The notes under the pieces were generated by a model that saw only the letters and a program-made list of their open reading frames with translations, did no database searches and was not told where the DNA came from. Shown piece after piece: positions 1 to 56,184 of a DNA stretch of 56,184 bases. Position numbers and translations under genes: made by a program. The first letter of the stretch is position 1; the number at the start of each line of letters is the position of its first letter. The stretch covers positions 1 through 56,184 of the forward strand of contig JAIBBI010000019.1 of assembly GCA_019694755.1 (NCBI GenBank), in the 5' to 3' direction. Source of the DNA: Gemmataceae bacterium (GTDB lineage: Bacteria > Planctomycetota > Planctomycetia > Gemmatales > Gemmataceae).

Positions 1-241
1 CCGCATCGACGTGAACGTGCCGAGCAACTCGCTGCTCACCGTCGAAGGGAAGACCTGGCCGACCGGTCAGCGGTCGATCGTCACCCCCGACCTGAAGCGC
101 GGCGAGACTTATGTGTACACCCTGAAACTGGAACGGGATAGCAACGGGCGCAAGGAAACGCTGACCCGCGACGTGAGCTTCAAGGCCGGCGAAGTGGTGG
201 CCGTCGATTTCGACGCGCCCCGCTCTCTCGCCGCCCGCTAG
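1..241 (+). CDS. TIGR03000 domain protein, 3' part
   Basis: The reading frame is open from the first base of the window, so the true start lies upstream. The visible part reads as the end of a TIGR03000 domain: a small beta-rich module with the pattern L-T-V-E-G-K, then T-P-x-L-x-x-G-x-x-Y-x-Y-T-L and a C-terminal V-x-F-x-A-G-E-V-V-x-V-D-F. Such domains are abundant in planctomycetes, usually in secreted or envelope proteins, and their function is unknown. The gene ends at TAG 239-241 and is followed by a strong hairpin with a T run. The domain family is recognised with good confidence; the role is not known. Confidence 0.75.
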   Translation, partial: RIDVNVPSNSLLTVEGKTWPTGQRSIVTPDLKRGETYVYTLKLERDSNGRKETLTRDVSFKAGEVVAVDFDAPRSLAAR

Positions 242-275
242 GAACGAGTGACAACGGCTTTGTTTGTGCTAGCCT

Positions 276-305
276 GACCCCGTGTCGGTCAACACGGGGT
301 CTTTT
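276..305 (+). terminator. Rho-independent terminator touching the nadD start
   Basis: A perfect 10-bp stem (276-285 paired with 292-301) with a 6-nt loop is followed by TTTT at 302-305. It lies 34 bases after the TIGR03000 stop codon. It also sits one base before the nadD ATG at 307, so the same hairpin forms the immediate leader of nadD. Confidence 0.8.
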
Positions 306-306
306 C

Positions 307-918
307 ATGCGCGTGGGTGTGTACGGCGGGAGCTTCGATCCGATCCATTACGGCCACCTGATCCTTGCCGAGCAGGGCCGGGAGCAGGCGGGGCTGGATG
401 AGGTGCTGGTGGTGCCCGCAGCCCGCCCGCCGCACAAGCTCGACGCGCCGCCCAGCAGTTTCGAGCATCGGGCCGCGATGATCCGACTCGCGCTCGGCAC
501 GGTGCCGGGATTCACGCTCGATCTTCTCGAGGGCCGACGGTCCGGGCCCAGCTACACGGCCGACACACTCGACGAATTGCACGGGCTCCGCCCCGGCGAC
601 GAGTTCTTCCTGCTGCAAGGCTCCGACAGCCTGCCGGACCTGCCGAAGTGGCACGACCCGCGGCGCATTCTCGCCCGGGCGGGGCTTGTCGTGATGGAGC
701 GGCCCGGCTGGCCCGTGCGAACCGCCGCCGAGATCGCGGCGTCCGTCGGTATTCCCGTCGCCTCGCTGCACATGCAGAAAGTCGAAGTCCCGCTCATCGA
801 CATCGCCAGCCGGGACATTCGCCGGCGAATCTCCGAGGGACGTACCGTCCGGTTCATGCTCCCCGATGCGGTGATCGAATACGCCCGGCAGCACCGACTT
901 TATCCGCCACCCGCATGA
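307..918 (+). CDS. nadD: Nicotinate-nucleotide adenylyltransferase
   Basis: This enzyme transfers AMP from ATP to nicotinate mononucleotide, giving deamido-NAD in cytoplasmic NAD synthesis. The 203-residue length is normal. The N-terminus carries the nucleotidyltransferase motif G-G-S-F-D-P-I-H-Y-G-H, followed by the substrate region P-P-H-K. Around residue 80 is G-P-S-Y-T-A-D-T, and near the C-terminus I-D-I-A-S-R-D-I-R-R, corresponding to the family I-S-S-T-x-I-R signature. The ATG at 307 is chosen because family members start a few residues before GGSFDP. No Shine-Dalgarno sequence is available, since a terminator-like hairpin ends one base upstream. The stop overlaps the next gene by four bases (ATGA), indicating co-transcription. 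Confidence 0.95.
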   Translation: MRVGVYGGSFDPIHYGHLILAEQGREQAGLDEVLVVPAARPPHKLDAPPSSFEHRAAMIRLALGTVPGFTLDLLEGRRSGPSYTADTLDELHGLRPGDEFFLLQGSDSLPDLPKWHDPRRILARAGLVVMERPGWPVRTAAEIAASVGIPVASLHMQKVEVPLIDIASRDIRRRISEGRTVRFMLPDAVIEYARQHRLYPPPA

Positions 919-1601
919 CGCCGACCCACCGACAGTACCGCTACTACGACCTGATCCTGGCCGGGTTCGTCACGGTCCTGATCTGCTCGAACTTCATCTC
1001 CGCGCCGAAACGTGTCGAGGTCGGCGGCTTCGTATTCGGTGCCGGGGTCGTGTTCTTTCCCGTGAGCTACATCTTCGGTGACGTGCTGACCGAGGTGTAC
1101 GGCTACGCAAGGAGCCGCCGAGTGGTCTGGGCGGGCTTTACCGCGCTGGCGTTCGCCGCGGGGATCAGTTGGGTCGTACTGCGACTCCCGGCCGACCCGG
1201 CCTGGCCGAATCAGGCCGCGTGGGAGACGGTGTTCGGCAACTCGCCGCGCATCGTCGCCGCCAGCATGATCGCCTACTTCTGCGGCGAATTCGCCAACTC
1301 GTTCGTCCTCGCCAAGATGAAGATCCTGACCCGCGGCCGGTGGCTCTGGACGCGGACCATCGGCTCCACCATCGTCGGCGAGTTCGTCGACTCGGCCGTG
1401 TTTTACCCTCTGGCATTCTTAGGTGTGTGGGACGGCGAAAGTGTGTTGCGCGTACTACTGACCAACTACGCACTCAAGGTGCTGCTCGAAGCCGTGATGA
1501 CGCCGCTCACCTATGTGGTGGTCGCATACCTGAAACGCGTCGAGAACGAGGATTACTACGACATCGGCACCGACTTCAACCCGTTCACCTTGCGGGATTA
1601 A
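915..1601 (+). CDS. yhhQ: Queuosine precursor (7-cyano-7-deazaguanine) transporter, YhhQ family
   Basis: Predicted inner-membrane carrier that takes up queuosine precursors such as preQ0 for tRNA modification. The 228-residue protein has about six hydrophobic segments and family hallmarks: a first helix ending C-S-N-F, then F-P-V-S-Y-I-F-G-D-V-L-T-E-V-Y-G-Y in the second/third helix region, and a G-E-F-x-D-S-A-V-F-Y-P-L-A-F stretch. The start ATG at 915 overlaps the nadD stop. The same frame stays open further upstream, but that part is antisense noise inside nadD. The 3' end overlaps the convergent oxidoreductase by four bases. Confidence 0.9.
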   Translation: MTPTHRQYRYYDLILAGFVTVLICSNFISAPKRVEVGGFVFGAGVVFFPVSYIFGDVLTEVYGYARSRRVVWAGFTALAFAAGISWVVLRLPADPAWPNQAAWETVFGNSPRIVAASMIAYFCGEFANSFVLAKMKILTRGRWLWTRTIGSTIVGEFVDSAVFYPLAFLGVWDGESVLRVLLTNYALKVLLEAVMTPLTYVVVAYLKRVENEDYYDIGTDFNPFTLRD

Positions 1602-3298
1602 GGAAGCCGGGCCGACGCGGGCCATTCCAGTTCCACACCGTGGTCGCGGAGAATCTTCTGATACTCCCCGAGTCGGGCGGAATCGGCACGGACTTGCTTC
1701 GGCTTCAGTTGCTTCGCGAGGCAGTACGCGGCCAGCGCGCCCGAGGCTTCGCCGATGTTCCATTCCACCGGGTGGAGCCGGTAACAGCCGTTCGAGAGGT
1801 GTGTGACGCCGAGGTTCTTGCACGCCGGCAACAGGTTCTCCAGTCGGACGGGCAAAAGCGCGCCCAGCGGTATCTGGAACGGCAACACGGTGTAGCCCAT
1901 TCCGTTGATCCCTCCGGTCGATGGGTGCAGGTCGAGCGGATAGTGCCCGATGCCGACAGTGTCCCGGAAGTCCGCCGCCTTGACCTCGTCTTTGGAGAGC
2001 TTTGTCTCCTTCATGCGAAGTTCGAGAACGACGTGCTGCTCGACGACGGTAAACTCGGCCCGGATGCGGCGCGACTCGCGGATGTACGGCGCGAGCGCAA
2101 GCCCGTCGCCCGAGCCGGCCGCGTGCGGGTCGAGCCGTAGTTGCGGCCACCCTTTGCCGCCATCCGTCCGAGGGGCTTCGGTCTGCAACCAGTGAACGAG
2201 CGACAACGATTGAGAGCGGGCGCGGGCCAGATTCCTCGCAGTTTCCGCAGGGGTGACGCCCGCGTGGAGACCGCCCAGATAGTTGTCGTTCTGATGCCAG
2301 TTGATGCAGCTCAACGGACCGGGGTAGGAACCGGGTTCGAACTGGCGGGAGTCGATGATCCGTCGATACGTCCAGAGATTGGGCCCCTCCGGAGTACGGT
2401 CTTCCGTCGGGTGAAAGCCGAATCTCTTGTCCTTCGCCGAGGGGTGATTCCAACTGAAGAGCGGCCCGATGTAGGGCGGCCGGAGTTGCGGCTGATAATC
2501 GCGCCAGAACTCGTAGTCGGCCGGGCGTTCAACGATCTTCTCGTTTTTCGGATCGTACGCCAGGATGCAGCAGACGGTGAACGACTGCACGTCGTCGGGC
2601 CGGGCAATAGCCGGGGCGTGCGGTTCGCCCGTATCTTTCTGCGACTCGAACCCCGTCACGAATTCGCAGCCGGTCCACGGCAGCAGATCGCCCTGCTCGG
2701 TGGCATCGAGAAAGTACTTGCCCACCAGCGTCTGAGTCTGCCCCGTCTTCAAGTCGGTACCAGTCACGGCACGGACCCGGTCGCCAGTGGCTTCCGCGCC
2801 GGTCGGGCGCCACGGTTGCAGCAGGATGAGTTGCTTCGACGCGATGTACGGAGCGAGCATGGCCTTCAGCGCGGCCACGCCTTCGGCGGGTTCGCAGCAG
2901 AGGCGGGATACCCAACCGTTGCCGGGGTTGAGCTGCGGCTTGTTTCGGAGTTCGGGCTTGAGCGATCGATTGGTCCGTTTGCGATACAGATCGCGGATGT
3001 CGGTGCGAAGCTTGCGGTAGGAAGCCGTACACCCGAACTGCTCGATCCAGCGATGCTCGTCTGGCGGGACAAGTTGGCTCGTGAGCTGGCCACCGATCCA
3101 GGCCGTCTCCTCGGTGAGTATCACGGACGCGCCCCCTCTGAGCGCGCCGAGGGCGGCTGCGATACCTCCCAGTCCGGCACCGATTGTGATGACGTCGGCC
3201 GCGAGTTCGCCGGAGCGCGACCACCCGACACTGGGAGCGAGGCTGTTCAGGAGCGCGGCCGCGCCGCATTGGCGCAGGAAGTTGCGACGATGAAACAT
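1598..3298 (-). CDS. FAD-dependent oxidoreductase with Tat-type signal
   Basis: The 566-residue product begins with a Tat-like leader (MFHRRNFLRQCGAAALL) and continues with a Rossmann FAD-binding motif G-A-G-L-G-G at about residues 40-45 and an acidic-tipped second strand (I-L-T-E-E). It matches the FAD-dependent oxidoreductase group (PF12831-like) that is expanded in planctomycetes, often with secreted carbohydrate-active genes. The substrate is unknown. I use ATG 3298 because it places the twin arginines at residues 4-5. A TTG seven codons upstream (3319) would also be in frame. It converges with the transporter gene at its 3' end, and a kinase gene on the same strand ends 31 bases upstream. 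Confidence 0.8.
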   Translation of the reverse strand: MFHRRNFLRQCGAAALLNSLAPSVGWSRSGELAADVITIGAGLGGIAAALGALRGGASVILTEETAWIGGQLTSQLVPPDEHRWIEQFGCTASYRKLRTDIRDLYRKRTNRSLKPELRNKPQLNPGNGWVSRLCCEPAEGVAALKAMLAPYIASKQLILLQPWRPTGAEATGDRVRAVTGTDLKTGQTQTLVGKYFLDATEQGDLLPWTGCEFVTGFESQKDTGEPHAPAIARPDDVQSFTVCCILAYDPKNEKIVERPADYEFWRDYQPQLRPPYIGPLFSWNHPSAKDKRFGFHPTEDRTPEGPNLWTYRRIIDSRQFEPGSYPGPLSCINWHQNDNYLGGLHAGVTPAETARNLARARSQSLSLVHWLQTEAPRTDGGKGWPQLRLDPHAAGSGDGLALAPYIRESRRIRAEFTVVEQHVVLELRMKETKLSKDEVKAADFRDTVGIGHYPLDLHPSTGGINGMGYTVLPFQIPLGALLPVRLENLLPACKNLGVTHLSNGCYRLHPVEWNIGEASGALAAYCLAKQLKPKQVRADSARLGEYQKILRDHGVELEWPASARLP

Positions 3299-3329
3299 GT
3301 GGGTATTGTGGGAGCGCAACTTGCGTGGT

Positions 3330-4664
3330 CTAGCGCACCATGAGCCAGAAGGCGATAACGATCAGAAAGAACAGCGCGCCGGCTGCTGCGATTGTGATCT
3401 TCTTCTTCATCGCGACGCCATTGTCCAGGACGGCACCCGACAGGTGACCGGCAGGCATCGGGGTGAGGGGAGAATTCACCGCGTCCGAGAGAGGTGCGGT
3501 GACGATCGAGGAATGTTGACGCCGAGTTGTTGCTCCACCCGAACGGGCAATGCGGGTGCTGACCTGACTTCCCGAGCCGGCGGACGCCGGCCCGCGCGGA
3601 GGGATTTCCTCTTCGGAGGGCGGGTCGATGTGATCCGCGGTCCAAGGCGTCAGAGCTGCGACGATTTCGCCGGGCAACTGAAAGCGGTCTTCCGGCTTCT
3701 TGGCCATCATGCGATCGACGACATCCACCAGCGCGGGCGGCAGGTCGGGCCGCAACTGACGGAGCGAATCCGGCTGCTTCATCTGGTGGGCGAGGAGCTT
3801 CTGCGTGACATTCTCGCCGGGGAACGGCGGCCGACCGGCCAGCAGGTAGTAAAGCGTCGCGCCGAGGCTGTAGATGTCGGAGCGAATGTCGACGTCGGAC
3901 GATTGGATCGCCTGTTCGGGCGACAGGTAGTCGGCCGTGCCGAGGATCGCCTTGTCGTCGTAGCGCTTCGTGATTGAAGGGCCGGACTCCGGTTCGTTGA
4001 ACCGCGCGAGCCCGAGGTCAAGGATCTTGACCGTCCCCGTCCGCTCGAGCAGCAGGTTGCCCGGCTTCAGGTCGCGGTGAATGAGGCCGGACTCGTGTAT
4101 GTGCTGGAGCCCGTCGGCCGCCTGCGCGACGTAATGGGCTGCCCGCTCGGGCGACAGCGGGCCGTGCCGCTGCACGAGTTCATGCAGATTCACCCCGTCC
4201 ACGTAGTCCATGACCAGGTAATGAAACTTGCCGGCCTCCTCGGCTACGTCGTGTGCCCGGACGATATTCGGGTGGTTGAGCGCCGCGACGGCCCGGGCCT
4301 CGCGGAAAAACCGCTCGACCAGTGACGGGTCCGACCCCGCGTTCATCGGCAGGAGTTTCATGGCCACGCGGTGGCCCATCATCGAGTGTTCGCAGAGATA
4401 CACACGGCTCATGCCGCCCGCGCCGAGCGGCTCGAGGACGCGGTATCGGCCGATAGTGAAGTTCTTGTACCGGCCCTTCAAGAGTTGATTGGCCTGAAAC
4501 TTGGTCAGAATCCCGTCATCGACGAAGACGTTAGCCAGCTTCGAGGGCTCGGCGGGGAGGCGACCATGTTTACCCTGCAGATATTTGGTCAGCCGATCAG
4601 ACGGAATCAGCCCGCTGCGGCGAACCATTTCCAGGAGGTCGGTCGGCGTGGTCGGGGACGGCAT
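3330..4664 (-). CDS. Membrane-anchored serine/threonine protein kinase
   Basis: Hanks-type kinase of 444 residues. An N-terminal segment of about 70 residues, also seen in other planctomycete kinases, precedes the kinase domain. Visible elements are the glycine loop G-A-G-G-M-S-R-V at 81-88, catalytic lysine K103 in A-M-K-L-L, the alpha-C glutamate in F-R-E-A-R, H-R-D-L-K-P-G-N from 196, D-L-G in place of DFG at 216-218, and G-T-A-D-Y-L-S-P-E-Q. A Ser/Thr/Pro-rich linker leads to a single C-terminal membrane helix (about 420-442) after the basic M-K-K-K. The kinase therefore probably faces the cytoplasm with a tail anchor and no sensor domain outside. The signal and the targets are unknown. 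Confidence 0.9.
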   Translation of the reverse strand: MPSPTTPTDLLEMVRRSGLIPSDRLTKYLQGKHGRLPAEPSKLANVFVDDGILTKFQANQLLKGRYKNFTIGRYRVLEPLGAGGMSRVYLCEHSMMGHRVAMKLLPMNAGSDPSLVERFFREARAVAALNHPNIVRAHDVAEEAGKFHYLVMDYVDGVNLHELVQRHGPLSPERAAHYVAQAADGLQHIHESGLIHRDLKPGNLLLERTGTVKILDLGLARFNEPESGPSITKRYDDKAILGTADYLSPEQAIQSSDVDIRSDIYSLGATLYYLLAGRPPFPGENVTQKLLAHQMKQPDSLRQLRPDLPPALVDVVDRMMAKKPEDRFQLPGEIVAALTPWTADHIDPPSEEEIPPRGPASAGSGSQVSTRIARSGGATTRRQHSSIVTAPLSDAVNSPLTPMPAGHLSGAVLDNGVAMKKKITIAAAGALFFLIVIAFWLMVR

Positions 4665-5106
4665 GGCGGGACTCGTGCAGCAATGTCCGGGTGGCCTGGG
4701 TGCCCCGGATCGGCGATCAAATTTTCGTAAAGCCTGATAGAGTCTAGCTCACCGAAGCGGATCATGCGTCGCCCGGGCGCTCACGTCTTTCGATGGCCGG
4801 AATGGGGCCGAGCATTTGCCGGCCGGCCCACAGCGCGGCGAACCTCTCGCCCCATCGCGGGTCAGCGGAAAAATGGCTATCGACACAAAGCCTTATCATG
4901 TTTGATGATGCGTCGCAGAATTTCCCGATCTGCCTGATCGTTACATTTTAACCGATTATGCCTATTGTGCCGATATTAGCAGAGTCCGCATCTTTTACAT
5001 GGTCCGCAGGTTTGTTATTTTTCCTCCTGCACCCGGTGTAAATGGCTGAGCGAGGAATGTTCACCAACCGGGGGCCCCTCTGCGAGGGTTCAACGGAGAT
5101 TTGCAC
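4665..5106. other. Divergent intergenic region, AT-rich centre
   Basis: This 442-bp gap separates the kinase (minus) from the solenoid surface protein (plus). Bases from about 4870 to 5040 are clearly richer in A/T than the surroundings, which fits promoters for one or both genes. I could not assign a convincing -35/-10 pair. No open frame with coding character and no tRNA was seen. Confidence 0.5.
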
Positions 5107-6417
5107 ATGTCTCGCCGATCCGGACTTCGATTGGAACGCCTGGAAACCCGTCTGACGCCGGCCGCCTCCGTCTCGCTGGTGGCGGGCAACCTGCGGGTGA
5201 TCGGCGACAATGCCGCCAACGTGATCGCGCTAGGCGAGTCGGGCGGCATGGTCGGCATCACGGTCATCACGGCCGGTTCGCCGGTCGCAAACTTCGGCCC
5301 CTATAATGTCACCGGCTCGATCTACATCGACGGCTCGAACGGCAACGACACGATCAATGTCAGCGTCTCCAGCATCCTCGGCGGGCCGGTCGGTCTCGCG
5401 GGCGGCCTCGGCGACGACGTCTTCAACTTCACGGCCGTGAACCCCGGCGCGTCCATCCAGGGAATCCTGCGGATGGACGGCAACATCGGCGACGACGTGG
5501 TCAACCTCGCCAACGGCGCCAACCGCTTCAAGGCCACCGACGTCTACATCTCGGCCGTCACTGGCACCGATGTCGTCTCGCTGACCAACGTCGACCTGCA
5601 AGGCAACTTCATTGCGACGGGTGCGAACAGTGTCTTTGTCGGCACCAACGGTGGCCGGTCGCTGTCCGCCCGTGCGACCGTGGCCGGCAACGCGATCATC
5701 AACAACGCCGCCGAGACGCCGCCCGGCCAGTTCGTGATGTCGGCCGGTTCGACGCTGGGCGGTCTGACTTATGTCGGTGGTGGGGGGGCCGACGCGGTCA
5801 CCATCGCCCCGATCGCCGGGACGACCAATTTCGCCGGTGAGGTGTTCGGCACCACCGCCCTGATCCTCGGTGGCGGCGACAACGGCGTGACGCTCTTCAA
5901 TGCCGCTCTCGACGGCGCGGTGACCATCACCGCCCTCGGCGGCAACGACATTGTCGCCTTCGATCAGGACACTACTGTGCCCGGCAATGCCAGCCTGGTA
6001 CTCGGCGACGGCAACAACGCCGTCAGCAGCACCGCCGGCGTCACCTTCCACGGCAACCTATCCGTGACGCTCGGCAACGGCGACGACAGCGTCGGGACGG
6101 CGGGCGTCCCGTTCACCGGGACCATCGCAGGGACGCTCCAGATCAGCGCGGGCAACGGTGCGAACGTCACGAATTACAACGGCATTCTCTCGGGCAACTT
6201 CGGCTACACCGGCGGGGGCGGCACCGACGACGTGACGGTGACGGGCGCTTTCTCGGGCCGGATGACCGTCTCCCTGAATGCCGGCAACGACACGTTCACC
6301 TTTGGCAGCGCGGCCACCCGGTTCAACGGTGGCGGACTACTCGACTTCGGCACCGGTGACGACTCGTTCAACTCGCCCGGCGCGATCGACTGGCCCATCA
6401 CCATTATCGGGCTGTGA
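5107..6417 (+). CDS. RTX/beta-solenoid-like surface protein
   Basis: This 436-residue protein starts M-S-R-R-S-G-L-R-L-E-R-L-E-T-R-L-T-P-A-A, the planctomycete surface-protein N-terminus related to the LEPR-XLL motif. The rest is low in charge and rich in Gly, Asn, Asp and Thr. Irregular repeats of type G-G-x-G-x-D or L-G-x-G-(D/N)-(D/N) resemble degenerate calcium-binding RTX nonapeptides on a parallel beta-helix. I take ATG 5107 because GGAG at 5095-5098 lies 8 bases before it; an in-frame TTG at 5101 is less likely. The gene stands alone and is followed by a terminator hairpin. A secreted structural or adhesive role is an inference. Confidence 0.75.
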   Translation: MSRRSGLRLERLETRLTPAASVSLVAGNLRVIGDNAANVIALGESGGMVGITVITAGSPVANFGPYNVTGSIYIDGSNGNDTINVSVSSILGGPVGLAGGLGDDVFNFTAVNPGASIQGILRMDGNIGDDVVNLANGANRFKATDVYISAVTGTDVVSLTNVDLQGNFIATGANSVFVGTNGGRSLSARATVAGNAIINNAAETPPGQFVMSAGSTLGGLTYVGGGGADAVTIAPIAGTTNFAGEVFGTTALILGGGDNGVTLFNAALDGAVTITALGGNDIVAFDQDTTVPGNASLVLGDGNNAVSSTAGVTFHGNLSVTLGNGDDSVGTAGVPFTGTIAGTLQISAGNGANVTNYNGILSGNFGYTGGGGTDDVTVTGAFSGRMTVSLNAGNDTFTFGSAATRFNGGGLLDFGTGDDSFNSPGAIDWPITIIGL

Positions 6418-6436
6418 TCGGCCGACCGTAACTTCC

Positions 6437-6474
6437 CGGGTCGATGCCGTCCCAGCGGCCCCGACCCGCTTTTC
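6437..6474 (+). terminator. Terminator between convergent genes
   Basis: A 7-bp stem (6437-6443 with 6462-6468) encloses a second 4-bp stem (6446-6449 with 6456-6459) and is followed by CTTTTC. It lies 20 bases after the solenoid gene stop and just before the 3' end of the convergent esterase gene. Confidence 0.55.
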
Positions 6475-6477
6475 ACA

Positions 6478-7995
6478 TCACGGCTTCGGCTGGCTCAGCA
6501 TCGGAAAGTCGTCCGTGCGGAACGGTGTGGCCGGCAGGCCGTTCTTGTTGAACAGGTTCACTACCGGGTAGTTCTTCCAGCCGAACCGCACAGCCTTCGG
6601 CTCGGCGATCCCCTCGGCCGACACGACGACCGTGTTGCCCACGATCTCCGCCTGAGCCGGGATGAACTTCTCGTCCGCGCCGCAAATGGTGAAGCCGGTG
6701 AGCGGCCCGCCGCGGGCTTCGAGCCCTGCCCCGACCGAATCGAAGCTCAGGACGACCTTGTTGCCCTCGACCTTCATCGACTTGTACAGGGGGCCGTTGG
6801 CCACGACGTCTTTGCCGTAAGCGATCGCCTGCGCGAGCAGAGCGAGTCGTGCGCCGACGGGCTCCTTCTTCTTCGGGTGAATGTCGTCCTTTTCACCGAT
6901 GTCGGTGATCACGGCCATGCCGACGTGGGGTAACACCTTGGTCGCGTGCCATTGGGCTTCACGAAGTTCGGCCCATTGCGGTCCCTCGGCATTGCCGGCG
7001 TTGAACGGTGCAAGTTGCACGCACAGGAACGGGAAGTCGCCCTGGCCCCACTTCGCCCGCCAGTCCTTGATCATGGTCGTGAACAGCGTGCGGTACTCGA
7101 AGCCCTTGGTGCCGTTGCTCTCACCCTGATACCAGATCGCGCCGGAGATGCGGTACGGCAACAGCGGGTGGATCATCGCGTTGTAGAGCGTCGAAGCCGA
7201 GTTCGGGCTGCTGCCGGGCGCGGCGGGCATGCGCGGGGCCTGCTTCCCGGCCGCCTTCGCCTTCTCGACATCATCCTTGTACTTCGCCTTGGCCTTTTCC
7301 GCGTCCCAGCCGTCGAGGGCCTTCTTGAAGTTCTCGACGTAGTATCTCAGGCTCGGCTCGGCATTGAGGGCCTCCTCGCTGGTCCAGGCTTGCGCGGGCG
7401 TACCACCCCAGGCTGTCTGGATCAGTCCCACCGGCACGTTGCGGGCGAGGTGCAGATCACGTCCGAAGAAGTAGGCGACGGCCGAGAAGTTCTCCACCGA
7501 TTCCGGCGTGCAGGCCTTCCAGCTCGAATCGACCGGCACCGCGTCCAGCGGCTTGGGCGATGCGACGAGCTTGACCTTGAACAGGCGGAGGTTCGGGTGG
7601 TTGGCAGCAGCCTTGTTCTTCTCGGGGTCCGCACTCTGCTTGATGGTCCAGCCCATGTTCGATTGGCCGGAGCAGATCCAGACTTCGCCGACGAGGATGT
7701 CGTTGAGCGTGATGTTCGCACCGTCGCCGGAGATGGTCAGCGTGTCGGGTCCGCCCGCCGCCTGGGTGGGCAGCTCAACCTTCCATTTGCCCGCGGCGTC
7801 GGCCTTGCCGGTCGCCTTGGCCTGGCGGAACGTCACCGTGATTTCCGCGCCAGGCGTCGCCGTCCCGAACACCGGGATGGGCTTCGATTGCTGCAGCACC
7901 GCGTGGTCCGCGAACAGTGCGTTGAGCTTCAACTCCGCGCGTGCGGGGAGAGCTGCGAGCGCGATCGAAAGCAGACCGAGAAACCATCGAGACAT
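6478..7995 (-). CDS. Secreted sialate O-acetylesterase (SASA family)
   Basis: Predicted exported esterase of 505 residues that removes acetyl groups from sialic acids or other acetylated sugars. A signal peptide (about residues 1-20, ending A-R-A) is followed by a beta-rich domain. The SGNH-like catalytic region has nucleophile Ser112 in G-Q-S-N-M, a second Y-Q-G-E-S-N block near 289-294, and the Asp/His pair in D-D-I-H-P at 370-374. The start at 7995 is preceded by no clear Shine-Dalgarno. The same frame stays open upstream but lacks coding character. It is the last gene of the minus-strand carbohydrate cluster, about 70 bases after the Gfo/Idh gene. Confidence 0.88.
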   Translation of the reverse strand: MSRWFLGLLSIALAALPARAELKLNALFADHAVLQQSKPIPVFGTATPGAEITVTFRQAKATGKADAAGKWKVELPTQAAGGPDTLTISGDGANITLNDILVGEVWICSGQSNMGWTIKQSADPEKNKAAANHPNLRLFKVKLVASPKPLDAVPVDSSWKACTPESVENFSAVAYFFGRDLHLARNVPVGLIQTAWGGTPAQAWTSEEALNAEPSLRYYVENFKKALDGWDAEKAKAKYKDDVEKAKAAGKQAPRMPAAPGSSPNSASTLYNAMIHPLLPYRISGAIWYQGESNGTKGFEYRTLFTTMIKDWRAKWGQGDFPFLCVQLAPFNAGNAEGPQWAELREAQWHATKVLPHVGMAVITDIGEKDDIHPKKKEPVGARLALLAQAIAYGKDVVANGPLYKSMKVEGNKVVLSFDSVGAGLEARGGPLTGFTICGADEKFIPAQAEIVGNTVVVSAEGIAEPKAVRFGWKNYPVVNLFNKNGLPATPFRTDDFPMLSQPKP

Positions 7996-8066
7996 TGCTG
8001 AGACTCCGCAGAGACACGGAACGGTGGGACAGACAATGTACGGCGGGAGGCCCGGGCCGGCGAAGT

Positions 8067-9209
8067 CTATCGGGCCACGGGCGTCCATTGTTGCGATTTC
8101 GCCGACGCGAGGACGGCGTCGCAGACGTCCTGCGTATCGAGTGCGTCGCGGAAGGTCGGCCCGGCCGGTTTGCCGGTGGCCAGCCCTTCGAGGAAGTCGG
8201 CGACCTGATGCGTGAACGTGTGCTCGTAGCCGATCTGCAGGCCGGGCACCCACCACTTGTTCATGTACGGGTGCTCGCCGTCGGTCACGTGGATGCTGCG
8301 CCAGCCGCGGAGCGGGCCTTCGTCGCGATGATCGAACCAGCTCAAGCGGTGTAAGTCGTGCAGGTCCCAAGCGATAGACGCGTGTTCGCCGTTGATTTCA
8401 AACGTGTACAGGGCCTTGTGGCCGCGGGCGTAGCGGGTACTCTCGAAGGTCGCGAGGCTGCCGTTGTCGAATCGGGCCAGAAACGCACAGGCGTCGTCGA
8501 TGCCGACCGGTTCGACCTTGCCGGTGAGCGTGTGCGGGCGCTGCTTCACGAACGTCTCGGTCATGGCCGAGACGCTGTCGATCCGACCGTTGAGCCAGAT
8601 CGCGGTGTCGATGCAATGGGCGAGTAGATCGCCCGTGACGCCTGAGCCGGCGGCGCCGACGTCGAGACGCCAGAGGCCCGCGCCGCCCTGCGGCAGGTCG
8701 GGGCTGATGGTCCAGTCCTGGAGGAACTTGGCGCGGTAATGGAACACCCGACCGAGCTTGCCGGAGTCGATGAGTTGCTTGGCGAACGTGACTGCCGGCA
8801 CCCGGCGGTAGTTGTACCAGACGATGTTCGGAACCTTGGCGGCTTCGACCGCGGCGACCATAGCCCGGCCTTCCTCGCCGTTCATGGCGAGCGGCTTTTC
8901 GCACAGGATGATCTTGCCCGCGGCCGCGGCGGCCTCGCAGATCTCGCGGTGAACGTTGTTCGGCGTGCAGACGTCGATGGCGTCGATGTCCTTCCGGGCG
9001 ATCAGTTTCCGCCAGTCGGTCTCCGTCGACTCGTAGCCCCAGGTGTCGGCAAACGCCTTCACCTTGTTTGCGTCGCGGGCACACGCGGCCCTGAGCACGG
9101 GCCGGTATTCGAGGTCGAAAAACTGGCTCACCTGACGGTACGCGTTGGAGTGCGCCCGCCCCATGAAGCCGTAGCCGATCATGCCGATGTTCAGCGGTTT
9201 CTTCGCCAT
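8067..9209 (-). CDS. Gfo/Idh/MocA family oxidoreductase
   Basis: NAD(P)-dependent sugar oxidoreductase of 380 residues. The N-terminal Rossmann fold shows [10 protein letters not shown] at about 9-18 and the family E-K-P motif at 104-106 (C-E-K-P-L-A-M). The C-terminal alpha/beta domain contains G-S-G-V[12 protein letters not shown], with the usual D-x-x-x-H active-site arrangement. Substrates in the family are typically inositols, glucose derivatives or other sugars; the exact one cannot be read here. It starts eight bases after the serine hydrolase stop and is surely co-transcribed with it and with the sugar isomerase-like gene. Confidence 0.9.
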
Positions 9210-9216
9210 CGCGGTC

Positions 9217-10143
9217 TCACCTGGCTTCGTGGAAATGGTCGTAGATCACCTTGGCCATCTTTGCGCACAGTTCGTCGCCGGCGTTGCCGGGGTGATAGCC
9301 CTGGTCCTTGTTGTCGGCCGTCAGGATGCACACGGCGACTTCGTGAAACTCCGGCTTCTTCGGGTCGGTGCCGGCCTTCGGCACCCAGATGATCCCGGCC
9401 ACGGTCTTGGCGTCGGAGACCGAGCCAGTCTTCATCGCGATCTTCGTCGCGTGCGGCAGGTACTTCGGCAGCTTGTCGGGATCTTCGCACTTCAGCATGT
9501 GCGAGAGCATCTCTTTCGAGGCCGCGGGGCTGACCAGCTTGCCGTCGTGCAGAAGGTGCAAGAGTTGCATCATCTCACCGGCCGAGGTGGAGCCCAGGCC
9601 GAACTTCTCGCTGCGGGCGAGGTCGACCGAACTCGACGAGCGCTTGTAGACCTTGGAATTGACCTTGGTATTGCGCAGTCCCATCGCCTCCATGCGGGCG
9701 TTCACCGGGCGGATGCCGATGTTATCGAGCACAATGTTGGTGGCCGTGTTGTCGGACCAGACGATCATCATCCGCACGGCGTCGCGCAGCGAAAAGGTCG
9801 CCCCCGGCGTGAAGTGGTCGGTCAGGATACCCGCGCCGGGGACTTTGTCGTCCTTGTTGAGCACGCACACGTCGCCCGGCTTCGCCTTGCCCTCCGCAAA
9901 CTGGTTGTACGCTTCGATCATGATCGGGAACTTGATGAGCGACGCAGTCGGCATCGGCTCATCGGGCTTCACGGAGATCACCACCGGTTCGCCGAACTTC
10001 TGCACGACGAGCGCGACGCGCCCCTGATGCTGGCTGATCATACCGGTCAGCTTGGCGGCGAGGGCGGAGTTGTCGCCGGCCCGCGCCGCCCCGAGGAGCA
10101 GATTCCAGCCGACGATCGTGGCGAGAAGGTACTTCATGGTCAT
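9217..10143 (-). CDS. Class A beta-lactamase-fold serine hydrolase
   Basis: Exported 308-residue protein with a signal peptide (about 1-22) and three active-site motifs of the beta-lactamase/transpeptidase fold: S68-L-I-K71, S130-D-N132 and K238-T-G240. The deacylating glutamate of the omega loop found in true class A beta-lactamases (the E-x-x-L-N pattern) is not visible between S130 and K238. The protein may therefore be a different serine hydrolase or a peptidase-like enzyme rather than a resistance enzyme. ATG 10143 overlaps the upstream stop by four bases (ATGA); an ATG two codons later is an alternative. Its place inside a sugar operon is unexplained. Confidence 0.8.
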
Positions 10144-11186
10144 TCACTCCAGCCGTGGGCTTCGCGGACCGCGATCATCGCGGCGAGGATACTGTTCCAT
10201 GTCTCGGTCCGGCTCATGACATCATTGGGGAACATGCAGCCGTCCCAGCAGATGTGGCGGATCCGGCGGGTCACGTTGCCGTAGCCGTCGCGGAGCCAGT
10301 GGCCCGCGTGCCGGGTGATGGCGAGCTTGCCGTTGGGATCGTCGGGCAGGCAGTGCCGGCCGGTCTTGTCGTGGCTGCCGGAGCCCTTCACGGTCGCATC
10401 GTTCTGGGCGACATGGAAATCAATCGTCCACGGCCGCAGGTACGAAGTAAGCGTCGCTAGCGCGCGATCGAGCGTGCCGGGGTCGCTCCAGTTCCAATCC
10501 GCGGGCAGCAATCGGTCTTCGGGCCCGGCATTGTAGCCGAGCGTGTACAGGAGCGTGTGAGCCATGTCGGCTTGGAAGCCGAGAATGCCCGGGCGATCGG
10601 TGAGTTCGAGCAGTTGCAGCATGCGTTTCCAGGAGTGCATGCCGCCCCAGCAGATCTCGCCCTCGGCCGCCAGGCGCTCGCCGTGGCTGGCGGCCACGTC
10701 GCAGGCGGCGCGGAATGTCGCAGCCGCCGTCTTCTGGTTGCCCTCGGGGTCGGCGAGCCAGTCGCCCGGCCCGCCCGCGGTATCGATGCGGACGACGCCG
10801 TGCGGCCGGGCGCCGAGCTCGCGGAGTCGCTTGGCGATCCGGCAGGCCTTCGCCACTTGTACGACGAAGTTCCGCCTGTCGGCCTCGGTGCCGAAGGCCG
10901 TGCCGCCCCCCGTCGGCGGCCAGACCGGCGCGACCACCGAGCCGATGACGAGATTCTTCGCCCGCACCTTGTCGGCCAGCCGCTTCAGGTCGTCGTCCGA
11001 GGAATCGATATCGACGTGCGGCGCGAACAGGAACAGGTCGACGCCATCGAACCCGACGCCGTCGACGCGGGCCTGCGCGGTGTGCTCGAGCATCGTATCG
11101 AGGTCGATGGCCGGCTCCGCGCCGGGCGAACCCTTGCCGACGACGCCGGGCCACAGAGCGTTATGCAGTTTCGGAAAGTTGTTCAT
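10140..11186 (-). CDS. Sugar phosphate isomerase/epimerase-like TIM barrel protein
   Basis: The 348-residue protein resembles the xylose isomerase-like TIM barrel family (AP_endonuc_2). Metal-ligand candidates are E in G-E-I-C-W-G, D/H in G-F-Q-A-D-M-A-H, H in I-D-F-H-V-A-Q and the C-terminal H-I-C-W-D-G region. No signal peptide is seen, so it is probably cytoplasmic. It is translationally coupled to the serine hydrolase downstream. Upstream on the same strand is a RAYT transposase and its palindrome, which appear inserted between this gene and the cupin gene. The substrate is unknown. Confidence 0.8.
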
Positions 11187-11210
11187 CAGGAGTCTCGCGG
11201 GGTGGTTCGC

Positions 11211-11268
11211 ACGCTTCTGCGAAGCGTCGCGAACCGAAGTAACAGTTCGCGACGCTTCGCAGAAGCGT
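11211..11268. repeat. REP-like double palindrome (BIME-like)
   Basis: Bases 11211-11234 and 11245-11268 form a perfect 24-bp inverted repeat around a 10-bp spacer. Each arm is itself a hairpin with a 7-bp stem and a 3-nt loop (11211-11227 and 11252-11268). Two REP-type units thus face each other, as in a BIME. The right arm ends on the first base of the RAYT stop codon. Confidence 0.8.
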
Positions 11269-11870
11269 CAGGGTGCGTACTGACTCACAAACGACCAGCG
11301 TTGCTCGGGCTTCCCCTCGCGCGCCGGGTTGTTCTTCACATATTGAATCCGGTCGTGGACCTCATCGTCATTGAACAGAAACACCTTGCGAAAGTCCTGA
11401 CCCCAGACCGAAGGCAGCCGGCCGTTCTTCGCCCGCTGGTCAGCAAACGGGTGCAAGCCCTTCTCCAGCAGTTTCCGCGTACCGGCCTGGCGCAGCAGAC
11501 GAACGACCTGCTCGATGTCGTAGTGATGCCGACCTACGACGAGATGCATGTGTTGCGGCAGGATCGCACACGCATGAATTCGGAACTGCGAGGTAGCAGT
11601 CTGCTCGGCAAAGCCTGATCCGATCGCGGCGGCCTGCGCGCCGTAGAGGACTACCTCCGGGTACTTGAGCGCCTTTTTCGCGGCCAGGCGCAGTGCTCGG
11701 TCGTGGGGCCGGCCGGCGACTGATCGGCGGGTGTCGGTGACGAGCGTGGCCTTGCCGAAGGGTCTGATGTTGTCTGCCCTCACCTCGGACGAGTTCGACC
11801 CGCGCGGGTCGTTGGGCAGCCAGAACCCGTAAGTGCTGAAGACGACGTGAAAAGCAATGACGCGCTTCAT
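11268..11870 (-). CDS. REP-associated tyrosine transposase (RAYT, IS200-like Y1 family)
   Basis: A 200-residue single-domain Y1 transposase. It has the HUH metal motif H107-M-H109 in L-P-Q-H-M-H-L-V-V and the candidate nucleophile Y177 in Q-Y-V-K-N-N-P-A-R, the typical RAYT C-terminal motif. The N-terminal F-S-T-Y-G-F-W-L-P-N-D-P-R-G is also typical. RAYTs act on REP hairpin DNA as single copies rather than as self-mobile insertion sequences. The REP-like palindrome touching its 3' end supports this call. It lies between the cupin and sugar isomerase-like genes, all in the same direction. All key residues are present, so it may be active. Confidence 0.88.
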   Translation of the reverse strand: MKRVIAFHVVFSTYGFWLPNDPRGSNSSEVRADNIRPFGKATLVTDTRRSVAGRPHDRALRLAAKKALKYPEVVLYGAQAAAIGSGFAEQTATSQFRIHACAILPQHMHLVVGRHHYDIEQVVRLLRQAGTRKLLEKGLHPFADQRAKNGRLPSVWGQDFRKVFLFNDDEVHDRIQYVKNNPAREGKPEQRWSFVSQYAP

Positions 11871-11901
11871 GGAATTGCCTCACGGACGCATCTCCGAAGC
11901 A

Positions 11902-13119
11902 TCACTTCTTGTACGCGCCGACCGCCGGGAGGGCCGGGCCGAACACGTCGGGGCCGAAGTAGCGCAGGCAGACGAGTGGTTCGGTGCCGGTGTTGCGGAC
12001 GGTCACGCCCGCGGCGGCGGCGTCGAAGCTGATGAAGTACTCGTCGCTGGTCAGTTCGCCGAAGCGGATCATCGCCGGGGTCTGCAGCGGTTGGCCGTTA
12101 ATCGTGCCGGTGCCTTGCGTGGTGTTCAGGCCGCTCGCCCCGGGGTCCTTGATCACTGCGGTCGCGCCGGGATCGACGGTCAGTTCCTTCGCGCTGAACA
12201 GCTCCTGCCCGTTCACTTTGCCGTACACGATCCAGCGGTCGACCCAGCCGTCGCCGCGGGCCGCCTCGAACGGCTCGAGGTAGTGGCTCTCCTTGAAGTG
12301 CGGGTTGACGTTCGCGTCCCAGTCGAGGGCGTCGACCATGTAGCGGTTGTCGTTGTGCTTCTCGGCCGGGAAGTCCTTCGTGAGCAGACCTCGGGGCACC
12401 GGCCGACCTTCGACCATCGACTGGTACATGCCGAACACGTCGGAGCCCCACTGCGGCTCGTACGTCACTAGCGAGCCCGGCGCGTGCAGGACGCACGGCG
12501 GGATCAGCCAGCCGGTGCCGGGTTGGAGCCGATACGCTTTCGAGTAGTTGAGAATGCCGTTGTCGCCTTCGTTCCAGCGGTCGAGGCAGCGGACAATGTC
12601 GTCCTTGGTCGTGCCCGGCTCCAGGCCCATGAACGTGTACGGGAAGTTATTGCCGATGGCGTTGAGTTGCTTGGGGAAGTAGTAGCTTTCGGGCTTGCCC
12701 TGCTGGCCGACGAGTTTCGCCTGTGCGTCGTTCTGGTGCATGTGGTGGGGGATCGGCCCCATGTTGTCGAAGTACTTGGAGTAGACGGGCCAGCGCTGAT
12801 ACTTGCCGAACATCGATTTGCCGATGAGGCTGTTGCCCTCGAGGCCGACCGCGTCGAGCAGCGTGAACGACTTCTTGGCGCCGACGACGGCCCAACTCAG
12901 ACCCTCGTCGGGCACCCGGCCCTCGTTGGCGGCGGGGGTCGTGCTGGCGAACCAGCGTTCGTCGATGCCGCCGCGGTGTGCGCCGTAGGCATACAGGTCG
13001 TCGGGGTGCAGGCGGATCCGCCGGCCCGGCATTAGGAACGAGCGCGGCACCCAGGTCGGAGCCAGCCGGAGGATCCCCTGGCCCGCGTCGAGGGCGGAAC
13101 GGACTTGTGCGGCAGTCAT
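11902..13119 (-). CDS. Cupin-type mannose-6-phosphate isomerase-like protein
   Basis: The 405-residue protein has a cupin metal motif H-H-M-H-Q-N-D at about 125-131 and a second glycine/proline-rich region (G-T-G-W-L-I-P-P-C-V-L-H-A-P-G) resembling type I sugar-phosphate isomerases. A role in hexose or hexuronate isomerisation is plausible but unproven. I place the start at ATG 13119, where coding character begins. The frame stays open far upstream only as antisense to glgA. It is divergent from glgA and is the first gene of the minus-strand carbohydrate cluster. Confidence 0.75.
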   Translation of the reverse strand: MTAAQVRSALDAGQGILRLAPTWVPRSFLMPGRRIRLHPDDLYAYGAHRGGIDERWFASTTPAANEGRVPDEGLSWAVVGAKKSFTLLDAVGLEGNSLIGKSMFGKYQRWPVYSKYFDNMGPIPHHMHQNDAQAKLVGQQGKPESYYFPKQLNAIGNNFPYTFMGLEPGTTKDDIVRCLDRWNEGDNGILNYSKAYRLQPGTGWLIPPCVLHAPGSLVTYEPQWGSDVFGMYQSMVEGRPVPRGLLTKDFPAEKHNDNRYMVDALDWDANVNPHFKESHYLEPFEAARGDGWVDRWIVYGKVNGQELFSAKELTVDPGATAVIKDPGASGLNTTQGTGTINGQPLQTPAMIRFGELTSDEYFISFDAAAAGVTVRNTGTEPLVCLRYFGPDVFGPALPAVGAYKK

Positions 13120-13284
13120 GGTAAAAGACTCCGGTGGGGCGGGTTTTTCGGGTACGGTCGGTTCTACACTTCCGGTCGCCCGGCCGCAAGCAGGCGGCCG
13201 ACATCGTCCAACCGGCCGATGCGACTTCGCACGTCCCGGCCCGCGCTGTAAAATCGGGTAATTCAGGCAGTCTATTCCGCGGGG

Positions 13285-14805
13285 ATGCTCGATATGCAGG
13301 GTCGACCACTGCGCGTGTTGTTGGCCGCGTCCGAGGCTGTGGGGTTTGCCAAGACGGGCGGCTTGGCCGACGTCGCGGGGTCGCTCCCGGTTGCGCTCGC
13401 GAAGCGCGGCGTCGACGTCCGCGTGGTGATGCCGCTCTACCGGGGTGCCCGCGAGACCGGCCTGTGCCAGCCGACCGACGTTCACCTGAATGTGACGATC
13501 GGCTCGCAGAGTTATTCCGGCCGGGTGTGGTGGGCGCATCTGCCGAAAAGCGATGTGCCGGTCTACCTCATCGAGCAGGACCACTTCTTCAACCGCGACG
13601 ACAAGGCGGCCGGGCACGGGCTCTATCAGTACTCCGAGAACGGCGGCAAGCGCGATTACCCGGACAACGGCGAACGGTACATCTTCTTCCAGCGCGCGCT
13701 GCTCGATCTGCTCGGCGGGCTCGACTTCTGGCCCGACCTGATCCACGCCAACGACTGGCAGACGGGGCTGGTGCCCGCCTACCTCCGCGAGCACTACGGG
13801 CACCATTCGCCCGGTCACGCCCGGATCCGCACGCTGTTCACCATTCACAACATTGCGTACCAGGGCCAGTTCTCGTCGCAACTGATGCACGCGACGGGCC
13901 TCGACCACCGGCACTTCTCGTTCGACAAGTTGGAGTTTCACGGCAACCTGTGCTTCATGAAGGCCGGCATCTGCTACGCCGACTTCATCAGCACCGTCAG
14001 CCCGAAGTATGCCGAGGAGATTCAAACCTCCGCATTCGGCTGCGGGCTCGAATCGACGCTCCAGGTCCGCCGGCACAAACTGGCGGGGATCGTGAACGGC
14101 GTGGACTATTCCTCGTGGGATCCGGCCAACGACTCTCACATTCCGGTGAAGTACGACCCCACCAGCGTTTTCCGCAACAAGCCGGTGTGCAAGGCCGCGC
14201 TGCAGCGGCAGTTTCACCTGCCCGAGTGGCGCACGACCCCGCTGCTCGGCATGGTCGCGCGACTGACAGATCAGAAGGGGATCGAACTGCTGCTCAACGC
14301 GGGCGAGGAGATCATCCGGCGGGATACGCAACTCGTCGTACTCGGCGACGGCGACCCGCACTACCAGCACTGGCTGCAGGTACTCCGCGACCGCTACCCC
14401 GACCGCGTGGGCGTGTATTTCGGTTTCTCCGAGCCGCTCGCCCACCTCGTCGAGGCCGGCTCCGACATGTTCCTGATGCCGAGCAAGTACGAGCCCTCGG
14501 GGCTCAATCAGCTCTATTCCCTGCGTTACGGCACGGTGCCGGTGGTCCGTGCGGTGGGCGGGCTGAGCGACTCGATCGGTGATTGCAGCGAGGACGCGCT
14601 GCGGGCGGGAGTGGCGACGGGCTTCAAGTTCGGTCCCTATACCGGCCCCGCCTTCCTCGGCGCGGTCGAGCGGGCCCTGCACTGCTACCGCCACCGGCCC
14701 GACATCTGGAGCCGGCTGATCCTCACGGGCATGAACCAGGACTGGAGCTGGGACCGCTCCGGCGGCGAGTACATCCGCCTCTACAGACAGATCATCGGGG
14801 TGTGA
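13285..14805 (+). CDS. glgA: Glycogen synthase, ADP-glucose type
   Basis: GT5 enzyme that extends alpha-1,4-glucan chains from ADP-glucose in glycogen storage. The length of 506 residues is normal. The ADP-glucose motif K-T-G-G-L-A-D-V is at 23-30, and the C-terminal nucleotide-binding/catalytic block P-S-x-Y-E-P-S-G-L-N-Q-L-Y-S-L-R-Y-G is present. The chosen ATG at 13285 has a G-rich stretch before it; an ATG three codons later is an alternative. It stands divergent from the cupin gene. A glycogen phosphorylase gene lies at 32206-34776. Confidence 0.95.
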   Translation: MLDMQGRPLRVLLAASEAVGFAKTGGLADVAGSLPVALAKRGVDVRVVMPLYRGARETGLCQPTDVHLNVTIGSQSYSGRVWWAHLPKSDVPVYLIEQDHFFNRDDKAAGHGLYQYSENGGKRDYPDNGERYIFFQRALLDLLGGLDFWPDLIHANDWQTGLVPAYLREHYGHHSPGHARIRTLFTIHNIAYQGQFSSQLMHATGLDHRHFSFDKLEFHGNLCFMKAGICYADFISTVSPKYAEEIQTSAFGCGLESTLQVRRHKLAGIVNGVDYSSWDPANDSHIPVKYDPTSVFRNKPVCKAALQRQFHLPEWRTTPLLGMVARLTDQKGIELLLNAGEEIIRRDTQLVVLGDGDPHYQHWLQVLRDRYPDRVGVYFGFSEPLAHLVEAGSDMFLMPSKYEPSGLNQLYSLRYGTVPVVRAVGGLSDSIGDCSEDALRAGVATGFKFGPYTGPAFLGAVERALHCYRHRPDIWSRLILTGMNQDWSWDRSGGEYIRLYRQIIGV

Positions 14806-14814
14806 GACGCGCGG

Positions 14815-14820
14815 TATAAT
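14815..14820 (+). promoter_or_regulatory. Possible -10 box of the toxin-antitoxin operon
   Basis: A perfect TATAAT stands 28 bases before the antitoxin ATG, in otherwise GC-rich DNA. There is no good -35 box. A strong GGAGGGAG Shine-Dalgarno sequence follows at 14837-14844. Confidence 0.4.
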
Positions 14821-14848
14821 ATCCGGGCGATGTCAGGGAGGGAGATCG

Positions 14849-15145
14849 ATGAGTCATCCCGTACAAGTTTCGGACGAGGTCTTCTCAACGTTGACCGAGA
14901 TAGCGCGCGATAGCGATTGCACTGTTACGGACGTTGTGGAACGCGCGATCATTCGCGAACGGGTCATGACCCCGCGCAAGGAATCCGGGGTCGACTCTGG
15001 GCAAACGCTTGCGGAATTGCTGCGAAAACACCTCAAGCCTGCGCCGCGATTGCCGGGTATGGAAGATGCCGACCCCGGCGACTTCTCAATGACTCAGGAG
15101 CAGACGGACCGGATCATGGGTCGGTGCATTGATGACGCTCATTGA
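14849..15145 (+). CDS. Putative antitoxin (VapB-like)
   Basis: A 98-residue protein whose N-terminus (V-S-D-E-V-F-S-T-L-T-E-I-A-R-D, then T-V-T-D-V-V-E-R-A-I) looks like a ribbon-helix-helix DNA-binding domain. The acidic, less structured C-terminus fits a toxin-binding tail. It overlaps the PIN-domain gene by 14 bases, the usual arrangement for an antitoxin that autoregulates its operon. The Shine-Dalgarno sequence is strong. The family assignment rests on position and fold impression rather than on a definite motif. Confidence 0.65.
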   Translation: MSHPVQVSDEVFSTLTEIARDSDCTVTDVVERAIIRERVMTPRKESGVDSGQTLAELLRKHLKPAPRLPGMEDADPGDFSMTQEQTDRIMGRCIDDAH

Positions 15146-15542
15146 CGCCGGCCCGCTCATTGCGCTGTGTGATGCTCGGTCCCCGGCCCACGCGCGATGC
15201 GTCGGCGCAATTGCCGGCATTGCTGTCGGCTCATTGGCGACGAGTCTCGCCTGTGTGACCGAGGCTCATTACATGCTGCAGAAACTGGCCGGCTTCCCCG
15301 GGCAGGATGCGCTGAACACGCTGATCCGAGTCGGCATCGTTCGTGTTATCGATCTGCTACCCGACGAATACGATCGCGTCGGCGAATTGATGGCTCAGTA
15401 TCGGGACCTGCCGATGGATTTTGCCGACGCGACAATTGTCGCACTGGCCGAGCGGCTCAGAACGGCATCGATTGTCTCCCTGGACAAGCACTTCCGCATC
15501 TACCGCCCGAAGCATTGCCCGGCATTTATTGTGACTCCGTGA
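15132..15542 (+). CDS. PIN-domain ribonuclease toxin (VapC-like)
   Basis: A 136-residue PIN nuclease with the four acidic residues in order: D5 (L-I-D-A-G), E44 (V-T-E-A-H), D99 (M-D-F-A-D-A) and D118 (S-L-D-K-H-F). PIN toxins cleave tRNA, rRNA or mRNA with Mg2+. I use ATG 15132; an in-frame TTG stands one codon upstream. The stop overlaps the GTG start of galT (GTGA), so antitoxin, toxin and galT are probably translated from one mRNA, which is unusual for a metabolic gene. Confidence 0.85.
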   Translation: MTLIDAGPLIALCDARSPAHARCVGAIAGIAVGSLATSLACVTEAHYMLQKLAGFPGQDALNTLIRVGIVRVIDLLPDEYDRVGELMAQYRDLPMDFADATIVALAERLRTASIVSLDKHFRIYRPKHCPAFIVTP

Positions 15543-16444
15543 CCGCCCCGCAGCTACGCCGGGATCCCATCACCGGGCGGGCGGTCCTGGTCGCGCCCGA
15601 GCGGGCGGCACGGGCCGGAGCGTTCTTTCCCCCGGCCGAGTTTCCCGACGATGCGGCCGACTGCCCGTTTTGCGCGGGCCGCGAGGAGCGCACGCCGCCG
15701 AGCTTGTTCGAACTGCCCGGCAATGGCGTCTGGCGCACCCGCGTCGTGCCCAATCAGTTTCCCGCCGTCCGTGAACCGCTCGGCATCGCCGAGGTCATCG
15801 TCGAGCGGCCCGACCACGCGACCGATGTCGCCGACTGGTTGGCCGTGCTGCTCACGTACCAGCAGCGGTTGAAGGCCCGGCGCGAGGAAGGTCGCTGGCA
15901 GTACGGCCTCGTGTTCAAGAACCACGGGCTGAATGCCGGCGCTTCGCTGAGTCATGCCCACGCGCAGTTCATCGCACTACCGGCGGTGCCGCCCAACGTC
16001 GCTGCCGAACTGCCGGCCTGCGTCGGCGGGTGCCGATTCTGCGATCTGATCGCGTCCGAGTCGATGGCCGACGCGCGGGTGGTCCGCGCCACGGACCGTT
16101 ACATCGCTTTCGTCGCGATTGCCGGGCGATTCCCCTATGAGACCTGGATACTGCCGAGAAAGCATGAGCGGGCGTTCGAAGACGCCGACTTGCATGAACT
16201 GGCGGACTTGCTGGGCGACGCGCTTGCCCGACTGGATGCGGTACTCGGTCGGCCGGCGTGGAACCTCGTCATTCACACCGCGCCGTGGACGGGAGCCGAC
16301 TTCCACTGGCACATCGAGATTCTGCCGCGCGTCGCCGGGATCGCCGGCTTCGAACTCGGCGCGGGTATGAACATCAATCCGGTGCTGCCCGAGGACGCAG
16401 CGCGCTTTCTCCAAAGCCCACCGGTTGCAACCGGTGGGCTTTGA
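15539..16444 (+). CDS. galT: Galactose-1-phosphate uridylyltransferase-like protein
   Basis: Histidine-triad superfamily enzyme expected to exchange UMP between UDP-glucose and a hexose 1-phosphate. The product has 301 residues, slightly short. A zinc pair C42-P-F-C45 follows the N-terminus, and the active site is H139-A-H141-A-Q143 in S-L-S-H-A-H-A-Q (H-P-H is more common). A second C-R-F-C pair lies near 157-160, and F-H-W-H-I-E-I-L-P-R near the C-terminus is typical of the family. The GTG start overlaps the PIN toxin stop. The last ten codons lie inside a perfect palindrome that ends with the stop codon, so the C-terminal tail (Q-S-P-P-V-A-T-G-G-L) comes from a repeat. Confidence 0.85.
   Translation: MTAPQLRRDPITGRAVLVAPERAARAGAFFPPAEFPDDAADCPFCAGREERTPPSLFELPGNGVWRTRVVPNQFPAVREPLGIAEVIVERPDHATDVADWLAVLLTYQQRLKARREEGRWQYGLVFKNHGLNAGASLSHAHAQFIALPAVPPNVAAELPACVGGCRFCDLIASESMADARVVRATDRYIAFVAIAGRFPYETWILPRKHERAFEDADLHELADLLGDALARLDAVLGRPAWNLVIHTAPWTGADFHWHIEILPRVAGIAGFELGAGMNINPVLPEDAARFLQSPPVATGGL
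16412..16443. repeat. Perfect 32-bp palindrome at the 3' end of galT
   Basis: Bases 16412-16427 are the exact reverse complement of 16428-16443. The palindrome contains the last codons of galT and ends one base before the ctaF-side gap. It can form a strong hairpin in either direction and so probably acts as a shared terminator for galT and the convergent cytochrome oxidase operon. Confidence 0.85.
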
Positions 16445-16447
16445 TAA

Positions 16448-16756
16448 TTACTGATACCGCCCGACAATCCCCCGGCTCCAGTAGTCCGCCAACGTCAGCG
16501 CGAACATGATCCCCAGCCACACAAACGTACCCCCGGCCACCAGCCAGGTGAGCTTCGGACTGTGCAGCAGGTGCATGAAAAACAGGAACACGAGCGTCGC
16601 CTTCACGACGGCGATGCCCAGCGCGACCGGCGCGTGCCAGTGCCCCAGCGGCGACAGCGCGGTAAACACCGTCAGCACCGTCAGTGCGACGAGGATTAGA
16701 AATATGACCACGTACGAGCCGACCGTCGCGACGTGGGGATGCTCGTGCTCGTCCAT
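16448..16756 (-). CDS. ctaF: Cytochrome c oxidase subunit IV
   Basis: A 102-residue membrane protein with three predicted helices and a His-rich start (M-D-E-H-E-H-P-H). The pattern V-K-A-x-L-V-x-x-F-F-M-H-L in the middle helix is typical of prokaryotic subunit IV (CtaF/CyoD-like). It is the last gene of the respiratory operon, eight bases after ctaE. This subunit stabilises the oxidase and binds no cofactor. Confidence 0.88.
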   Translation of the reverse strand: MDEHEHPHVATVGSYVVIFLILVALTVLTVFTALSPLGHWHAPVALGIAVVKATLVFLFFMHLLHSPKLTWLVAGGTFVWLGIMFALTLADYWSRGIVGRYQ

Positions 16757-16765
16757 CGCGGGCTC

Positions 16766-17449
16766 CTAGTGACGAATGAGGTATAGCAGCGGGTACAGGA
16801 AGATCCATACCACGTCGACGAAGTGCCAGTAGAGCCCGGCCAGCTCGATGGGCGTGTAATACTCCCTGCCGAAACGGCCCATCCGGCTCCGCACCCACAG
16901 AACGCCGAGCAGGCCCATGCCGATGAACATGTGAATCGCGTGAAGGCCCGTCAGCACGAAGTAGAAGACGAAGAACAACTCGACGTGCCGGGCGTCGACG
17001 CCCGTGCCGGCCCATGCCGCTTTGTCGAACTTGAAACCGGGGATCAGACCGATGTCCCAATCGTGGTGATACTCGTACGCCTTGATGCCAAGGAAGATCG
17101 TGCCCAGGATCATTGTCAGCCCGAGATTGCGGACCAGCGAAGATTGATTGCCGACCTGGGCGGCCCGGACCGCGAGCGCCATCGTGAAGCTCGAGCCGAG
17201 CAGGATCACGGTGTTGAACGCGCCGAGGAACGGTACGTGCTCGAAGCCGAACACCGATTGGCCGAGGTGCTCGCTGGCAGCGACGAATCCGCCGTGCAGC
17301 GCGGGGTTGGCGCGGTACACCACGTAGCCCAGGAACACCGCCCCGAAGAGCAGCACCTCGGTGATCAAAAACATCCACATGCCGAGCAGCGCGGCATGGT
17401 GCTGCTGCGCCGGCGTGCGGAAGTGGTGTGCGAGCGGGACAGTCGCCAT
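16766..17449 (-). CDS. ctaE: Cytochrome c oxidase subunit III
   Basis: A 227-residue protein with about six membrane helices. Family patterns include [11 protein letters not shown], a central K-A-Y-E-Y region, G-L-H-A-I-H-M in a late helix, and the C-terminal [13 protein letters not shown]. It follows ctaD after a 19-base gap. Subunit III supports proton uptake and protects subunit I from turnover inactivation. Confidence 0.93.
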
Positions 17450-17468
17450 GAGTCCTCTCGTTCGTCCG

Positions 17469-19117
<1,649 letters not shown>

Positions 19118-19121
<4 letters not shown>

Positions 19122-20167
19122 GGCTTGTTCGGCTCCGGCAGGGCGTCCGGCTTCACGGCCGGGGGCGGCGTCTCCTCATTGCGCGGCGGGATGTCCCCGC
19201 GCTTCAGCGACTTCAGGTAGGCGATCAACTCCAGCAGTTCTTCTTCCGACAGTTGCCCCTGGTAGGGCGGCATGATCGGCTGAAAGCCCGCCGCGATCCT
19301 GGCCCGGGGGTTCACGATCGACTCGCGCAGGTACGCCTCGTCAGCGATCACCGTCGAGCCGTCGGCCATCTGCCGTTTCTGGTTGTAGATGCCCTCGAGC
19401 ACCGGGGCCCGGGCGTCGGCATCCCCCGTGTGGCAACTGATGCACTGCTGCTTCAGGAACTGCGCCCGACCCTTCAGCGCGAGCGAGCGGTCGGCTTTCG
19501 ACGAAAGCCACTGCTGAAACTCCGACTGCTCCTGCGCGACGATCCAGCCGCCCATCTTGCTGTGGTTGGTTCCGCAATACTCGGCACAGAACATCCGGTA
19601 CCGGCCCGGCTTGGTCGCCTGGAACCAGAGCGTGGTGTACCGGCCCGGCACGGCGTCCTGCTTCAGCCGGAAGTCGGGTACATAAAAGCTGTGGATCACG
19701 TCTTCGCTCGTGAGGATCAGCTTCACCGGCACGCCGACCGGCACGTGCATCTCCGAGCCGGGATCGGGCACGCCCTCGACCGACGACGGCAGGTAGCCGA
19801 GGATTTCGCGCTGCCCCTCGGGGTGCTGGACCTTCCACATCCACTGCCGGCCCGTGACGTAGATTTCGACTGCGTCTTCGGGGGCGACCAGAATCCGGAA
19901 ATACAGCTTCACGCTCCAACCGAACATGATCAGCACGATCACGAGCGGGATGAGGGTCCAGGTAAGTTCGAGGGCGAGTGAACCATGGATCGGCTTCGGC
20001 ACCTCGTCGGGCCGTTTGCGGTGGTAGCGGATCGTGAAATAGACGAGGACCAGCGCCGTCACCGTGCTGATGGCCACGGTCACGCCGATGATGAAGAAGT
20101 ACAGCGAATCGATATCGCCCGCGATGGTCGACGCCGTCTTCGGAAATAGCGCTATCTCGGCCAGCAT
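19118..20167 (-). CDS. ctaC: Cytochrome c oxidase subunit II with fused cytochrome c (caa3 type)
   Basis: The 349-residue protein has two N-terminal membrane helices (about 22-46 and 68-92). The CuA domain has ligands H159, C194, C198, H202 and M205 in [14 protein letters not shown]-terminal cytochrome c domain has haem site C242-I-S-C-H246 and a likely distal Met in P-I-M-P-P-Y. The fusion marks a caa3 oxidase that takes electrons from a membrane-bound donor complex. No N-terminal lipoprotein signal is visible. A Pro-rich tail ends the protein. Confidence 0.95.
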
Positions 20168-20197
20168 GATCCCGTTCTTTCTTCCGCCGTCCCTCGT

Positions 20198-21025
20198 TCA
20201 GCTCACGGTCATCCGCAGCAGTCTCCGTCGTTCCCGCATTCGCATCACTGCGACGTACCCGACGATGGCGAGGACAGTGCCCCCGCTGAGCAGCCGGAGC
20301 ACGCGCATCACCGAGGCGGCATAGGTCGCGCCGTTCGGATCGTAGAACAGGCAGAACAGCACCACCTGATCGCTGAGCGTACCCAGCTTGCCGTCGGATG
20401 CTTCGACGAGGCCCAGCCGCAGGTCGCGCGGCTGAAACCGGATGCCGAAAAAGTACCTGGCGATCCGGCCCTCGGGCGTCAGCAGCGTGAGCATGCCGGG
20501 GTGGGCGAACTGGTCGCTCCGCTTGTCGTAGCCGAACCCGAAGCCGACCGCCTGCGTGAGTGAGTTGATCGATGCTTCCGACCCGGTCAGGAAGTGGACG
20601 CGCTCGGCGAGCCCCGGCCGGCCGTAGGCCTCCAGGTAGTGCTTGCGTTTGGCGGCCGCCAGTTCCGGACCCTCGCGCGGATCGAAGCTGACGATCACGA
20701 TCTCGTACTGATCCGGGTTCAGCCCCGTCTTCGGCAGCGACTCGAAGAGGCCGTTGAGCACCTGCGTACACAGCATCGGGCACTTGTAATAGGCGAGTAC
20801 GAGTATCACGGGCCGGCCGGCGAAGAACTGGCCCAGCGTCACGTCCATGCCGGACTCGTCTCGCAGCGGTGTCTCGCGGGGCAACTGCGTGCCGAGCTTC
20901 TGGGTGACGCCCGCGCCGTTCAACTCGGCGGGGCGGTACGAGGCCGGGGCGGCCGCGCCGACCGGGCCGTCATGAGCCCCGGCCTGACCGGCCCACATGA
21001 TCGCTGTGAACAGGATCGGATTCAT
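20198..21025 (-). CDS. SCO1/SenC-type copper chaperone
   Basis: A 275-residue thioredoxin-fold protein that delivers copper to CuA. Copper ligands are C82 and C86 (K-C-P-M-L-C) and H175 (Q-F-A-H-P-G). An N-terminal signal (about 1-17) and a C-terminal helix (about 243-262) followed by a basic R-M-R-E-R-R-R tail suggest a membrane-anchored protein facing the periplasm, with the anchor at the C-terminus. It lies 30 bases before ctaC and overlaps the upstream small membrane protein gene by four bases. Confidence 0.9.
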   Translation of the reverse strand: MNPILFTAIMWAGQAGAHDGPVGAAAPASYRPAELNGAGVTQKLGTQLPRETPLRDESGMDVTLGQFFAGRPVILVLAYYKCPMLCTQVLNGLFESLPKTGLNPDQYEIVIVSFDPREGPELAAAKRKHYLEAYGRPGLAERVHFLTGSEASINSLTQAVGFGFGYDKRSDQFAHPGMLTLLTPEGRIARYFFGIRFQPRDLRLGLVEASDGKLGTLSDQVVLFCLFYDPNGATYAASVMRVLRLLSGGTVLAIVGYVAVMRMRERRRLLRMTVS

Positions 21026-21441
21026 CGCTTGCCCTCCTGACGGAGGAACAGCTTCATTGCTTCTTCGATGGGCGGGTGCTTCTTCCCGGCCGAGTCGGTC
21101 CAGCCGTTTCGCAACTTCGCCTCCTCGGCCGCCCGCTGGTTTTTGGCGGAGCTCGGCACGTCGGGGTTGGCGACGGAGTGGCTGGCGCGGTCGCCGCCGA
21201 GCCCCTCGATCCGCGGTTCGGGCGGCCAGCGCTCGGAGTCGGGCCGGCTGCCCTGGGCGGCCGTCAGCGGGCGCTCGGGCTTCTTACCCGCCCGCTCTTC
21301 GCGCACCATGAACCCTTGCGTGTACCACAGCCCGACCATCGCCAGACCGGTCATCACGGCGAGGCCGGCGATGAATGACACGATGGGGCCGATGCTGATG
21401 TCGGTCGGCTCGAATCGGATGTCGTCGTGGCGCTCAGCCAT
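21022..21441 (-). CDS. Small single-helix membrane protein of the respiratory operon
   Basis: A 139-residue protein with one membrane helix (about 17-40) and a soluble, Pro/Arg-rich C-terminal region that ends in a motif-like stretch, W-T-D-x-A-G-K-K-H-P-P-I-E-E-A-M-K-L-F. I do not recognise a named family. Its place between actF and SCO1, with overlaps of 8 and 4 bases, makes it a likely subunit or assembly factor of complex III or the oxidase, comparable in position and topology to small Act subunits. The start ATG 21441 is fixed by the overlap with actF. No cofactor motif is present. Confidence 0.7.
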   Translation of the reverse strand: MAERHDDIRFEPTDISIGPIVSFIAGLAVMTGLAMVGLWYTQGFMVREERAGKKPERPLTAAQGSRPDSERWPPEPRIEGLGGDRASHSVANPDVPSSAKNQRAAEEAKLRNGWTDSAGKKHPPIEEAMKLFLRQEGKR

Positions 21442-22600
21442 GATGATCCTCCGCGGGAGTCGGGTCGACGTGCAGGGGCAGGAGCGGCCGGCGGGACAGT
21501 TGCCAGGTGAAGAACAGGAACCACGGCCCGGCCAGCGCGGGCAGCGCGACCAGATCGCTCCAGAGCAGCGTGTGATGATCCACCGGCCGGGCCGGCGCGA
21601 TGAACCAGTACAACTCGGCCGCACGGGCCGCGAGCACCATCCCGGCCACCCAGCCCAGCGACCGGGCGTTGCGCTTGCCGTCGCGGGTCAGCAGCACGAG
21701 GAACGGCGTGAAGAACTGCGCGAGCACGACCAGCCCGGCCATGATCGGCCAGATCCCGTGCGACCGCTCGACGTAGTACGGGGCCTCTTCCTTCAGGTTC
21801 GCCGACCAGATGAGGATGAACTGCGAGATGCTCAGGTACATCCAGATCATGACGAAGGCGAGCAGCAGGCTGCCGTAATCGCGGAGGTGGCCCGCCCGGA
21901 TCACGCCACGGAGCGGCGGCCGATCGCTGAACAGCAGCACCATCAGGATCGCGAACACAAAAGCCGACAGGATCTGCCCGACGCCGAACAGCACGCCGAA
22001 GATGCTCGAGAACCACATCGGTTCCAGTGACATCACCCAGTCGATGGACGCGAACGTGATCGTCAGGCCGTACAGCCCCAGGGTCGGCCCGGCAATCAGG
22101 CGGAACCGGCGGTCGAAATCCGGTGGATTTTCGCGGTCCTGTCGCGTCGACCAGTAGTTGAGCACCGTGCCCAGCACGATCCACACGGCGAAGTAGACGC
22201 CCGCCCGCAGTTGGAAGGCCGGGACGTTCAGGTACAGGCTCTTCGGGTACGGGGCGGTGTAGCTACCGTTGGCCCACGGGTACAGGATGTGCGCCCCCAG
22301 CGCGAGCGGCACGAACAGCAACGCGACCAGCGGCAGCGTCCGCACGGCCGCCTCCAGGGGCCGGCGCATCGTCACGCCCCACGCCCCGCCAGTCAGGTGC
22401 TGCAGTGCGAGCAGGGCGAGCGACCCGCAGGGCACCGCGGCGACGACGCAGAACGCCCAGAGGTAAGACCGCAGGGCGGCCGGGGGGTTCATGGCGAACG
22501 CCCACGCCAGCAGGCCGATCGGCAGAACCGCGCCCAGCAGGTTGATCAAGCTCAACTGCTGCGCCGGTGTTCCGCCGTGGGTCGTCCCGTCACTCGCCAC
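21434..22600 (-). CDS. actF: Alternative complex III subunit ActF
   Basis: A 388-residue integral membrane protein with about ten helices, related to ActC/NrfD-type subunits but without cofactors. Motifs of the ActF family include S-I-D-W-V-M-S-L-E-P-M-W-F-S and Q-F-I-L-I-W-S-A-N-L-x-E-E. It takes part in quinol oxidation and proton transfer in the alternative complex III. Translation starts at GTG 22600, overlapping the actE stop by 11 bases. Confidence 0.9.
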   Translation of the reverse strand: MASDGTTHGGTPAQQLSLINLLGAVLPIGLLAWAFAMNPPAALRSYLWAFCVVAAVPCGSLALLALQHLTGGAWGVTMRRPLEAAVRTLPLVALLFVPLALGAHILYPWANGSYTAPYPKSLYLNVPAFQLRAGVYFAVWIVLGTVLNYWSTRQDRENPPDFDRRFRLIAGPTLGLYGLTITFASIDWVMSLEPMWFSSIFGVLFGVGQILSAFVFAILMVLLFSDRPPLRGVIRAGHLRDYGSLLLAFVMIWMYLSISQFILIWSANLKEEAPYYVERSHGIWPIMAGLVVLAQFFTPFLVLLTRDGKRNARSLGWVAGMVLAARAAELYWFIAPARPVDHHTLLWSDLVALPALAGPWFLFFTWQLSRRPLLPLHVDPTPAEDHHG

Positions 22601-23156
22601 CGCCGCCTCCCGTCGTGGTCAGTTGCAACGCGCGGATATAGGCAATGACAGCCCAGCGGTCGTTCACGTCGACGAGGTTCGCATGGTCGGGCATTGCGCC
22701 GTATCCGTTGGTGATCACTTCGAAGATGTAGCCGGGCGGCACCTCGGTGAGCTTCACGATCTGCCCGCGCAGTTTCAGGCCCCGCGAGTCGTCGGCATGG
22801 AAGTCCGGCGGGCGGATGTAGCCCCGGCTCACGACCTTGCCGTTGCCCGAGCCGGTGCGGTCGTGGCACTGCGAGCAGAAGATGTTGAACCGCTCCCGGC
22901 CACGCTCCAGCAGGGCGGCATCGACCGGCACCGGGATCGACGTGACGTACTGGTCGTTGAGCTTTCCGGTGGTCCGCTCGGCATCGAGGTCCAGTCGACC
23001 GCGGGCGACGGTGCCCGGCTCGGCCGGCCGGCTGGCCCGCCCGTCGGCGAAGAACGTGCTCGGGGAATCCGGCTTGGGTACCTTCGGCTGCCGGGTCAGC
23101 CCCGGTTGGCACCCCACCACCAACACCAACAATAAGGGTAATCGCGACTTACTCAC
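22590..23156 (-). CDS. actE: Alternative complex III monohaem cytochrome c, ActE
   Basis: A 188-residue c-type cytochrome with haem site C94-S-Q-C-H98. A lipobox ending in C16 (V-V-G-C) implies an outer-face lipoprotein. Later motifs G-Y-I-R-P-P-D-F and G-Y-G-A-M-P-D-H (likely distal Met) match the ActE family. The start is GTG 23156, overlapping the actD stop (GTGA). Upstream in-frame codons are antisense noise. It relays electrons from ActB/ActA towards the oxidase. Confidence 0.9.
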   Translation of the reverse strand: MSKSRLPLLLVLVVGCQPGLTRQPKVPKPDSPSTFFADGRASRPAEPGTVARGRLDLDAERTTGKLNDQYVTSIPVPVDAALLERGRERFNIFCSQCHDRTGSGNGKVVSRGYIRPPDFHADDSRGLKLRGQIVKLTEVPPGYIFEVITNGYGAMPDHANLVDVNDRWAVIAYIRALQLTTTGGGGGE

Positions 23157-23691
23157 GAGGGTACCTCCTCGACCGCGGTCGGGGAGAGTGTCTCGAGGAA
23201 GGCGCGGGTGCGGGCCGCGTCGAAGATCGGGTCGCGGGCTTCGATGCAAAGGAAGAACTTGTCGCGGCTCGCGCGGGCAAACCGGCCGACGTGGAACAGC
23301 GGGTGGTACGGCATCGGCAGACCGTTGAGCGCGAGCATCCCGAAGATCGCCGTCAATGCCGCCCCGAGGATGGTGCATTCAAACGTCACGGGGATGAACG
23401 CCGGCCAGGAGTGCAACGGCCGACCGCCGATGTTGAACGGGTAGGAGTGTACCGCCGTGTAATACTGGAGCAGGTAGCCGCTCGCGCCGCCGATCAGGCC
23501 GCCGAGGAACACCAGGACCGGCAGCTTGGAATGCCCGCCGCCCACCGCGCCGGCGAGCCCTTCGATGGGTAGCGGCGAGTAAGCGTCGGTGCGGGTGTAG
23601 CCCGCCTGCTTCGTCGCCCGGGCGGCTTCGAGCAGATCGGCCGGCGAGGCGAACTCGGCCACGATCCCGTAAATGGGAATTTCCCGCGGGG

Positions 23692-23695
<4 letters not shown>
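23153..23695 (-). CDS. actD: Alternative complex III subunit ActD (DUF3341)
   Basis: A 180-residue protein with an N-terminal G-I-V-A-E-F-A-S-P-x-D-L-L-E-A-A-R domain and two membrane helices (about 58-78 and 98-122), as in DUF3341/ActD proteins. Family patterns such as Y-P-F-N-I-G-G-R-P and F-I-P-V-T-F-E-C-T are present. It holds no cofactor and helps anchor the complex. Both ends overlap neighbours by four bases. Confidence 0.92.
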
Positions 23696-25068
<1,373 letters not shown>

Positions 25069-25069
25069 C

Positions 25070-25150
25070 GTTCCGCTATCCACCCTCTTTTCCGACCTCT
25101 GATCTCCGACCCCTGACCTCTTTCCTGACACCCGACACCTGTCACCCGTC
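25070..25150. repeat. Pyrimidine-rich interspersed repeat, copy 1
   Basis: The spacer between actB and actC consists of degenerate C/T-rich units such as CTCCGACCCCTGACCTCTT and CCTGACACC. A similar stretch with the same leading TTCCGCTATCC and the same unit order stands upstream of mqnA at about 40766-40890. Confidence 0.6.
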
Positions 25151-28100
25151 ACCCCAGTTCCGGGTTGGGATTGCGAACGGCCGCCAGATACGTTGTCCGC
25201 GGCTTCGTGTTCAGTTCCGTCAGCAGGCCGTAGCTGCGGGGCAGGGCCTTCGCTTTGCTGACCGCGCTCTTCGGATCGTAGGCATTGCCGAACACGATCG
25301 CCTGGCTCGGGCAGGCGGCCTGGCACGCGGTCACGATGTCGCCCTCGGCGATGCCGCGCCGCTGGACCTTGGCCGTGATCTCAGCCTCGCGGATGCGCTG
25401 GACGCAGTAAGTACACTTCTCCATGACGCCGCGGACACGGACGCTCACGTCGGGGTTGCGCTGGAGTTTCAGGCTCTCGGTGGCGTAGTCGGTGAACTCG
25501 AGGAAGTTGAACCGCCGGACTTTATACGGGCAGTTGTTGGCACAGTAGCGCGTACCCACGCAGCGGTTGTAGGTCATCTCGTTCAGGCCGTCGGGGCTGT
25601 GCGAGGTCGCCTCGACGGGGCAGACCACTTCGCAGGGCGCGTTCTCGCAGTGCTGGCACATCACCGGCTGATGCACGGCCTGGGGGTTCGACTCGTCGCC
25701 GGTGAAGTAGCGGTCGATGCGCATCCACGCCATCTCCCGGCCGCGGGTGACGGAGTCTTTGCCGACGACGGGGATGCTGTTCTCGGCCTGACAGGCGATG
25801 ACGCAACTGCCGCACCCGTTACACGCGCCGAGGTCGACCGACATGCCCCACTGGTTCGGTCCGCCGACCTGCGGGTTCGTGTAAAGCTCGTCCATCCCTT
25901 CGACGTGCGGCAGGTGTGCACCGTGCCCTCCGGCCTGGTGCGGCGGGCAAGCCGGGTCCTTCTTGTAATCTTCGTGCGTGGCGAGGCGGACGAGGTCCCG
26001 GCCCTGCATGCTCCAGAGCGTCTGCGTGCAGGCGAGCGTGAACCGGACGCCGGTCGGCCGGATGTCGACGGTCTGCCCGGACCACGAATCTTCGGTCGGG
26101 CAGAGTTCGTTGGCGTTGACACCCACGCCGTCGGCGACTTTGCCAGTCTTCGCCCGGCCGTAGCCGAGGTGCAGCGTCACGGCATCGTCCGGGTGCCCGG
26201 GCAGGACATACAGCGGGGCTCGCAGCTTGCGTGAGCCGGCCGTCAATTCGACGAGTTCAGTGAGCAGTTCGCCGTGGTTGCCGCCGTGCGGGCCTTCACC
26301 CGGTGCGATGCCCAGCGTGCGGGCGGTCGCCGGGCTCACGATCGCGGCATTGTCCCAAGTGATCTTGGTGAGTGGCTTCGGCAATTCCTGCAGCCAGCCG
26401 TTGTTGGCGAACCGGCCGTCGCGGAGCACGGCGTCAGGCCGGACGATCAACTCCGGCCCGGCCGGCTTGGGCCCGGGTGCGGGCGCTTTCACTGACTGAG
26501 CGCGGACCGTGAGCGGTTCCCGGGCGGTGCCGGCCACCACGCCGTCGTGGACGGCCCGTCGCCAGAACGCCTCGAAACTCTCGGACACGTTCTTCGACTT
26601 GTGCCAGGCCCGCCAGTAGTCGCGGACAATTTCGCGCGTCCGCCACGACTTCCACTCGGACGGCACGCCGGGCAGTTGGGCCGGCTTGGTCGTCGCCGTG
26701 CTGAGGAACGCGGACAGAACTTCGTGGGCCGACTTGCCTTCGTACAGCGGCGCGATGAGCGGCTGAATGATGCTCGCGGTGCCGTCCGGCCCGACAGCGT
26801 CGCTCCAGCTTTCGAGGAAGTGCGCCTCGGGGATGTGCCAGTCGCACAGACAGCCGGTCTCGTCTTCGTAAAGCCCGAGGCGGATACGCAGGCGGACCTT
26901 GGCGAGCTTGCCCGCGAAGTCGAGGCCGGCCGGCGCGGTGTGAACCGGATTCACGCTCAGGATGAGCAGCGTGTCCACCTCGCCGCGGTCCATCGCCTGC
27001 GCGAGGTTGGTCAGGGTCGCGTCGCCGGCGGGTCGGGCGTCGACCGGGTCGATGGCGACTACTGACTTCCCGAAGTTGCCGAGCTTGTCGTTGATGGCGA
27101 TGGCGAGTGCATGCACGGCCTGCGATTGGTACGGCCCCGCGATCACGAGCGACCGGCCGGCGTTCTTCTTGAGGTCGGCGGCGACCGCGTCGATGAACTT
27201 CGACGCCTTCGGGTCGGCGACGTTGGCCGGGCCGGGCAGCACGCCGAGGCGGGCCGCGAGCGCGGCCACGAACTCGTCCATCCGGCCGGGCCGGAGCGGA
27301 AGCCGGTGGTCGGCCACCATGCCGGTGGGCGTCGGCATCGCTTCGACGGCATACAGCCGGTTCATGTTGCCCGATGGATTGCGACGGGTCGCGAACTCCC
27401 GGGCGTGGCGCAGGTGGTTCGGCCCCTCGGCCAGGAAGTTGGCGTCGAGCGACACGATCACATCAGCTTCGGCGAGGCGGTAAACGAGATCGACCGGCTT
27501 GCCGAGCGCGGCTTTCGCGCCCTCGTGGGCGAAGCCCGGCACGGTCGGCTCGTGGACGTACCACTTCGCCAGCGGCATCGCTTTCAACAAGTCCGCGATC
27601 TGGGCCGCCAGCGTCGGCGAATTGACCCCGCCGGTGAGCAGGGCGAAGCCCTTGCCCTTGTTCAACACCAGCCCGGCGAGTTCCTTGCGGAGTTGATCGA
27701 GCGCATCGTTCCAGCCCGTGACCCGGCTGAAGTGCGTCAGGGCCTTCGCACGGTCAGGATCATAAAGCCCGAGCACCGCGGCCTGCTCGATTGCGCCGGC
27801 CGCCCCGAGGCTGGCGGGGTGGGCGGGGTTGCCCTCGATCTTCGTTGGCCGGCCTTCGTGGCTCTCGACCATCAGCCCGACTGCGCCGCCCGGTTGCGGC
27901 ATGGCGGTGGCGTAATAGAGCGGCTTGCCCGGGATCGTCTTCTCGGGTGATTTGACGTAAGGGACGATCTTCTCGGGAGTCTGTCGGCCGCAGCCCGCCC
28001 CGGCCAGCGCGAGCGACGCGCCCATCAGGCCAAGAAAGGTTCGGCGGTCGAAGTCGGGCAGCCCCGCTCCGGGCGCGAACTCGCGCGGGTCCAATCGTGC

Positions 28101-28172
28101 GCCGTCCCGCTCGCCGAGCGATTTCCAGAACTCGGGCGGTGTCGCGACCTCGACTAGCGGCAACTCGATCAT
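25149..28172 (-). CDS. actB: Alternative complex III subunit ActB (molybdopterin-like domain fused to iron-sulfur protein)
   Basis: A 1007-residue fusion. The N-terminus has the ActB hallmark F-W-K-S-L and a Tat-like R43-R-T-F-L motif with a possible lipobox Cys61. A large molybdopterin-oxidoreductase-like domain follows, which in known ActB proteins carries no Mo. The C-terminal quarter has ferredoxin-type cysteine groups at about 780 (C-N-G-C-G-S-C), 837 (C-Q-H-C), 870 (C-V-G-T-R-Y-C), 917 (C-T-Y-C) and 945 (C-Q-A-A-C-P), enough for three 4Fe-4S clusters and one 3Fe-4S cluster. The start ATG 28172 overlaps the actA stop (ATGA); codons upstream lie inside actA. Confidence 0.93.
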   Translation of the reverse strand: MIELPLVEVATPPEFWKSLGERDGARLDPREFAPGAGLPDFDRRTFLGLMGASLALAGAGCGRQTPEKIVPYVKSPEKTIPGKPLYYATAMPQPGGAVGLMVESHEGRPTKIEGNPAHPASLGAAGAIEQAAVLGLYDPDRAKALTHFSRVTGWNDALDQLRKELAGLVLNKGKGFALLTGGVNSPTLAAQIADLLKAMPLAKWYVHEPTVPGFAHEGAKAALGKPVDLVYRLAEADVIVSLDANFLAEGPNHLRHAREFATRRNPSGNMNRLYAVEAMPTPTGMVADHRLPLRPGRMDEFVAALAARLGVLPGPANVADPKASKFIDAVAADLKKNAGRSLVIAGPYQSQAVHALAIAINDKLGNFGKSVVAIDPVDARPAGDATLTNLAQAMDRGEVDTLLILSVNPVHTAPAGLDFAGKLAKVRLRIRLGLYEDETGCLCDWHIPEAHFLESWSDAVGPDGTASIIQPLIAPLYEGKSAHEVLSAFLSTATTKPAQLPGVPSEWKSWRTREIVRDYWRAWHKSKNVSESFEAFWRRAVHDGVVAGTAREPLTVRAQSVKAPAPGPKPAGPELIVRPDAVLRDGRFANNGWLQELPKPLTKITWDNAAIVSPATARTLGIAPGEGPHGGNHGELLTELVELTAGSRKLRAPLYVLPGHPDDAVTLHLGYGRAKTGKVADGVGVNANELCPTEDSWSGQTVDIRPTGVRFTLACTQTLWSMQGRDLVRLATHEDYKKDPACPPHQAGGHGAHLPHVEGMDELYTNPQVGGPNQWGMSVDLGACNGCGSCVIACQAENSIPVVGKDSVTRGREMAWMRIDRYFTGDESNPQAVHQPVMCQHCENAPCEVVCPVEATSHSPDGLNEMTYNRCVGTRYCANNCPYKVRRFNFLEFTDYATESLKLQRNPDVSVRVRGVMEKCTYCVQRIREAEITAKVQRRGIAEGDIVTACQAACPSQAIVFGNAYDPKSAVSKAKALPRSYGLLTELNTKPRTTYLAAVRNPNPELG

Positions 28173-28822
28173 CGGTGGCACGTCGAACAGTGGATCATGC
28201 TCTTGAGCCCGTACTCCTCTTTCAGCTTTGCCCCGAGTTCCTTCTGCTCGGACCCCGTGGTCTTCCAATCGAGGTCGAAGACCTTGTCACGCGGGCGGAC
28301 GAACTTCTCGGGGGCGCGGTGGCACTCGAGGCACCACTCCATGAGCAGCGAACCGTGCTGCCAGATGAGCTGCATTTCGCCGACGGGGCCGTGACAGGTC
28401 GTGCAGCCCACGCCCTTGGCCACGTGGACGCTGTGATCGAAGTAGACGTGATCGGCGACGCGGTGGACCCGGCTCCACTCGATCGACTTGCCCGACTTGT
28501 AGCTGTCGCGCACCGGAGCGAGCATGTCGCTGCCCACCCAGATCTGCTGGTGGCAGTTCATGCACGTCTTCGTCGGCGGCATGCCGGCATAGGGGGAGTT
28601 TTCGACGGAGGTGTGACAGTATCGGCAATCAATGCCGAGCGCGCCGGCGTGCTGCTGGTGTGAGAACGGCACCGGCTGATCGCGGGTGATCCCGGCGTTG
28701 GTCGCGTAGCCTGAGCGGATGAACGCCGCCACGGCCACGCCGCCCGCGGCCAGGAAGAACACCGCGCCGAAGATGGTCACCTTCGAGACGGTGTTGAAAC
28801 TCGGGTGGAAGATCTGCGGCAA
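28169..28822 (-). CDS. actA: Alternative complex III pentahaem cytochrome c, ActA
   Basis: First gene of the operon, 217 residues. After one membrane helix (about 15-36) come five C-x-x-C-H haem sites: C-R-Y-C-H, C-M-N-C-H, C-T-T-C-H, C-L-E-C-H and C-S-T-C-H, the last at the C-terminus. I choose TTG 28822: it gives the family start M-P-Q-I-F-H-P-S, and a GAGGGG Shine-Dalgarno stands five bases before it. A TTG 11 codons further upstream (28855) is the alternative. ActA passes electrons from the quinol oxidation module to ActE or directly to the oxidase. Confidence 0.92.
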   Translation of the reverse strand: MPQIFHPSFNTVSKVTIFGAVFFLAAGGVAVAAFIRSGYATNAGITRDQPVPFSHQQHAGALGIDCRYCHTSVENSPYAGMPPTKTCMNCHQQIWVGSDMLAPVRDSYKSGKSIEWSRVHRVADHVYFDHSVHVAKGVGCTTCHGPVGEMQLIWQHGSLLMEWCLECHRAPEKFVRPRDKVFDLDWKTTGSEQKELGAKLKEEYGLKSMIHCSTCHR

Positions 28823-28967
28823 ACGACGCCCCTCGCGAGCGATGCGGAGAGGCAACGCCGCACCGTTCTTTTAGCTAACCGCAGGACGGTCGCCTAGCAA
28901 ACAGGCGCACACTTGTCGGATACCCAATGCCGATTGTGCCGACCGAAATGAGGACTGCAACGACCTA

Positions 28968-29861
28968 TTATCGCAAGTCGATATTCACAAAGACAGTTTC
29001 GGCGACGGGTCCCGCGATGCGGATGGAGATCTTCGCACCGGCCGGCTGCCCGTCCCACTTTTTCGCGTCGGCTTGTACCGTCACGATCGCGCTGGCGACA
29101 GTCGCTGCGACCGGCCCATCAACATCCACGCGCTCGATGCGCACCGGTTGTCCTTCCGGATCGCGCAGCAGAATTCGGACAGGGCTGGTGCCATTGAGGA
29201 ATACCGTCGAGGGCGAGGCGACAACTCGGGTCTTCGCCGGCACGTGCAGCGTCACCGGCACGCGGATCTGCGGGTAGGCCGGGTCGTCGGTGGTCAGCCA
29301 GACGACGCTTTGTGTCGTCCCGGCCGGTGCGTCGGCCGAGGCCGTCACCCGGATGATGTGACTCCGTGCATCGGGACCGGCGCGGAGTTCCGTCGTCAAC
29401 CCCGCGACGTTCGCGCCCGAGGCGGTCACGCGGAACGGTTTGTCCCGCTTGTCGGTGATGATCACATCGGTGGAGCGGGCCCGGCGGACGTGAAACGCCA
29501 GCGCGGCCGGCTCGACAGTTACTTCGGAGATCAGCGTGGCGCGGAGTATCACCGGCGTGTCGCCCTCGCCCTCGGCACTACGCCAACGAACTGTCGTGGT
29601 CCAGGCGACCGGCCCGGCCGGCTGGCTCAGCGTGTTGACCTCGACCGCGAGCGTTGCCGACTCGCCCGGGCTCAGCCGGGTGCGATCCAGCTTCGGGGCG
29701 AGGCAGCCGCAGGTCGATTTCGCACCGAGCAACTCCACCGGCGTCGCGCCGTGGTTGGTCAGCCGGAATTCGTGCACGAGCGGCGGGCCGATGCGGACGG
29801 GTCCGCGGTCGGCATCCGCGCGGTCGACGGCGATCGGCAGAAGGATAAGGAGGCAGAGCAT
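28968..29861 (-). CDS. DUF1573 domain protein
   Basis: A 297-residue exported protein with a short hydrophobic N-terminus. It has an Ig-like DUF1573 domain with the typical F-R-L-T-N-H-G-x-x-P-V-E-L and S-T-C-G-C-L-A-P pattern near residue 50. A second beta-rich half includes V-W-L-T-T-D-D-P-x-Y-P, also typical of the family. DUF1573 proteins are numerous in planctomycetes and their role is unknown; the conserved C-G-C suggests metal or disulfide chemistry. It ends 145 bases before the likely actA start and follows two membrane protein genes. Confidence 0.8.
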   Translation of the reverse strand: MLCLLILLPIAVDRADADRGPVRIGPPLVHEFRLTNHGATPVELLGAKSTCGCLAPKLDRTRLSPGESATLAVEVNTLSQPAGPVAWTTTVRWRSAEGEGDTPVILRATLISEVTVEPAALAFHVRRARSTDVIITDKRDKPFRVTASGANVAGLTTELRAGPDARSHIIRVTASADAPAGTTQSVVWLTTDDPAYPQIRVPVTLHVPAKTRVVASPSTVFLNGTSPVRILLRDPEGQPVRIERVDVDGPVAATVASAIVTVQADAKKWDGQPAGAKISIRIAGPVAETVFVNIDLR

Positions 29862-29945
29862 GGCGGTAGGAGGAGGGTGAAACGAACGCGGGCCGGTCCG
29901 GTGAAGCCCGGCCGACCCGCACGAGTGGTCTGTGGCGGCGCCGCG

Positions 29946-30302
29946 TTACTGCGGCGGGATGAGCGCGGGGCCTTCGTCGGCCGGGGCTTCGCCCTTCACC
30001 GGGGTGATCGGCTCGGGCACGCGGATGGTCGGCGTGTCGAGCGGTATCGCGTCGATCGCGGCCAACTCACGCGGGGCAGTTGCCGGGGCGGCGGCCGACG
30101 GGTTGGCCGCCGGCTGCGGCTTCGTCACCGGCGGGATGTTCGGCGCGGGCGCCTTCGTGTTGCCGTACTGGGCGTAATCCAGGTACAGGATCACGCAGCT
30201 CGCGATCATCGCGATCAGTGACAGGGCCAGCAGCCCCGTATAGGCATCGCTCCGGGGAGCGGCATCCACTTCGTCGTACTTGCTGCGCGTGCGGGTCGCC
30301 AT
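29946..30302 (-). CDS. Small single-helix protein with Pro/Ala-rich tail
   Basis: A 118-residue protein with a charged N-terminus, one membrane helix (about 21-43) and a Pro/Ala-rich exported or cytoplasmic tail. No family is recognised. It lies 14 bases after the coiled-coil membrane protein gene and 84 bases before DUF1573, so the three genes probably form one unit. The GC-rich imperfect hairpin in the gap before DUF1573 (about 29885-29920) may be a weak terminator. Confidence 0.65.
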   Translation of the reverse strand: MATRTRSKYDEVDAAPRSDAYTGLLALSLIAMIASCVILYLDYAQYGNTKAPAPNIPPVTKPQPAANPSAAAPATAPRELAAIDAIPLDTPTIRVPEPITPVKGEAPADEGPALIPPQ

Positions 30303-30316
30303 CGGGGTGCCCCCTG

Positions 30317-31171
30317 TTATTTCTTCGTGGTAATCTGGCTCGCCACTTCGTCACCCGGCTTGACCGTCGCCTGCCGGCGGGCGGTTTCGATCCGGCCGAC
30401 GGCCTCGAACGACGTGGCCGACAGGATGGTCAGCCGGCCGATGTACTCGGCCTGCGGCGAGAGCCGGTAGATGTACAGAATGTTGTCCTTGTTCACGCCG
30501 GCGTCGGTGCCGATGCTGATCGTCGCCAGGTTCCCGTCGACCGCCTTGATCGTGCCACGCACCTGTTCCGGCGGCACGGCCTTGGTGCCGGCCCGCGGCA
30601 CGGAGAGGCCGGCAGCCGCGAAGGCCGCCAGTTGCTTCGTCGAGTCTTCATACTGGGCCATCATCGTCGCGAACTTCTCTTTGAGCGAGTCGTACTGAAG
30701 CTTGTTGTTGACCGCCTCATCGCGGACCTTCGTGAGCTGGGCTTCGAGGTCGCGGACGCGGGTTTCCCGCGCCATCAGCGTCTCCTGAAGCTGCTTCACT
30801 TCCGCCCGCCGGCGTTCGATTTCGGTCGTGGTGTTGGTGACGTTTTCCGAGGCCTTATCGTTCGACCGCTTGGCGGCTTCGAGCTGACCCTTGGCCTGCT
30901 CGACTTCCGCGCGGGCAGCGGCGAGTTGCTTGTCCTTTTCGTTGACTTGGGCTAAGGCGGCCTGGGCCTGCTGGTCCTTGGCCCGGACTTGCGACATCTC
31001 GTCGGCGAGCAATTGCTGGTAGGCGACGTTGGCCGCCTGGGCCTTGTTCTGGACGGCCGTGTAGGCCTGCTGCCAGTTCGTCCGTGTGAGGTAGACCATG
31101 CCGATGAGGCCGCCGGTCAACACCGCAAAGATGAGGTTCAAAAACGCAAGTATCTTGCCGAATGCGGTCAT
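30317..31171 (-). CDS. Membrane-anchored coiled-coil protein with C-terminal beta domain
   Basis: The 284-residue protein has an N-terminal membrane helix (about 8-29) and a long Ala/Gln/Glu/Lys-rich coiled coil (about 35-180). Its C-terminal beta domain shows G-T-I-K-A-V-D-G-N-L-A-T-I-S-I-G and repeated V-K/N-x-G-D or V-N-K-D-N elements, reminiscent of MreC-like or flagellar-type beta domains. The layout recalls MreC (helix, coiled coil, beta barrels), but homology is not established. A structural role across the periplasm is an inference. It is the first gene of a three-gene unit upstream of the respiratory operon. Confidence 0.7.
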   Translation of the reverse strand: MTAFGKILAFLNLIFAVLTGGLIGMVYLTRTNWQQAYTAVQNKAQAANVAYQQLLADEMSQVRAKDQQAQAALAQVNEKDKQLAAARAEVEQAKGQLEAAKRSNDKASENVTNTTTEIERRRAEVKQLQETLMARETRVRDLEAQLTKVRDEAVNNKLQYDSLKEKFATMMAQYEDSTKQLAAFAAAGLSVPRAGTKAVPPEQVRGTIKAVDGNLATISIGTDAGVNKDNILYIYRLSPQAEYIGRLTILSATSFEAVGRIETARRQATVKPGDEVASQITTKK

Positions 31172-31303
31172 CGCACGTCTCCCCCGTCGCTGCGGCGCGA
31201 CCTCCCCCGAGGTCGGGCCGGGACCATGCCCTGACCCGCTCCGGGTGTCAAGGGCATTTTCTTAGATATTACCAGCGCTGTGAAGACCGAGGGACGTGGA
31301 ACG

Positions 31304-31333
31304 ATTGCAGAATTCAGATTGCAGAATGCAGAA
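31304..31333. repeat. Degenerate ATTGCAGA/TTCAG tandem repeat
   Basis: About two copies of a 14-bp unit related to ATTGCAGATTTCAG stand in the gap upstream of the coiled-coil gene. A cleaner copy of the same family, in the opposite orientation, is at 54743-54780. The remainder of this 278-bp gap (31172-31449) holds a GC-rich stretch at 31355-31385 and no gene that I can support. Confidence 0.5.
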
Positions 31334-31449
31334 GTAAGAGTGGGAGGTTAGCCGCGACGCGCAGCGGAGCGCGGCGGCGAGCGGTGAACGTGAGGCCGTA
31401 TTCGCGCGACTACGGCTACGAAGTGCGCGAAGACGCCATCGGGATACCG

Positions 31450-31788
31450 CTATGTCAGAAACTCCAAGACTCCCCGGATCTCAGACTCTTCAATGATCTC
31501 CCAGATGGTCAACAGACCTCGAACGGCTCTTCCAACTGATGTCTGATTCTGGTGAGCGAAAACGATGCCCGGGTGATCCTTGGAAATGGCGGCGATGGCG
31601 AGAAAGTCGGTATCCATCGTAAAGAGTACGCGGCCGGTAGCCCGGCAGTAATCCAATTGCTCCCGATCGCCAGCGCCGGTCAGCCCTGCGGATTCCGTTG
31701 TTGTGACATCGACGCCGCGGGCAGACAAACCTGCCGCTATCGCGGGATCGACGTTTTCATCGAGATGGAATCGAATCGTCTTGGACAT
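31450..31788 (-). CDS. DUF5615 PIN-like toxin
   Basis: A 112-residue protein with the DUF5615 pattern: F-H-L-D-E-N-V-D near the start, then L-F-T-M-D-T-D-F in the middle and a late I-V-F-A-H-Q. These acidic residues form a PIN-like nuclease centre in the family. It follows a DUF433 gene after a 31-base gap, the standard antitoxin-toxin order. It is probably a functional toxin-antitoxin pair; the target RNA is unknown. Confidence 0.82.
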   Translation of the reverse strand: MSKTIRFHLDENVDPAIAAGLSARGVDVTTTESAGLTGAGDREQLDYCRATGRVLFTMDTDFLAIAAISKDHPGIVFAHQNQTSVGRAVRGLLTIWEIIEESEIRGVLEFLT

Positions 31789-31819
31789 GGCGACGATAGC
31801 CCGGGACAGAGTTACACCA

Positions 31820-32158
31820 TCACTCGTCGCGGGAAGCCAGCTTCCGCGCCACCAGCCCCGGTCCGATTTCCGCTTTCAATGCGGCGACGAAAGTCTCGTC
31901 GCCGGACATCTGCGTTCGGATCTCATCCATGTGATCGAAAAAGTAGGCTAGCGCGCAATGCACCCGGGCGTGCGACAACTGCGGGAACGACGCGACGATC
32001 TGGTCGACTGTCCGACCCTGAAGTTCATGCCAGATGTAGATGTCCTGCACCCGGATTCGGGTGCCGGCCACGCGGGCCCGGCCGCCGCAGACGTCGGGCG
32101 TCTTCACGATCGACGTGGCCGTCGCTTCCAGTGGACCGGACTCGGCTACTGTTGACAT
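31820..32158 (-). CDS. DUF433 antitoxin
   Basis: The 112-residue protein has the DUF433 core: I-V-K-T-P-D-V-C-G-G-R-A-R-V-A-G-T-R-I-R-V and, after it, an H-E-L-Q-G-R-T-V-D-Q-I region that in the family forms a helix-turn-helix for DNA binding. It is the usual partner of DUF5615 toxins. It lies between the toxin and glgP, all on the same strand, with 47 bases to the glgP stop. Confidence 0.85.
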   Translation of the reverse strand: MSTVAESGPLEATATSIVKTPDVCGGRARVAGTRIRVQDIYIWHELQGRTVDQIVASFPQLSHARVHCALAYFFDHMDEIRTQMSGDETFVAALKAEIGPGLVARKLASRDE

Positions 32159-32205
32159 GGCACCAGTTTACCACGGCGACCCGGGTTCGTTCGCCCCCAA
32201 ATCCT

Positions 32206-34776
32206 CTACCCCCACGTCACCAGCCCCGGTTCGTACACGTGTGGCAGCAGGGCGTGGCGCGGGAGCACGCGCACGGCGTAGCCGAACTGACCGCTGGCTT
32301 GGCAGTTCACCGTGCCGCGGAACGCCCAGCGGCGGCCCGACTGCTCGACCGGTTGCATTGCCGTCACGCTGGCGTTCTGCACCTGGCCGTCGTTATCGAG
32401 CGGGCCGTGGAACAACTGCACGGCCACGTCTTCGGTGCCGAGGCCGTTCAGATCGACCGCGGCCGTCACGTTCAGTTGCCCGCCGACCTTGAGCACCGCC
32501 CGCTCGGTCGCATCCACGGCATCGACCTTTACGCCGGGCCAGGCCTTCCCGAGCCGGGCTCGCCATTGGGCCAGTTCGAGGGCCGATTTGCCGCCGTCGG
32601 CCGCGAGGCCGTGCTGGCGCAGGCAGCCGGGCAGGTAACATTTCTCGACATACTCCTGCACCATGCGGTTGGTATTGAACATGGGCACGAGCGTGCGGAT
32701 CACGCGCTTCATCCGGCGGACCCATTCCCGCGGCACGCCGTCGGTCCCGCGGTTGTAGAACGTCGGCACGATCTCCTGCTCGAGCAGTTCGTAGATGGCC
32801 CGGACTTCGATGTCGTCCTGGAACGCGAGGTCGGCATACTCTTCGCCCGCGCCGATGGCCCAGCCGTTGTCGTGCTGGTAGCCCTCGACCCACCAGCCGT
32901 CGAGCACGCTGCAGTTCAGGCCGCCGTTCATGGCCACCTTCATGCCGCTGGTGCCCGACGCTTCGAGCGGCCGGCGGGGGTTGTTCAGCCAGACGTCGCA
33001 GCCCTGCACGAGGATGCGGGCCACGTTCATGTCGTAGTCTTCAAGGAAAACCACGTGCATGCGCAGGTCGGCACGCCTGGCCATGTGCACGACCTCGGCG
33101 ATCACCTTCTTCCCCTCGGTGTCGTGGGGGTGGGCCTTGCCGGCGAAGATGAACTGCACCGGCCAGGCCTTGTGGCCGACGATCCGCGCCAGCCGCTCGA
33201 CGTCCTTGAAGAGCAGCGAGCCGCGCTTGTACGTCGCAAACCGGCGGGCGAACCCGATCGTGAGCGCTTCGGGGTCGAGTACCTCGCCGGCCTTGGCGAC
33301 CTCGGCCGGCGGCGCGCCCCGACGGGTGAGCTGCAACTTGAGCCGTTCGCGGGCGAAGTGGACAAGTCGGCTGCGGGCCCGCTCGGCCGTGCGCCAGAGT
33401 TCGGTATCGGGGATGGTGTCGACGCGCTTCCAGATGGCGTAGTCGGTCGGGCGTTCTTCCCACTGCACGCCGAGGTAGCGGTCGTAAATCAGGGCAGTCT
33501 CGGGCGACAGCCAGCTACGGGTATGGACGCCGTTGGTGATCGCGGAGATCGGCACTTCGCGGGCGGGAAGGTCGGCCCAGAGCTTCTGCCACATCTTCCG
33601 GCTCACTTCGCCGTGAAGCTGGCTGACGCCGTTGGCGGTGTTGGCGAGCTTGAGCGCGAGCACGGTCATGCCGAACGCTTCGGTCTCGTCGTCGGGGTTC
33701 TGCCGGCCCAGGGCGAGGAACGACTTGCGGTCGAGGCCGAGCGAGGCCATCGGTTCGGCGAGGTATTTGAGAACGAGGTCGGCACCGAAGACTTCGTTGC
33801 CGGCCGGGACGGGCGTGTGCGTCGTGAAGGCCGTGCCCGCCTTCACCAGTTCACGGGCCGTCGCGAAGTCGAGCTTTTTCTCGTCCATCAGGATGCGGAT
33901 GCGCTCGAGGGCACAGAAGGCCGAGTGGCCCTCGTTGAGGTGACACAAGAGCGGCTCCCGGCCGAGCGCGCGGAGCGCCCGGTAGCCGCCGACGCCCAGC
34001 ACGATCTCCTGCTTGATCCGGTTTTCCTTGTCGCCGCCGTAGAGTTGTGCGGTGATGGCGCGGTCTTCGGGCGCGTTCTGCGGGATGTTGGTGTCGAGGA
34101 GGTAGAGCGGAATCCGGCCGACCTGGATGCGCCAGACCCGGCACTGGACCGTCCGGCCGGGGAGCGGCACGGGGATGAGCAGCGGCGAGCCGTCGGCCGC
34201 GTGCTCGGCGATGAGCGGCAGGGTGGTGAAGTCGTTCTCGGGGTAGCGCTCCTGCTGCCACCCGTCGGGATTGAGGTACTGGCGGAAGTAGCCCTCGCGG
34301 AACATGATGCCGACGCCGGCGAGCGGAATGCCGAGGTCGGACGCGCTCTTGAGGTGATCCCCGGCCAGCACGCCGAGGCCGCCCGAATAGACCGGGACGG
34401 ACTCGTGAATGCCGAACTCCATGGAGAAGTAGGCGACGCACGGCCGATCGACGCAGTTGAACGGCAGCGAGCCGTAGGTGTCCTGGTACCACGTCTTGGC
34501 CGCGAGGTATTGCCCCAGCTTGCCGGCCACGCGGTCGAGGTGGGCGAGGAAGCCGTCGTCGTGCTCGAGTTCGCGGATGCGCTGCTGGGAGATCGACCCG
34601 ATGAGGCGGACGGGGCTGTGATCGAGTTCGGCGAACTTGTCGGAATCCACGCGGTTGAACAGCTCCCAGGCTTCGGGGTGCCAGCACCACCAGAGGTTGT
34701 AGGCGAGCCGGTGCAGGGCTTGAAGCCGCTCGGGAAGCTGCGGCAGAACGGTAAACGTGCGGAACGACCGGGCCAT
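32206..34776 (-). CDS. glgP: Alpha-glucan (glycogen) phosphorylase
   Basis: The 856-residue enzyme releases glucose 1-phosphate from glycogen. An N-terminal DUF3417-like domain (L-H-R-L-A-Y-N-L-W-W-C-W-H-P) marks the short bacterial/archaeal alpha-glucan phosphorylase type. The PLP lysine is in S-G-T-S-G-M-K-V-A-M-N-G-G at about residue 609. Other blocks are Y-S-G-G-L-G-V-L-A-G-D-H and R-R-F-A-T-Y-K-R. It starts at ATG 34776. It pairs functionally with glgA at 13285-14805. Confidence 0.95.
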   Translation of the reverse strand: MARSFRTFTVLPQLPERLQALHRLAYNLWWCWHPEAWELFNRVDSDKFAELDHSPVRLIGSISQQRIRELEHDDGFLAHLDRVAGKLGQYLAAKTWYQDTYGSLPFNCVDRPCVAYFSMEFGIHESVPVYSGGLGVLAGDHLKSASDLGIPLAGVGIMFREGYFRQYLNPDGWQQERYPENDFTTLPLIAEHAADGSPLLIPVPLPGRTVQCRVWRIQVGRIPLYLLDTNIPQNAPEDRAITAQLYGGDKENRIKQEIVLGVGGYRALRALGREPLLCHLNEGHSAFCALERIRILMDEKKLDFATARELVKAGTAFTTHTPVPAGNEVFGADLVLKYLAEPMASLGLDRKSFLALGRQNPDDETEAFGMTVLALKLANTANGVSQLHGEVSRKMWQKLWADLPAREVPISAITNGVHTRSWLSPETALIYDRYLGVQWEERPTDYAIWKRVDTIPDTELWRTAERARSRLVHFARERLKLQLTRRGAPPAEVAKAGEVLDPEALTIGFARRFATYKRGSLLFKDVERLARIVGHKAWPVQFIFAGKAHPHDTEGKKVIAEVVHMARRADLRMHVVFLEDYDMNVARILVQGCDVWLNNPRRPLEASGTSGMKVAMNGGLNCSVLDGWWVEGYQHDNGWAIGAGEEYADLAFQDDIEVRAIYELLEQEIVPTFYNRGTDGVPREWVRRMKRVIRTLVPMFNTNRMVQEYVEKCYLPGCLRQHGLAADGGKSALELAQWRARLGKAWPGVKVDAVDATERAVLKVGGQLNVTAAVDLNGLGTEDVAVQLFHGPLDNDGQVQNASVTAMQPVEQSGRRWAFRGTVNCQASGQFGYAVRVLPRHALLPHVYEPGLVTWG

Positions 34777-34886
34777 GCGGGGAGCCTCGTCAATTTACGG
34801 GGGCCAAGAAAAGTTTAGCGATTGGCCCGGGACGCGGCGGGATCAAAGGACGGTCTTCTCGTCCCTCGTCAGCCCCGGAAACGAAC

Positions 34887-34920
34887 AACGGCCCCGGGCC
34901 TGAGCGCGCCCGGAGCCGTT
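34887..34920 (-). terminator. Terminator of the FG-GAP protein gene
   Basis: A 13-bp stem with one mismatch (34887-34899 with 34908-34920) lies 24 bases past the FG-GAP gene stop and is followed on the minus strand by a moderately T-rich stretch. Confidence 0.55.
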
Positions 34921-34943
34921 TACGTTGATGGTTCGATCCTTGA

Positions 34944-37900
34944 TCAGCCGACCCAGACACCTCCGAGGAATTCCGGATCGAAGACGAACTTCTCTTCCAG
35001 CAGGCGGCCGGTCGTCGGTGCGAAGAACCTCACGTCGGGGCTCCCACCCTGACCGGGGCCGGTCGCGATTTCCCAGACCCGGTCGCCGTCGAGGTCGACG
35101 GTCGCGACGCGCACACCCCCAGTAAAGCTCGCGGAGTACGCGTAGAAGTTGCTGACCAGTTTGAGATTGGTGCCATCAAACGCCCTGACATGTGGACCGC
35201 CGGATTCGCCCGCTCCCGTCACGATGTCAGCGACTCCATCGCCGGTGACATCACTTGCCGCGACGAAGACCCCGCCACGGAAGCTGGCGTCGTAGGCGAA
35301 GAAGTCGCGGACCAGACTCAGGTTAGCGCCGCTGAATGCCCTGACGTGCGGACCGCCCGAGCGGCCTGCGCCCGTGACGATATCCCCGACGCCATCGCCG
35401 GTGACATCACCAACCGCGACGGACACGCCGCCCTGGAATGAGGGGCTGTAAGCGAAGAACTCTTGAACCATGCGTGCATCGTTACCGTCAAACACCCGGA
35501 CGTGGGGGCCACCGCCGTAACCGGCCCCGGTGATGATGTCGGCGATGCCGTCGAAGTTGACATCACCGGCGGCCACGAAGACGCCGCCACGGAAGCTGGC
35601 ATCATAGGCGAAGAAGTCACGGATGAGGTTGCCCGTTACGCCGTCGAAAGCGCGGACATGGGGCCCGCCGTTCTCGCCCGCGCCGGTAATGACATCGGGG
35701 ATGCCGTCGCCGGTGATGTCGCCGGTGGCAACATGGACGCCACCGCGGAAACTCTCGTCGTAGGCCGTGATGGTTCGGTGGAGTGTTCCGTCCACGTTGT
35801 ACTGCTGCACGAGTGGCATGCCGCCCGTGCCGGCACCGGCGACTAGATAGTCTGAGTTGACCCGGTAAATGCGACCTTGAACACCTTCGGTGTGGTTCGT
35901 CCCCGAGCCAAGCCAGAATACACCGTAGTCGCTACCCGGTGCGCGGGCGACAACCGGGAGGATCTGCGGCCCTTCCGTCCACGTATTGACGAGTTGCTCG
36001 CCTGTCTCGGGCGTGGCATCGGCCTGAAACTGACGCTGGTAGATTCCCCAGCTGCTGCCGTCCTGATGATTGCTCTGCCAGATGATGTTGAACCGGCCGG
36101 CCGCGTCAACGCCGACGGACGGGAACCGCTGCGGCCCGGCCACAGTTGAATTCACGAGGAATTCGGAGGTCTGAGGCGATGAACCGTCGGGTCGGAACTG
36201 CCTGGCGTAGACTCCCCACGAAGTGCCGTCAGTGACACCCTGATTCTTTTCCTGATTGATGCTTTGCCACGTGACGACCATGTTCCCGTTCATGTCCAAA
36301 CCGATGCCCGGATATTCCTGAGCATCTTTGACGTAGACATTAGCAGGGAATTCTGGCCCCACTGCTATACCAGCGGCGTTGTACCAGCGGACGAATATGC
36401 TCTTTTCGGTGTCATTCGGGTCAGTCACAGCGGGATGATCGCTGACCCAAACGATGCCGAGCTCACCCGCTTTGTTCATGGCCGCCTGAGGGCTGACCTG
36501 GTCATTGGCTGTAAACGTGTTGACGGCGAATTCGGTTCCGACAGGTGTGCCGTCGACAGCGAATCGCTGGCCGTAAATACCTGTGCCGCTGCCATCCTGT
36601 CCTTCGCTCTGCCAGGCGACTATGAAGTCCCCGCCACCGTCCATGGCCACAGTCGGATTGGTTTGGCGACCCGTCTGGAAGGTGTTGACGCGGAACTCCG
36701 GTCCGAGCGGTTCGCCGCCAGTGCCGTAAACGCGGGCGAAGATGTCATAGCCGCTATCGCTTTGGGTTTCGCTCTGCCACACAACGACCAGGTTGCCGAC
36801 ACCGTTCCCGGCAACGGCCGGGTTGGACTGATAACCGGTCGTGGTGTTGTTCACAAGGAAGGCGGGCGAAGTTGGCATTCCGTGATTGTCCAACCGCTGG
36901 GCGTACACGCCGAATCCGCTCGTATCGCTGGCATCCTGATAGCTCTGCCAGACGACGACGAAGTTGCCGTGCGAGTCAATGGTCGCCGGCGCGGGCGCTT
37001 CTTCAATCCCCGATGTGATTGCAATGAGGAACTCGTTACCGATCTCGGTCTGCCCGGCGTTCGAGAGCCTGTGGGCATGAACACCGGGTTTGTGTCCTCC
37101 CGCGCCCTCATCACCCTGTTCCGCAATCTGAGGTCCCAGCCAGAGGGCAACGGCCTGCCCGTTTGATGCCATGGACAGTGCGGGGCTGGTCTGCGGTCCC
37201 TGCTGAATCAGATCGTTGAGAAGAAACGGCGCGGAGATGGCCTGACCACCCGCGCTGTAAGGCCGGGCCTGGACACTCCAGCTGATACCGTCCTCCTGTA
37301 CGCTCTGCCAGGCAACAAGGAAGTTACCAGCCGCATCGGCGGCGACATCAGGCGCGCGTTGGGGGCCGGAAGTAACCACATTGACAAGGAACTCCGACAT
37401 GTCGGTCGGAACGCCCTGGGCATTGAATCTCCGGGCAAACACATCCGAGCCGCTACCCTGCTGGCCGGACGCCTCCCACGCCACGACGAACTGACCGGTG
37501 GAATCCATCGCCACGGCCGGCGTCACCTGATCGTGATCCGTCACGGCATTGACGGCGATCGCAGTCTTGGATGGCGTGACCGTGGCGAAGGCTGGCGTGT
37601 ACTGGTACAGGTTGGCAAACAGGTCGACGCCGGGTTCGCCTTCCGATGACGCGCCAGGACCCTGATACACGACCACCAATTGTCCATTGCCCGGACCATC
37701 GAGTGCTGTGAGATCGACCGCGGGCGCGCGGTGTGCGCCTTCTCCGACTGCGACTGCGTTCTCACCAGGCAACAGTCCGCCTGCCAGCGTGCCGAACCGA
37801 TCGTAGATGTCCCAATCGCCGCCCGCCGCCTGATCGGTCTCCCACGCGATGACGAAACTCCCGTTCGAATCCATCGACACGGCCGGCTTCTGCTGAGTTC

Positions 37901-38402
37901 CGGTCGTTGTTACGTTGACCAGTTGTTCGTCACCGAAGCGGAGACCGGTTGCAAAGTCTCCCATACGAAAGTAAATGTCCGTAGTTCCGCCGCCGACCGG
38001 TTCACTCTGCCAGGCAATAACAAAGTTTCCATTCCCGTCGGTCGAAATCGAGGGACTGGTCTGATCGCCATGAGTCAACTTCGCGTTGACCAGTACGGGG
38101 GCAGTATCGACCGGTGTACCATCCTGTTGAAATCGCTGGAGGAACACGCCGAATCCGCTTCCGTCTTGGTCAAAGCTCTGCCAACTGGCCACGAAATCGC
38201 CGGCAGGGTTCACCACCGCGACTGCGGGAGTGCTCTCGGGGACGCCATAAGTCGGCGCGACGAAAAATTGCGGCCCGAGTGGCAGCCCGGCGGGTACGCA
38301 ACGATCTTCAAAGCGGCAGAGGTTCAGCCGTGAACGCCAACTCGAAGACAACTTCTTCGACAGATCCTGGGTGACGACGGTCTTGCGATGGCGCTTGGAC
38401 AT
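34944..38402 (-). CDS. Large repeat surface protein with FG-GAP C-terminus
   Basis: The 1152-residue protein starts with a basic segment and L-N-L-C-R-F-E-D-R-C-V-P-A-G-L-P, the planctomycete surface-protein N-terminus. The next 800 or so residues hold about 14 repeats of roughly 55-65 residues with the core G-N-F-V-V-A-W-Q-S, likely beta-propeller blades. The last 250 residues carry five FG-GAP/VCBS-like repeats with G-D-V-T-G-D-G-x-x-D-I-V-T-G-A-G and G-G-P-H-V-R-A-F, a calcium-loop pattern. An adhesin or matrix role is inferred. GGAG 9 bases before ATG 38402 supports the start. Its GC content is visibly lower than that of neighbouring genes. Confidence 0.8.
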   Translation of the reverse strand: MSKRHRKTVVTQDLSKKLSSSWRSRLNLCRFEDRCVPAGLPLGPQFFVAPTYGVPESTPAVAVVNPAGDFVASWQSFDQDGSGFGVFLQRFQQDGTPVDTAPVLVNAKLTHGDQTSPSISTDGNGNFVIAWQSEPVGGGTTDIYFRMGDFATGLRFGDEQLVNVTTTGTQQKPAVSMDSNGSFVIAWETDQAAGGDWDIYDRFGTLAGGLLPGENAVAVGEGAHRAPAVDLTALDGPGNGQLVVVYQGPGASSEGEPGVDLFANLYQYTPAFATVTPSKTAIAVNAVTDHDQVTPAVAMDSTGQFVVAWEASGQQGSGSDVFARRFNAQGVPTDMSEFLVNVVTSGPQRAPDVAADAAGNFLVAWQSVQEDGISWSVQARPYSAGGQAISAPFLLNDLIQQGPQTSPALSMASNGQAVALWLGPQIAEQGDEGAGGHKPGVHAHRLSNAGQTEIGNEFLIAITSGIEEAPAPATIDSHGNFVVVWQSYQDASDTSGFGVYAQRLDNHGMPTSPAFLVNNTTTGYQSNPAVAGNGVGNLVVVWQSETQSDSGYDIFARVYGTGGEPLGPEFRVNTFQTGRQTNPTVAMDGGGDFIVAWQSEGQDGSGTGIYGQRFAVDGTPVGTEFAVNTFTANDQVSPQAAMNKAGELGIVWVSDHPAVTDPNDTEKSIFVRWYNAAGIAVGPEFPANVYVKDAQEYPGIGLDMNGNMVVTWQSINQEKNQGVTDGTSWGVYARQFRPDGSSPQTSEFLVNSTVAGPQRFPSVGVDAAGRFNIIWQSNHQDGSSWGIYQRQFQADATPETGEQLVNTWTEGPQILPVVARAPGSDYGVFWLGSGTNHTEGVQGRIYRVNSDYLVAGAGTGGMPLVQQYNVDGTLHRTITAYDESFRGGVHVATGDITGDGIPDVITGAGENGGPHVRAFDGVTGNLIRDFFAYDASFRGGVFVAAGDVNFDGIADIITGAGYGGGPHVRVFDGNDARMVQEFFAYSPSFQGGVSVAVGDVTGDGVGDIVTGAGRSGGPHVRAFSGANLSLVRDFFAYDASFRGGVFVAASDVTGDGVADIVTGAGESGGPHVRAFDGTNLKLVSNFYAYSASFTGGVRVATVDLDGDRVWEIATGPGQGGSPDVRFFAPTTGRLLEEKFVFDPEFLGGVWVG

Positions 38403-38793
38403 TGCATAAGTCTCCAGATGAGTTGATGCGAGTTACAAGCCTGATCAAAAAGCTCTTGAGCAAACAGCGCGCCAAGCGAACTGAATCACATTGTCGCGAG
38501 ATCACGAGCAATCAACAGAACAAAACGTCACGGTTTCATGACGAGAACAGGTCGAAAAGAATTCGGAACATTGCCGTACTAATGCGAATTGTGGCCATGT
38601 TTAGTACGGGTCAGATCCGCATTCCGAAAGCTGGAGCGGAAAGCCGATTTCCCATCCGGTCAATGATTGACCATGTGGTGACGAGACATGCGAATGGCGA
38701 GGAAACTCCCGCAACGAAAGGGCAGCAACCATGAAGGAATGAACTGAGGTACAGGGGACATGCATGAACAGGAAAAAGACGATCTGCGCCCCC
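38403..38793. other. AT-rich upstream region of the FG-GAP gene
   Basis: This 391-bp gap is much lower in GC than the rest of the window. It probably holds the promoter of the FG-GAP gene and the 3' region of mqnC. A small perfect inverted repeat (38658-38664 with 38666-38672) is the only structure I saw. No gene is supported. Confidence 0.5.
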
Positions 38794-39921
38794 TCACGTC
38801 ACCGACACCACCGGCAGGCTTCTTCCGCTCGTGGCTGGCTTCGCGATCGTCGGGGCTTTCTCGTCGATGAGTTGGTAGAAGACGTTCCGCTGGCGCGGTT
38901 CGTAGCCCAGTTCGCGGATGGCCCGCTTGATTTCTTCGAGCGTCAGGTGGTACACCGTGCCGGCGGCGGCGACGACGTTTTCCTCGATCATCAGGCTGCC
39001 CATGTCGTTCGCGCCGTAGAGCAGCGCGAGTTGGCCCACCTTCGCGCCCTGCGTCACCCAACTGCTCTGGATGTTCGGGATGTTGTCGAGGAAGAGCCGG
39101 GCGATGGCCTGCGTGCGCAGGTACTCATGGGCCCCGACTTCGGGCATGTGGGCCATCGTGTGGCCGGGCTGGAACGTCCAGCAGATGAACGCTGTGAAGC
39201 CGCCGGTCTCGTCCTGAAGGTCGCGGAGTCGCTGGAGGTGCTCGATCCGCTCGGCCAGCGTCTCGATGTGGCCGAACATCATCGTGGCCGTCGAGCGCAT
39301 CCCCATCGAGTGCCAGATGCGGTGGATCTCGAGCCAGTCTTCGGTCATCACCTTGTTCTGGGTGATGGCCGAGCGGACGCGGTCGACGAGGATCTCGGCT
39401 CCGCCGCCCGGCAGGCTGCCCAGGCCCGCGGCCTTGAGCCGCTCCAGCACCTCGCGCAGCGGTATCTTGCTGACCTTGTGCATGTGCCAGATTTCGGACG
39501 ACGACAGCGCGTGCAGATTGACTCTCGGGTAGCGGGCCCGCAGGTCGCGGAAGAGGTCTTCGAACCACTCGACCGTCAGCTTCGGGTGGTTGCCGCCCTG
39601 CATCAGGACCTGATCGCCGCCCAGGGCGATGGTCTCTTCGATCTTTTTGTAGAGTTCCTCGCGCGGCAGCAGGTAGGCGTCTTCGTCGGTGGCCTTGCGG
39701 TAGAAGGCGCAGAAGTCGCAGACGGCGGCGCAGACGTTCGTGAAGTTGATGTTCCGGTCGATGTTGAACGTGCGGTAGTTCTCGGGGTGGAGCCGGCGCG
39801 TGACGGCGTCGGCCGCTCGACCCAGCTTGATCAGATCGGCGTCGAACAGTTGGACCGCTTCGTCGGCGGTGATCCGCTGGCCGTCAACGGCTTTCGACAA
39901 GATCGCATCGACCGAGGTCAT
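38794..39921 (-). CDS. mqnC: Cyclic dehypoxanthinyl futalosine synthase (radical SAM)
   Basis: The enzyme cyclises dehypoxanthine futalosine in the futalosine pathway of menaquinone synthesis. The 375-residue product has the radical SAM cluster motif C64-A-A-V-C68-D-F-C71 followed by A-F-Y-R, then L-M-Q-G-G-N-H-P and a G-L-G-S-L-P-G-G-G-A-E-I block, all typical of MqnC. The start ATG 39921 lies inside the end of mqnA (38-base overlap), so the two are translationally linked. The C-terminus has a short extension after the conserved domain. Confidence 0.93.
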   Translation of the reverse strand: MTSVDAILSKAVDGQRITADEAVQLFDADLIKLGRAADAVTRRLHPENYRTFNIDRNINFTNVCAAVCDFCAFYRKATDEDAYLLPREELYKKIEETIALGGDQVLMQGGNHPKLTVEWFEDLFRDLRARYPRVNLHALSSSEIWHMHKVSKIPLREVLERLKAAGLGSLPGGGAEILVDRVRSAITQNKVMTEDWLEIHRIWHSMGMRSTATMMFGHIETLAERIEHLQRLRDLQDETGGFTAFICWTFQPGHTMAHMPEVGAHEYLRTQAIARLFLDNIPNIQSSWVTQGAKVGQLALLYGANDMGSLMIEENVVAAAGTVYHLTLEEIKRAIRELGYEPRQRNVFYQLIDEKAPTIAKPATSGRSLPVVSVT

Positions 39922-40735
39922 GCGCACACGCCTCCCGGGGGACGAGCCCGATCGCGGCAGCCAGCCCGGCGAAGTGCCGGAGGCCCGCGAGTTCGCGCTC
40001 GCCCAGATCATAACTGAGGATCGTTTCGAGATACCGCCGGCAGAAGCCCGCACCCAGCTTGAGACAGGGCGCCTCGACCGCGGCGATCGGCCCGGCATTC
40101 CGCAGGCCCAGTTGCTTCGCTTCGTGCAGGGCCTGCTCGACCGCCCCGAGTTCGACGCCGGGGCGGACTGCCCACACGGCGAAGACGAAGGGCAGGCCGG
40201 TCCACTGTGTCCACTCTTCACCGAGGTCGTACGCGTGCCCGAAGCCCGGCAGGCAGGCGTGCATCGCCCGGTCGCCGATCAGCAGCACCGCGTCGGTCGT
40301 CACTTGGTCGGGGTCCGCATCGATCGCGAACGGCTCGAGCCGGGGCATGACCTCATAGCGGAATCGGCTGATCACCTGCGTGAGCGCGACGCTGGTCCGC
40401 GAGCCTTCGTCGAGGGCGATGCTGCGGATCTCCGACCACGGCACCCGGCTGAACAGCGTGACGCTGAGCACCGGGCCGCGGGTCGCGATGGCGATGTCCG
40501 GCACATGGCGGTAGACGCCGGCCCGCAGATACTCGACCACCGGGATCAGCGCGACGTCCAACTCCCCGGCCGCCAACCGGTCGGCGAGCCGACTCGGCAG
40601 ATCCAGTACGACCTCAGCCTCCGGCGCAAGCCGGGCCAGATCGTAGATCAATGGCTTGGTATTGAGGTAGTTCACCGCCCCGACGCGAATCCGCGGGTGG
40701 TCGCTCTGCGGCAATGGTGAACTGTTCGTGGCCAT
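39884..40735 (-). CDS. mqnA: Chorismate dehydratase
   Basis: The enzyme removes water from chorismate in the first committed part of the futalosine pathway. It is 283 residues with a periplasmic-binding-protein-like fold and no signal peptide. Family blocks are R-V-G-A-V-N-Y-L-N-T-K-P-L near the start, D-V-A-L-I-P-V-V-E and L-L-I-G-D-R-A-M. MqnA and MqnD are homologous; pairing with mqnC and the N-Y-L-N-T-K-P motif favour MqnA. Confidence 0.88.
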   Translation of the reverse strand: MATNSSPLPQSDHPRIRVGAVNYLNTKPLIYDLARLAPEAEVVLDLPSRLADRLAAGELDVALIPVVEYLRAGVYRHVPDIAIATRGPVLSVTLFSRVPWSEIRSIALDEGSRTSVALTQVISRFRYEVMPRLEPFAIDADPDQVTTDAVLLIGDRAMHACLPGFGHAYDLGEEWTQWTGLPFVFAVWAVRPGVELGAVEQALHEAKQLGLRNAGPIAAVEAPCLKLGAGFCRRYLETILSYDLGERELAGLRHFAGLAAAIGLVPREACAHDLGRCDLVESR

Positions 40736-40765
40736 GGCTGATGTTCTATGTCCGCTTCCCGCGTT

Positions 40766-40890
40766 CCGCTATCCGCTCTCCGCCAGACGAAGAACTCCAA
40801 TTGCCCTTGACACCTTCTTTTCCAGCCTCCGTCCTCCGTCCTCCGTCCTCTGACCTCCGACCTCTTCTCCTGACACCTGGTACTCGGCAC
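40766..40890. repeat. Pyrimidine-rich interspersed repeat, copy 2
   Basis: Upstream of mqnA stands TTCCGCTATCC, followed by tandem CCGTCCT units and CTGACCTCCGACCTCTTCT and CCTGACACC. The composition and order match the actB-actC spacer (25070-25150), although the units are degenerate and the spacing differs. Between 40736 and 40963 no gene is supported. Confidence 0.6.
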
Positions 40891-40907
40891 CCCGCCCGCG
40901 AACGAAA

Positions 40908-40936
40908 GAAGCCCGCGGAGAGCGTCCGCGGGCTTC
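40908..40936 (-). terminator. Terminator of the YTV-like protein gene
   Basis: A perfect 12-bp stem (40908-40919 with 40925-40936) with a 5-nt loop is followed on the minus strand by TTTCGTT. It lies 28 bases past the stop codon of the YTV-like gene. Confidence 0.75.
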
Positions 40937-40963
40937 GAGGGGTATCGATTGCGTTCGCCTGAC

Positions 40964-42913
40964 TTAGTTACCGCAGTCGTTGCCGCAGCTTAACAGGCCA
41001 GAGAGCCGCTGGTGGAGGTTGGCCTTCCAGCAGGTCACGCACGCCGGGGGCGGGCAGACGGGCTGGCAGACCGGCGTGCAGATCGGGATGTACCGGCAGG
41101 TCTGGTACTTCACGCAGTAGGCCTCCATGTGGCAGGTCGTTACCGGCACGCACCGCGTCATGCAAACCGGTTCCATCCGGCAGGTGGTGTACGGCCGGCA
41201 GTACCGCTGGTACTCCGTCACGTACCGCACCCGGCACTCACGACGGCAGGCCGTCCGCTGTTCGCAGACCATCCGGCAGGTCGTGTACGGGATCATCCGC
41301 GTGTGGCACTCCGGCACGCTGTAGCAGTGCCGGCGGGTCTCGTAGCGGACGTGGTGCTCGGGCACCATCCGGCAGGTGGTGTAAGGAATCTGGCGGACAT
41401 GCTGCTCCGGCACGGTGTAGCAGTGGCGTCGGGTTTCATAGCGGACGTGGTGCTCGGGCACCATCCGGCAAGTGGTGTAAGGAATCTGGCGGACGTGCTG
41501 TTCCGGCACGGTGTAGCAGTGGCGTCGGGTTTCATAGCGGACGTGGTGCTCGGGCACCATCCGGCAGGTCGTGTACGGGATCATCCGCGTGTGGCATTCC
41601 GGCACCGTGTAGCACCGACGCATCGGGATCATCTCGCAATGGTCCTGACGCACCATCCGGCAGGTCGTGTACGGCACCTGACGCACGTGCTGCTCGGGCA
41701 CCGAATAGCACTGCCGACGGGTTTCGTAACGGACGTGCTGCTCGGCGACCATCCGGCAGGTCGTGTACTGCTGCGGCACGTACTCCGTGCGGGCCACCAC
41801 CCGGCAGGTGTTGTAGGTCTGCGTGTGGCACTGCTCCCGGCAGACGTAGTGGCACTTCCGCACCATCCGCGTCTCGACCGTCGGCACCCAGGTGCTCCGG
41901 CATTCCCACCGGCCGGGGCACTGGACCTGCTCCTGCGTCACGGGGCCAGGGCAGTACCGCGAGGTGCAGGTGCACGGGTCGAACGTCCAGCAGCCGGGCT
42001 GACGGACGCAACGGGTGACCACCGGGCCGGGCACGAAGTGCCGCTCGGTGACATAGCTGCCCGAGCAGACCTGGACCGGCTCTTCCGACCAGACCGGCTC
42101 GAGGTGCGTGGTCTTGTAGGTCATCGTCCGCGGCTCGACGATCGTCTCGCAGCGGGTCACCGGCACGTAGCAGGTGTGGGTCTGGTATTCCGGCCGCATC
42201 GTGCAGTACGGAATCGCGACCTGATATTCCTGCACCATCGGCCGGAGCGTCGTGTAGCACTCCTGGCGGACATGCTGCTCGTAGACCGGGTGGAACGTGC
42301 TGTAGTAACGCGGCACCTGGTACTCCTGCACCATGGTCCGGTAGGTCATGTAGTTCACCGCCCGGACGTGCTGTTCATACACGGGGCGGCAGGTGGTGTA
42401 AGGGATGGCGACCTGGTATTCCTGGACCACGGGCCGGTAGGTGGTGTAGCAGACGTTGCGGACGTGCTGTTCATACACGGGGCGGCAGGTGGTGTAGGGG
42501 ATGGCGACCTGGTATTCCTGCACCATGGGCCGGTGAACGACGTACTGCTCGGCCCGCATGTGCTGTTCGTACACGGGCCGGGACACGGTGTAGGTGTAAG
42601 GAACGTCGTACTGCTCCACGACGGGCCGGGTGCACGGCACGACTTCTTCGCGCATGTGCTGTTCGTAGACCGGCCGCATGACGGTGTATGCTTCCTGCTG
42701 CATCACCGTGCGGTACACGGGGCGGTACGCCGTCGCCGTGTGCTCCTGCATCACGGGTTGATAGCTCACGCGATAGCTCACGGCGGGCGGGCAGATCTGC
42801 CCGCTGCTGAATGCCGTCGCTGAGTATCCGCAGGCACCGCAGTTCGTGGCAGACGCGAAGCCCGGCAGTGCGGCAAGCACGAGCAGCGCGCGTGTGAAAG
42901 TGGCCAGCCTCAT
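40964..42913 (-). CDS. Cys/Tyr/Arg-rich YTV-like repeat protein, probable cell-wall protein
   Basis: The 649-residue exported protein has a signal peptide (about 1-22) and is almost entirely built from variants of P-Y-T-T-C-R-M-V-P-E-H-H-V-R-Y-E. The N-terminal third uses Y-E-Q-H-V-R/Y-Q-V-A-I-P units. A Cys-rich insert (about 260-360) follows. The second half has 32-residue repeats, three of them nearly identical at DNA level (96-bp period, 41321-41600). The family resembles YTV-domain proteins known from Rhodopirellula, which are thought to be cross-linked wall proteins. High Cys and Tyr content fits that idea. A terminator follows. Confidence 0.8.
   Translation of the reverse strand: MRLATFTRALLVLAALPGFASATNCGACGYSATAFSSGQICPPAVSYRVSYQPVMQEHTATAYRPVYRTVMQQEAYTVMRPVYEQHMREEVVPCTRPVVEQYDVPYTYTVSRPVYEQHMRAEQYVVHRPMVQEYQVAIPYTTCRPVYEQHVRNVCYTTYRPVVQEYQVAIPYTTCRPVYEQHVRAVNYMTYRTMVQEYQVPRYYSTFHPVYEQHVRQECYTTLRPMVQEYQVAIPYCTMRPEYQTHTCYVPVTRCETIVEPRTMTYKTTHLEPVWSEEPVQVCSGSYVTERHFVPGPVVTRCVRQPGCWTFDPCTCTSRYCPGPVTQEQVQCPGRWECRSTWVPTVETRMVRKCHYVCREQCHTQTYNTCRVVARTEYVPQQYTTCRMVAEQHVRYETRRQCYSVPEQHVRQVPYTTCRMVRQDHCEMIPMRRCYTVPECHTRMIPYTTCRMVPEHHVRYETRRHCYTVPEQHVRQIPYTTCRMVPEHHVRYETRRHCYTVPEQHVRQIPYTTCRMVPEHHVRYETRRHCYSVPECHTRMIPYTTCRMVCEQRTACRRECRVRYVTEYQRYCRPYTTCRMEPVCMTRCVPVTTCHMEAYCVKYQTCRYIPICTPVCQPVCPPPACVTCWKANLHQRLSGLLSCGNDCGN
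41321..41608. repeat. 96-bp tandem repeats inside the YTV-like gene
   Basis: Copies begin at 41321, 41417 and 41513 with a strict 96-bp (32-codon) period and few mismatches. This points to recent duplication or gene conversion within the coding sequence. Confidence 0.8.
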
Positions 42914-43084
42914 GGCGAGTTACTCCTGATGATCCGACTCGCAATTCTGACCGATCAGGCAGTCTGGATAAACCGCGGGATGAGGAGAAGTAGGGAAAAA
43001 TCGCGGCGAAGAGTCGGATGATGCCCGACATGCGACGGAGGCGGATCAGTCCGGTGGGTCCGGTCAGGTAAACTGGTTGGGCGA

Positions 43085-44497
43085 CTACTTCACGGTAATG
43101 GTAACGGCATCGAGTTGCACGGGCAGGCATTCGACCGGCTGACCGGCCGCCCGGTAGAGCCGGAACTGGGCGCGGTTGAAGTCCGCGGCCGCCTGGAAAT
43201 AGTCGGTGCCGGCCTGCGAGAGGGTCTGCAGCGCGGCCACCGCCTCGGCCGGGCGCACGACCAGCACGATCAACTCTCCCGCACGGCGCGTCTGGCTTAA
43301 TCCCTCCATGCTGCGCGACACCAACTCCCGGGCCTCGGCCAGTGCGCCGGTCGCCAGCGACATCCGCTGCCGGGCGGCCTCGACGGCGGCATGGGCCTGG
43401 ACCACCTCGGCGGCCACGCGGTCCTGCGTCCGGAACACGTCGAGCAGGGCGGCGTCGTACTCCGCCTTGCGCTCACGGACACGGGCGCGGTTGCCGAGAC
43501 CGAAGTTCTGAAGCTCCCAGACGATTTGCACGTCCCAGTCGCTGCGGGCGTTGAATGCACGCTGGTCGCCGTTGATACCGCCGCCGAACACGCCCGCGCC
43601 GAGGCCGGGGTTGCTGGTCGAGATGCCGCGAAGCAGTATGCTCGGCGTCAGCGGACGAAGGCGCTCCTGCTTGAGCCGGGCGAGCGTGGCCTGCACCACC
43701 GCCTGCCGGGCCGCGAGTTCGGGCCGGGCGGTGAGCGCGATCGGGATCAGTTCATCGACTGTCCGGTCGGGTTCGACCAGAGTCACCAGTAGATCGGGCG
43801 GCTCGGCCGGCTCGACGGATACGCCGGGCGTGAGGCGGATGACGCGGGCCAGCTCCGCGGTGGCCGTCTTCGCCTTTTCGGTGAGCGTGGCAACGGCGGC
43901 CTCGCGACGAGCCAACTCGGCGCGGGCGCGGTTCACTTCCAGCGGGGGTGTCAGCCCCTCGCTCAGCGCGGTCGTCCGGCGGACCAGTTCCCGGGCCGCG
44001 GGCACGATCACTTCGCGGGCCAGCACGATCTCGCCCCCGGCCTGCACTACGCCGAAGTACGACTCGGCTACCGAGAGCGTCGTGTCCTGTGTGGCGGCGC
44101 GCTGCTCGGCCATCCGCGCCCGATGATCCTGCCGGGCGGCGAGCGGGGCGAAGCAGGCTTCACTGAGTGGCAGATAGAGTTGTGGGCCGAGGCCGGCAAA
44201 GGTCGCGCTGCGGCTGGTGCCGAACACGGTGCCGCGGATGTCCTGGATCTGGCCGTCGTGCCGGGTGTAGTCGCCGCCGATCTGCAGGTTGGGCACCCAC
44301 AGCACGCGGGCCCGGTCGTACACCGCGCCGGCGGCCGCGACCTTCTGCTGGGCGATCTGGATGTCGAGGGCTTGGGCATCGGCGAGTCGAAGCGCGGCCG
44401 GCAGCGTGATCGGCTCGGCCGGGGCCAGCGACGCGATCCCCAGCCAGATGGCCACCGCTTTGCGCAGCACGCCCGCCCTCGCCCGGCGAGACTTCAT
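43085..44497 (-). CDS. TolC-family outer membrane efflux protein
   Basis: A 470-residue protein with a signal peptide (about 1-27, ending P-A-E) and two outer-membrane-efflux repeats rich in Ala, Arg, Glu and Leu coiled-coil helices. The family start L-P-A-A-L-R-L-A-D-A-Q-A-L-D-I and the repeat-two R-P-E-L-A-A-R-Q-A-V-V-Q-A are clear. It forms the outer duct of tripartite export systems. The MFS gene ends 53 bases upstream on the same strand, so they are probably co-transcribed, although no membrane-fusion protein gene is nearby. Confidence 0.88.
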   Translation of the reverse strand: MKSRRARAGVLRKAVAIWLGIASLAPAEPITLPAALRLADAQALDIQIAQQKVAAAGAVYDRARVLWVPNLQIGGDYTRHDGQIQDIRGTVFGTSRSATFAGLGPQLYLPLSEACFAPLAARQDHRARMAEQRAATQDTTLSVAESYFGVVQAGGEIVLAREVIVPAARELVRRTTALSEGLTPPLEVNRARAELARREAAVATLTEKAKTATAELARVIRLTPGVSVEPAEPPDLLVTLVEPDRTVDELIPIALTARPELAARQAVVQATLARLKQERLRPLTPSILLRGISTSNPGLGAGVFGGGINGDQRAFNARSDWDVQIVWELQNFGLGNRARVRERKAEYDAALLDVFRTQDRVAAEVVQAHAAVEAARQRMSLATGALAEARELVSRSMEGLSQTRRAGELIVLVVRPAEAVAALQTLSQAGTDYFQAAADFNRAQFRLYRAAGQPVECLPVQLDAVTITVK

Positions 44498-44550
44498 GCG
44501 GGTAGAATCGGCATTTTGGGAGAAGTGGGTTTAACTCGAATACCCGAACG

Positions 44551-45840
44551 TCACGACGCCGACATCTCGACCTCGGCGTCCGGAGTGTCGGCCGACAACA
44601 ATTCGTCCGCGGGCAGCACGGTCGGCACCGTCCGCACCCACCCTGCCACCACGATACTGAGAAGCGTGATCGACCCGGCCATGACTCCCGCAGTGTCGTA
44701 GCCCACGAGCGGGCCATCTTTCACCGGTTGCGTGACGAGAAACCCGCTGACGGTCACGCCGAGGCCGGAGGCCATGTGCTGCACGGCCGAGTTCAGGCTG
44801 AGGAACCCGCCGCGCTCGGACGGCACCGACGCCGCCGTGATCAGCGCGGTGGCCGGCACCGCTCGACTCGAGGTCGTGATCATCAGGAATGTCGTGGCCA
44901 GCAGCGTCAGCGGCAGGCTTAGGCCCGCGGGCAGGCGCGTCACGAGAACCAGGGCGGCGACCGTCGCCAGCGCGGTCACCCGGTACACAGGCAGCTTGCC
45001 GAACCAGTCCGACAGTCGGCCGACGAGCGCCATGATCAGCAGCGTGGAACCGCCGCCGATGGCGTACATCAGGCTGAGCTGATCGGAATTCAGGCCGACG
45101 TTGAGCGTGAGGTAGGTCGCAAGATACGGCACCACGGAGAACGTGCCCATCACTAGCACGACGGTAAGTGCAAACGCCCGGATGTGCCGGGGATTGAACG
45201 CCAGCGAACGCAAGCTGGGCCGGCGGGCGGTCGCCTCGGCGATGTGGCCCCGGCCCGGCGGCAGCGCGATCGCGGCCAGCACCCACACCGGCACGCTCAT
45301 CGCCGCCAGCGCGTAGAACGGCATGTGCCACGAGTACGACTTGGCCAGCGTGATCCCCATCGGCACGCCGAAGATCGACGCCAGCGAGAAGGCCGACATG
45401 ATGATCCCGGTGGCGAACCCGCGCCGCTCGTAGATGAAGACGTCGCCGATCACGGTGAACACGATCGCCGCGGCCACGCCGCCGAACGCCCCGGCCAGCG
45501 CGCGTGCGGCCACCAGGCACCAGAAATTCGGCGCGAGCGCGCAGACGAAGGTGCTGATACCGAACCCGGCATACAGCGTGAGCAGGGCGGCCTTGCGGCT
45601 GTAGCGGTCGAGGGTGTTGGCCGCCGCGAATGACGCGAGCCCCGCCGCGACGGTGTACGCGGCCACGACGACGGAGAACTCGCGCGTCGAAAGCTGCATC
45701 TCCTTGAGGAGTTGCGGCCCGAGCGGCATCACGATCATGAAGTCGACGATGTGGGTGAACTGCACCATCGCCAGGACGAATAAAATCAGGGCCTCCGTCG
45801 TGGAGAGCCCGCGACGGATAGCTGGCGCAGAAGCAGACAT
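44551..45840 (-). CDS. MFS transporter, sugar/drug efflux type
   Basis: The 429-residue protein has about 12 membrane helices and a degenerate MFS motif A (D-R-Y-S-R-K-A-A-L) between helices 2 and 3. A motif-C-like G-G-V-A-A-A and I-F-G-V-P-M-G-I in helix 5 point to the efflux (AraJ/DHA1-like) group. The substrate is unknown. It is followed by the TolC-family gene, which suggests export across both membranes. A short uncharacterised gene lies 63 bases upstream. Confidence 0.87.
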   Translation of the reverse strand: MSASAPAIRRGLSTTEALILFVLAMVQFTHIVDFMIVMPLGPQLLKEMQLSTREFSVVVAAYTVAAGLASFAAANTLDRYSRKAALLTLYAGFGISTFVCALAPNFWCLVAARALAGAFGGVAAAIVFTVIGDVFIYERRGFATGIIMSAFSLASIFGVPMGITLAKSYSWHMPFYALAAMSVPVWVLAAIALPPGRGHIAEATARRPSLRSLAFNPRHIRAFALTVVLVMGTFSVVPYLATYLTLNVGLNSDQLSLMYAIGGGSTLLIMALVGRLSDWFGKLPVYRVTALATVAALVLVTRLPAGLSLPLTLLATTFLMITTSSRAVPATALITAASVPSERGGFLSLNSAVQHMASGLGVTVSGFLVTQPVKDGPLVGYDTAGVMAGSITLLSIVVAGWVRTVPTVLPADELLSADTPDAEVEMSAS

Positions 45841-45903
45841 ACCTTCTTTGATACGGAGATTCGCCGAAGGGTTCGCGCCGCGGGCGGACCGGAACCTGTC
45901 GAA

Positions 45904-46128
45904 TCAGTCAGACGGACGTGGAACCGTGGCTTCCGCCTCGGTTTCGGCGAGTCGGGCCAGCGTCTCGGCCGGGGAATACCACACGACCTTGCCGTTCTCC
46001 AGGCCGCAGACGGGTTGCCCGAGCAACGCATGCCGCCGGACCGCATCGAGCACCGCCCGGCCGATAGCGCGAGTCTGCCCCTCGGTGTCGTCCAGTCGGT
46101 CGTAGCGTATGGAGTCGCTCTTCGTCAC
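45904..46128 (-). CDS. Hypothetical small protein
   Basis: A 74-residue open frame with a GTG start. It is soluble, with an amphipathic central part (A-V-L-D-A-V-R-R-H-A-L-L-G) followed by G-K-V-V-W-Y-S-P-A-E-T-L-A. No family is recognised. Its same-strand position upstream of the MFS gene and its regular composition favour a real gene, but this is uncertain. Confidence 0.45.
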   Translation of the reverse strand: MTKSDSIRYDRLDDTEGQTRAIGRAVLDAVRRHALLGQPVCGLENGKVVWYSPAETLARLAETEAEATVPRPSD

Positions 46129-46196
46129 ATTTTTAAGACCGCGTTCCGCAGTCCATGATACTACTGGCCTATGGCGGGCCGCATACCAAACGCAAA

Positions 46197-46250
46197 CACG
46201 GCCGAGTCGGTCGGGCCATGTTGATACATGGCGCTGCCGGCTCGGCCGTG
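46197..46250 (-). terminator. Large nested hairpin after the HEAT protein gene
   Basis: Bases 46197-46210 pair with 46237-46250 (14 bp with one G-U), and inside this a 6-bp stem (46215-46220 with 46227-46232) closes a 6-nt loop. It lies 17 bases past the stop of the minus-strand HEAT gene and is followed by TTTGCGTTTGG on that strand. A terminator is likely. Confidence 0.6.
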
Positions 46251-46266
46251 TCGCGGGGCTTGGTGT

Positions 46267-48462
46267 TTACTTGATGACTCGGAGCCGGGCGAGGCCGATG
46301 GCCGCCTCGACGCGGATGTTCGAGTTCGGGTCGTCGGTCAGCTTCTCCAACAGGCTCATCACCGGGGCGGAGTTCGCCTGACAGCGGACCATGGCGCGGA
46401 TGGCGTACTTCCGCGTCGCCTCGTCGGAGCCCGAGCGGGCGGCTTCGACCAGGACTGGCAGCAGTTCCGGGCAGCCCTTCAGATCCGCGGCCGTGAGGCT
46501 GCCGGCGATCTGCTCCCGCACTGCTGTCGGGTGCGGATCGGTCATCACGGTCAGCGCCCGCAGGGCCAGGGGCGACGCTGTCTCGACCGGCTTGGCGGCT
46601 TCCACCACCTTCGGGGCAGCGGCCGGCGTCGCGGGCAGGTCCGGAATCTTCGCCGGCTCCACGGGCTTGGCCGCGATGACCGGTTTCGGGAGTTCCGGAG
46701 CTTTCGCAGTCATGTCGACCGGCTTCGGCAGGTCGAGTGTCGGCGCGGTCGACTTGGTAACCTCTGCCGGCTTCGGCATGGTGATCGTAGGCACCGTCGG
46801 CTTCGCGACCGTTTCGGTCGGCTTCGGCAGATCAATCGTCGGAATCGCCGGCTTAGTTGCCACGTCGACTGTCTTGCCCGGGACGATGATCGGGGCAGCA
46901 GCCGCTTTCGGCAGCTCGAGCGTCGGCTCGGCCTTGATTGCCGGGCGGTCGATCGCCTTCGGCGTTTCCTTAACGACGCTCGGACCCGTCGTGATCACGT
47001 TCATGCCCGTGCCGCGTGGCTGACCGGCCAACTCGGCGGGTGTCCGCGTCCGCGGGGCGGGGCCGTCGCCCAGGCTGTTGAACACCTCGGCCGGGCTCAG
47101 ATTCTTGATCGCGATCGGCGCGGGCAGGGCCGAGCCGGTCTTCGGCGTCGGCAGGTCCGGCGACGTGATCGCCAGCGACTCCGTCTTCGGCTTGTTCGAG
47201 ATCGTCGGCACCGGGTCGAGCTTCGGAAGAGGCTCGCTCTTCACGATGGTGTCGAACTTCGGCAGCGGCTCGCCCTTCATCACCACCGTCGGCGGCTCGG
47301 CCGTCGACTTCACGATGGTGTCGGTCACGCTCGGCGTCGACATCACGGCGCCGGTGCCCGACGACTCGCGGGTCATCATGTCCCACAGGTTTTGCGGTCG
47401 GGCGGAGACCACCTCGGCCCGCGGCACCGGCACGCCGTTGACCATCGTTGTCGGCGCGACCGGCGCGTTGTCGCTCATCGCCTGATTGATGATCGACGCG
47501 ACCGAGACCTGCCGATTGAGCACAGCCTGGGCCGACGCCGTCTGGTTGTACTTCTCGACGACCCGTTTCGCCTCTTCGACGATCTGGTTTCGCGGGGCAT
47601 TGTGGATGCGGGCGTAGTAATCCATCCCCACGGGGCGCGGGGCCTTGGCGGACTTCGTTTCCGTCTTGGCGTCCTTGATCTCGTCGTCGCCGTCGTCGCC
47701 GCTGTTCTGCGGCTTCTTCAGTTCCTCGGCCTTCTTGTCGTCGGCCGTCTTGTTCTCTTCCGCCTTGCCTTCGATCGGCTTATCTTTCTTTGGCGGGTTC
47801 GGGTCGACGTAGCACGACAGACACCGCTGAAGCGCGGCGATCGATGCGGCACGAACGCGGTCCGAGTATTCGCGGGGCATGCCGTCGCGGTCGGAGCACG
47901 AGCCGGCAATGCTCAGCGCTTCCATGGTCGCTTTGGTGCAGCAGCAGCCGTTGCCCAGGGCCAGTGCCGCCTCGTATCGCACGCATTCGTTCGTATCGCC
48001 GCGGAGGCCCTTCACCAGGGCGTCCTGAGCGTCCGGGAAGCGAGTGCAATCGACGGTGCCCAGATACCGCATGGCGGCTTTCCGGGCTTTCGCGCCGGCT
48101 TCCTCGGCCTTGATGGCCGCGGCAGCGCCGACCGCGCCCTTGTCCGCCAGCTCCTCTGGCGTGGGCAGCCCATTACAGAGAGGCGGGATGATGCCGCCGG
48201 TGAACATCGTCAGCGGCATGGCGGCCTTGTTCATGAGCTGGCCGCACGGCGTCTGACATTTCTTTTGCAGGCACGCTTCCTTCTGCTTCTTGGAGATGCC
48301 CAGGAAGGACCAGAGCGTGGTGGGCTCGGCCGGCACGGCCGCGGGCACGCCCGCCGGCACGGCCCCGGCCGCGGCCGCGATCCCGGCCGGGCCTTGTGCG
48401 AATACCCCGGTCGGGCAGGCCAGCCCCATCAGGCCGATCCAAATCCACTTGCGTCCCTTCAT
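46267..48462 (-). CDS. HEAT-repeat protein with long Pro/Lys-rich linker
   Basis: The 731-residue exported protein has a signal peptide (about 1-20). A Cys-rich segment (K-E-A-C-L-Q-K-K-C-Q-T-P-C) is followed by HEAT-like helices with Cys clusters (G-N-G-C-C-C-T-K). A very long disordered region comes next, with repeats of type P-T-I-D-L-P-K-P and T-V-P-T-I-T-M-P-K-P. A final HEAT block (E-A-A-R-S-G-S-D-E-A-T-R-K-Y-A-I-R-A-M) ends the protein. I use ATG 48462, where the signal peptide begins. A scaffold in the periplasm is a plausible role but not established. Confidence 0.75.
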   Translation of the reverse strand: MKGRKWIWIGLMGLACPTGVFAQGPAGIAAAAGAVPAGVPAAVPAEPTTLWSFLGISKKQKEACLQKKCQTPCGQLMNKAAMPLTMFTGGIIPPLCNGLPTPEELADKGAVGAAAAIKAEEAGAKARKAAMRYLGTVDCTRFPDAQDALVKGLRGDTNECVRYEAALALGNGCCCTKATMEALSIAGSCSDRDGMPREYSDRVRAASIAALQRCLSCYVDPNPPKKDKPIEGKAEENKTADDKKAEELKKPQNSGDDGDDEIKDAKTETKSAKAPRPVGMDYYARIHNAPRNQIVEEAKRVVEKYNQTASAQAVLNRQVSVASIINQAMSDNAPVAPTTMVNGVPVPRAEVVSARPQNLWDMMTRESSGTGAVMSTPSVTDTIVKSTAEPPTVVMKGEPLPKFDTIVKSEPLPKLDPVPTISNKPKTESLAITSPDLPTPKTGSALPAPIAIKNLSPAEVFNSLGDGPAPRTRTPAELAGQPRGTGMNVITTGPSVVKETPKAIDRPAIKAEPTLELPKAAAAPIIVPGKTVDVATKPAIPTIDLPKPTETVAKPTVPTITMPKPAEVTKSTAPTLDLPKPVDMTAKAPELPKPVIAAKPVEPAKIPDLPATPAAAPKVVEAAKPVETASPLALRALTVMTDPHPTAVREQIAGSLTAADLKGCPELLPVLVEAARSGSDEATRKYAIRAMVRCQANSAPVMSLLEKLTDDPNSNIRVEAAIGLARLRVIK

Positions 48463-48815
48463 GGCTTTCTCGCCTCCCCCCGGAGGTCGCGGACGGGCTG
48501 AACCGCGCCGGCCGCGCAACCTGCTCTGCCTCTACCTTCGGCGTTCGATCGTAGCAATCTTGAGAAGAGGCGCGATTTTGTCGGTCGGGGGGAGTTTCGG
48601 ACCTGTGCGGATCGTGCGCGGTTTAGGGCCGGTGTGATTCTCTCCTATAGATGCGCCATCCGCGGCAACCGCGCCGACCGGGCAAACAGGCAAAGATGCG
48701 GTTTTCGTCAAAGACGGCGCAGTCTAACAGCCGATGGGTAAGGTACGCAGGATTGCGATACTGGACGGGCCGGCGCGGGTCGCGCTGCCCGCTGATGATT
48801 TGGGGGGATGTCGGC
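48463..48815. other. Divergent intergenic region
   Basis: This 353-bp region lies between the HEAT protein (minus) and the Cys-rich barrel protein (plus). It must hold both promoters; I see no clear box pair. GGGGGG at 48802-48807 serves as Shine-Dalgarno for the plus-strand gene. Open frames here have no coding character. Confidence 0.45.
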
Positions 48816-50075
48816 ATGTTCGACACTCGATGCCGCAAAGGCCGGATTCGCTCGTGGGTCGCCGCCGCGGTTACGCTCGCCGCCGGCGCAGGCTGGGCCG
48901 GGGCACAAGACGCCCCCGAGGGCCCGCTGCCGAACTACGCCCAGCAGATTCTCGAGGGCAAGACGCCGCCCGCCGACAAGAATCTGATCCAGGCGGGCTG
49001 CTGCGGCCAGCTCTCCGGAGCGCCGATGATCACCGGATCAATGGACGGCGGCGCGGGGCCGTGCCCACCTGGCTGCCCGACCGGCCACTGCACCCCGGGC
49101 CGGAAGTGCCCGACCCGCTTCGGCAGCGGCTGCAGTTCGTGCGGCGGCGGCGGGTGCGGCAGCTCGTGCGCCGGCGACGGCTGCGAGTACACCTCCAAGT
49201 TCGGCCGGCTCTGCGACAGCCTCTTCTCCTGCTGGTGCTGCCCCGACCCGTGCTACGAGCCGCAATGGCTGCCCACGGCCAACGCGGCCATGTTCACGGA
49301 CCACGCCCGCCCGCAGACGCACATGAAGATCGGCTGGAACATGGGCATGCAGATGAACATGCCCGACCGCAACGAGTTCTGGTGGGCCCGCATCGGCCGG
49401 AAGGGCCCCGCCAACCGCACCGAGGAATTCAACTACCACGAACTCACGATGTACAACGAAACCGCCACCGGCGCGTTCGGTATGTTCATCGAGATGCCCT
49501 ACCGCCTCATCGAGGGCGGAGCCAACGGCTTCGACGCCGGCTGGGGCGACATGAACCTCGGTACCAAGACCATGTTCGTGGACTGCGAACTCATGCAGCT
49601 CACGTTCCAGTTCCGGACGTACATCCCCATCGGCAGCACGCCGAAGGGGTTTGGCACCGGCCACGTGTCGCTCGAGCCCTCATTGCTCGCCGCGGTCAAG
49701 CTCGGCCAGAAGACTTGGTTTGAAGGCCAGTTCAGCGAGTGGATTCCCGTCGGCGGCGACAAGGACCAGGCCGGCATGGTCTTCCACTACCACACCAGCA
49801 TCAACCACCTCTGGTGCCAGAAGAAGTCGATGCAGTTCATCACGATGCTCGAATACCAGGGCTACGCGTTCCAGGACGGCCTCGTGACCAACCCGGCCAA
49901 CTTCGTCGGCCCCGAGCGGGTGAAATCCAGCCGCGAAGCGTACCACTACCTCGGGCCCGGCGCCCGGGTCGTGATCTGCGACAACTTCGACATCGGCTTC
50001 GGTGCGGCCTTCAGCCTGACCAACGACGGCTTCGCCGACCAGCTTTACCGCACCGAGTTCCGCCTCCGCTTCTGA
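48816..50075 (+). CDS. Exported Cys-rich protein with beta-barrel-like C-terminal domain
   Basis: The 419-residue protein has a signal peptide (about 1-30, ending W-A-G-A-Q). A segment at about 55-155 holds about 16 cysteines in Gly-rich context (G-C-C-G, C-P-P-G-C, C-S-S-C-G-G-G-G-C, C-W-C-C). The 260-residue C-terminal domain of alternating hydrophobic beta strands ends in F, as outer-membrane barrels do (F-R-L-R-F). The latter resembles MetA-pathway/transporter-like barrels, with low certainty. The start at 48816 is supported by GGGGGG 8 bases upstream. I infer an outer-membrane or wall-linked protein held by disulfides. Confidence 0.7.
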   Translation: MFDTRCRKGRIRSWVAAAVTLAAGAGWAGAQDAPEGPLPNYAQQILEGKTPPADKNLIQAGCCGQLSGAPMITGSMDGGAGPCPPGCPTGHCTPGRKCPTRFGSGCSSCGGGGCGSSCAGDGCEYTSKFGRLCDSLFSCWCCPDPCYEPQWLPTANAAMFTDHARPQTHMKIGWNMGMQMNMPDRNEFWWARIGRKGPANRTEEFNYHELTMYNETATGAFGMFIEMPYRLIEGGANGFDAGWGDMNLGTKTMFVDCELMQLTFQFRTYIPIGSTPKGFGTGHVSLEPSLLAAVKLGQKTWFEGQFSEWIPVGGDKDQAGMVFHYHTSINHLWCQKKSMQFITMLEYQGYAFQDGLVTNPANFVGPERVKSSREAYHYLGPGARVVICDNFDIGFGAAFSLTNDGFADQLYRTEFRLRF

Positions 50076-50163
50076 TCCGATCTCTCTCCCGACCTGCACC
50101 CGCGGGGGGATGCGGGGCTCCGGCCCCGGTCTCCCCGCGGTTTCTTGCGCGCCGCGCAGTCCA

Positions 50164-50198
50164 CGAAAAAGGCCCCGGCGGGAGGTTCCGCCGGGGCC
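50164..50198 (-). terminator. Terminator of hppA
   Basis: An 11-bp perfect GC stem (50171-50181 with 50188-50198) with a 6-nt loop is followed on the minus strand by TTTTTCG. It lies 28 bases past the hppA stop and between two convergent genes. Confidence 0.8.
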
Positions 50199-50226
50199 CG
50201 GTGTTGTTGCTGCGATCGAGGCGGCC

Positions 50227-52776
50227 TTACTTGGTCTTCTCGGGAATCCGCATCGAGTAGAACGACCGCCAGACGAAGATCAGGGCGATCACGAACATGG
50301 CCGCGCCGACGAACGGCGTGTAGTTCGTGACGTGGGCACCGCCCTTGGCCGCCCCGTGCGCCGTCTCCTTCATCGCGATGGCGATTTCCACCGCGAGCAG
50401 GCCGAACAGCGTGCTGAACTTGATGATCGGGTTCAGCGCGACCGAGGTCGTGTCCTTGAACGGGTCGCCGACCGTGTCGCCGATGACCGTGGCCGCGTGC
50501 AGCGGCGTGCCCTTTTCCTTCAGATCGACTTCCACGAGCTTCTTGGCGTTGTCCCACGAGCCGCCCGCGTTCGCCATGTAGATGGCCTGGTAGAGGCCGA
50601 ACACGGCGATCGAGATCAGGTAGGCCACGAAGAAGTTCGGGTCGAAGAACGCGAAGGCCAGCGTGAACGCCATCAGGGCGATGAAGATGTTCCACATGCC
50701 CTTCTGAGCGTACAGCGTGCAGATGCGGACGACGGTCTTCGAGTCCTCGATGTCCGCTTCCTTCTTCGTCAGGTCCATGTTCTTCTTGATGTACTCCACC
50801 GCGCTGTAAGCGCCGGTGGTCACGGCCTGCATCGACGCGCCGCAGAACCAGTAGATCACCGCGCCGCCGCACATCAGGCCCAGCAGCACCGGGGCGTCGG
50901 TGAGGCTGAGGTGCAGCATGCCCGCCTTACCGAGCAGCAGGATGATTGAGAAGATCATGGTGGTCGCGCCGACGACGGCGGTGCCGATCAGCACGGGCTT
51001 GGCCGTGGCCTTGAACGTGTTGCCGGCCGAGTCGTTCGCTTCCAGGTAGTGCTTGCCGCGCTCGAAGTCGGGGTCGAACCCGAAGTCGCGCTTGATTTCT
51101 TCCTTGATGCCCGGGATGTGCTCGGTCTGGGCGAGTTCGAACACCGACTGGGCGTTGTCCGTCACCGGGCCGTAGCTGTCGACCGCGATGTTGACGGGGC
51201 CCATGCACAGGAAGCCGAACGCCACCAGGCCGAATGCGAAGATCGAGCCGACTTCCGTCAGCTTGCCCGGTGCGCCGATCGGGTCGAGCTGCACCTGCAT
51301 CACCGTCCGCAGGTCCATCTGGCTGAAGAAGAACGCCCCGCCCATCAGGCCGGCGATCAGGATACCCTTCCAGAACGCGCTGAAGTTACCGGCCACGATG
51401 CCCGACAGGATCGTCAGCGACGCCCCGCCCTCGCGCGACGCCGTCACGATTTCGTGGACGTGCTTCGAGTGCGAGCTGGTGAACACCTTGGTGAATTCGG
51501 GAATCAGCACCGCGGCGAGAGTGCCGCACGAGATGATCGACGCCAGTTGCCACCACAGGTCGGGTAGGGCCTTCCCGCCCACCGCGATGTCCTTGATGAG
51601 CAGCCAGCTCATGCCGAACGAGGTCGTGATGCACAGGATCGACGCGATCCAGATCAGCCGGGTCAGCGGGGCTTCGAAGTCGAATTCCTTCAGGCCCTTG
51701 TACTTCGCTTCGCTGATGGCCTGGTTGATGAAGTAGCTGGCGCCCGACATGAAGTCCATGAGGAACCGCATGGCGAAGATCCAGACGATGAGCTTGGCCT
51801 GGATGTCGATGTCCTTGACCGCGAGGCAGATGAACGAGATCAGCGCGACGCCCGTCACGCCGTAGGTCTCGAAGCCGTCGGCCGTCGGGCCGACCGAGTC
51901 GCCCGCGTTGTCGCCCGTGCAGTCGGCGATCACGCCGGGGTTACGCGGGTCGTCTTCCTTCACGTTGAACACGATCTTCATCAGGTCCGAGCCGATGTCG
52001 GCAATCTTCGTGAAGATACCGCCCGCGATCCGCAGGGCCGACGCGCCCAGCGACTCGCCGATGGCGAAGCCGAGGAAGCACAGGCCCACGATGTCGCGCG
52101 GCACGAACAGGAGGATGATCACCATCATCACGAGTTCGAGCGAGATGAGGAACAGGCCGATCGACATGCCCGCCCGCAGGGGGATGTTGACCACGTCCCA
52201 CGGCTCGCCGCGGAGGGCCGCGAAGGCCGTCCGGCAGTTGGCGTAGGTGTTCACCCGGATGCCGTACCACGCCACCCAGTAAGACCCGATCATGCCGACC
52301 ACGGCAAACGCCAGGACGTAGATCAGCGTCGTCGTCTTCTTCTCGAACGGCAGGGCCACGCCCGCCTTGTCCTTGTGTTCCAGGCCCAGGTAGTAATACG
52401 CCATCGCCGCCCCGATCAGCATGAACAGCATGATCAGGAACTTGCCCTGCTGGAGCAGATAGGTCTTACAAGTCTGGAAGATCACCTCGGCCACGTCGAG
52501 CTGCGACTTGTGGGCCGGCAGGCGATAGATCTGCGTCCGCAGGTAAAGGCTGATACCCAGCGTAAAGGTGATGACAATCGCCCCGTACAGGAGCAGATTC
52601 CACCCGGAGATCGTCATTCCCAGGATGTTAAACGTCGCGGCATGCAAGTCGGGGATTTCAAGGTCGGCTTCGCTGGCCCGGGCGACGCCGCCCACTAGCA
52701 GCACCAGCACCGCCAGCACGAGCGAGGGCAACGTGGCCCCCCACCCGCGCAACATTCTTACGAGTCGCGATTCCAT
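50227..52776 (-). CDS. hppA: Membrane-bound proton-translocating pyrophosphatase
   Basis: The 849-residue enzyme couples pyrophosphate hydrolysis to H+ (or Na+) transport. About 16 helices and an N-terminal signal-like segment are present. Pyrophosphate-binding blocks are D-D-P-R-N-P-G-V-I-A-D at about 277 with C-T-G-D-N-A-G-D-S-V-G-P-T-A-D, and the C-terminal D-T-V-G-D-P-F-K-D-T. The first signature reads D-I-G-S-D-L-M instead of the common D-V-G-A-D-L-V. G-N-T-F-K-A near residue 585 has Lys at the position that separates K+-independent from K+-dependent enzymes, suggesting a K+-independent proton pump. Start ATG 52776 has AGGAG 11 bases upstream. Confidence 0.94.
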   Translation of the reverse strand: MESRLVRMLRGWGATLPSLVLAVLVLLVGGVARASEADLEIPDLHAATFNILGMTISGWNLLLYGAIVITFTLGISLYLRTQIYRLPAHKSQLDVAEVIFQTCKTYLLQQGKFLIMLFMLIGAAMAYYYLGLEHKDKAGVALPFEKKTTTLIYVLAFAVVGMIGSYWVAWYGIRVNTYANCRTAFAALRGEPWDVVNIPLRAGMSIGLFLISLELVMMVIILLFVPRDIVGLCFLGFAIGESLGASALRIAGGIFTKIADIGSDLMKIVFNVKEDDPRNPGVIADCTGDNAGDSVGPTADGFETYGVTGVALISFICLAVKDIDIQAKLIVWIFAMRFLMDFMSGASYFINQAISEAKYKGLKEFDFEAPLTRLIWIASILCITTSFGMSWLLIKDIAVGGKALPDLWWQLASIISCGTLAAVLIPEFTKVFTSSHSKHVHEIVTASREGGASLTILSGIVAGNFSAFWKGILIAGLMGGAFFFSQMDLRTVMQVQLDPIGAPGKLTEVGSIFAFGLVAFGFLCMGPVNIAVDSYGPVTDNAQSVFELAQTEHIPGIKEEIKRDFGFDPDFERGKHYLEANDSAGNTFKATAKPVLIGTAVVGATTMIFSIILLLGKAGMLHLSLTDAPVLLGLMCGGAVIYWFCGASMQAVTTGAYSAVEYIKKNMDLTKKEADIEDSKTVVRICTLYAQKGMWNIFIALMAFTLAFAFFDPNFFVAYLISIAVFGLYQAIYMANAGGSWDNAKKLVEVDLKEKGTPLHAATVIGDTVGDPFKDTTSVALNPIIKFSTLFGLLAVEIAIAMKETAHGAAKGGAHVTNYTPFVGAAMFVIALIFVWRSFYSMRIPEKTK

Positions 52777-52928
52777 GGAGAGGATAACTCCTGAAAAGAC
52801 AAAGCCCCCGGCGGGACCCGCAGGCGGCTCCGTTCGGTGGCACAATACTGTCGAAACGTGCGGTTAAGATAGGTACGAGGGGCCTCGGAGTCTACCGGCG
52901 AGGCCGCAACCCACACTCAGAAAACGGG

Positions 52929-53279
52929 TTATTCCAGCGGCTGCGCCCGCCGGCGGCGGTAACTGCCCGCCGCCCACACGATCGCCGCACCGGTCAGCAA
53001 CATCGCCCCCGGTTCCGGCACCGCAATCGAATGCATCCCGACATCATCCGACCCCGTCAGCTTCGACGGGTCGACCGGCGGCAGGATCCGGAGCTCTTCC
53101 GGCTTGATGCCGTTGGCCATCGACTCGAAGTCGGCCGGCGTCGTCGGCGTCCATACTGGCGCCGGCGAATCCGCCTTGCCGGGCAGCACCTGAGCCGGGG
53201 CGTATCCCGCCCCCAGGCCCAGCCCGGCCACCAAAGCTACGATCCGAAACAGTCGCATGAAGTTACTCAGTGCAGGCAT
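52929..53279 (-). CDS. Small PEP-CTERM exported protein
   Basis: A 116-residue protein with an N-terminal signal peptide (ends near A-P-A-Q) and the C-terminal sorting signal V-P-E-P-G-A-M-L-L, membrane helix and R-R-R-R. Exosortase would process this tail. The centre is short and Pro-rich with no domain. Starts at 53279 or at Met 53258 (M-R-L-F-R-I-V) are both possible. The function is unknown. Confidence 0.75.
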   Translation of the reverse strand: MPALSNFMRLFRIVALVAGLGLGAGYAPAQVLPGKADSPAPVWTPTTPADFESMANGIKPEELRILPPVDPSKLTGSDDVGMHSIAVPEPGAMLLTGAAIVWAAGSYRRRRAQPLE

Positions 53280-53346
53280 TCTCAGGTTAACAGATTCTAC
53301 CCGCCCTGTCAGCCGCCTGTAGGTGAAATACCTAAGAAGCTTGCCG

Positions 53347-53835
53347 TCAATGTCCGCCCGCGGGCTCCTCGCCGAGCTGCGACTGCAGGTAGAGCTGCAA
53401 CCCAATGTCTTTGATGATCGAGAGTTGCGTCTCCAGCCAGTCGACGTGCTCCTCGCTCTCGGCCAGGATCGGTTCCACGAGATCCCGCGTGCCGTGGTCC
53501 TTGTGCTTCGTGCAGATGTCGATGGTATTCCGGTAATGCTCCGTCCCGCCCATTTCGAGCTTCAGATCGTGTTCGAACTGCTCCGGGATCGTCGCCCCCA
53601 CCCGGATCACGTCGTACCGGGCGATCTCGGGCACGCCTTCGAGGAAGAGGATGCGGTCGATCAGTTTCTCGGCATGCTTCATCTCGCCGATCGACTCGGC
53701 ATACTGCTTGGCCGCCAGCTTGTGGTAGCCCCAGTTCTTGCACATCTTGGCCTGACAGAAGTACTGGTTGATCGCGGTCAACTCGACCGTAAGAGCCCGG
53801 TTCAGGGCGTCGATGACTTCCGGATGACCTTTCAT
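53347..53835 (-). CDS. bfr: Bacterioferritin
   Basis: The 162-residue iron-storage subunit forms a 24-mer that oxidises and stores iron. Conserved positions: haem ligand M52, ferroxidase ligands E18, E51, H54, E94 and H130. The position of the last glutamate (E127 in Escherichia coli numbering) is Ser here (A-E-S127-E-E-H), with E126 and E128 next to it, so the diiron site may be altered or shifted. The start ATG 53835 gives the normal N-terminus M-K-G-H-P-E-V-I. Confidence 0.93.
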   Translation of the reverse strand: MKGHPEVIDALNRALTVELTAINQYFCQAKMCKNWGYHKLAAKQYAESIGEMKHAEKLIDRILFLEGVPEIARYDVIRVGATIPEQFEHDLKLEMGGTEHYRNTIDICTKHKDHGTRDLVEPILAESEEHVDWLETQLSIIKDIGLQLYLQSQLGEEPAGGH

Positions 53836-53866
53836 GGGGAAACTCCGCGTGGCGTTTTGTTTCCCG

Positions 53867-54625
53867 TCATTGTACGGAGGCCGGGGACTCCTTGGGTGGC
53901 GACAGCATCGGGAAGATCTTCCGCCGGAGGAAGTCCGGGCTGTAGCACCCGAAGTGCCCGCCGTCGTTGCCGATCTTCTCCTCGTCCGGTGACCACCGGT
54001 GCATCCGGACCTTCGAGGCGGCCTCGTCGCGGGCGGTCACGAACCCGTACCGCCCGGCCGCCCGACTGGCGAACGGATCGTCGGGCGTGCCGAGGATGCG
54101 CACCAGCACGCCGAGCCACAGCCAGTCCTTCTCACTGACAAAACAATCAATGCCGTCGCGACAGGCCGCGAGCGCGGGCCGGACGTCGTAGTTCTCCGAC
54201 AGCGATGGCGAAAGCAGCACGATCCGCTCGATCGAGTTGGCCGGCAACCGCTCGGCCGCCCCCAGCACCACCGCGCTGCCCGCGCTGTGGGCTACGAGCG
54301 TGATCGGCGCGTCCGGGTGTTTCTCGCGGTGGGCGAGGATCAGGTCGGCCAGGTTGGCCGCCCGGTCGCGGATGTGCGGCACGTCGGTCTGGTCGGCCAT
54401 GTTGCGGAGGTAGCCGTGCGACCAGACGAAGGTCACGACCTCGAGCGAAAGCCCGTCGGCCGACGCCGTCTGCCGAAACGACCCGGAGCACGCGCGGAAG
54501 TCGCCCGCCCCGTCGGCCACGAACACCACGGGCCGATTCGAAGCCGGCAACCCCGGCAATGCCATCGGCGGCAAAGTCCGGCAAGCCGGCAGAAAGACCA
54601 ATAGCAGCAACCACCCACCCCGCAA
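53867..54625 (-). CDS. Alpha/beta-hydrolase lipoprotein
   Basis: The protein has a lipoprotein signal (M-R-G-G-W-L-L-L-L-V-F-L-P-A-C) and an alpha/beta hydrolase core with nucleophile elbow A-H-S-A-G-S-A. A late D (D-G-I-D or S-P-D-E-E) and H (G-G-H-F-G-C) complete a plausible triad. I choose TTG 54625 because GGAGG stands eight bases upstream and gives a compact signal peptide; an earlier TTG at 54682 is in frame. The substrate is unknown, possibly a lipid or ester. Confidence 0.75.
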   Translation of the reverse strand: MRGGWLLLLVFLPACRTLPPMALPGLPASNRPVVFVADGAGDFRACSGSFRQTASADGLSLEVVTFVWSHGYLRNMADQTDVPHIRDRAANLADLILAHREKHPDAPITLVAHSAGSAVVLGAAERLPANSIERIVLLSPSLSENYDVRPALAACRDGIDCFVSEKDWLWLGVLVRILGTPDDPFASRAAGRYGFVTARDEAASKVRMHRWSPDEEKIGNDGGHFGCYSPDFLRRKIFPMLSPPKESPASVQ

Positions 54626-54742
54626 GCGCGCAGCCTCCCCCAAAGGCTGGGCGACGGGCGGGCTATAGCCACAGGGGTCCAAAAACGCAAGAGAAGAACA
54701 AGCCCGATGGTCGCGACCCGATCTCTGACATCTTCATTCTTC

Positions 54743-54780
54743 AATCTGCAATCTGAAATCTGCAATCTGAAATCTGCAAT
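54743..54780. repeat. 14-bp tandem repeat
   Basis: AATCTGCAATCTGA occurs at 54743-54756 and 54757-54770, followed by ten more matching bases. A degenerate inverse copy stands at 31304-31333. Confidence 0.8.
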
Positions 54781-54788
54781 GGTTCTTC

Positions 54789-54883
54789 ACGCCGGAGGCG
54801 TCGAAGGTCAATAGCCCGGGGTAAGCGGTACTCCGCGCAACCCCGGGAACGCGACACGTCCCACTCCGACATCCCGGAGGGAT
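54789..54883. repeat. Composite multi-hairpin element
   Basis: Four hairpins follow one another: ACGCC-GGA-GGCGT (54789-54801), an outer stem CCCGGGG/CCCCGGG (54815-54821 with 54841-54847) enclosing GCGG-TACT-CCGC (54825-54836), and ATCCC-GGA-GGGAT (54871-54883). The first and last share the GGA loop and the 5-bp stem size. It adjoins the 14-bp tandem repeat. The rest of the 281-bp gap shows no gene. Confidence 0.65.
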
Positions 54884-54906
54884 CGAAGGGAACGACCCAC
54901 ACGCGC

Positions 54907-56184
54907 CTAAACCCCCTGCAAAAACCGCAACCGGAACTGCAAGAAATCCGTCGGTCCCACCACCCCATCGCCGTCGAAGTCAAATGCCGGGTTGTTCAGG
55001 CCCAGCCCGAGCCGGAAGGCGAGGAAGTCGACCGCGTCGACCCGGGCGTCGCCGTTCGCATCGCCGAAGAGGCGATGGAAGTTGGCAACGTAGTCCCCGC
55101 CGGCCAGGCCGTCGGCATCGCCGTCGAGCGACTCGATGCCCAGCACCTGATTGCTCAGCACCGTCAGAGAATACCGCCCATCGACGAGCGACCCGAACTG
55201 CGTCCCCGGCCCGGAAAACGTCAGCGTCACGGTCGTCGCAGTACCGGTCGTCACCGCGGCCGACAGCGCAACCGTCTCGCTCCCGCGCCGCACCACAAAC
55301 GCCCCGGCCGGGTCCCCCGCAAACGTCACCGGCTGATCGAACGTCACGGTCAAAGACCGCACCACCGACCGCTGCGCCAACCCGTCGGCCACTTTCATCG
55401 AGGTAATCGTCGGCGGCGGGGTGATGTACGCGAACATGTCGTCGAAGCCGTTGCTGTCGCGGAGGATCAAGTCGCTCGCGCTGGAGCGAAAGGCGATGAC
55501 GGAGCCGTTGCCGTTGATGACGGGGGTCGAGAAGTAAGTGTTGGCATTGCCGAACCGGGTCGGATCGTTGATCGACCGTGTCAGCAGCGTGACTGCGCCG
55601 GTGACGCGGTCGAACGAATAGACCTGATCGTACGTGCCGCTGTTGTCGTACGGCCCGGTCATGCCCGGCGCGAGATTGGTGGCGGACGAGAACCACGTGA
55701 TGATCCGGCCGTCGCCACTTATGGCGGGGTTGAGCGCGGAGTGGCTGCCGCCGACGAGCGACTGCCCCGCCGCGTGGCTTGCCAACGCGAAGCTATCGGC
55801 CAGGCGGTCGTACACCACCACATCCGCCGTCGTGCTGGTCGCGCCCGGGATGAGTTTGAACGCAAAGGCGACGAAGCCGATGTACCGGACGTCGTCGCTG
55901 ACGGTCGGCAACACGCCGCCGACCGCCAGCAGCGGGTCCGTATGCGACCGGCTGATGAGCGCATTCTCGCCCGTGAGTTTATCGTAGAGGAAGACGTCGC
56001 TGCCGCCGCCCGTATCCGTCACGCCTGCGACCACATCCGCCCCGGTGTGCGTATGCACGACGTATCGGCCGTCGTAGCCCAGTGTCGCGGCGGTCGATGA
56101 CCCGTTCGCGGAGACGGTGGGCTGCCCGGCCGCATGGGAGATGAGGAACTTGGTTCCGGTCGCGACGTCGTAACCATATCGAAA
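54907..56184 (-). CDS. Surface protein with paired dockerin/EF-hand loops, 3' part
   Basis: The frame is open to the end of the window, so the N-terminus is missing. The visible 425 residues begin with TolB/propeller-like repeats (V-S-D-D-V-R-Y-I-G-F-V, I-S-G-D-G-R-I-I-T-W, I-N-G-N-G-S-V-I-A-F). An Ig-like domain follows (S-L-T-V-T-F-D-Q-P-V). The C-terminus has two calcium loops, D-A-N-G-D-A-R-V-D-A-V-D and D-F-D-G-D-G-V-V-G-P-T-D, each followed by F-L-x-F-R, a planctomycete dockerin-like anchor. A secreted or cell-surface role is likely. Confidence 0.75.
   Translation of the reverse strand, partial: FRYGYDVATGTKFLISHAAGQPTVSANGSSTAATLGYDGRYVVHTHTGADVVAGVTDTGGGSDVFLYDKLTGENALISRSHTDPLLAVGGVLPTVSDDVRYIGFVAFAFKLIPGATSTTADVVVYDRLADSFALASHAAGQSLVGGSHSALNPAISGDGRIITWFSSATNLAPGMTGPYDNSGTYDQVYSFDRVTGAVTLLTRSINDPTRFGNANTYFSTPVINGNGSVIAFRSSASDLILRDSNGFDDMFAYITPPPTITSMKVADGLAQRSVVRSLTVTFDQPVTFAGDPAGAFVVRRGSETVALSAAVTTGTATTVTLTFSGPGTQFGSLVDGRYSLTVLSNQVLGIESLDGDADGLAGGDYVANFHRLFGDANGDARVDAVDFLAFRLGLGLNNPAFDFDGDGVVGPTDFLQFRLRFLQGV

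Follow-up and report, generated by a model that had tools for sequence, protein, structure and literature searches.

Most of the systems that resemble the repeat described here involve Y1 transposases. In REP, REPtron and REPIN arrangements, served by RAYTs (TnpA-REP), a hairpin carries a four-base tag at its 5' foot, canonically GT[AG]G, and the repeats occur as inverted pairs, as dispersed solo copies and on both sides of a Y1 transposase gene. TIRYTs (TIRtrons), as described in Di Nocera 2013 (PMC3733652), have inverted repeats around Y1 transposase genes that also occur dispersed; they belong mostly to subclass 2.1, whose transposases end in an HTH (PMC6006769). IS200/IS605 elements such as IS608 and ISDra2 have subterminal hairpins and guide-like tetranucleotides (for IS608, PMC8266576). 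The 2018 TnpA_Y1 classification also contains a subclass 1.2, with DH[IV]H, WQ and YIKNQKEHH-like motifs and a length of about 148 aa, for which no REP-like structures are listed and whose range is mainly cyanobacterial and Bacteroidetes (PMC6006769). Acido-Lenti-1 (RF01687) entered the literature in 2010 as a candidate RNA from Acidobacteria and Lentisphaerae (PMC2864571). The hairpin unit at 54786-54890 of the DNA examined here is very likely a solo, non-autonomous end copy of a single-strand-DNA mobile element family, once moved in trans by a Y1 transposase of the kind characterized below.

The window, meaning the whole 56,184-nt stretch that was analysed, is contig C5 of a 5.6-Mb genome assembly in 335 contigs. 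Judging by its dockerin-type and PEP-CTERM-like proteins, the organism may be planctomycete-like. Toward its end, a short tandem array and the hairpin unit lie between two minus-strand genes, 53867-54682 and 54907-56184. The latter, a host gene outside the element, has a dockerin-type repeat tail and is cut by the edge of the window, with its stop codon about 17 bp from the hairpin unit. The dockerin-like C-terminal tail (DGDGVVGPxDFLQFRLRFLQ; 54910-55071, minus strand) recurs at 113 other places in the genome, about 114 in all. The array (TCTGAAATCTGCAA; 54724-54780, 57 bp) is given by TRF as period 14 with 4.1 copies and a score of 79; periods 7, 14 and 21 all score, the underlying repeat being a degenerate 7-mer. 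Both array and hairpins, as reported in a first-pass annotation, are real, but the array start given there, 54743, clips the array.

The complete unit is about 105 bp long and reads, on the plus strand, HP1 - ATAG - HP2 - HP3. It is defined by alignment of the copies in its own genome, by a score of 129.8 bits with a covariance model built solely from those six copies (R1) and by a match to a structural descriptor; its borders are the points beyond which the own-genome copies cease to agree. HP1, the outermost hairpin (54789-54801), is ACGCC-GGA-GGCGT, with a 5-bp stem and a GGA loop. ATAG (54811-54814) forms the foot of HP2, in the position equivalent to the GTAG tag of REP sequences. HP2 as a whole (54815-54847) has an 8-bp outer stem, CCCGGGGT/ACCCCGGG (54815-54822/54840-54847), enclosing a hairpin with a 4-bp stem, GCGG/CCGC (54825-54828/54833-54836). 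HP3, the inner hairpin (54871-54883; ATCCC-GGA-GGGAT), again has a 5-bp stem and a GGA loop, and is followed by CGAAGGG to 54890; HP1 and HP3 are direct repeats 82 bp apart, with a TCGAAGG-type tail behind each. The four stem-loops originally counted come down to three hairpins, one of them nested, while the GGA-looped outer pair and the nesting in the middle stand as first seen. Folded as DNA, 54781-54900 has a z of -3.4 on the plus strand, none of 200 shuffles being equally stable, and of -2.7 on the minus strand. The descriptor (an HP1 hairpin, 3-14 nt, a foot ending in A[GA], and a perfect 8-bp HP2 stem starting CC) finds 54789-54847, with a background of three matches in ten window-sized first-order Markov sequences. 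Against Rfam, the window gave no match at gathering scores.

Six units are present in the genome by BLAST and covariance model, the other five being 83-94% identical to the window copy by BLAST: solo copies on contigs C5 (the window), C59, C70 and C215, and a gene-less inverted pair at C82:9436-9672. The window copy is solo rather than a REPIN-like inverted pair of the sort found on C82. HP1 is identical in all six, its core and the TCGAAGG tail being invariant among them, and varies in other genomes. In one member of the pair (C82a) the inner stem of HP2 carries a two-sided change, and the outer arms CCTGGGGT/ACCCCAGG pair perfectly; the outer HP2 stem is damaged on C70 and C215, two of the four solo copies, which makes the window's subfamily look old. 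A further repeat, TTAGCCGCGACGCGACCGCT..GGGGGAGCGGAGCGC, occurs whole or in part near the units on C70 and C59 (loci L003 and L004), on both sides. The pattern GGAGGNNTCGAAGG is enriched only in this genome, and elsewhere in the family is near the level of a reversed-pattern control.

BLAST of the unit against 58 related genomes gave nothing outside its own, because in the relatives the sequence changes and the structure stays. An exact-pattern scan of viral contigs gave no match, and one of genome contigs a single Rhizobium match, taken as chance. A covariance-model search, as suggested in the first-pass annotation, was run with R1. Besides the own genome, 19 others of the phylum proved to contain units (lowest E 4e-10), many of them in convergent pairs. 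Their sequences differ and their anatomy is constant: HP1, 3-14 nt, an NTAG foot, HP2 and HP3, in that order. HP1 in these relatives has a GAAGG/GGAGG-like loop region, and HP2 an 8-bp stem beginning CC around a variable insert that often folds as a nested hairpin. Among 178 units found with the descriptor, the foot is NTAG in 133 (GTAG in 46; ATAG, as in the window, in 45; TTAG in 39), and an HP3-like hairpin accompanies 152 of 177 units, compared with 25 of 177 after shuffling.

Are the stems kept through compensatory change, as expected of a structured repeat? Those of HP2 co-vary strongly across genomes: a perfect 8-bp stem is present in 55 of 62 R1 matches, formed by 22 different arms, while swapped arms give one in 0.5%. 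Since R1 itself rewards pairing, the stem test was repeated with the motif TAGCC alone. Beside a transposase gene, in the expected place and orientation, 48 of 92 TAGCC sites have a perfect 8-bp stem; none of 39 distant sites does, and the value for swapped arms is 0.3%. Neither finding named in the first-pass annotation as fatal to its reading, a lack of further copies or of co-varying stems, was obtained.

The non-autonomous element proposed in the first-pass annotation is supported by what the units enclose: in many related genomes, inverted copies of the three-hairpin unit stand around genes for IS200-like Y1 transposases, with R1 matches on both sides (for example at loci L137, L127, L128, L117 and L110) and a raw sequence order of HP1-HP2-HP3-gene-HP3'-HP2'-HP1'. 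Two sets of loci were scored with the structural descriptor, counting units within 650 bp: Y1_Tnp (PF01797) loci from 15 unit-bearing genomes, and loci from the window's own taxonomic family, fetched regardless of the presence of units. The descriptor was devised after the first flanked loci had been seen, and the own-family sample was fetched later. Units accompany 19 of 24 loci encoding a Y-x3-Q-x2-HH transposase in the first set and 18 of 22 in the second (37/46 combined), with a convergent pair at 23 of the 46; the corresponding figures are 0/6 for RAYT loci with an NP motif and 4/12 for other or degenerate loci. In 47 control loci (139 kb) the single descriptor match was the window copy. 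Of the Y-x3-Q-x2-HH loci without a unit by the strict descriptor (5/24 and 4/22), one, L116, is matched there by RF01687. The same inverted ends of three hairpins flank a transposase gene on a Bacteroidota plasmid (Persicobacter, L243); read from the sequence, their stem base is CG instead of CC. A Bernardetia plasmid (L244) also encodes such a transposase; upstream of tnpA at 1486 it carries, judged by eye, GTTGC-type palindromes in place of three-hairpin units.

The flanked proteins are classed as IS200/IS605 family transposases by NCBIfam (NF033573), carry Y-x3-Q-x2-HH and are mostly about 150-180 aa long. Their DHVH, WQ and YIxxQxxHH motifs and their length fit subclass 1.2, an assignment made by motif and not by phylogeny. 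The likeness extends to the DH[VI]H-like motif, the length of about 150 aa and the conserved C-terminus of that subclass, and to the one flanked example from Bacteroidota, a phylum named for it (PMC6006769); unlike the subclass as described, most of the sampled genes of this phylum have three-hairpin ends nearby. With REP systems the units share the hairpin with an AG-ending foot, most commonly GTAG, the inverted pairs, the dispersed solo copies and the Y1 gene between repeats, but each unit has three hairpins, its foot is NTAG rather than strictly GTAG, and the transposase is Y-x3-Q-x2-HH instead of Y-x3-NP. The TIRYT arrangement is similar, and the published TIR motif, GGGGWSAS (PMC3733652), to which the comparison of sequences was confined, fits GGGGTGAG of HP2 in both C82 copies (C82a and C82b), but not GGGGTAAG in the window or GGGGTGGA on C59; subclass 2.1 proteins, moreover, are Y-x3-NP with a C-terminal HTH and about 238 aa, unlike the Y-x3-Q-x2-HH proteins flanked here. 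Class 3 differs in having a CnGA foot with NHVH and YVxxEQ, in place of NTAG with DHVH and YIxxQxxHH. Members of the IS200/IS605 group share the enzyme superfamily, the subterminal hairpins and the guide-like tetranucleotides, whereas here the ends are mutually inverted, have three hairpins each and occur in many solo copies.

Should array and hairpins be regarded as one modular element, as was originally proposed? A single composite moving together would account for the array adjoining the unit on C5 and C215 at the same distance from the upstream stop codon, but these are the only such junctions: the unit stands without the array at three of five own-genome loci (C59, C70 and C82), and the array type is found at 16 other places where the unit is absent. 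Contigs C5 and C215 also share flanking sequence that continues into the 3' end of the dockerin-type gene, so that a single duplication or recombination accounts for the junction; among the 114 gene-tail matches, 25 were fetched as loci, and the unit was present only at these two. A composite is accordingly extremely unlikely, and the array is a separate, common repeat unrelated to the hairpin unit. A blastn search of plasmids gave a match to the 7-mer array alone, on a Nostoc plasmid. Similar degenerate period-7/14 arrays lie at 25091-25154, 31303-31339 and 40765-40864 of the window, and such arrays are dispersed genome-wide; the tandem arrays at 41268-41768 and 42216-42581, with a 96-bp period and a 48-bp sub-repeat, are probably coding. 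A second alternative makes the unit part of a canonical REP/REPIN system with an NP-motif RAYT as its enzyme, for example the product of ORF 11331-11666. This minus-strand ORF is Y1_Tnp-like and resembles NP-motif RAYTs (REP_Tyr_transpos, 47.3 bits; cut-off 80). The GTAG-like foot on a hairpin, the REPIN-like inverted pairs and the presence of RAYT-like genes in the genome are all in keeping with such a system; its expected partners, however, are bare of units, both at the NP-type loci counted above, as against the Y-x3-Q-x2-HH ones, and at ORF 11331-11666 itself (L013), where neither R1 nor the descriptor finds three-hairpin ends. This makes a canonical REP system very improbable, and of the RAYT-like target first suggested, the association with a Y1 transposase survives and the canonical RAYT does not.

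The remaining alternative is that the hairpins act as RNA, in an sRNA or 3'-UTR element on the reverse strand that is made as part of the upstream gene's transcript. In this genome each of the four solo copies follows an ORF at a distance of 12-51 nt, always in one orientation, such that the Acido-Lenti-1 strand would be co-transcribed, and RF01687, whose alignment falls on the reverse strand of HP2-foot-HP1, is curated as an sRNA. In RF01687 both stems, the linker GGCUA and the hairpin CCUUCGG are that reverse strand, although the annotated sRNA is without HP3 and the long nested HP2. RF01687 matches occur at 14 of 20 Y-x3-Q-x2-HH transposase loci (E up to 1), six of them above the gathering score (L117, L113, L108, L126, L131 and L010). 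At E 0.001 the family is reached in 99 of the 392 genomes sampled from the phylum, where two matches in opposite orientation, some 150 bp from each other, are frequent. Among 30 RF01687 loci fetched, about four adjoin such a transposase, and at several others the matches form an inverted pair without a gene. The window copy has no RF01687 match (gathering score 37 bits); other members of the family do match. MicroRNA and lncRNA matches in Rfam were below threshold, and reflect a hairpin or chance. Against an RNA function stand the inverted pairs of units, around transposase genes and gene-less, and the orientation of the relatives to neighbouring genes, which is mixed (by crude ORF-based gene calls). 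Further, NTAG-like feet and hairpins are the features recognised by REP-type Y1 transposases (PMC8266576). G-T pairs are no more numerous than A-C mismatches (19 vs 28 in HP2, 23 vs 31 in HP1); hairpins of DNA would be expected to show this balance, and no strand-specific RNA signature stands out clearly. Since DNA hairpins at transposon ends explain the covariation, the structured RNA that had been put forward is not needed, and we consider it unlikely.

Taking the unit as a transposon end, a complete element would consist of an end unit (HP1 - NTAG - HP2 - HP3), an HUH/Y1 gene of about 150 aa (IS200-like and subclass 1.2-like) and an inverted end unit; gene-less inverted pairs (C82:9436-9672) and solo units, the window copy among them, would be its derivatives. 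By analogy with TnpA-REP and IS608 (PMC8266576), the transposase may recognise single-stranded HP2 with its NTAG foot, possibly together with HP1 or HP3; it would cut beside the hairpins, rejoin the DNA elsewhere and so mobilise gene-less units in trans. No empty site or recent insertion of the unit was found. More broadly, we lean toward the idea that subclass 1.2 HUH transposases run a distinct single-strand system, with three-hairpin, NTAG-footed, inverted ends, lying between IS200 and REP/RAYT and seeding this phylum and Bacteroidota with solo and paired units, and that Acido-Lenti-1 represents those ends. The units are candidate cis-acting ends for a subclass of transposases said to lack them and a concrete substrate for biochemical tests, and they recast an Rfam small-RNA family as transposon-end DNA; in the open-access literature, to which the search was confined, no paper linking Acido-Lenti-1 to these transposases was found. 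Given how many of the sampled genomes carry RF01687 matches, annotation pipelines probably label mobile DNA as sRNA genes, and the strong compensatory covariation seen here probably reflects recognition of single-stranded DNA, not RNA.

What might have moved the window's own subfamily? Beside the Y1 genes of this genome, BLAST and a simple motif found no unit of that subfamily, and neither R1 nor the descriptor found a Y-x3-Q-x2-HH gene with such ends in the assembly. The genome has two transposase genes of this kind, on C178 and C251, and by the descriptor their ends belong to a second subfamily, with arms CCCAGCCC, CCCGGCCC and CCCCGCCC. With the genome's own genes carrying other ends, either a gene that serves the window's subfamily lies in an assembly gap or the subfamily has died out; considered together with the damaged HP2 stems of the solo copies, it is probably a relic. 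Elsewhere in the same genome, at C208:7307-7540, copies of the second end subfamily are clustered in both tandem and inverted arrangement, with RF01687 matches.
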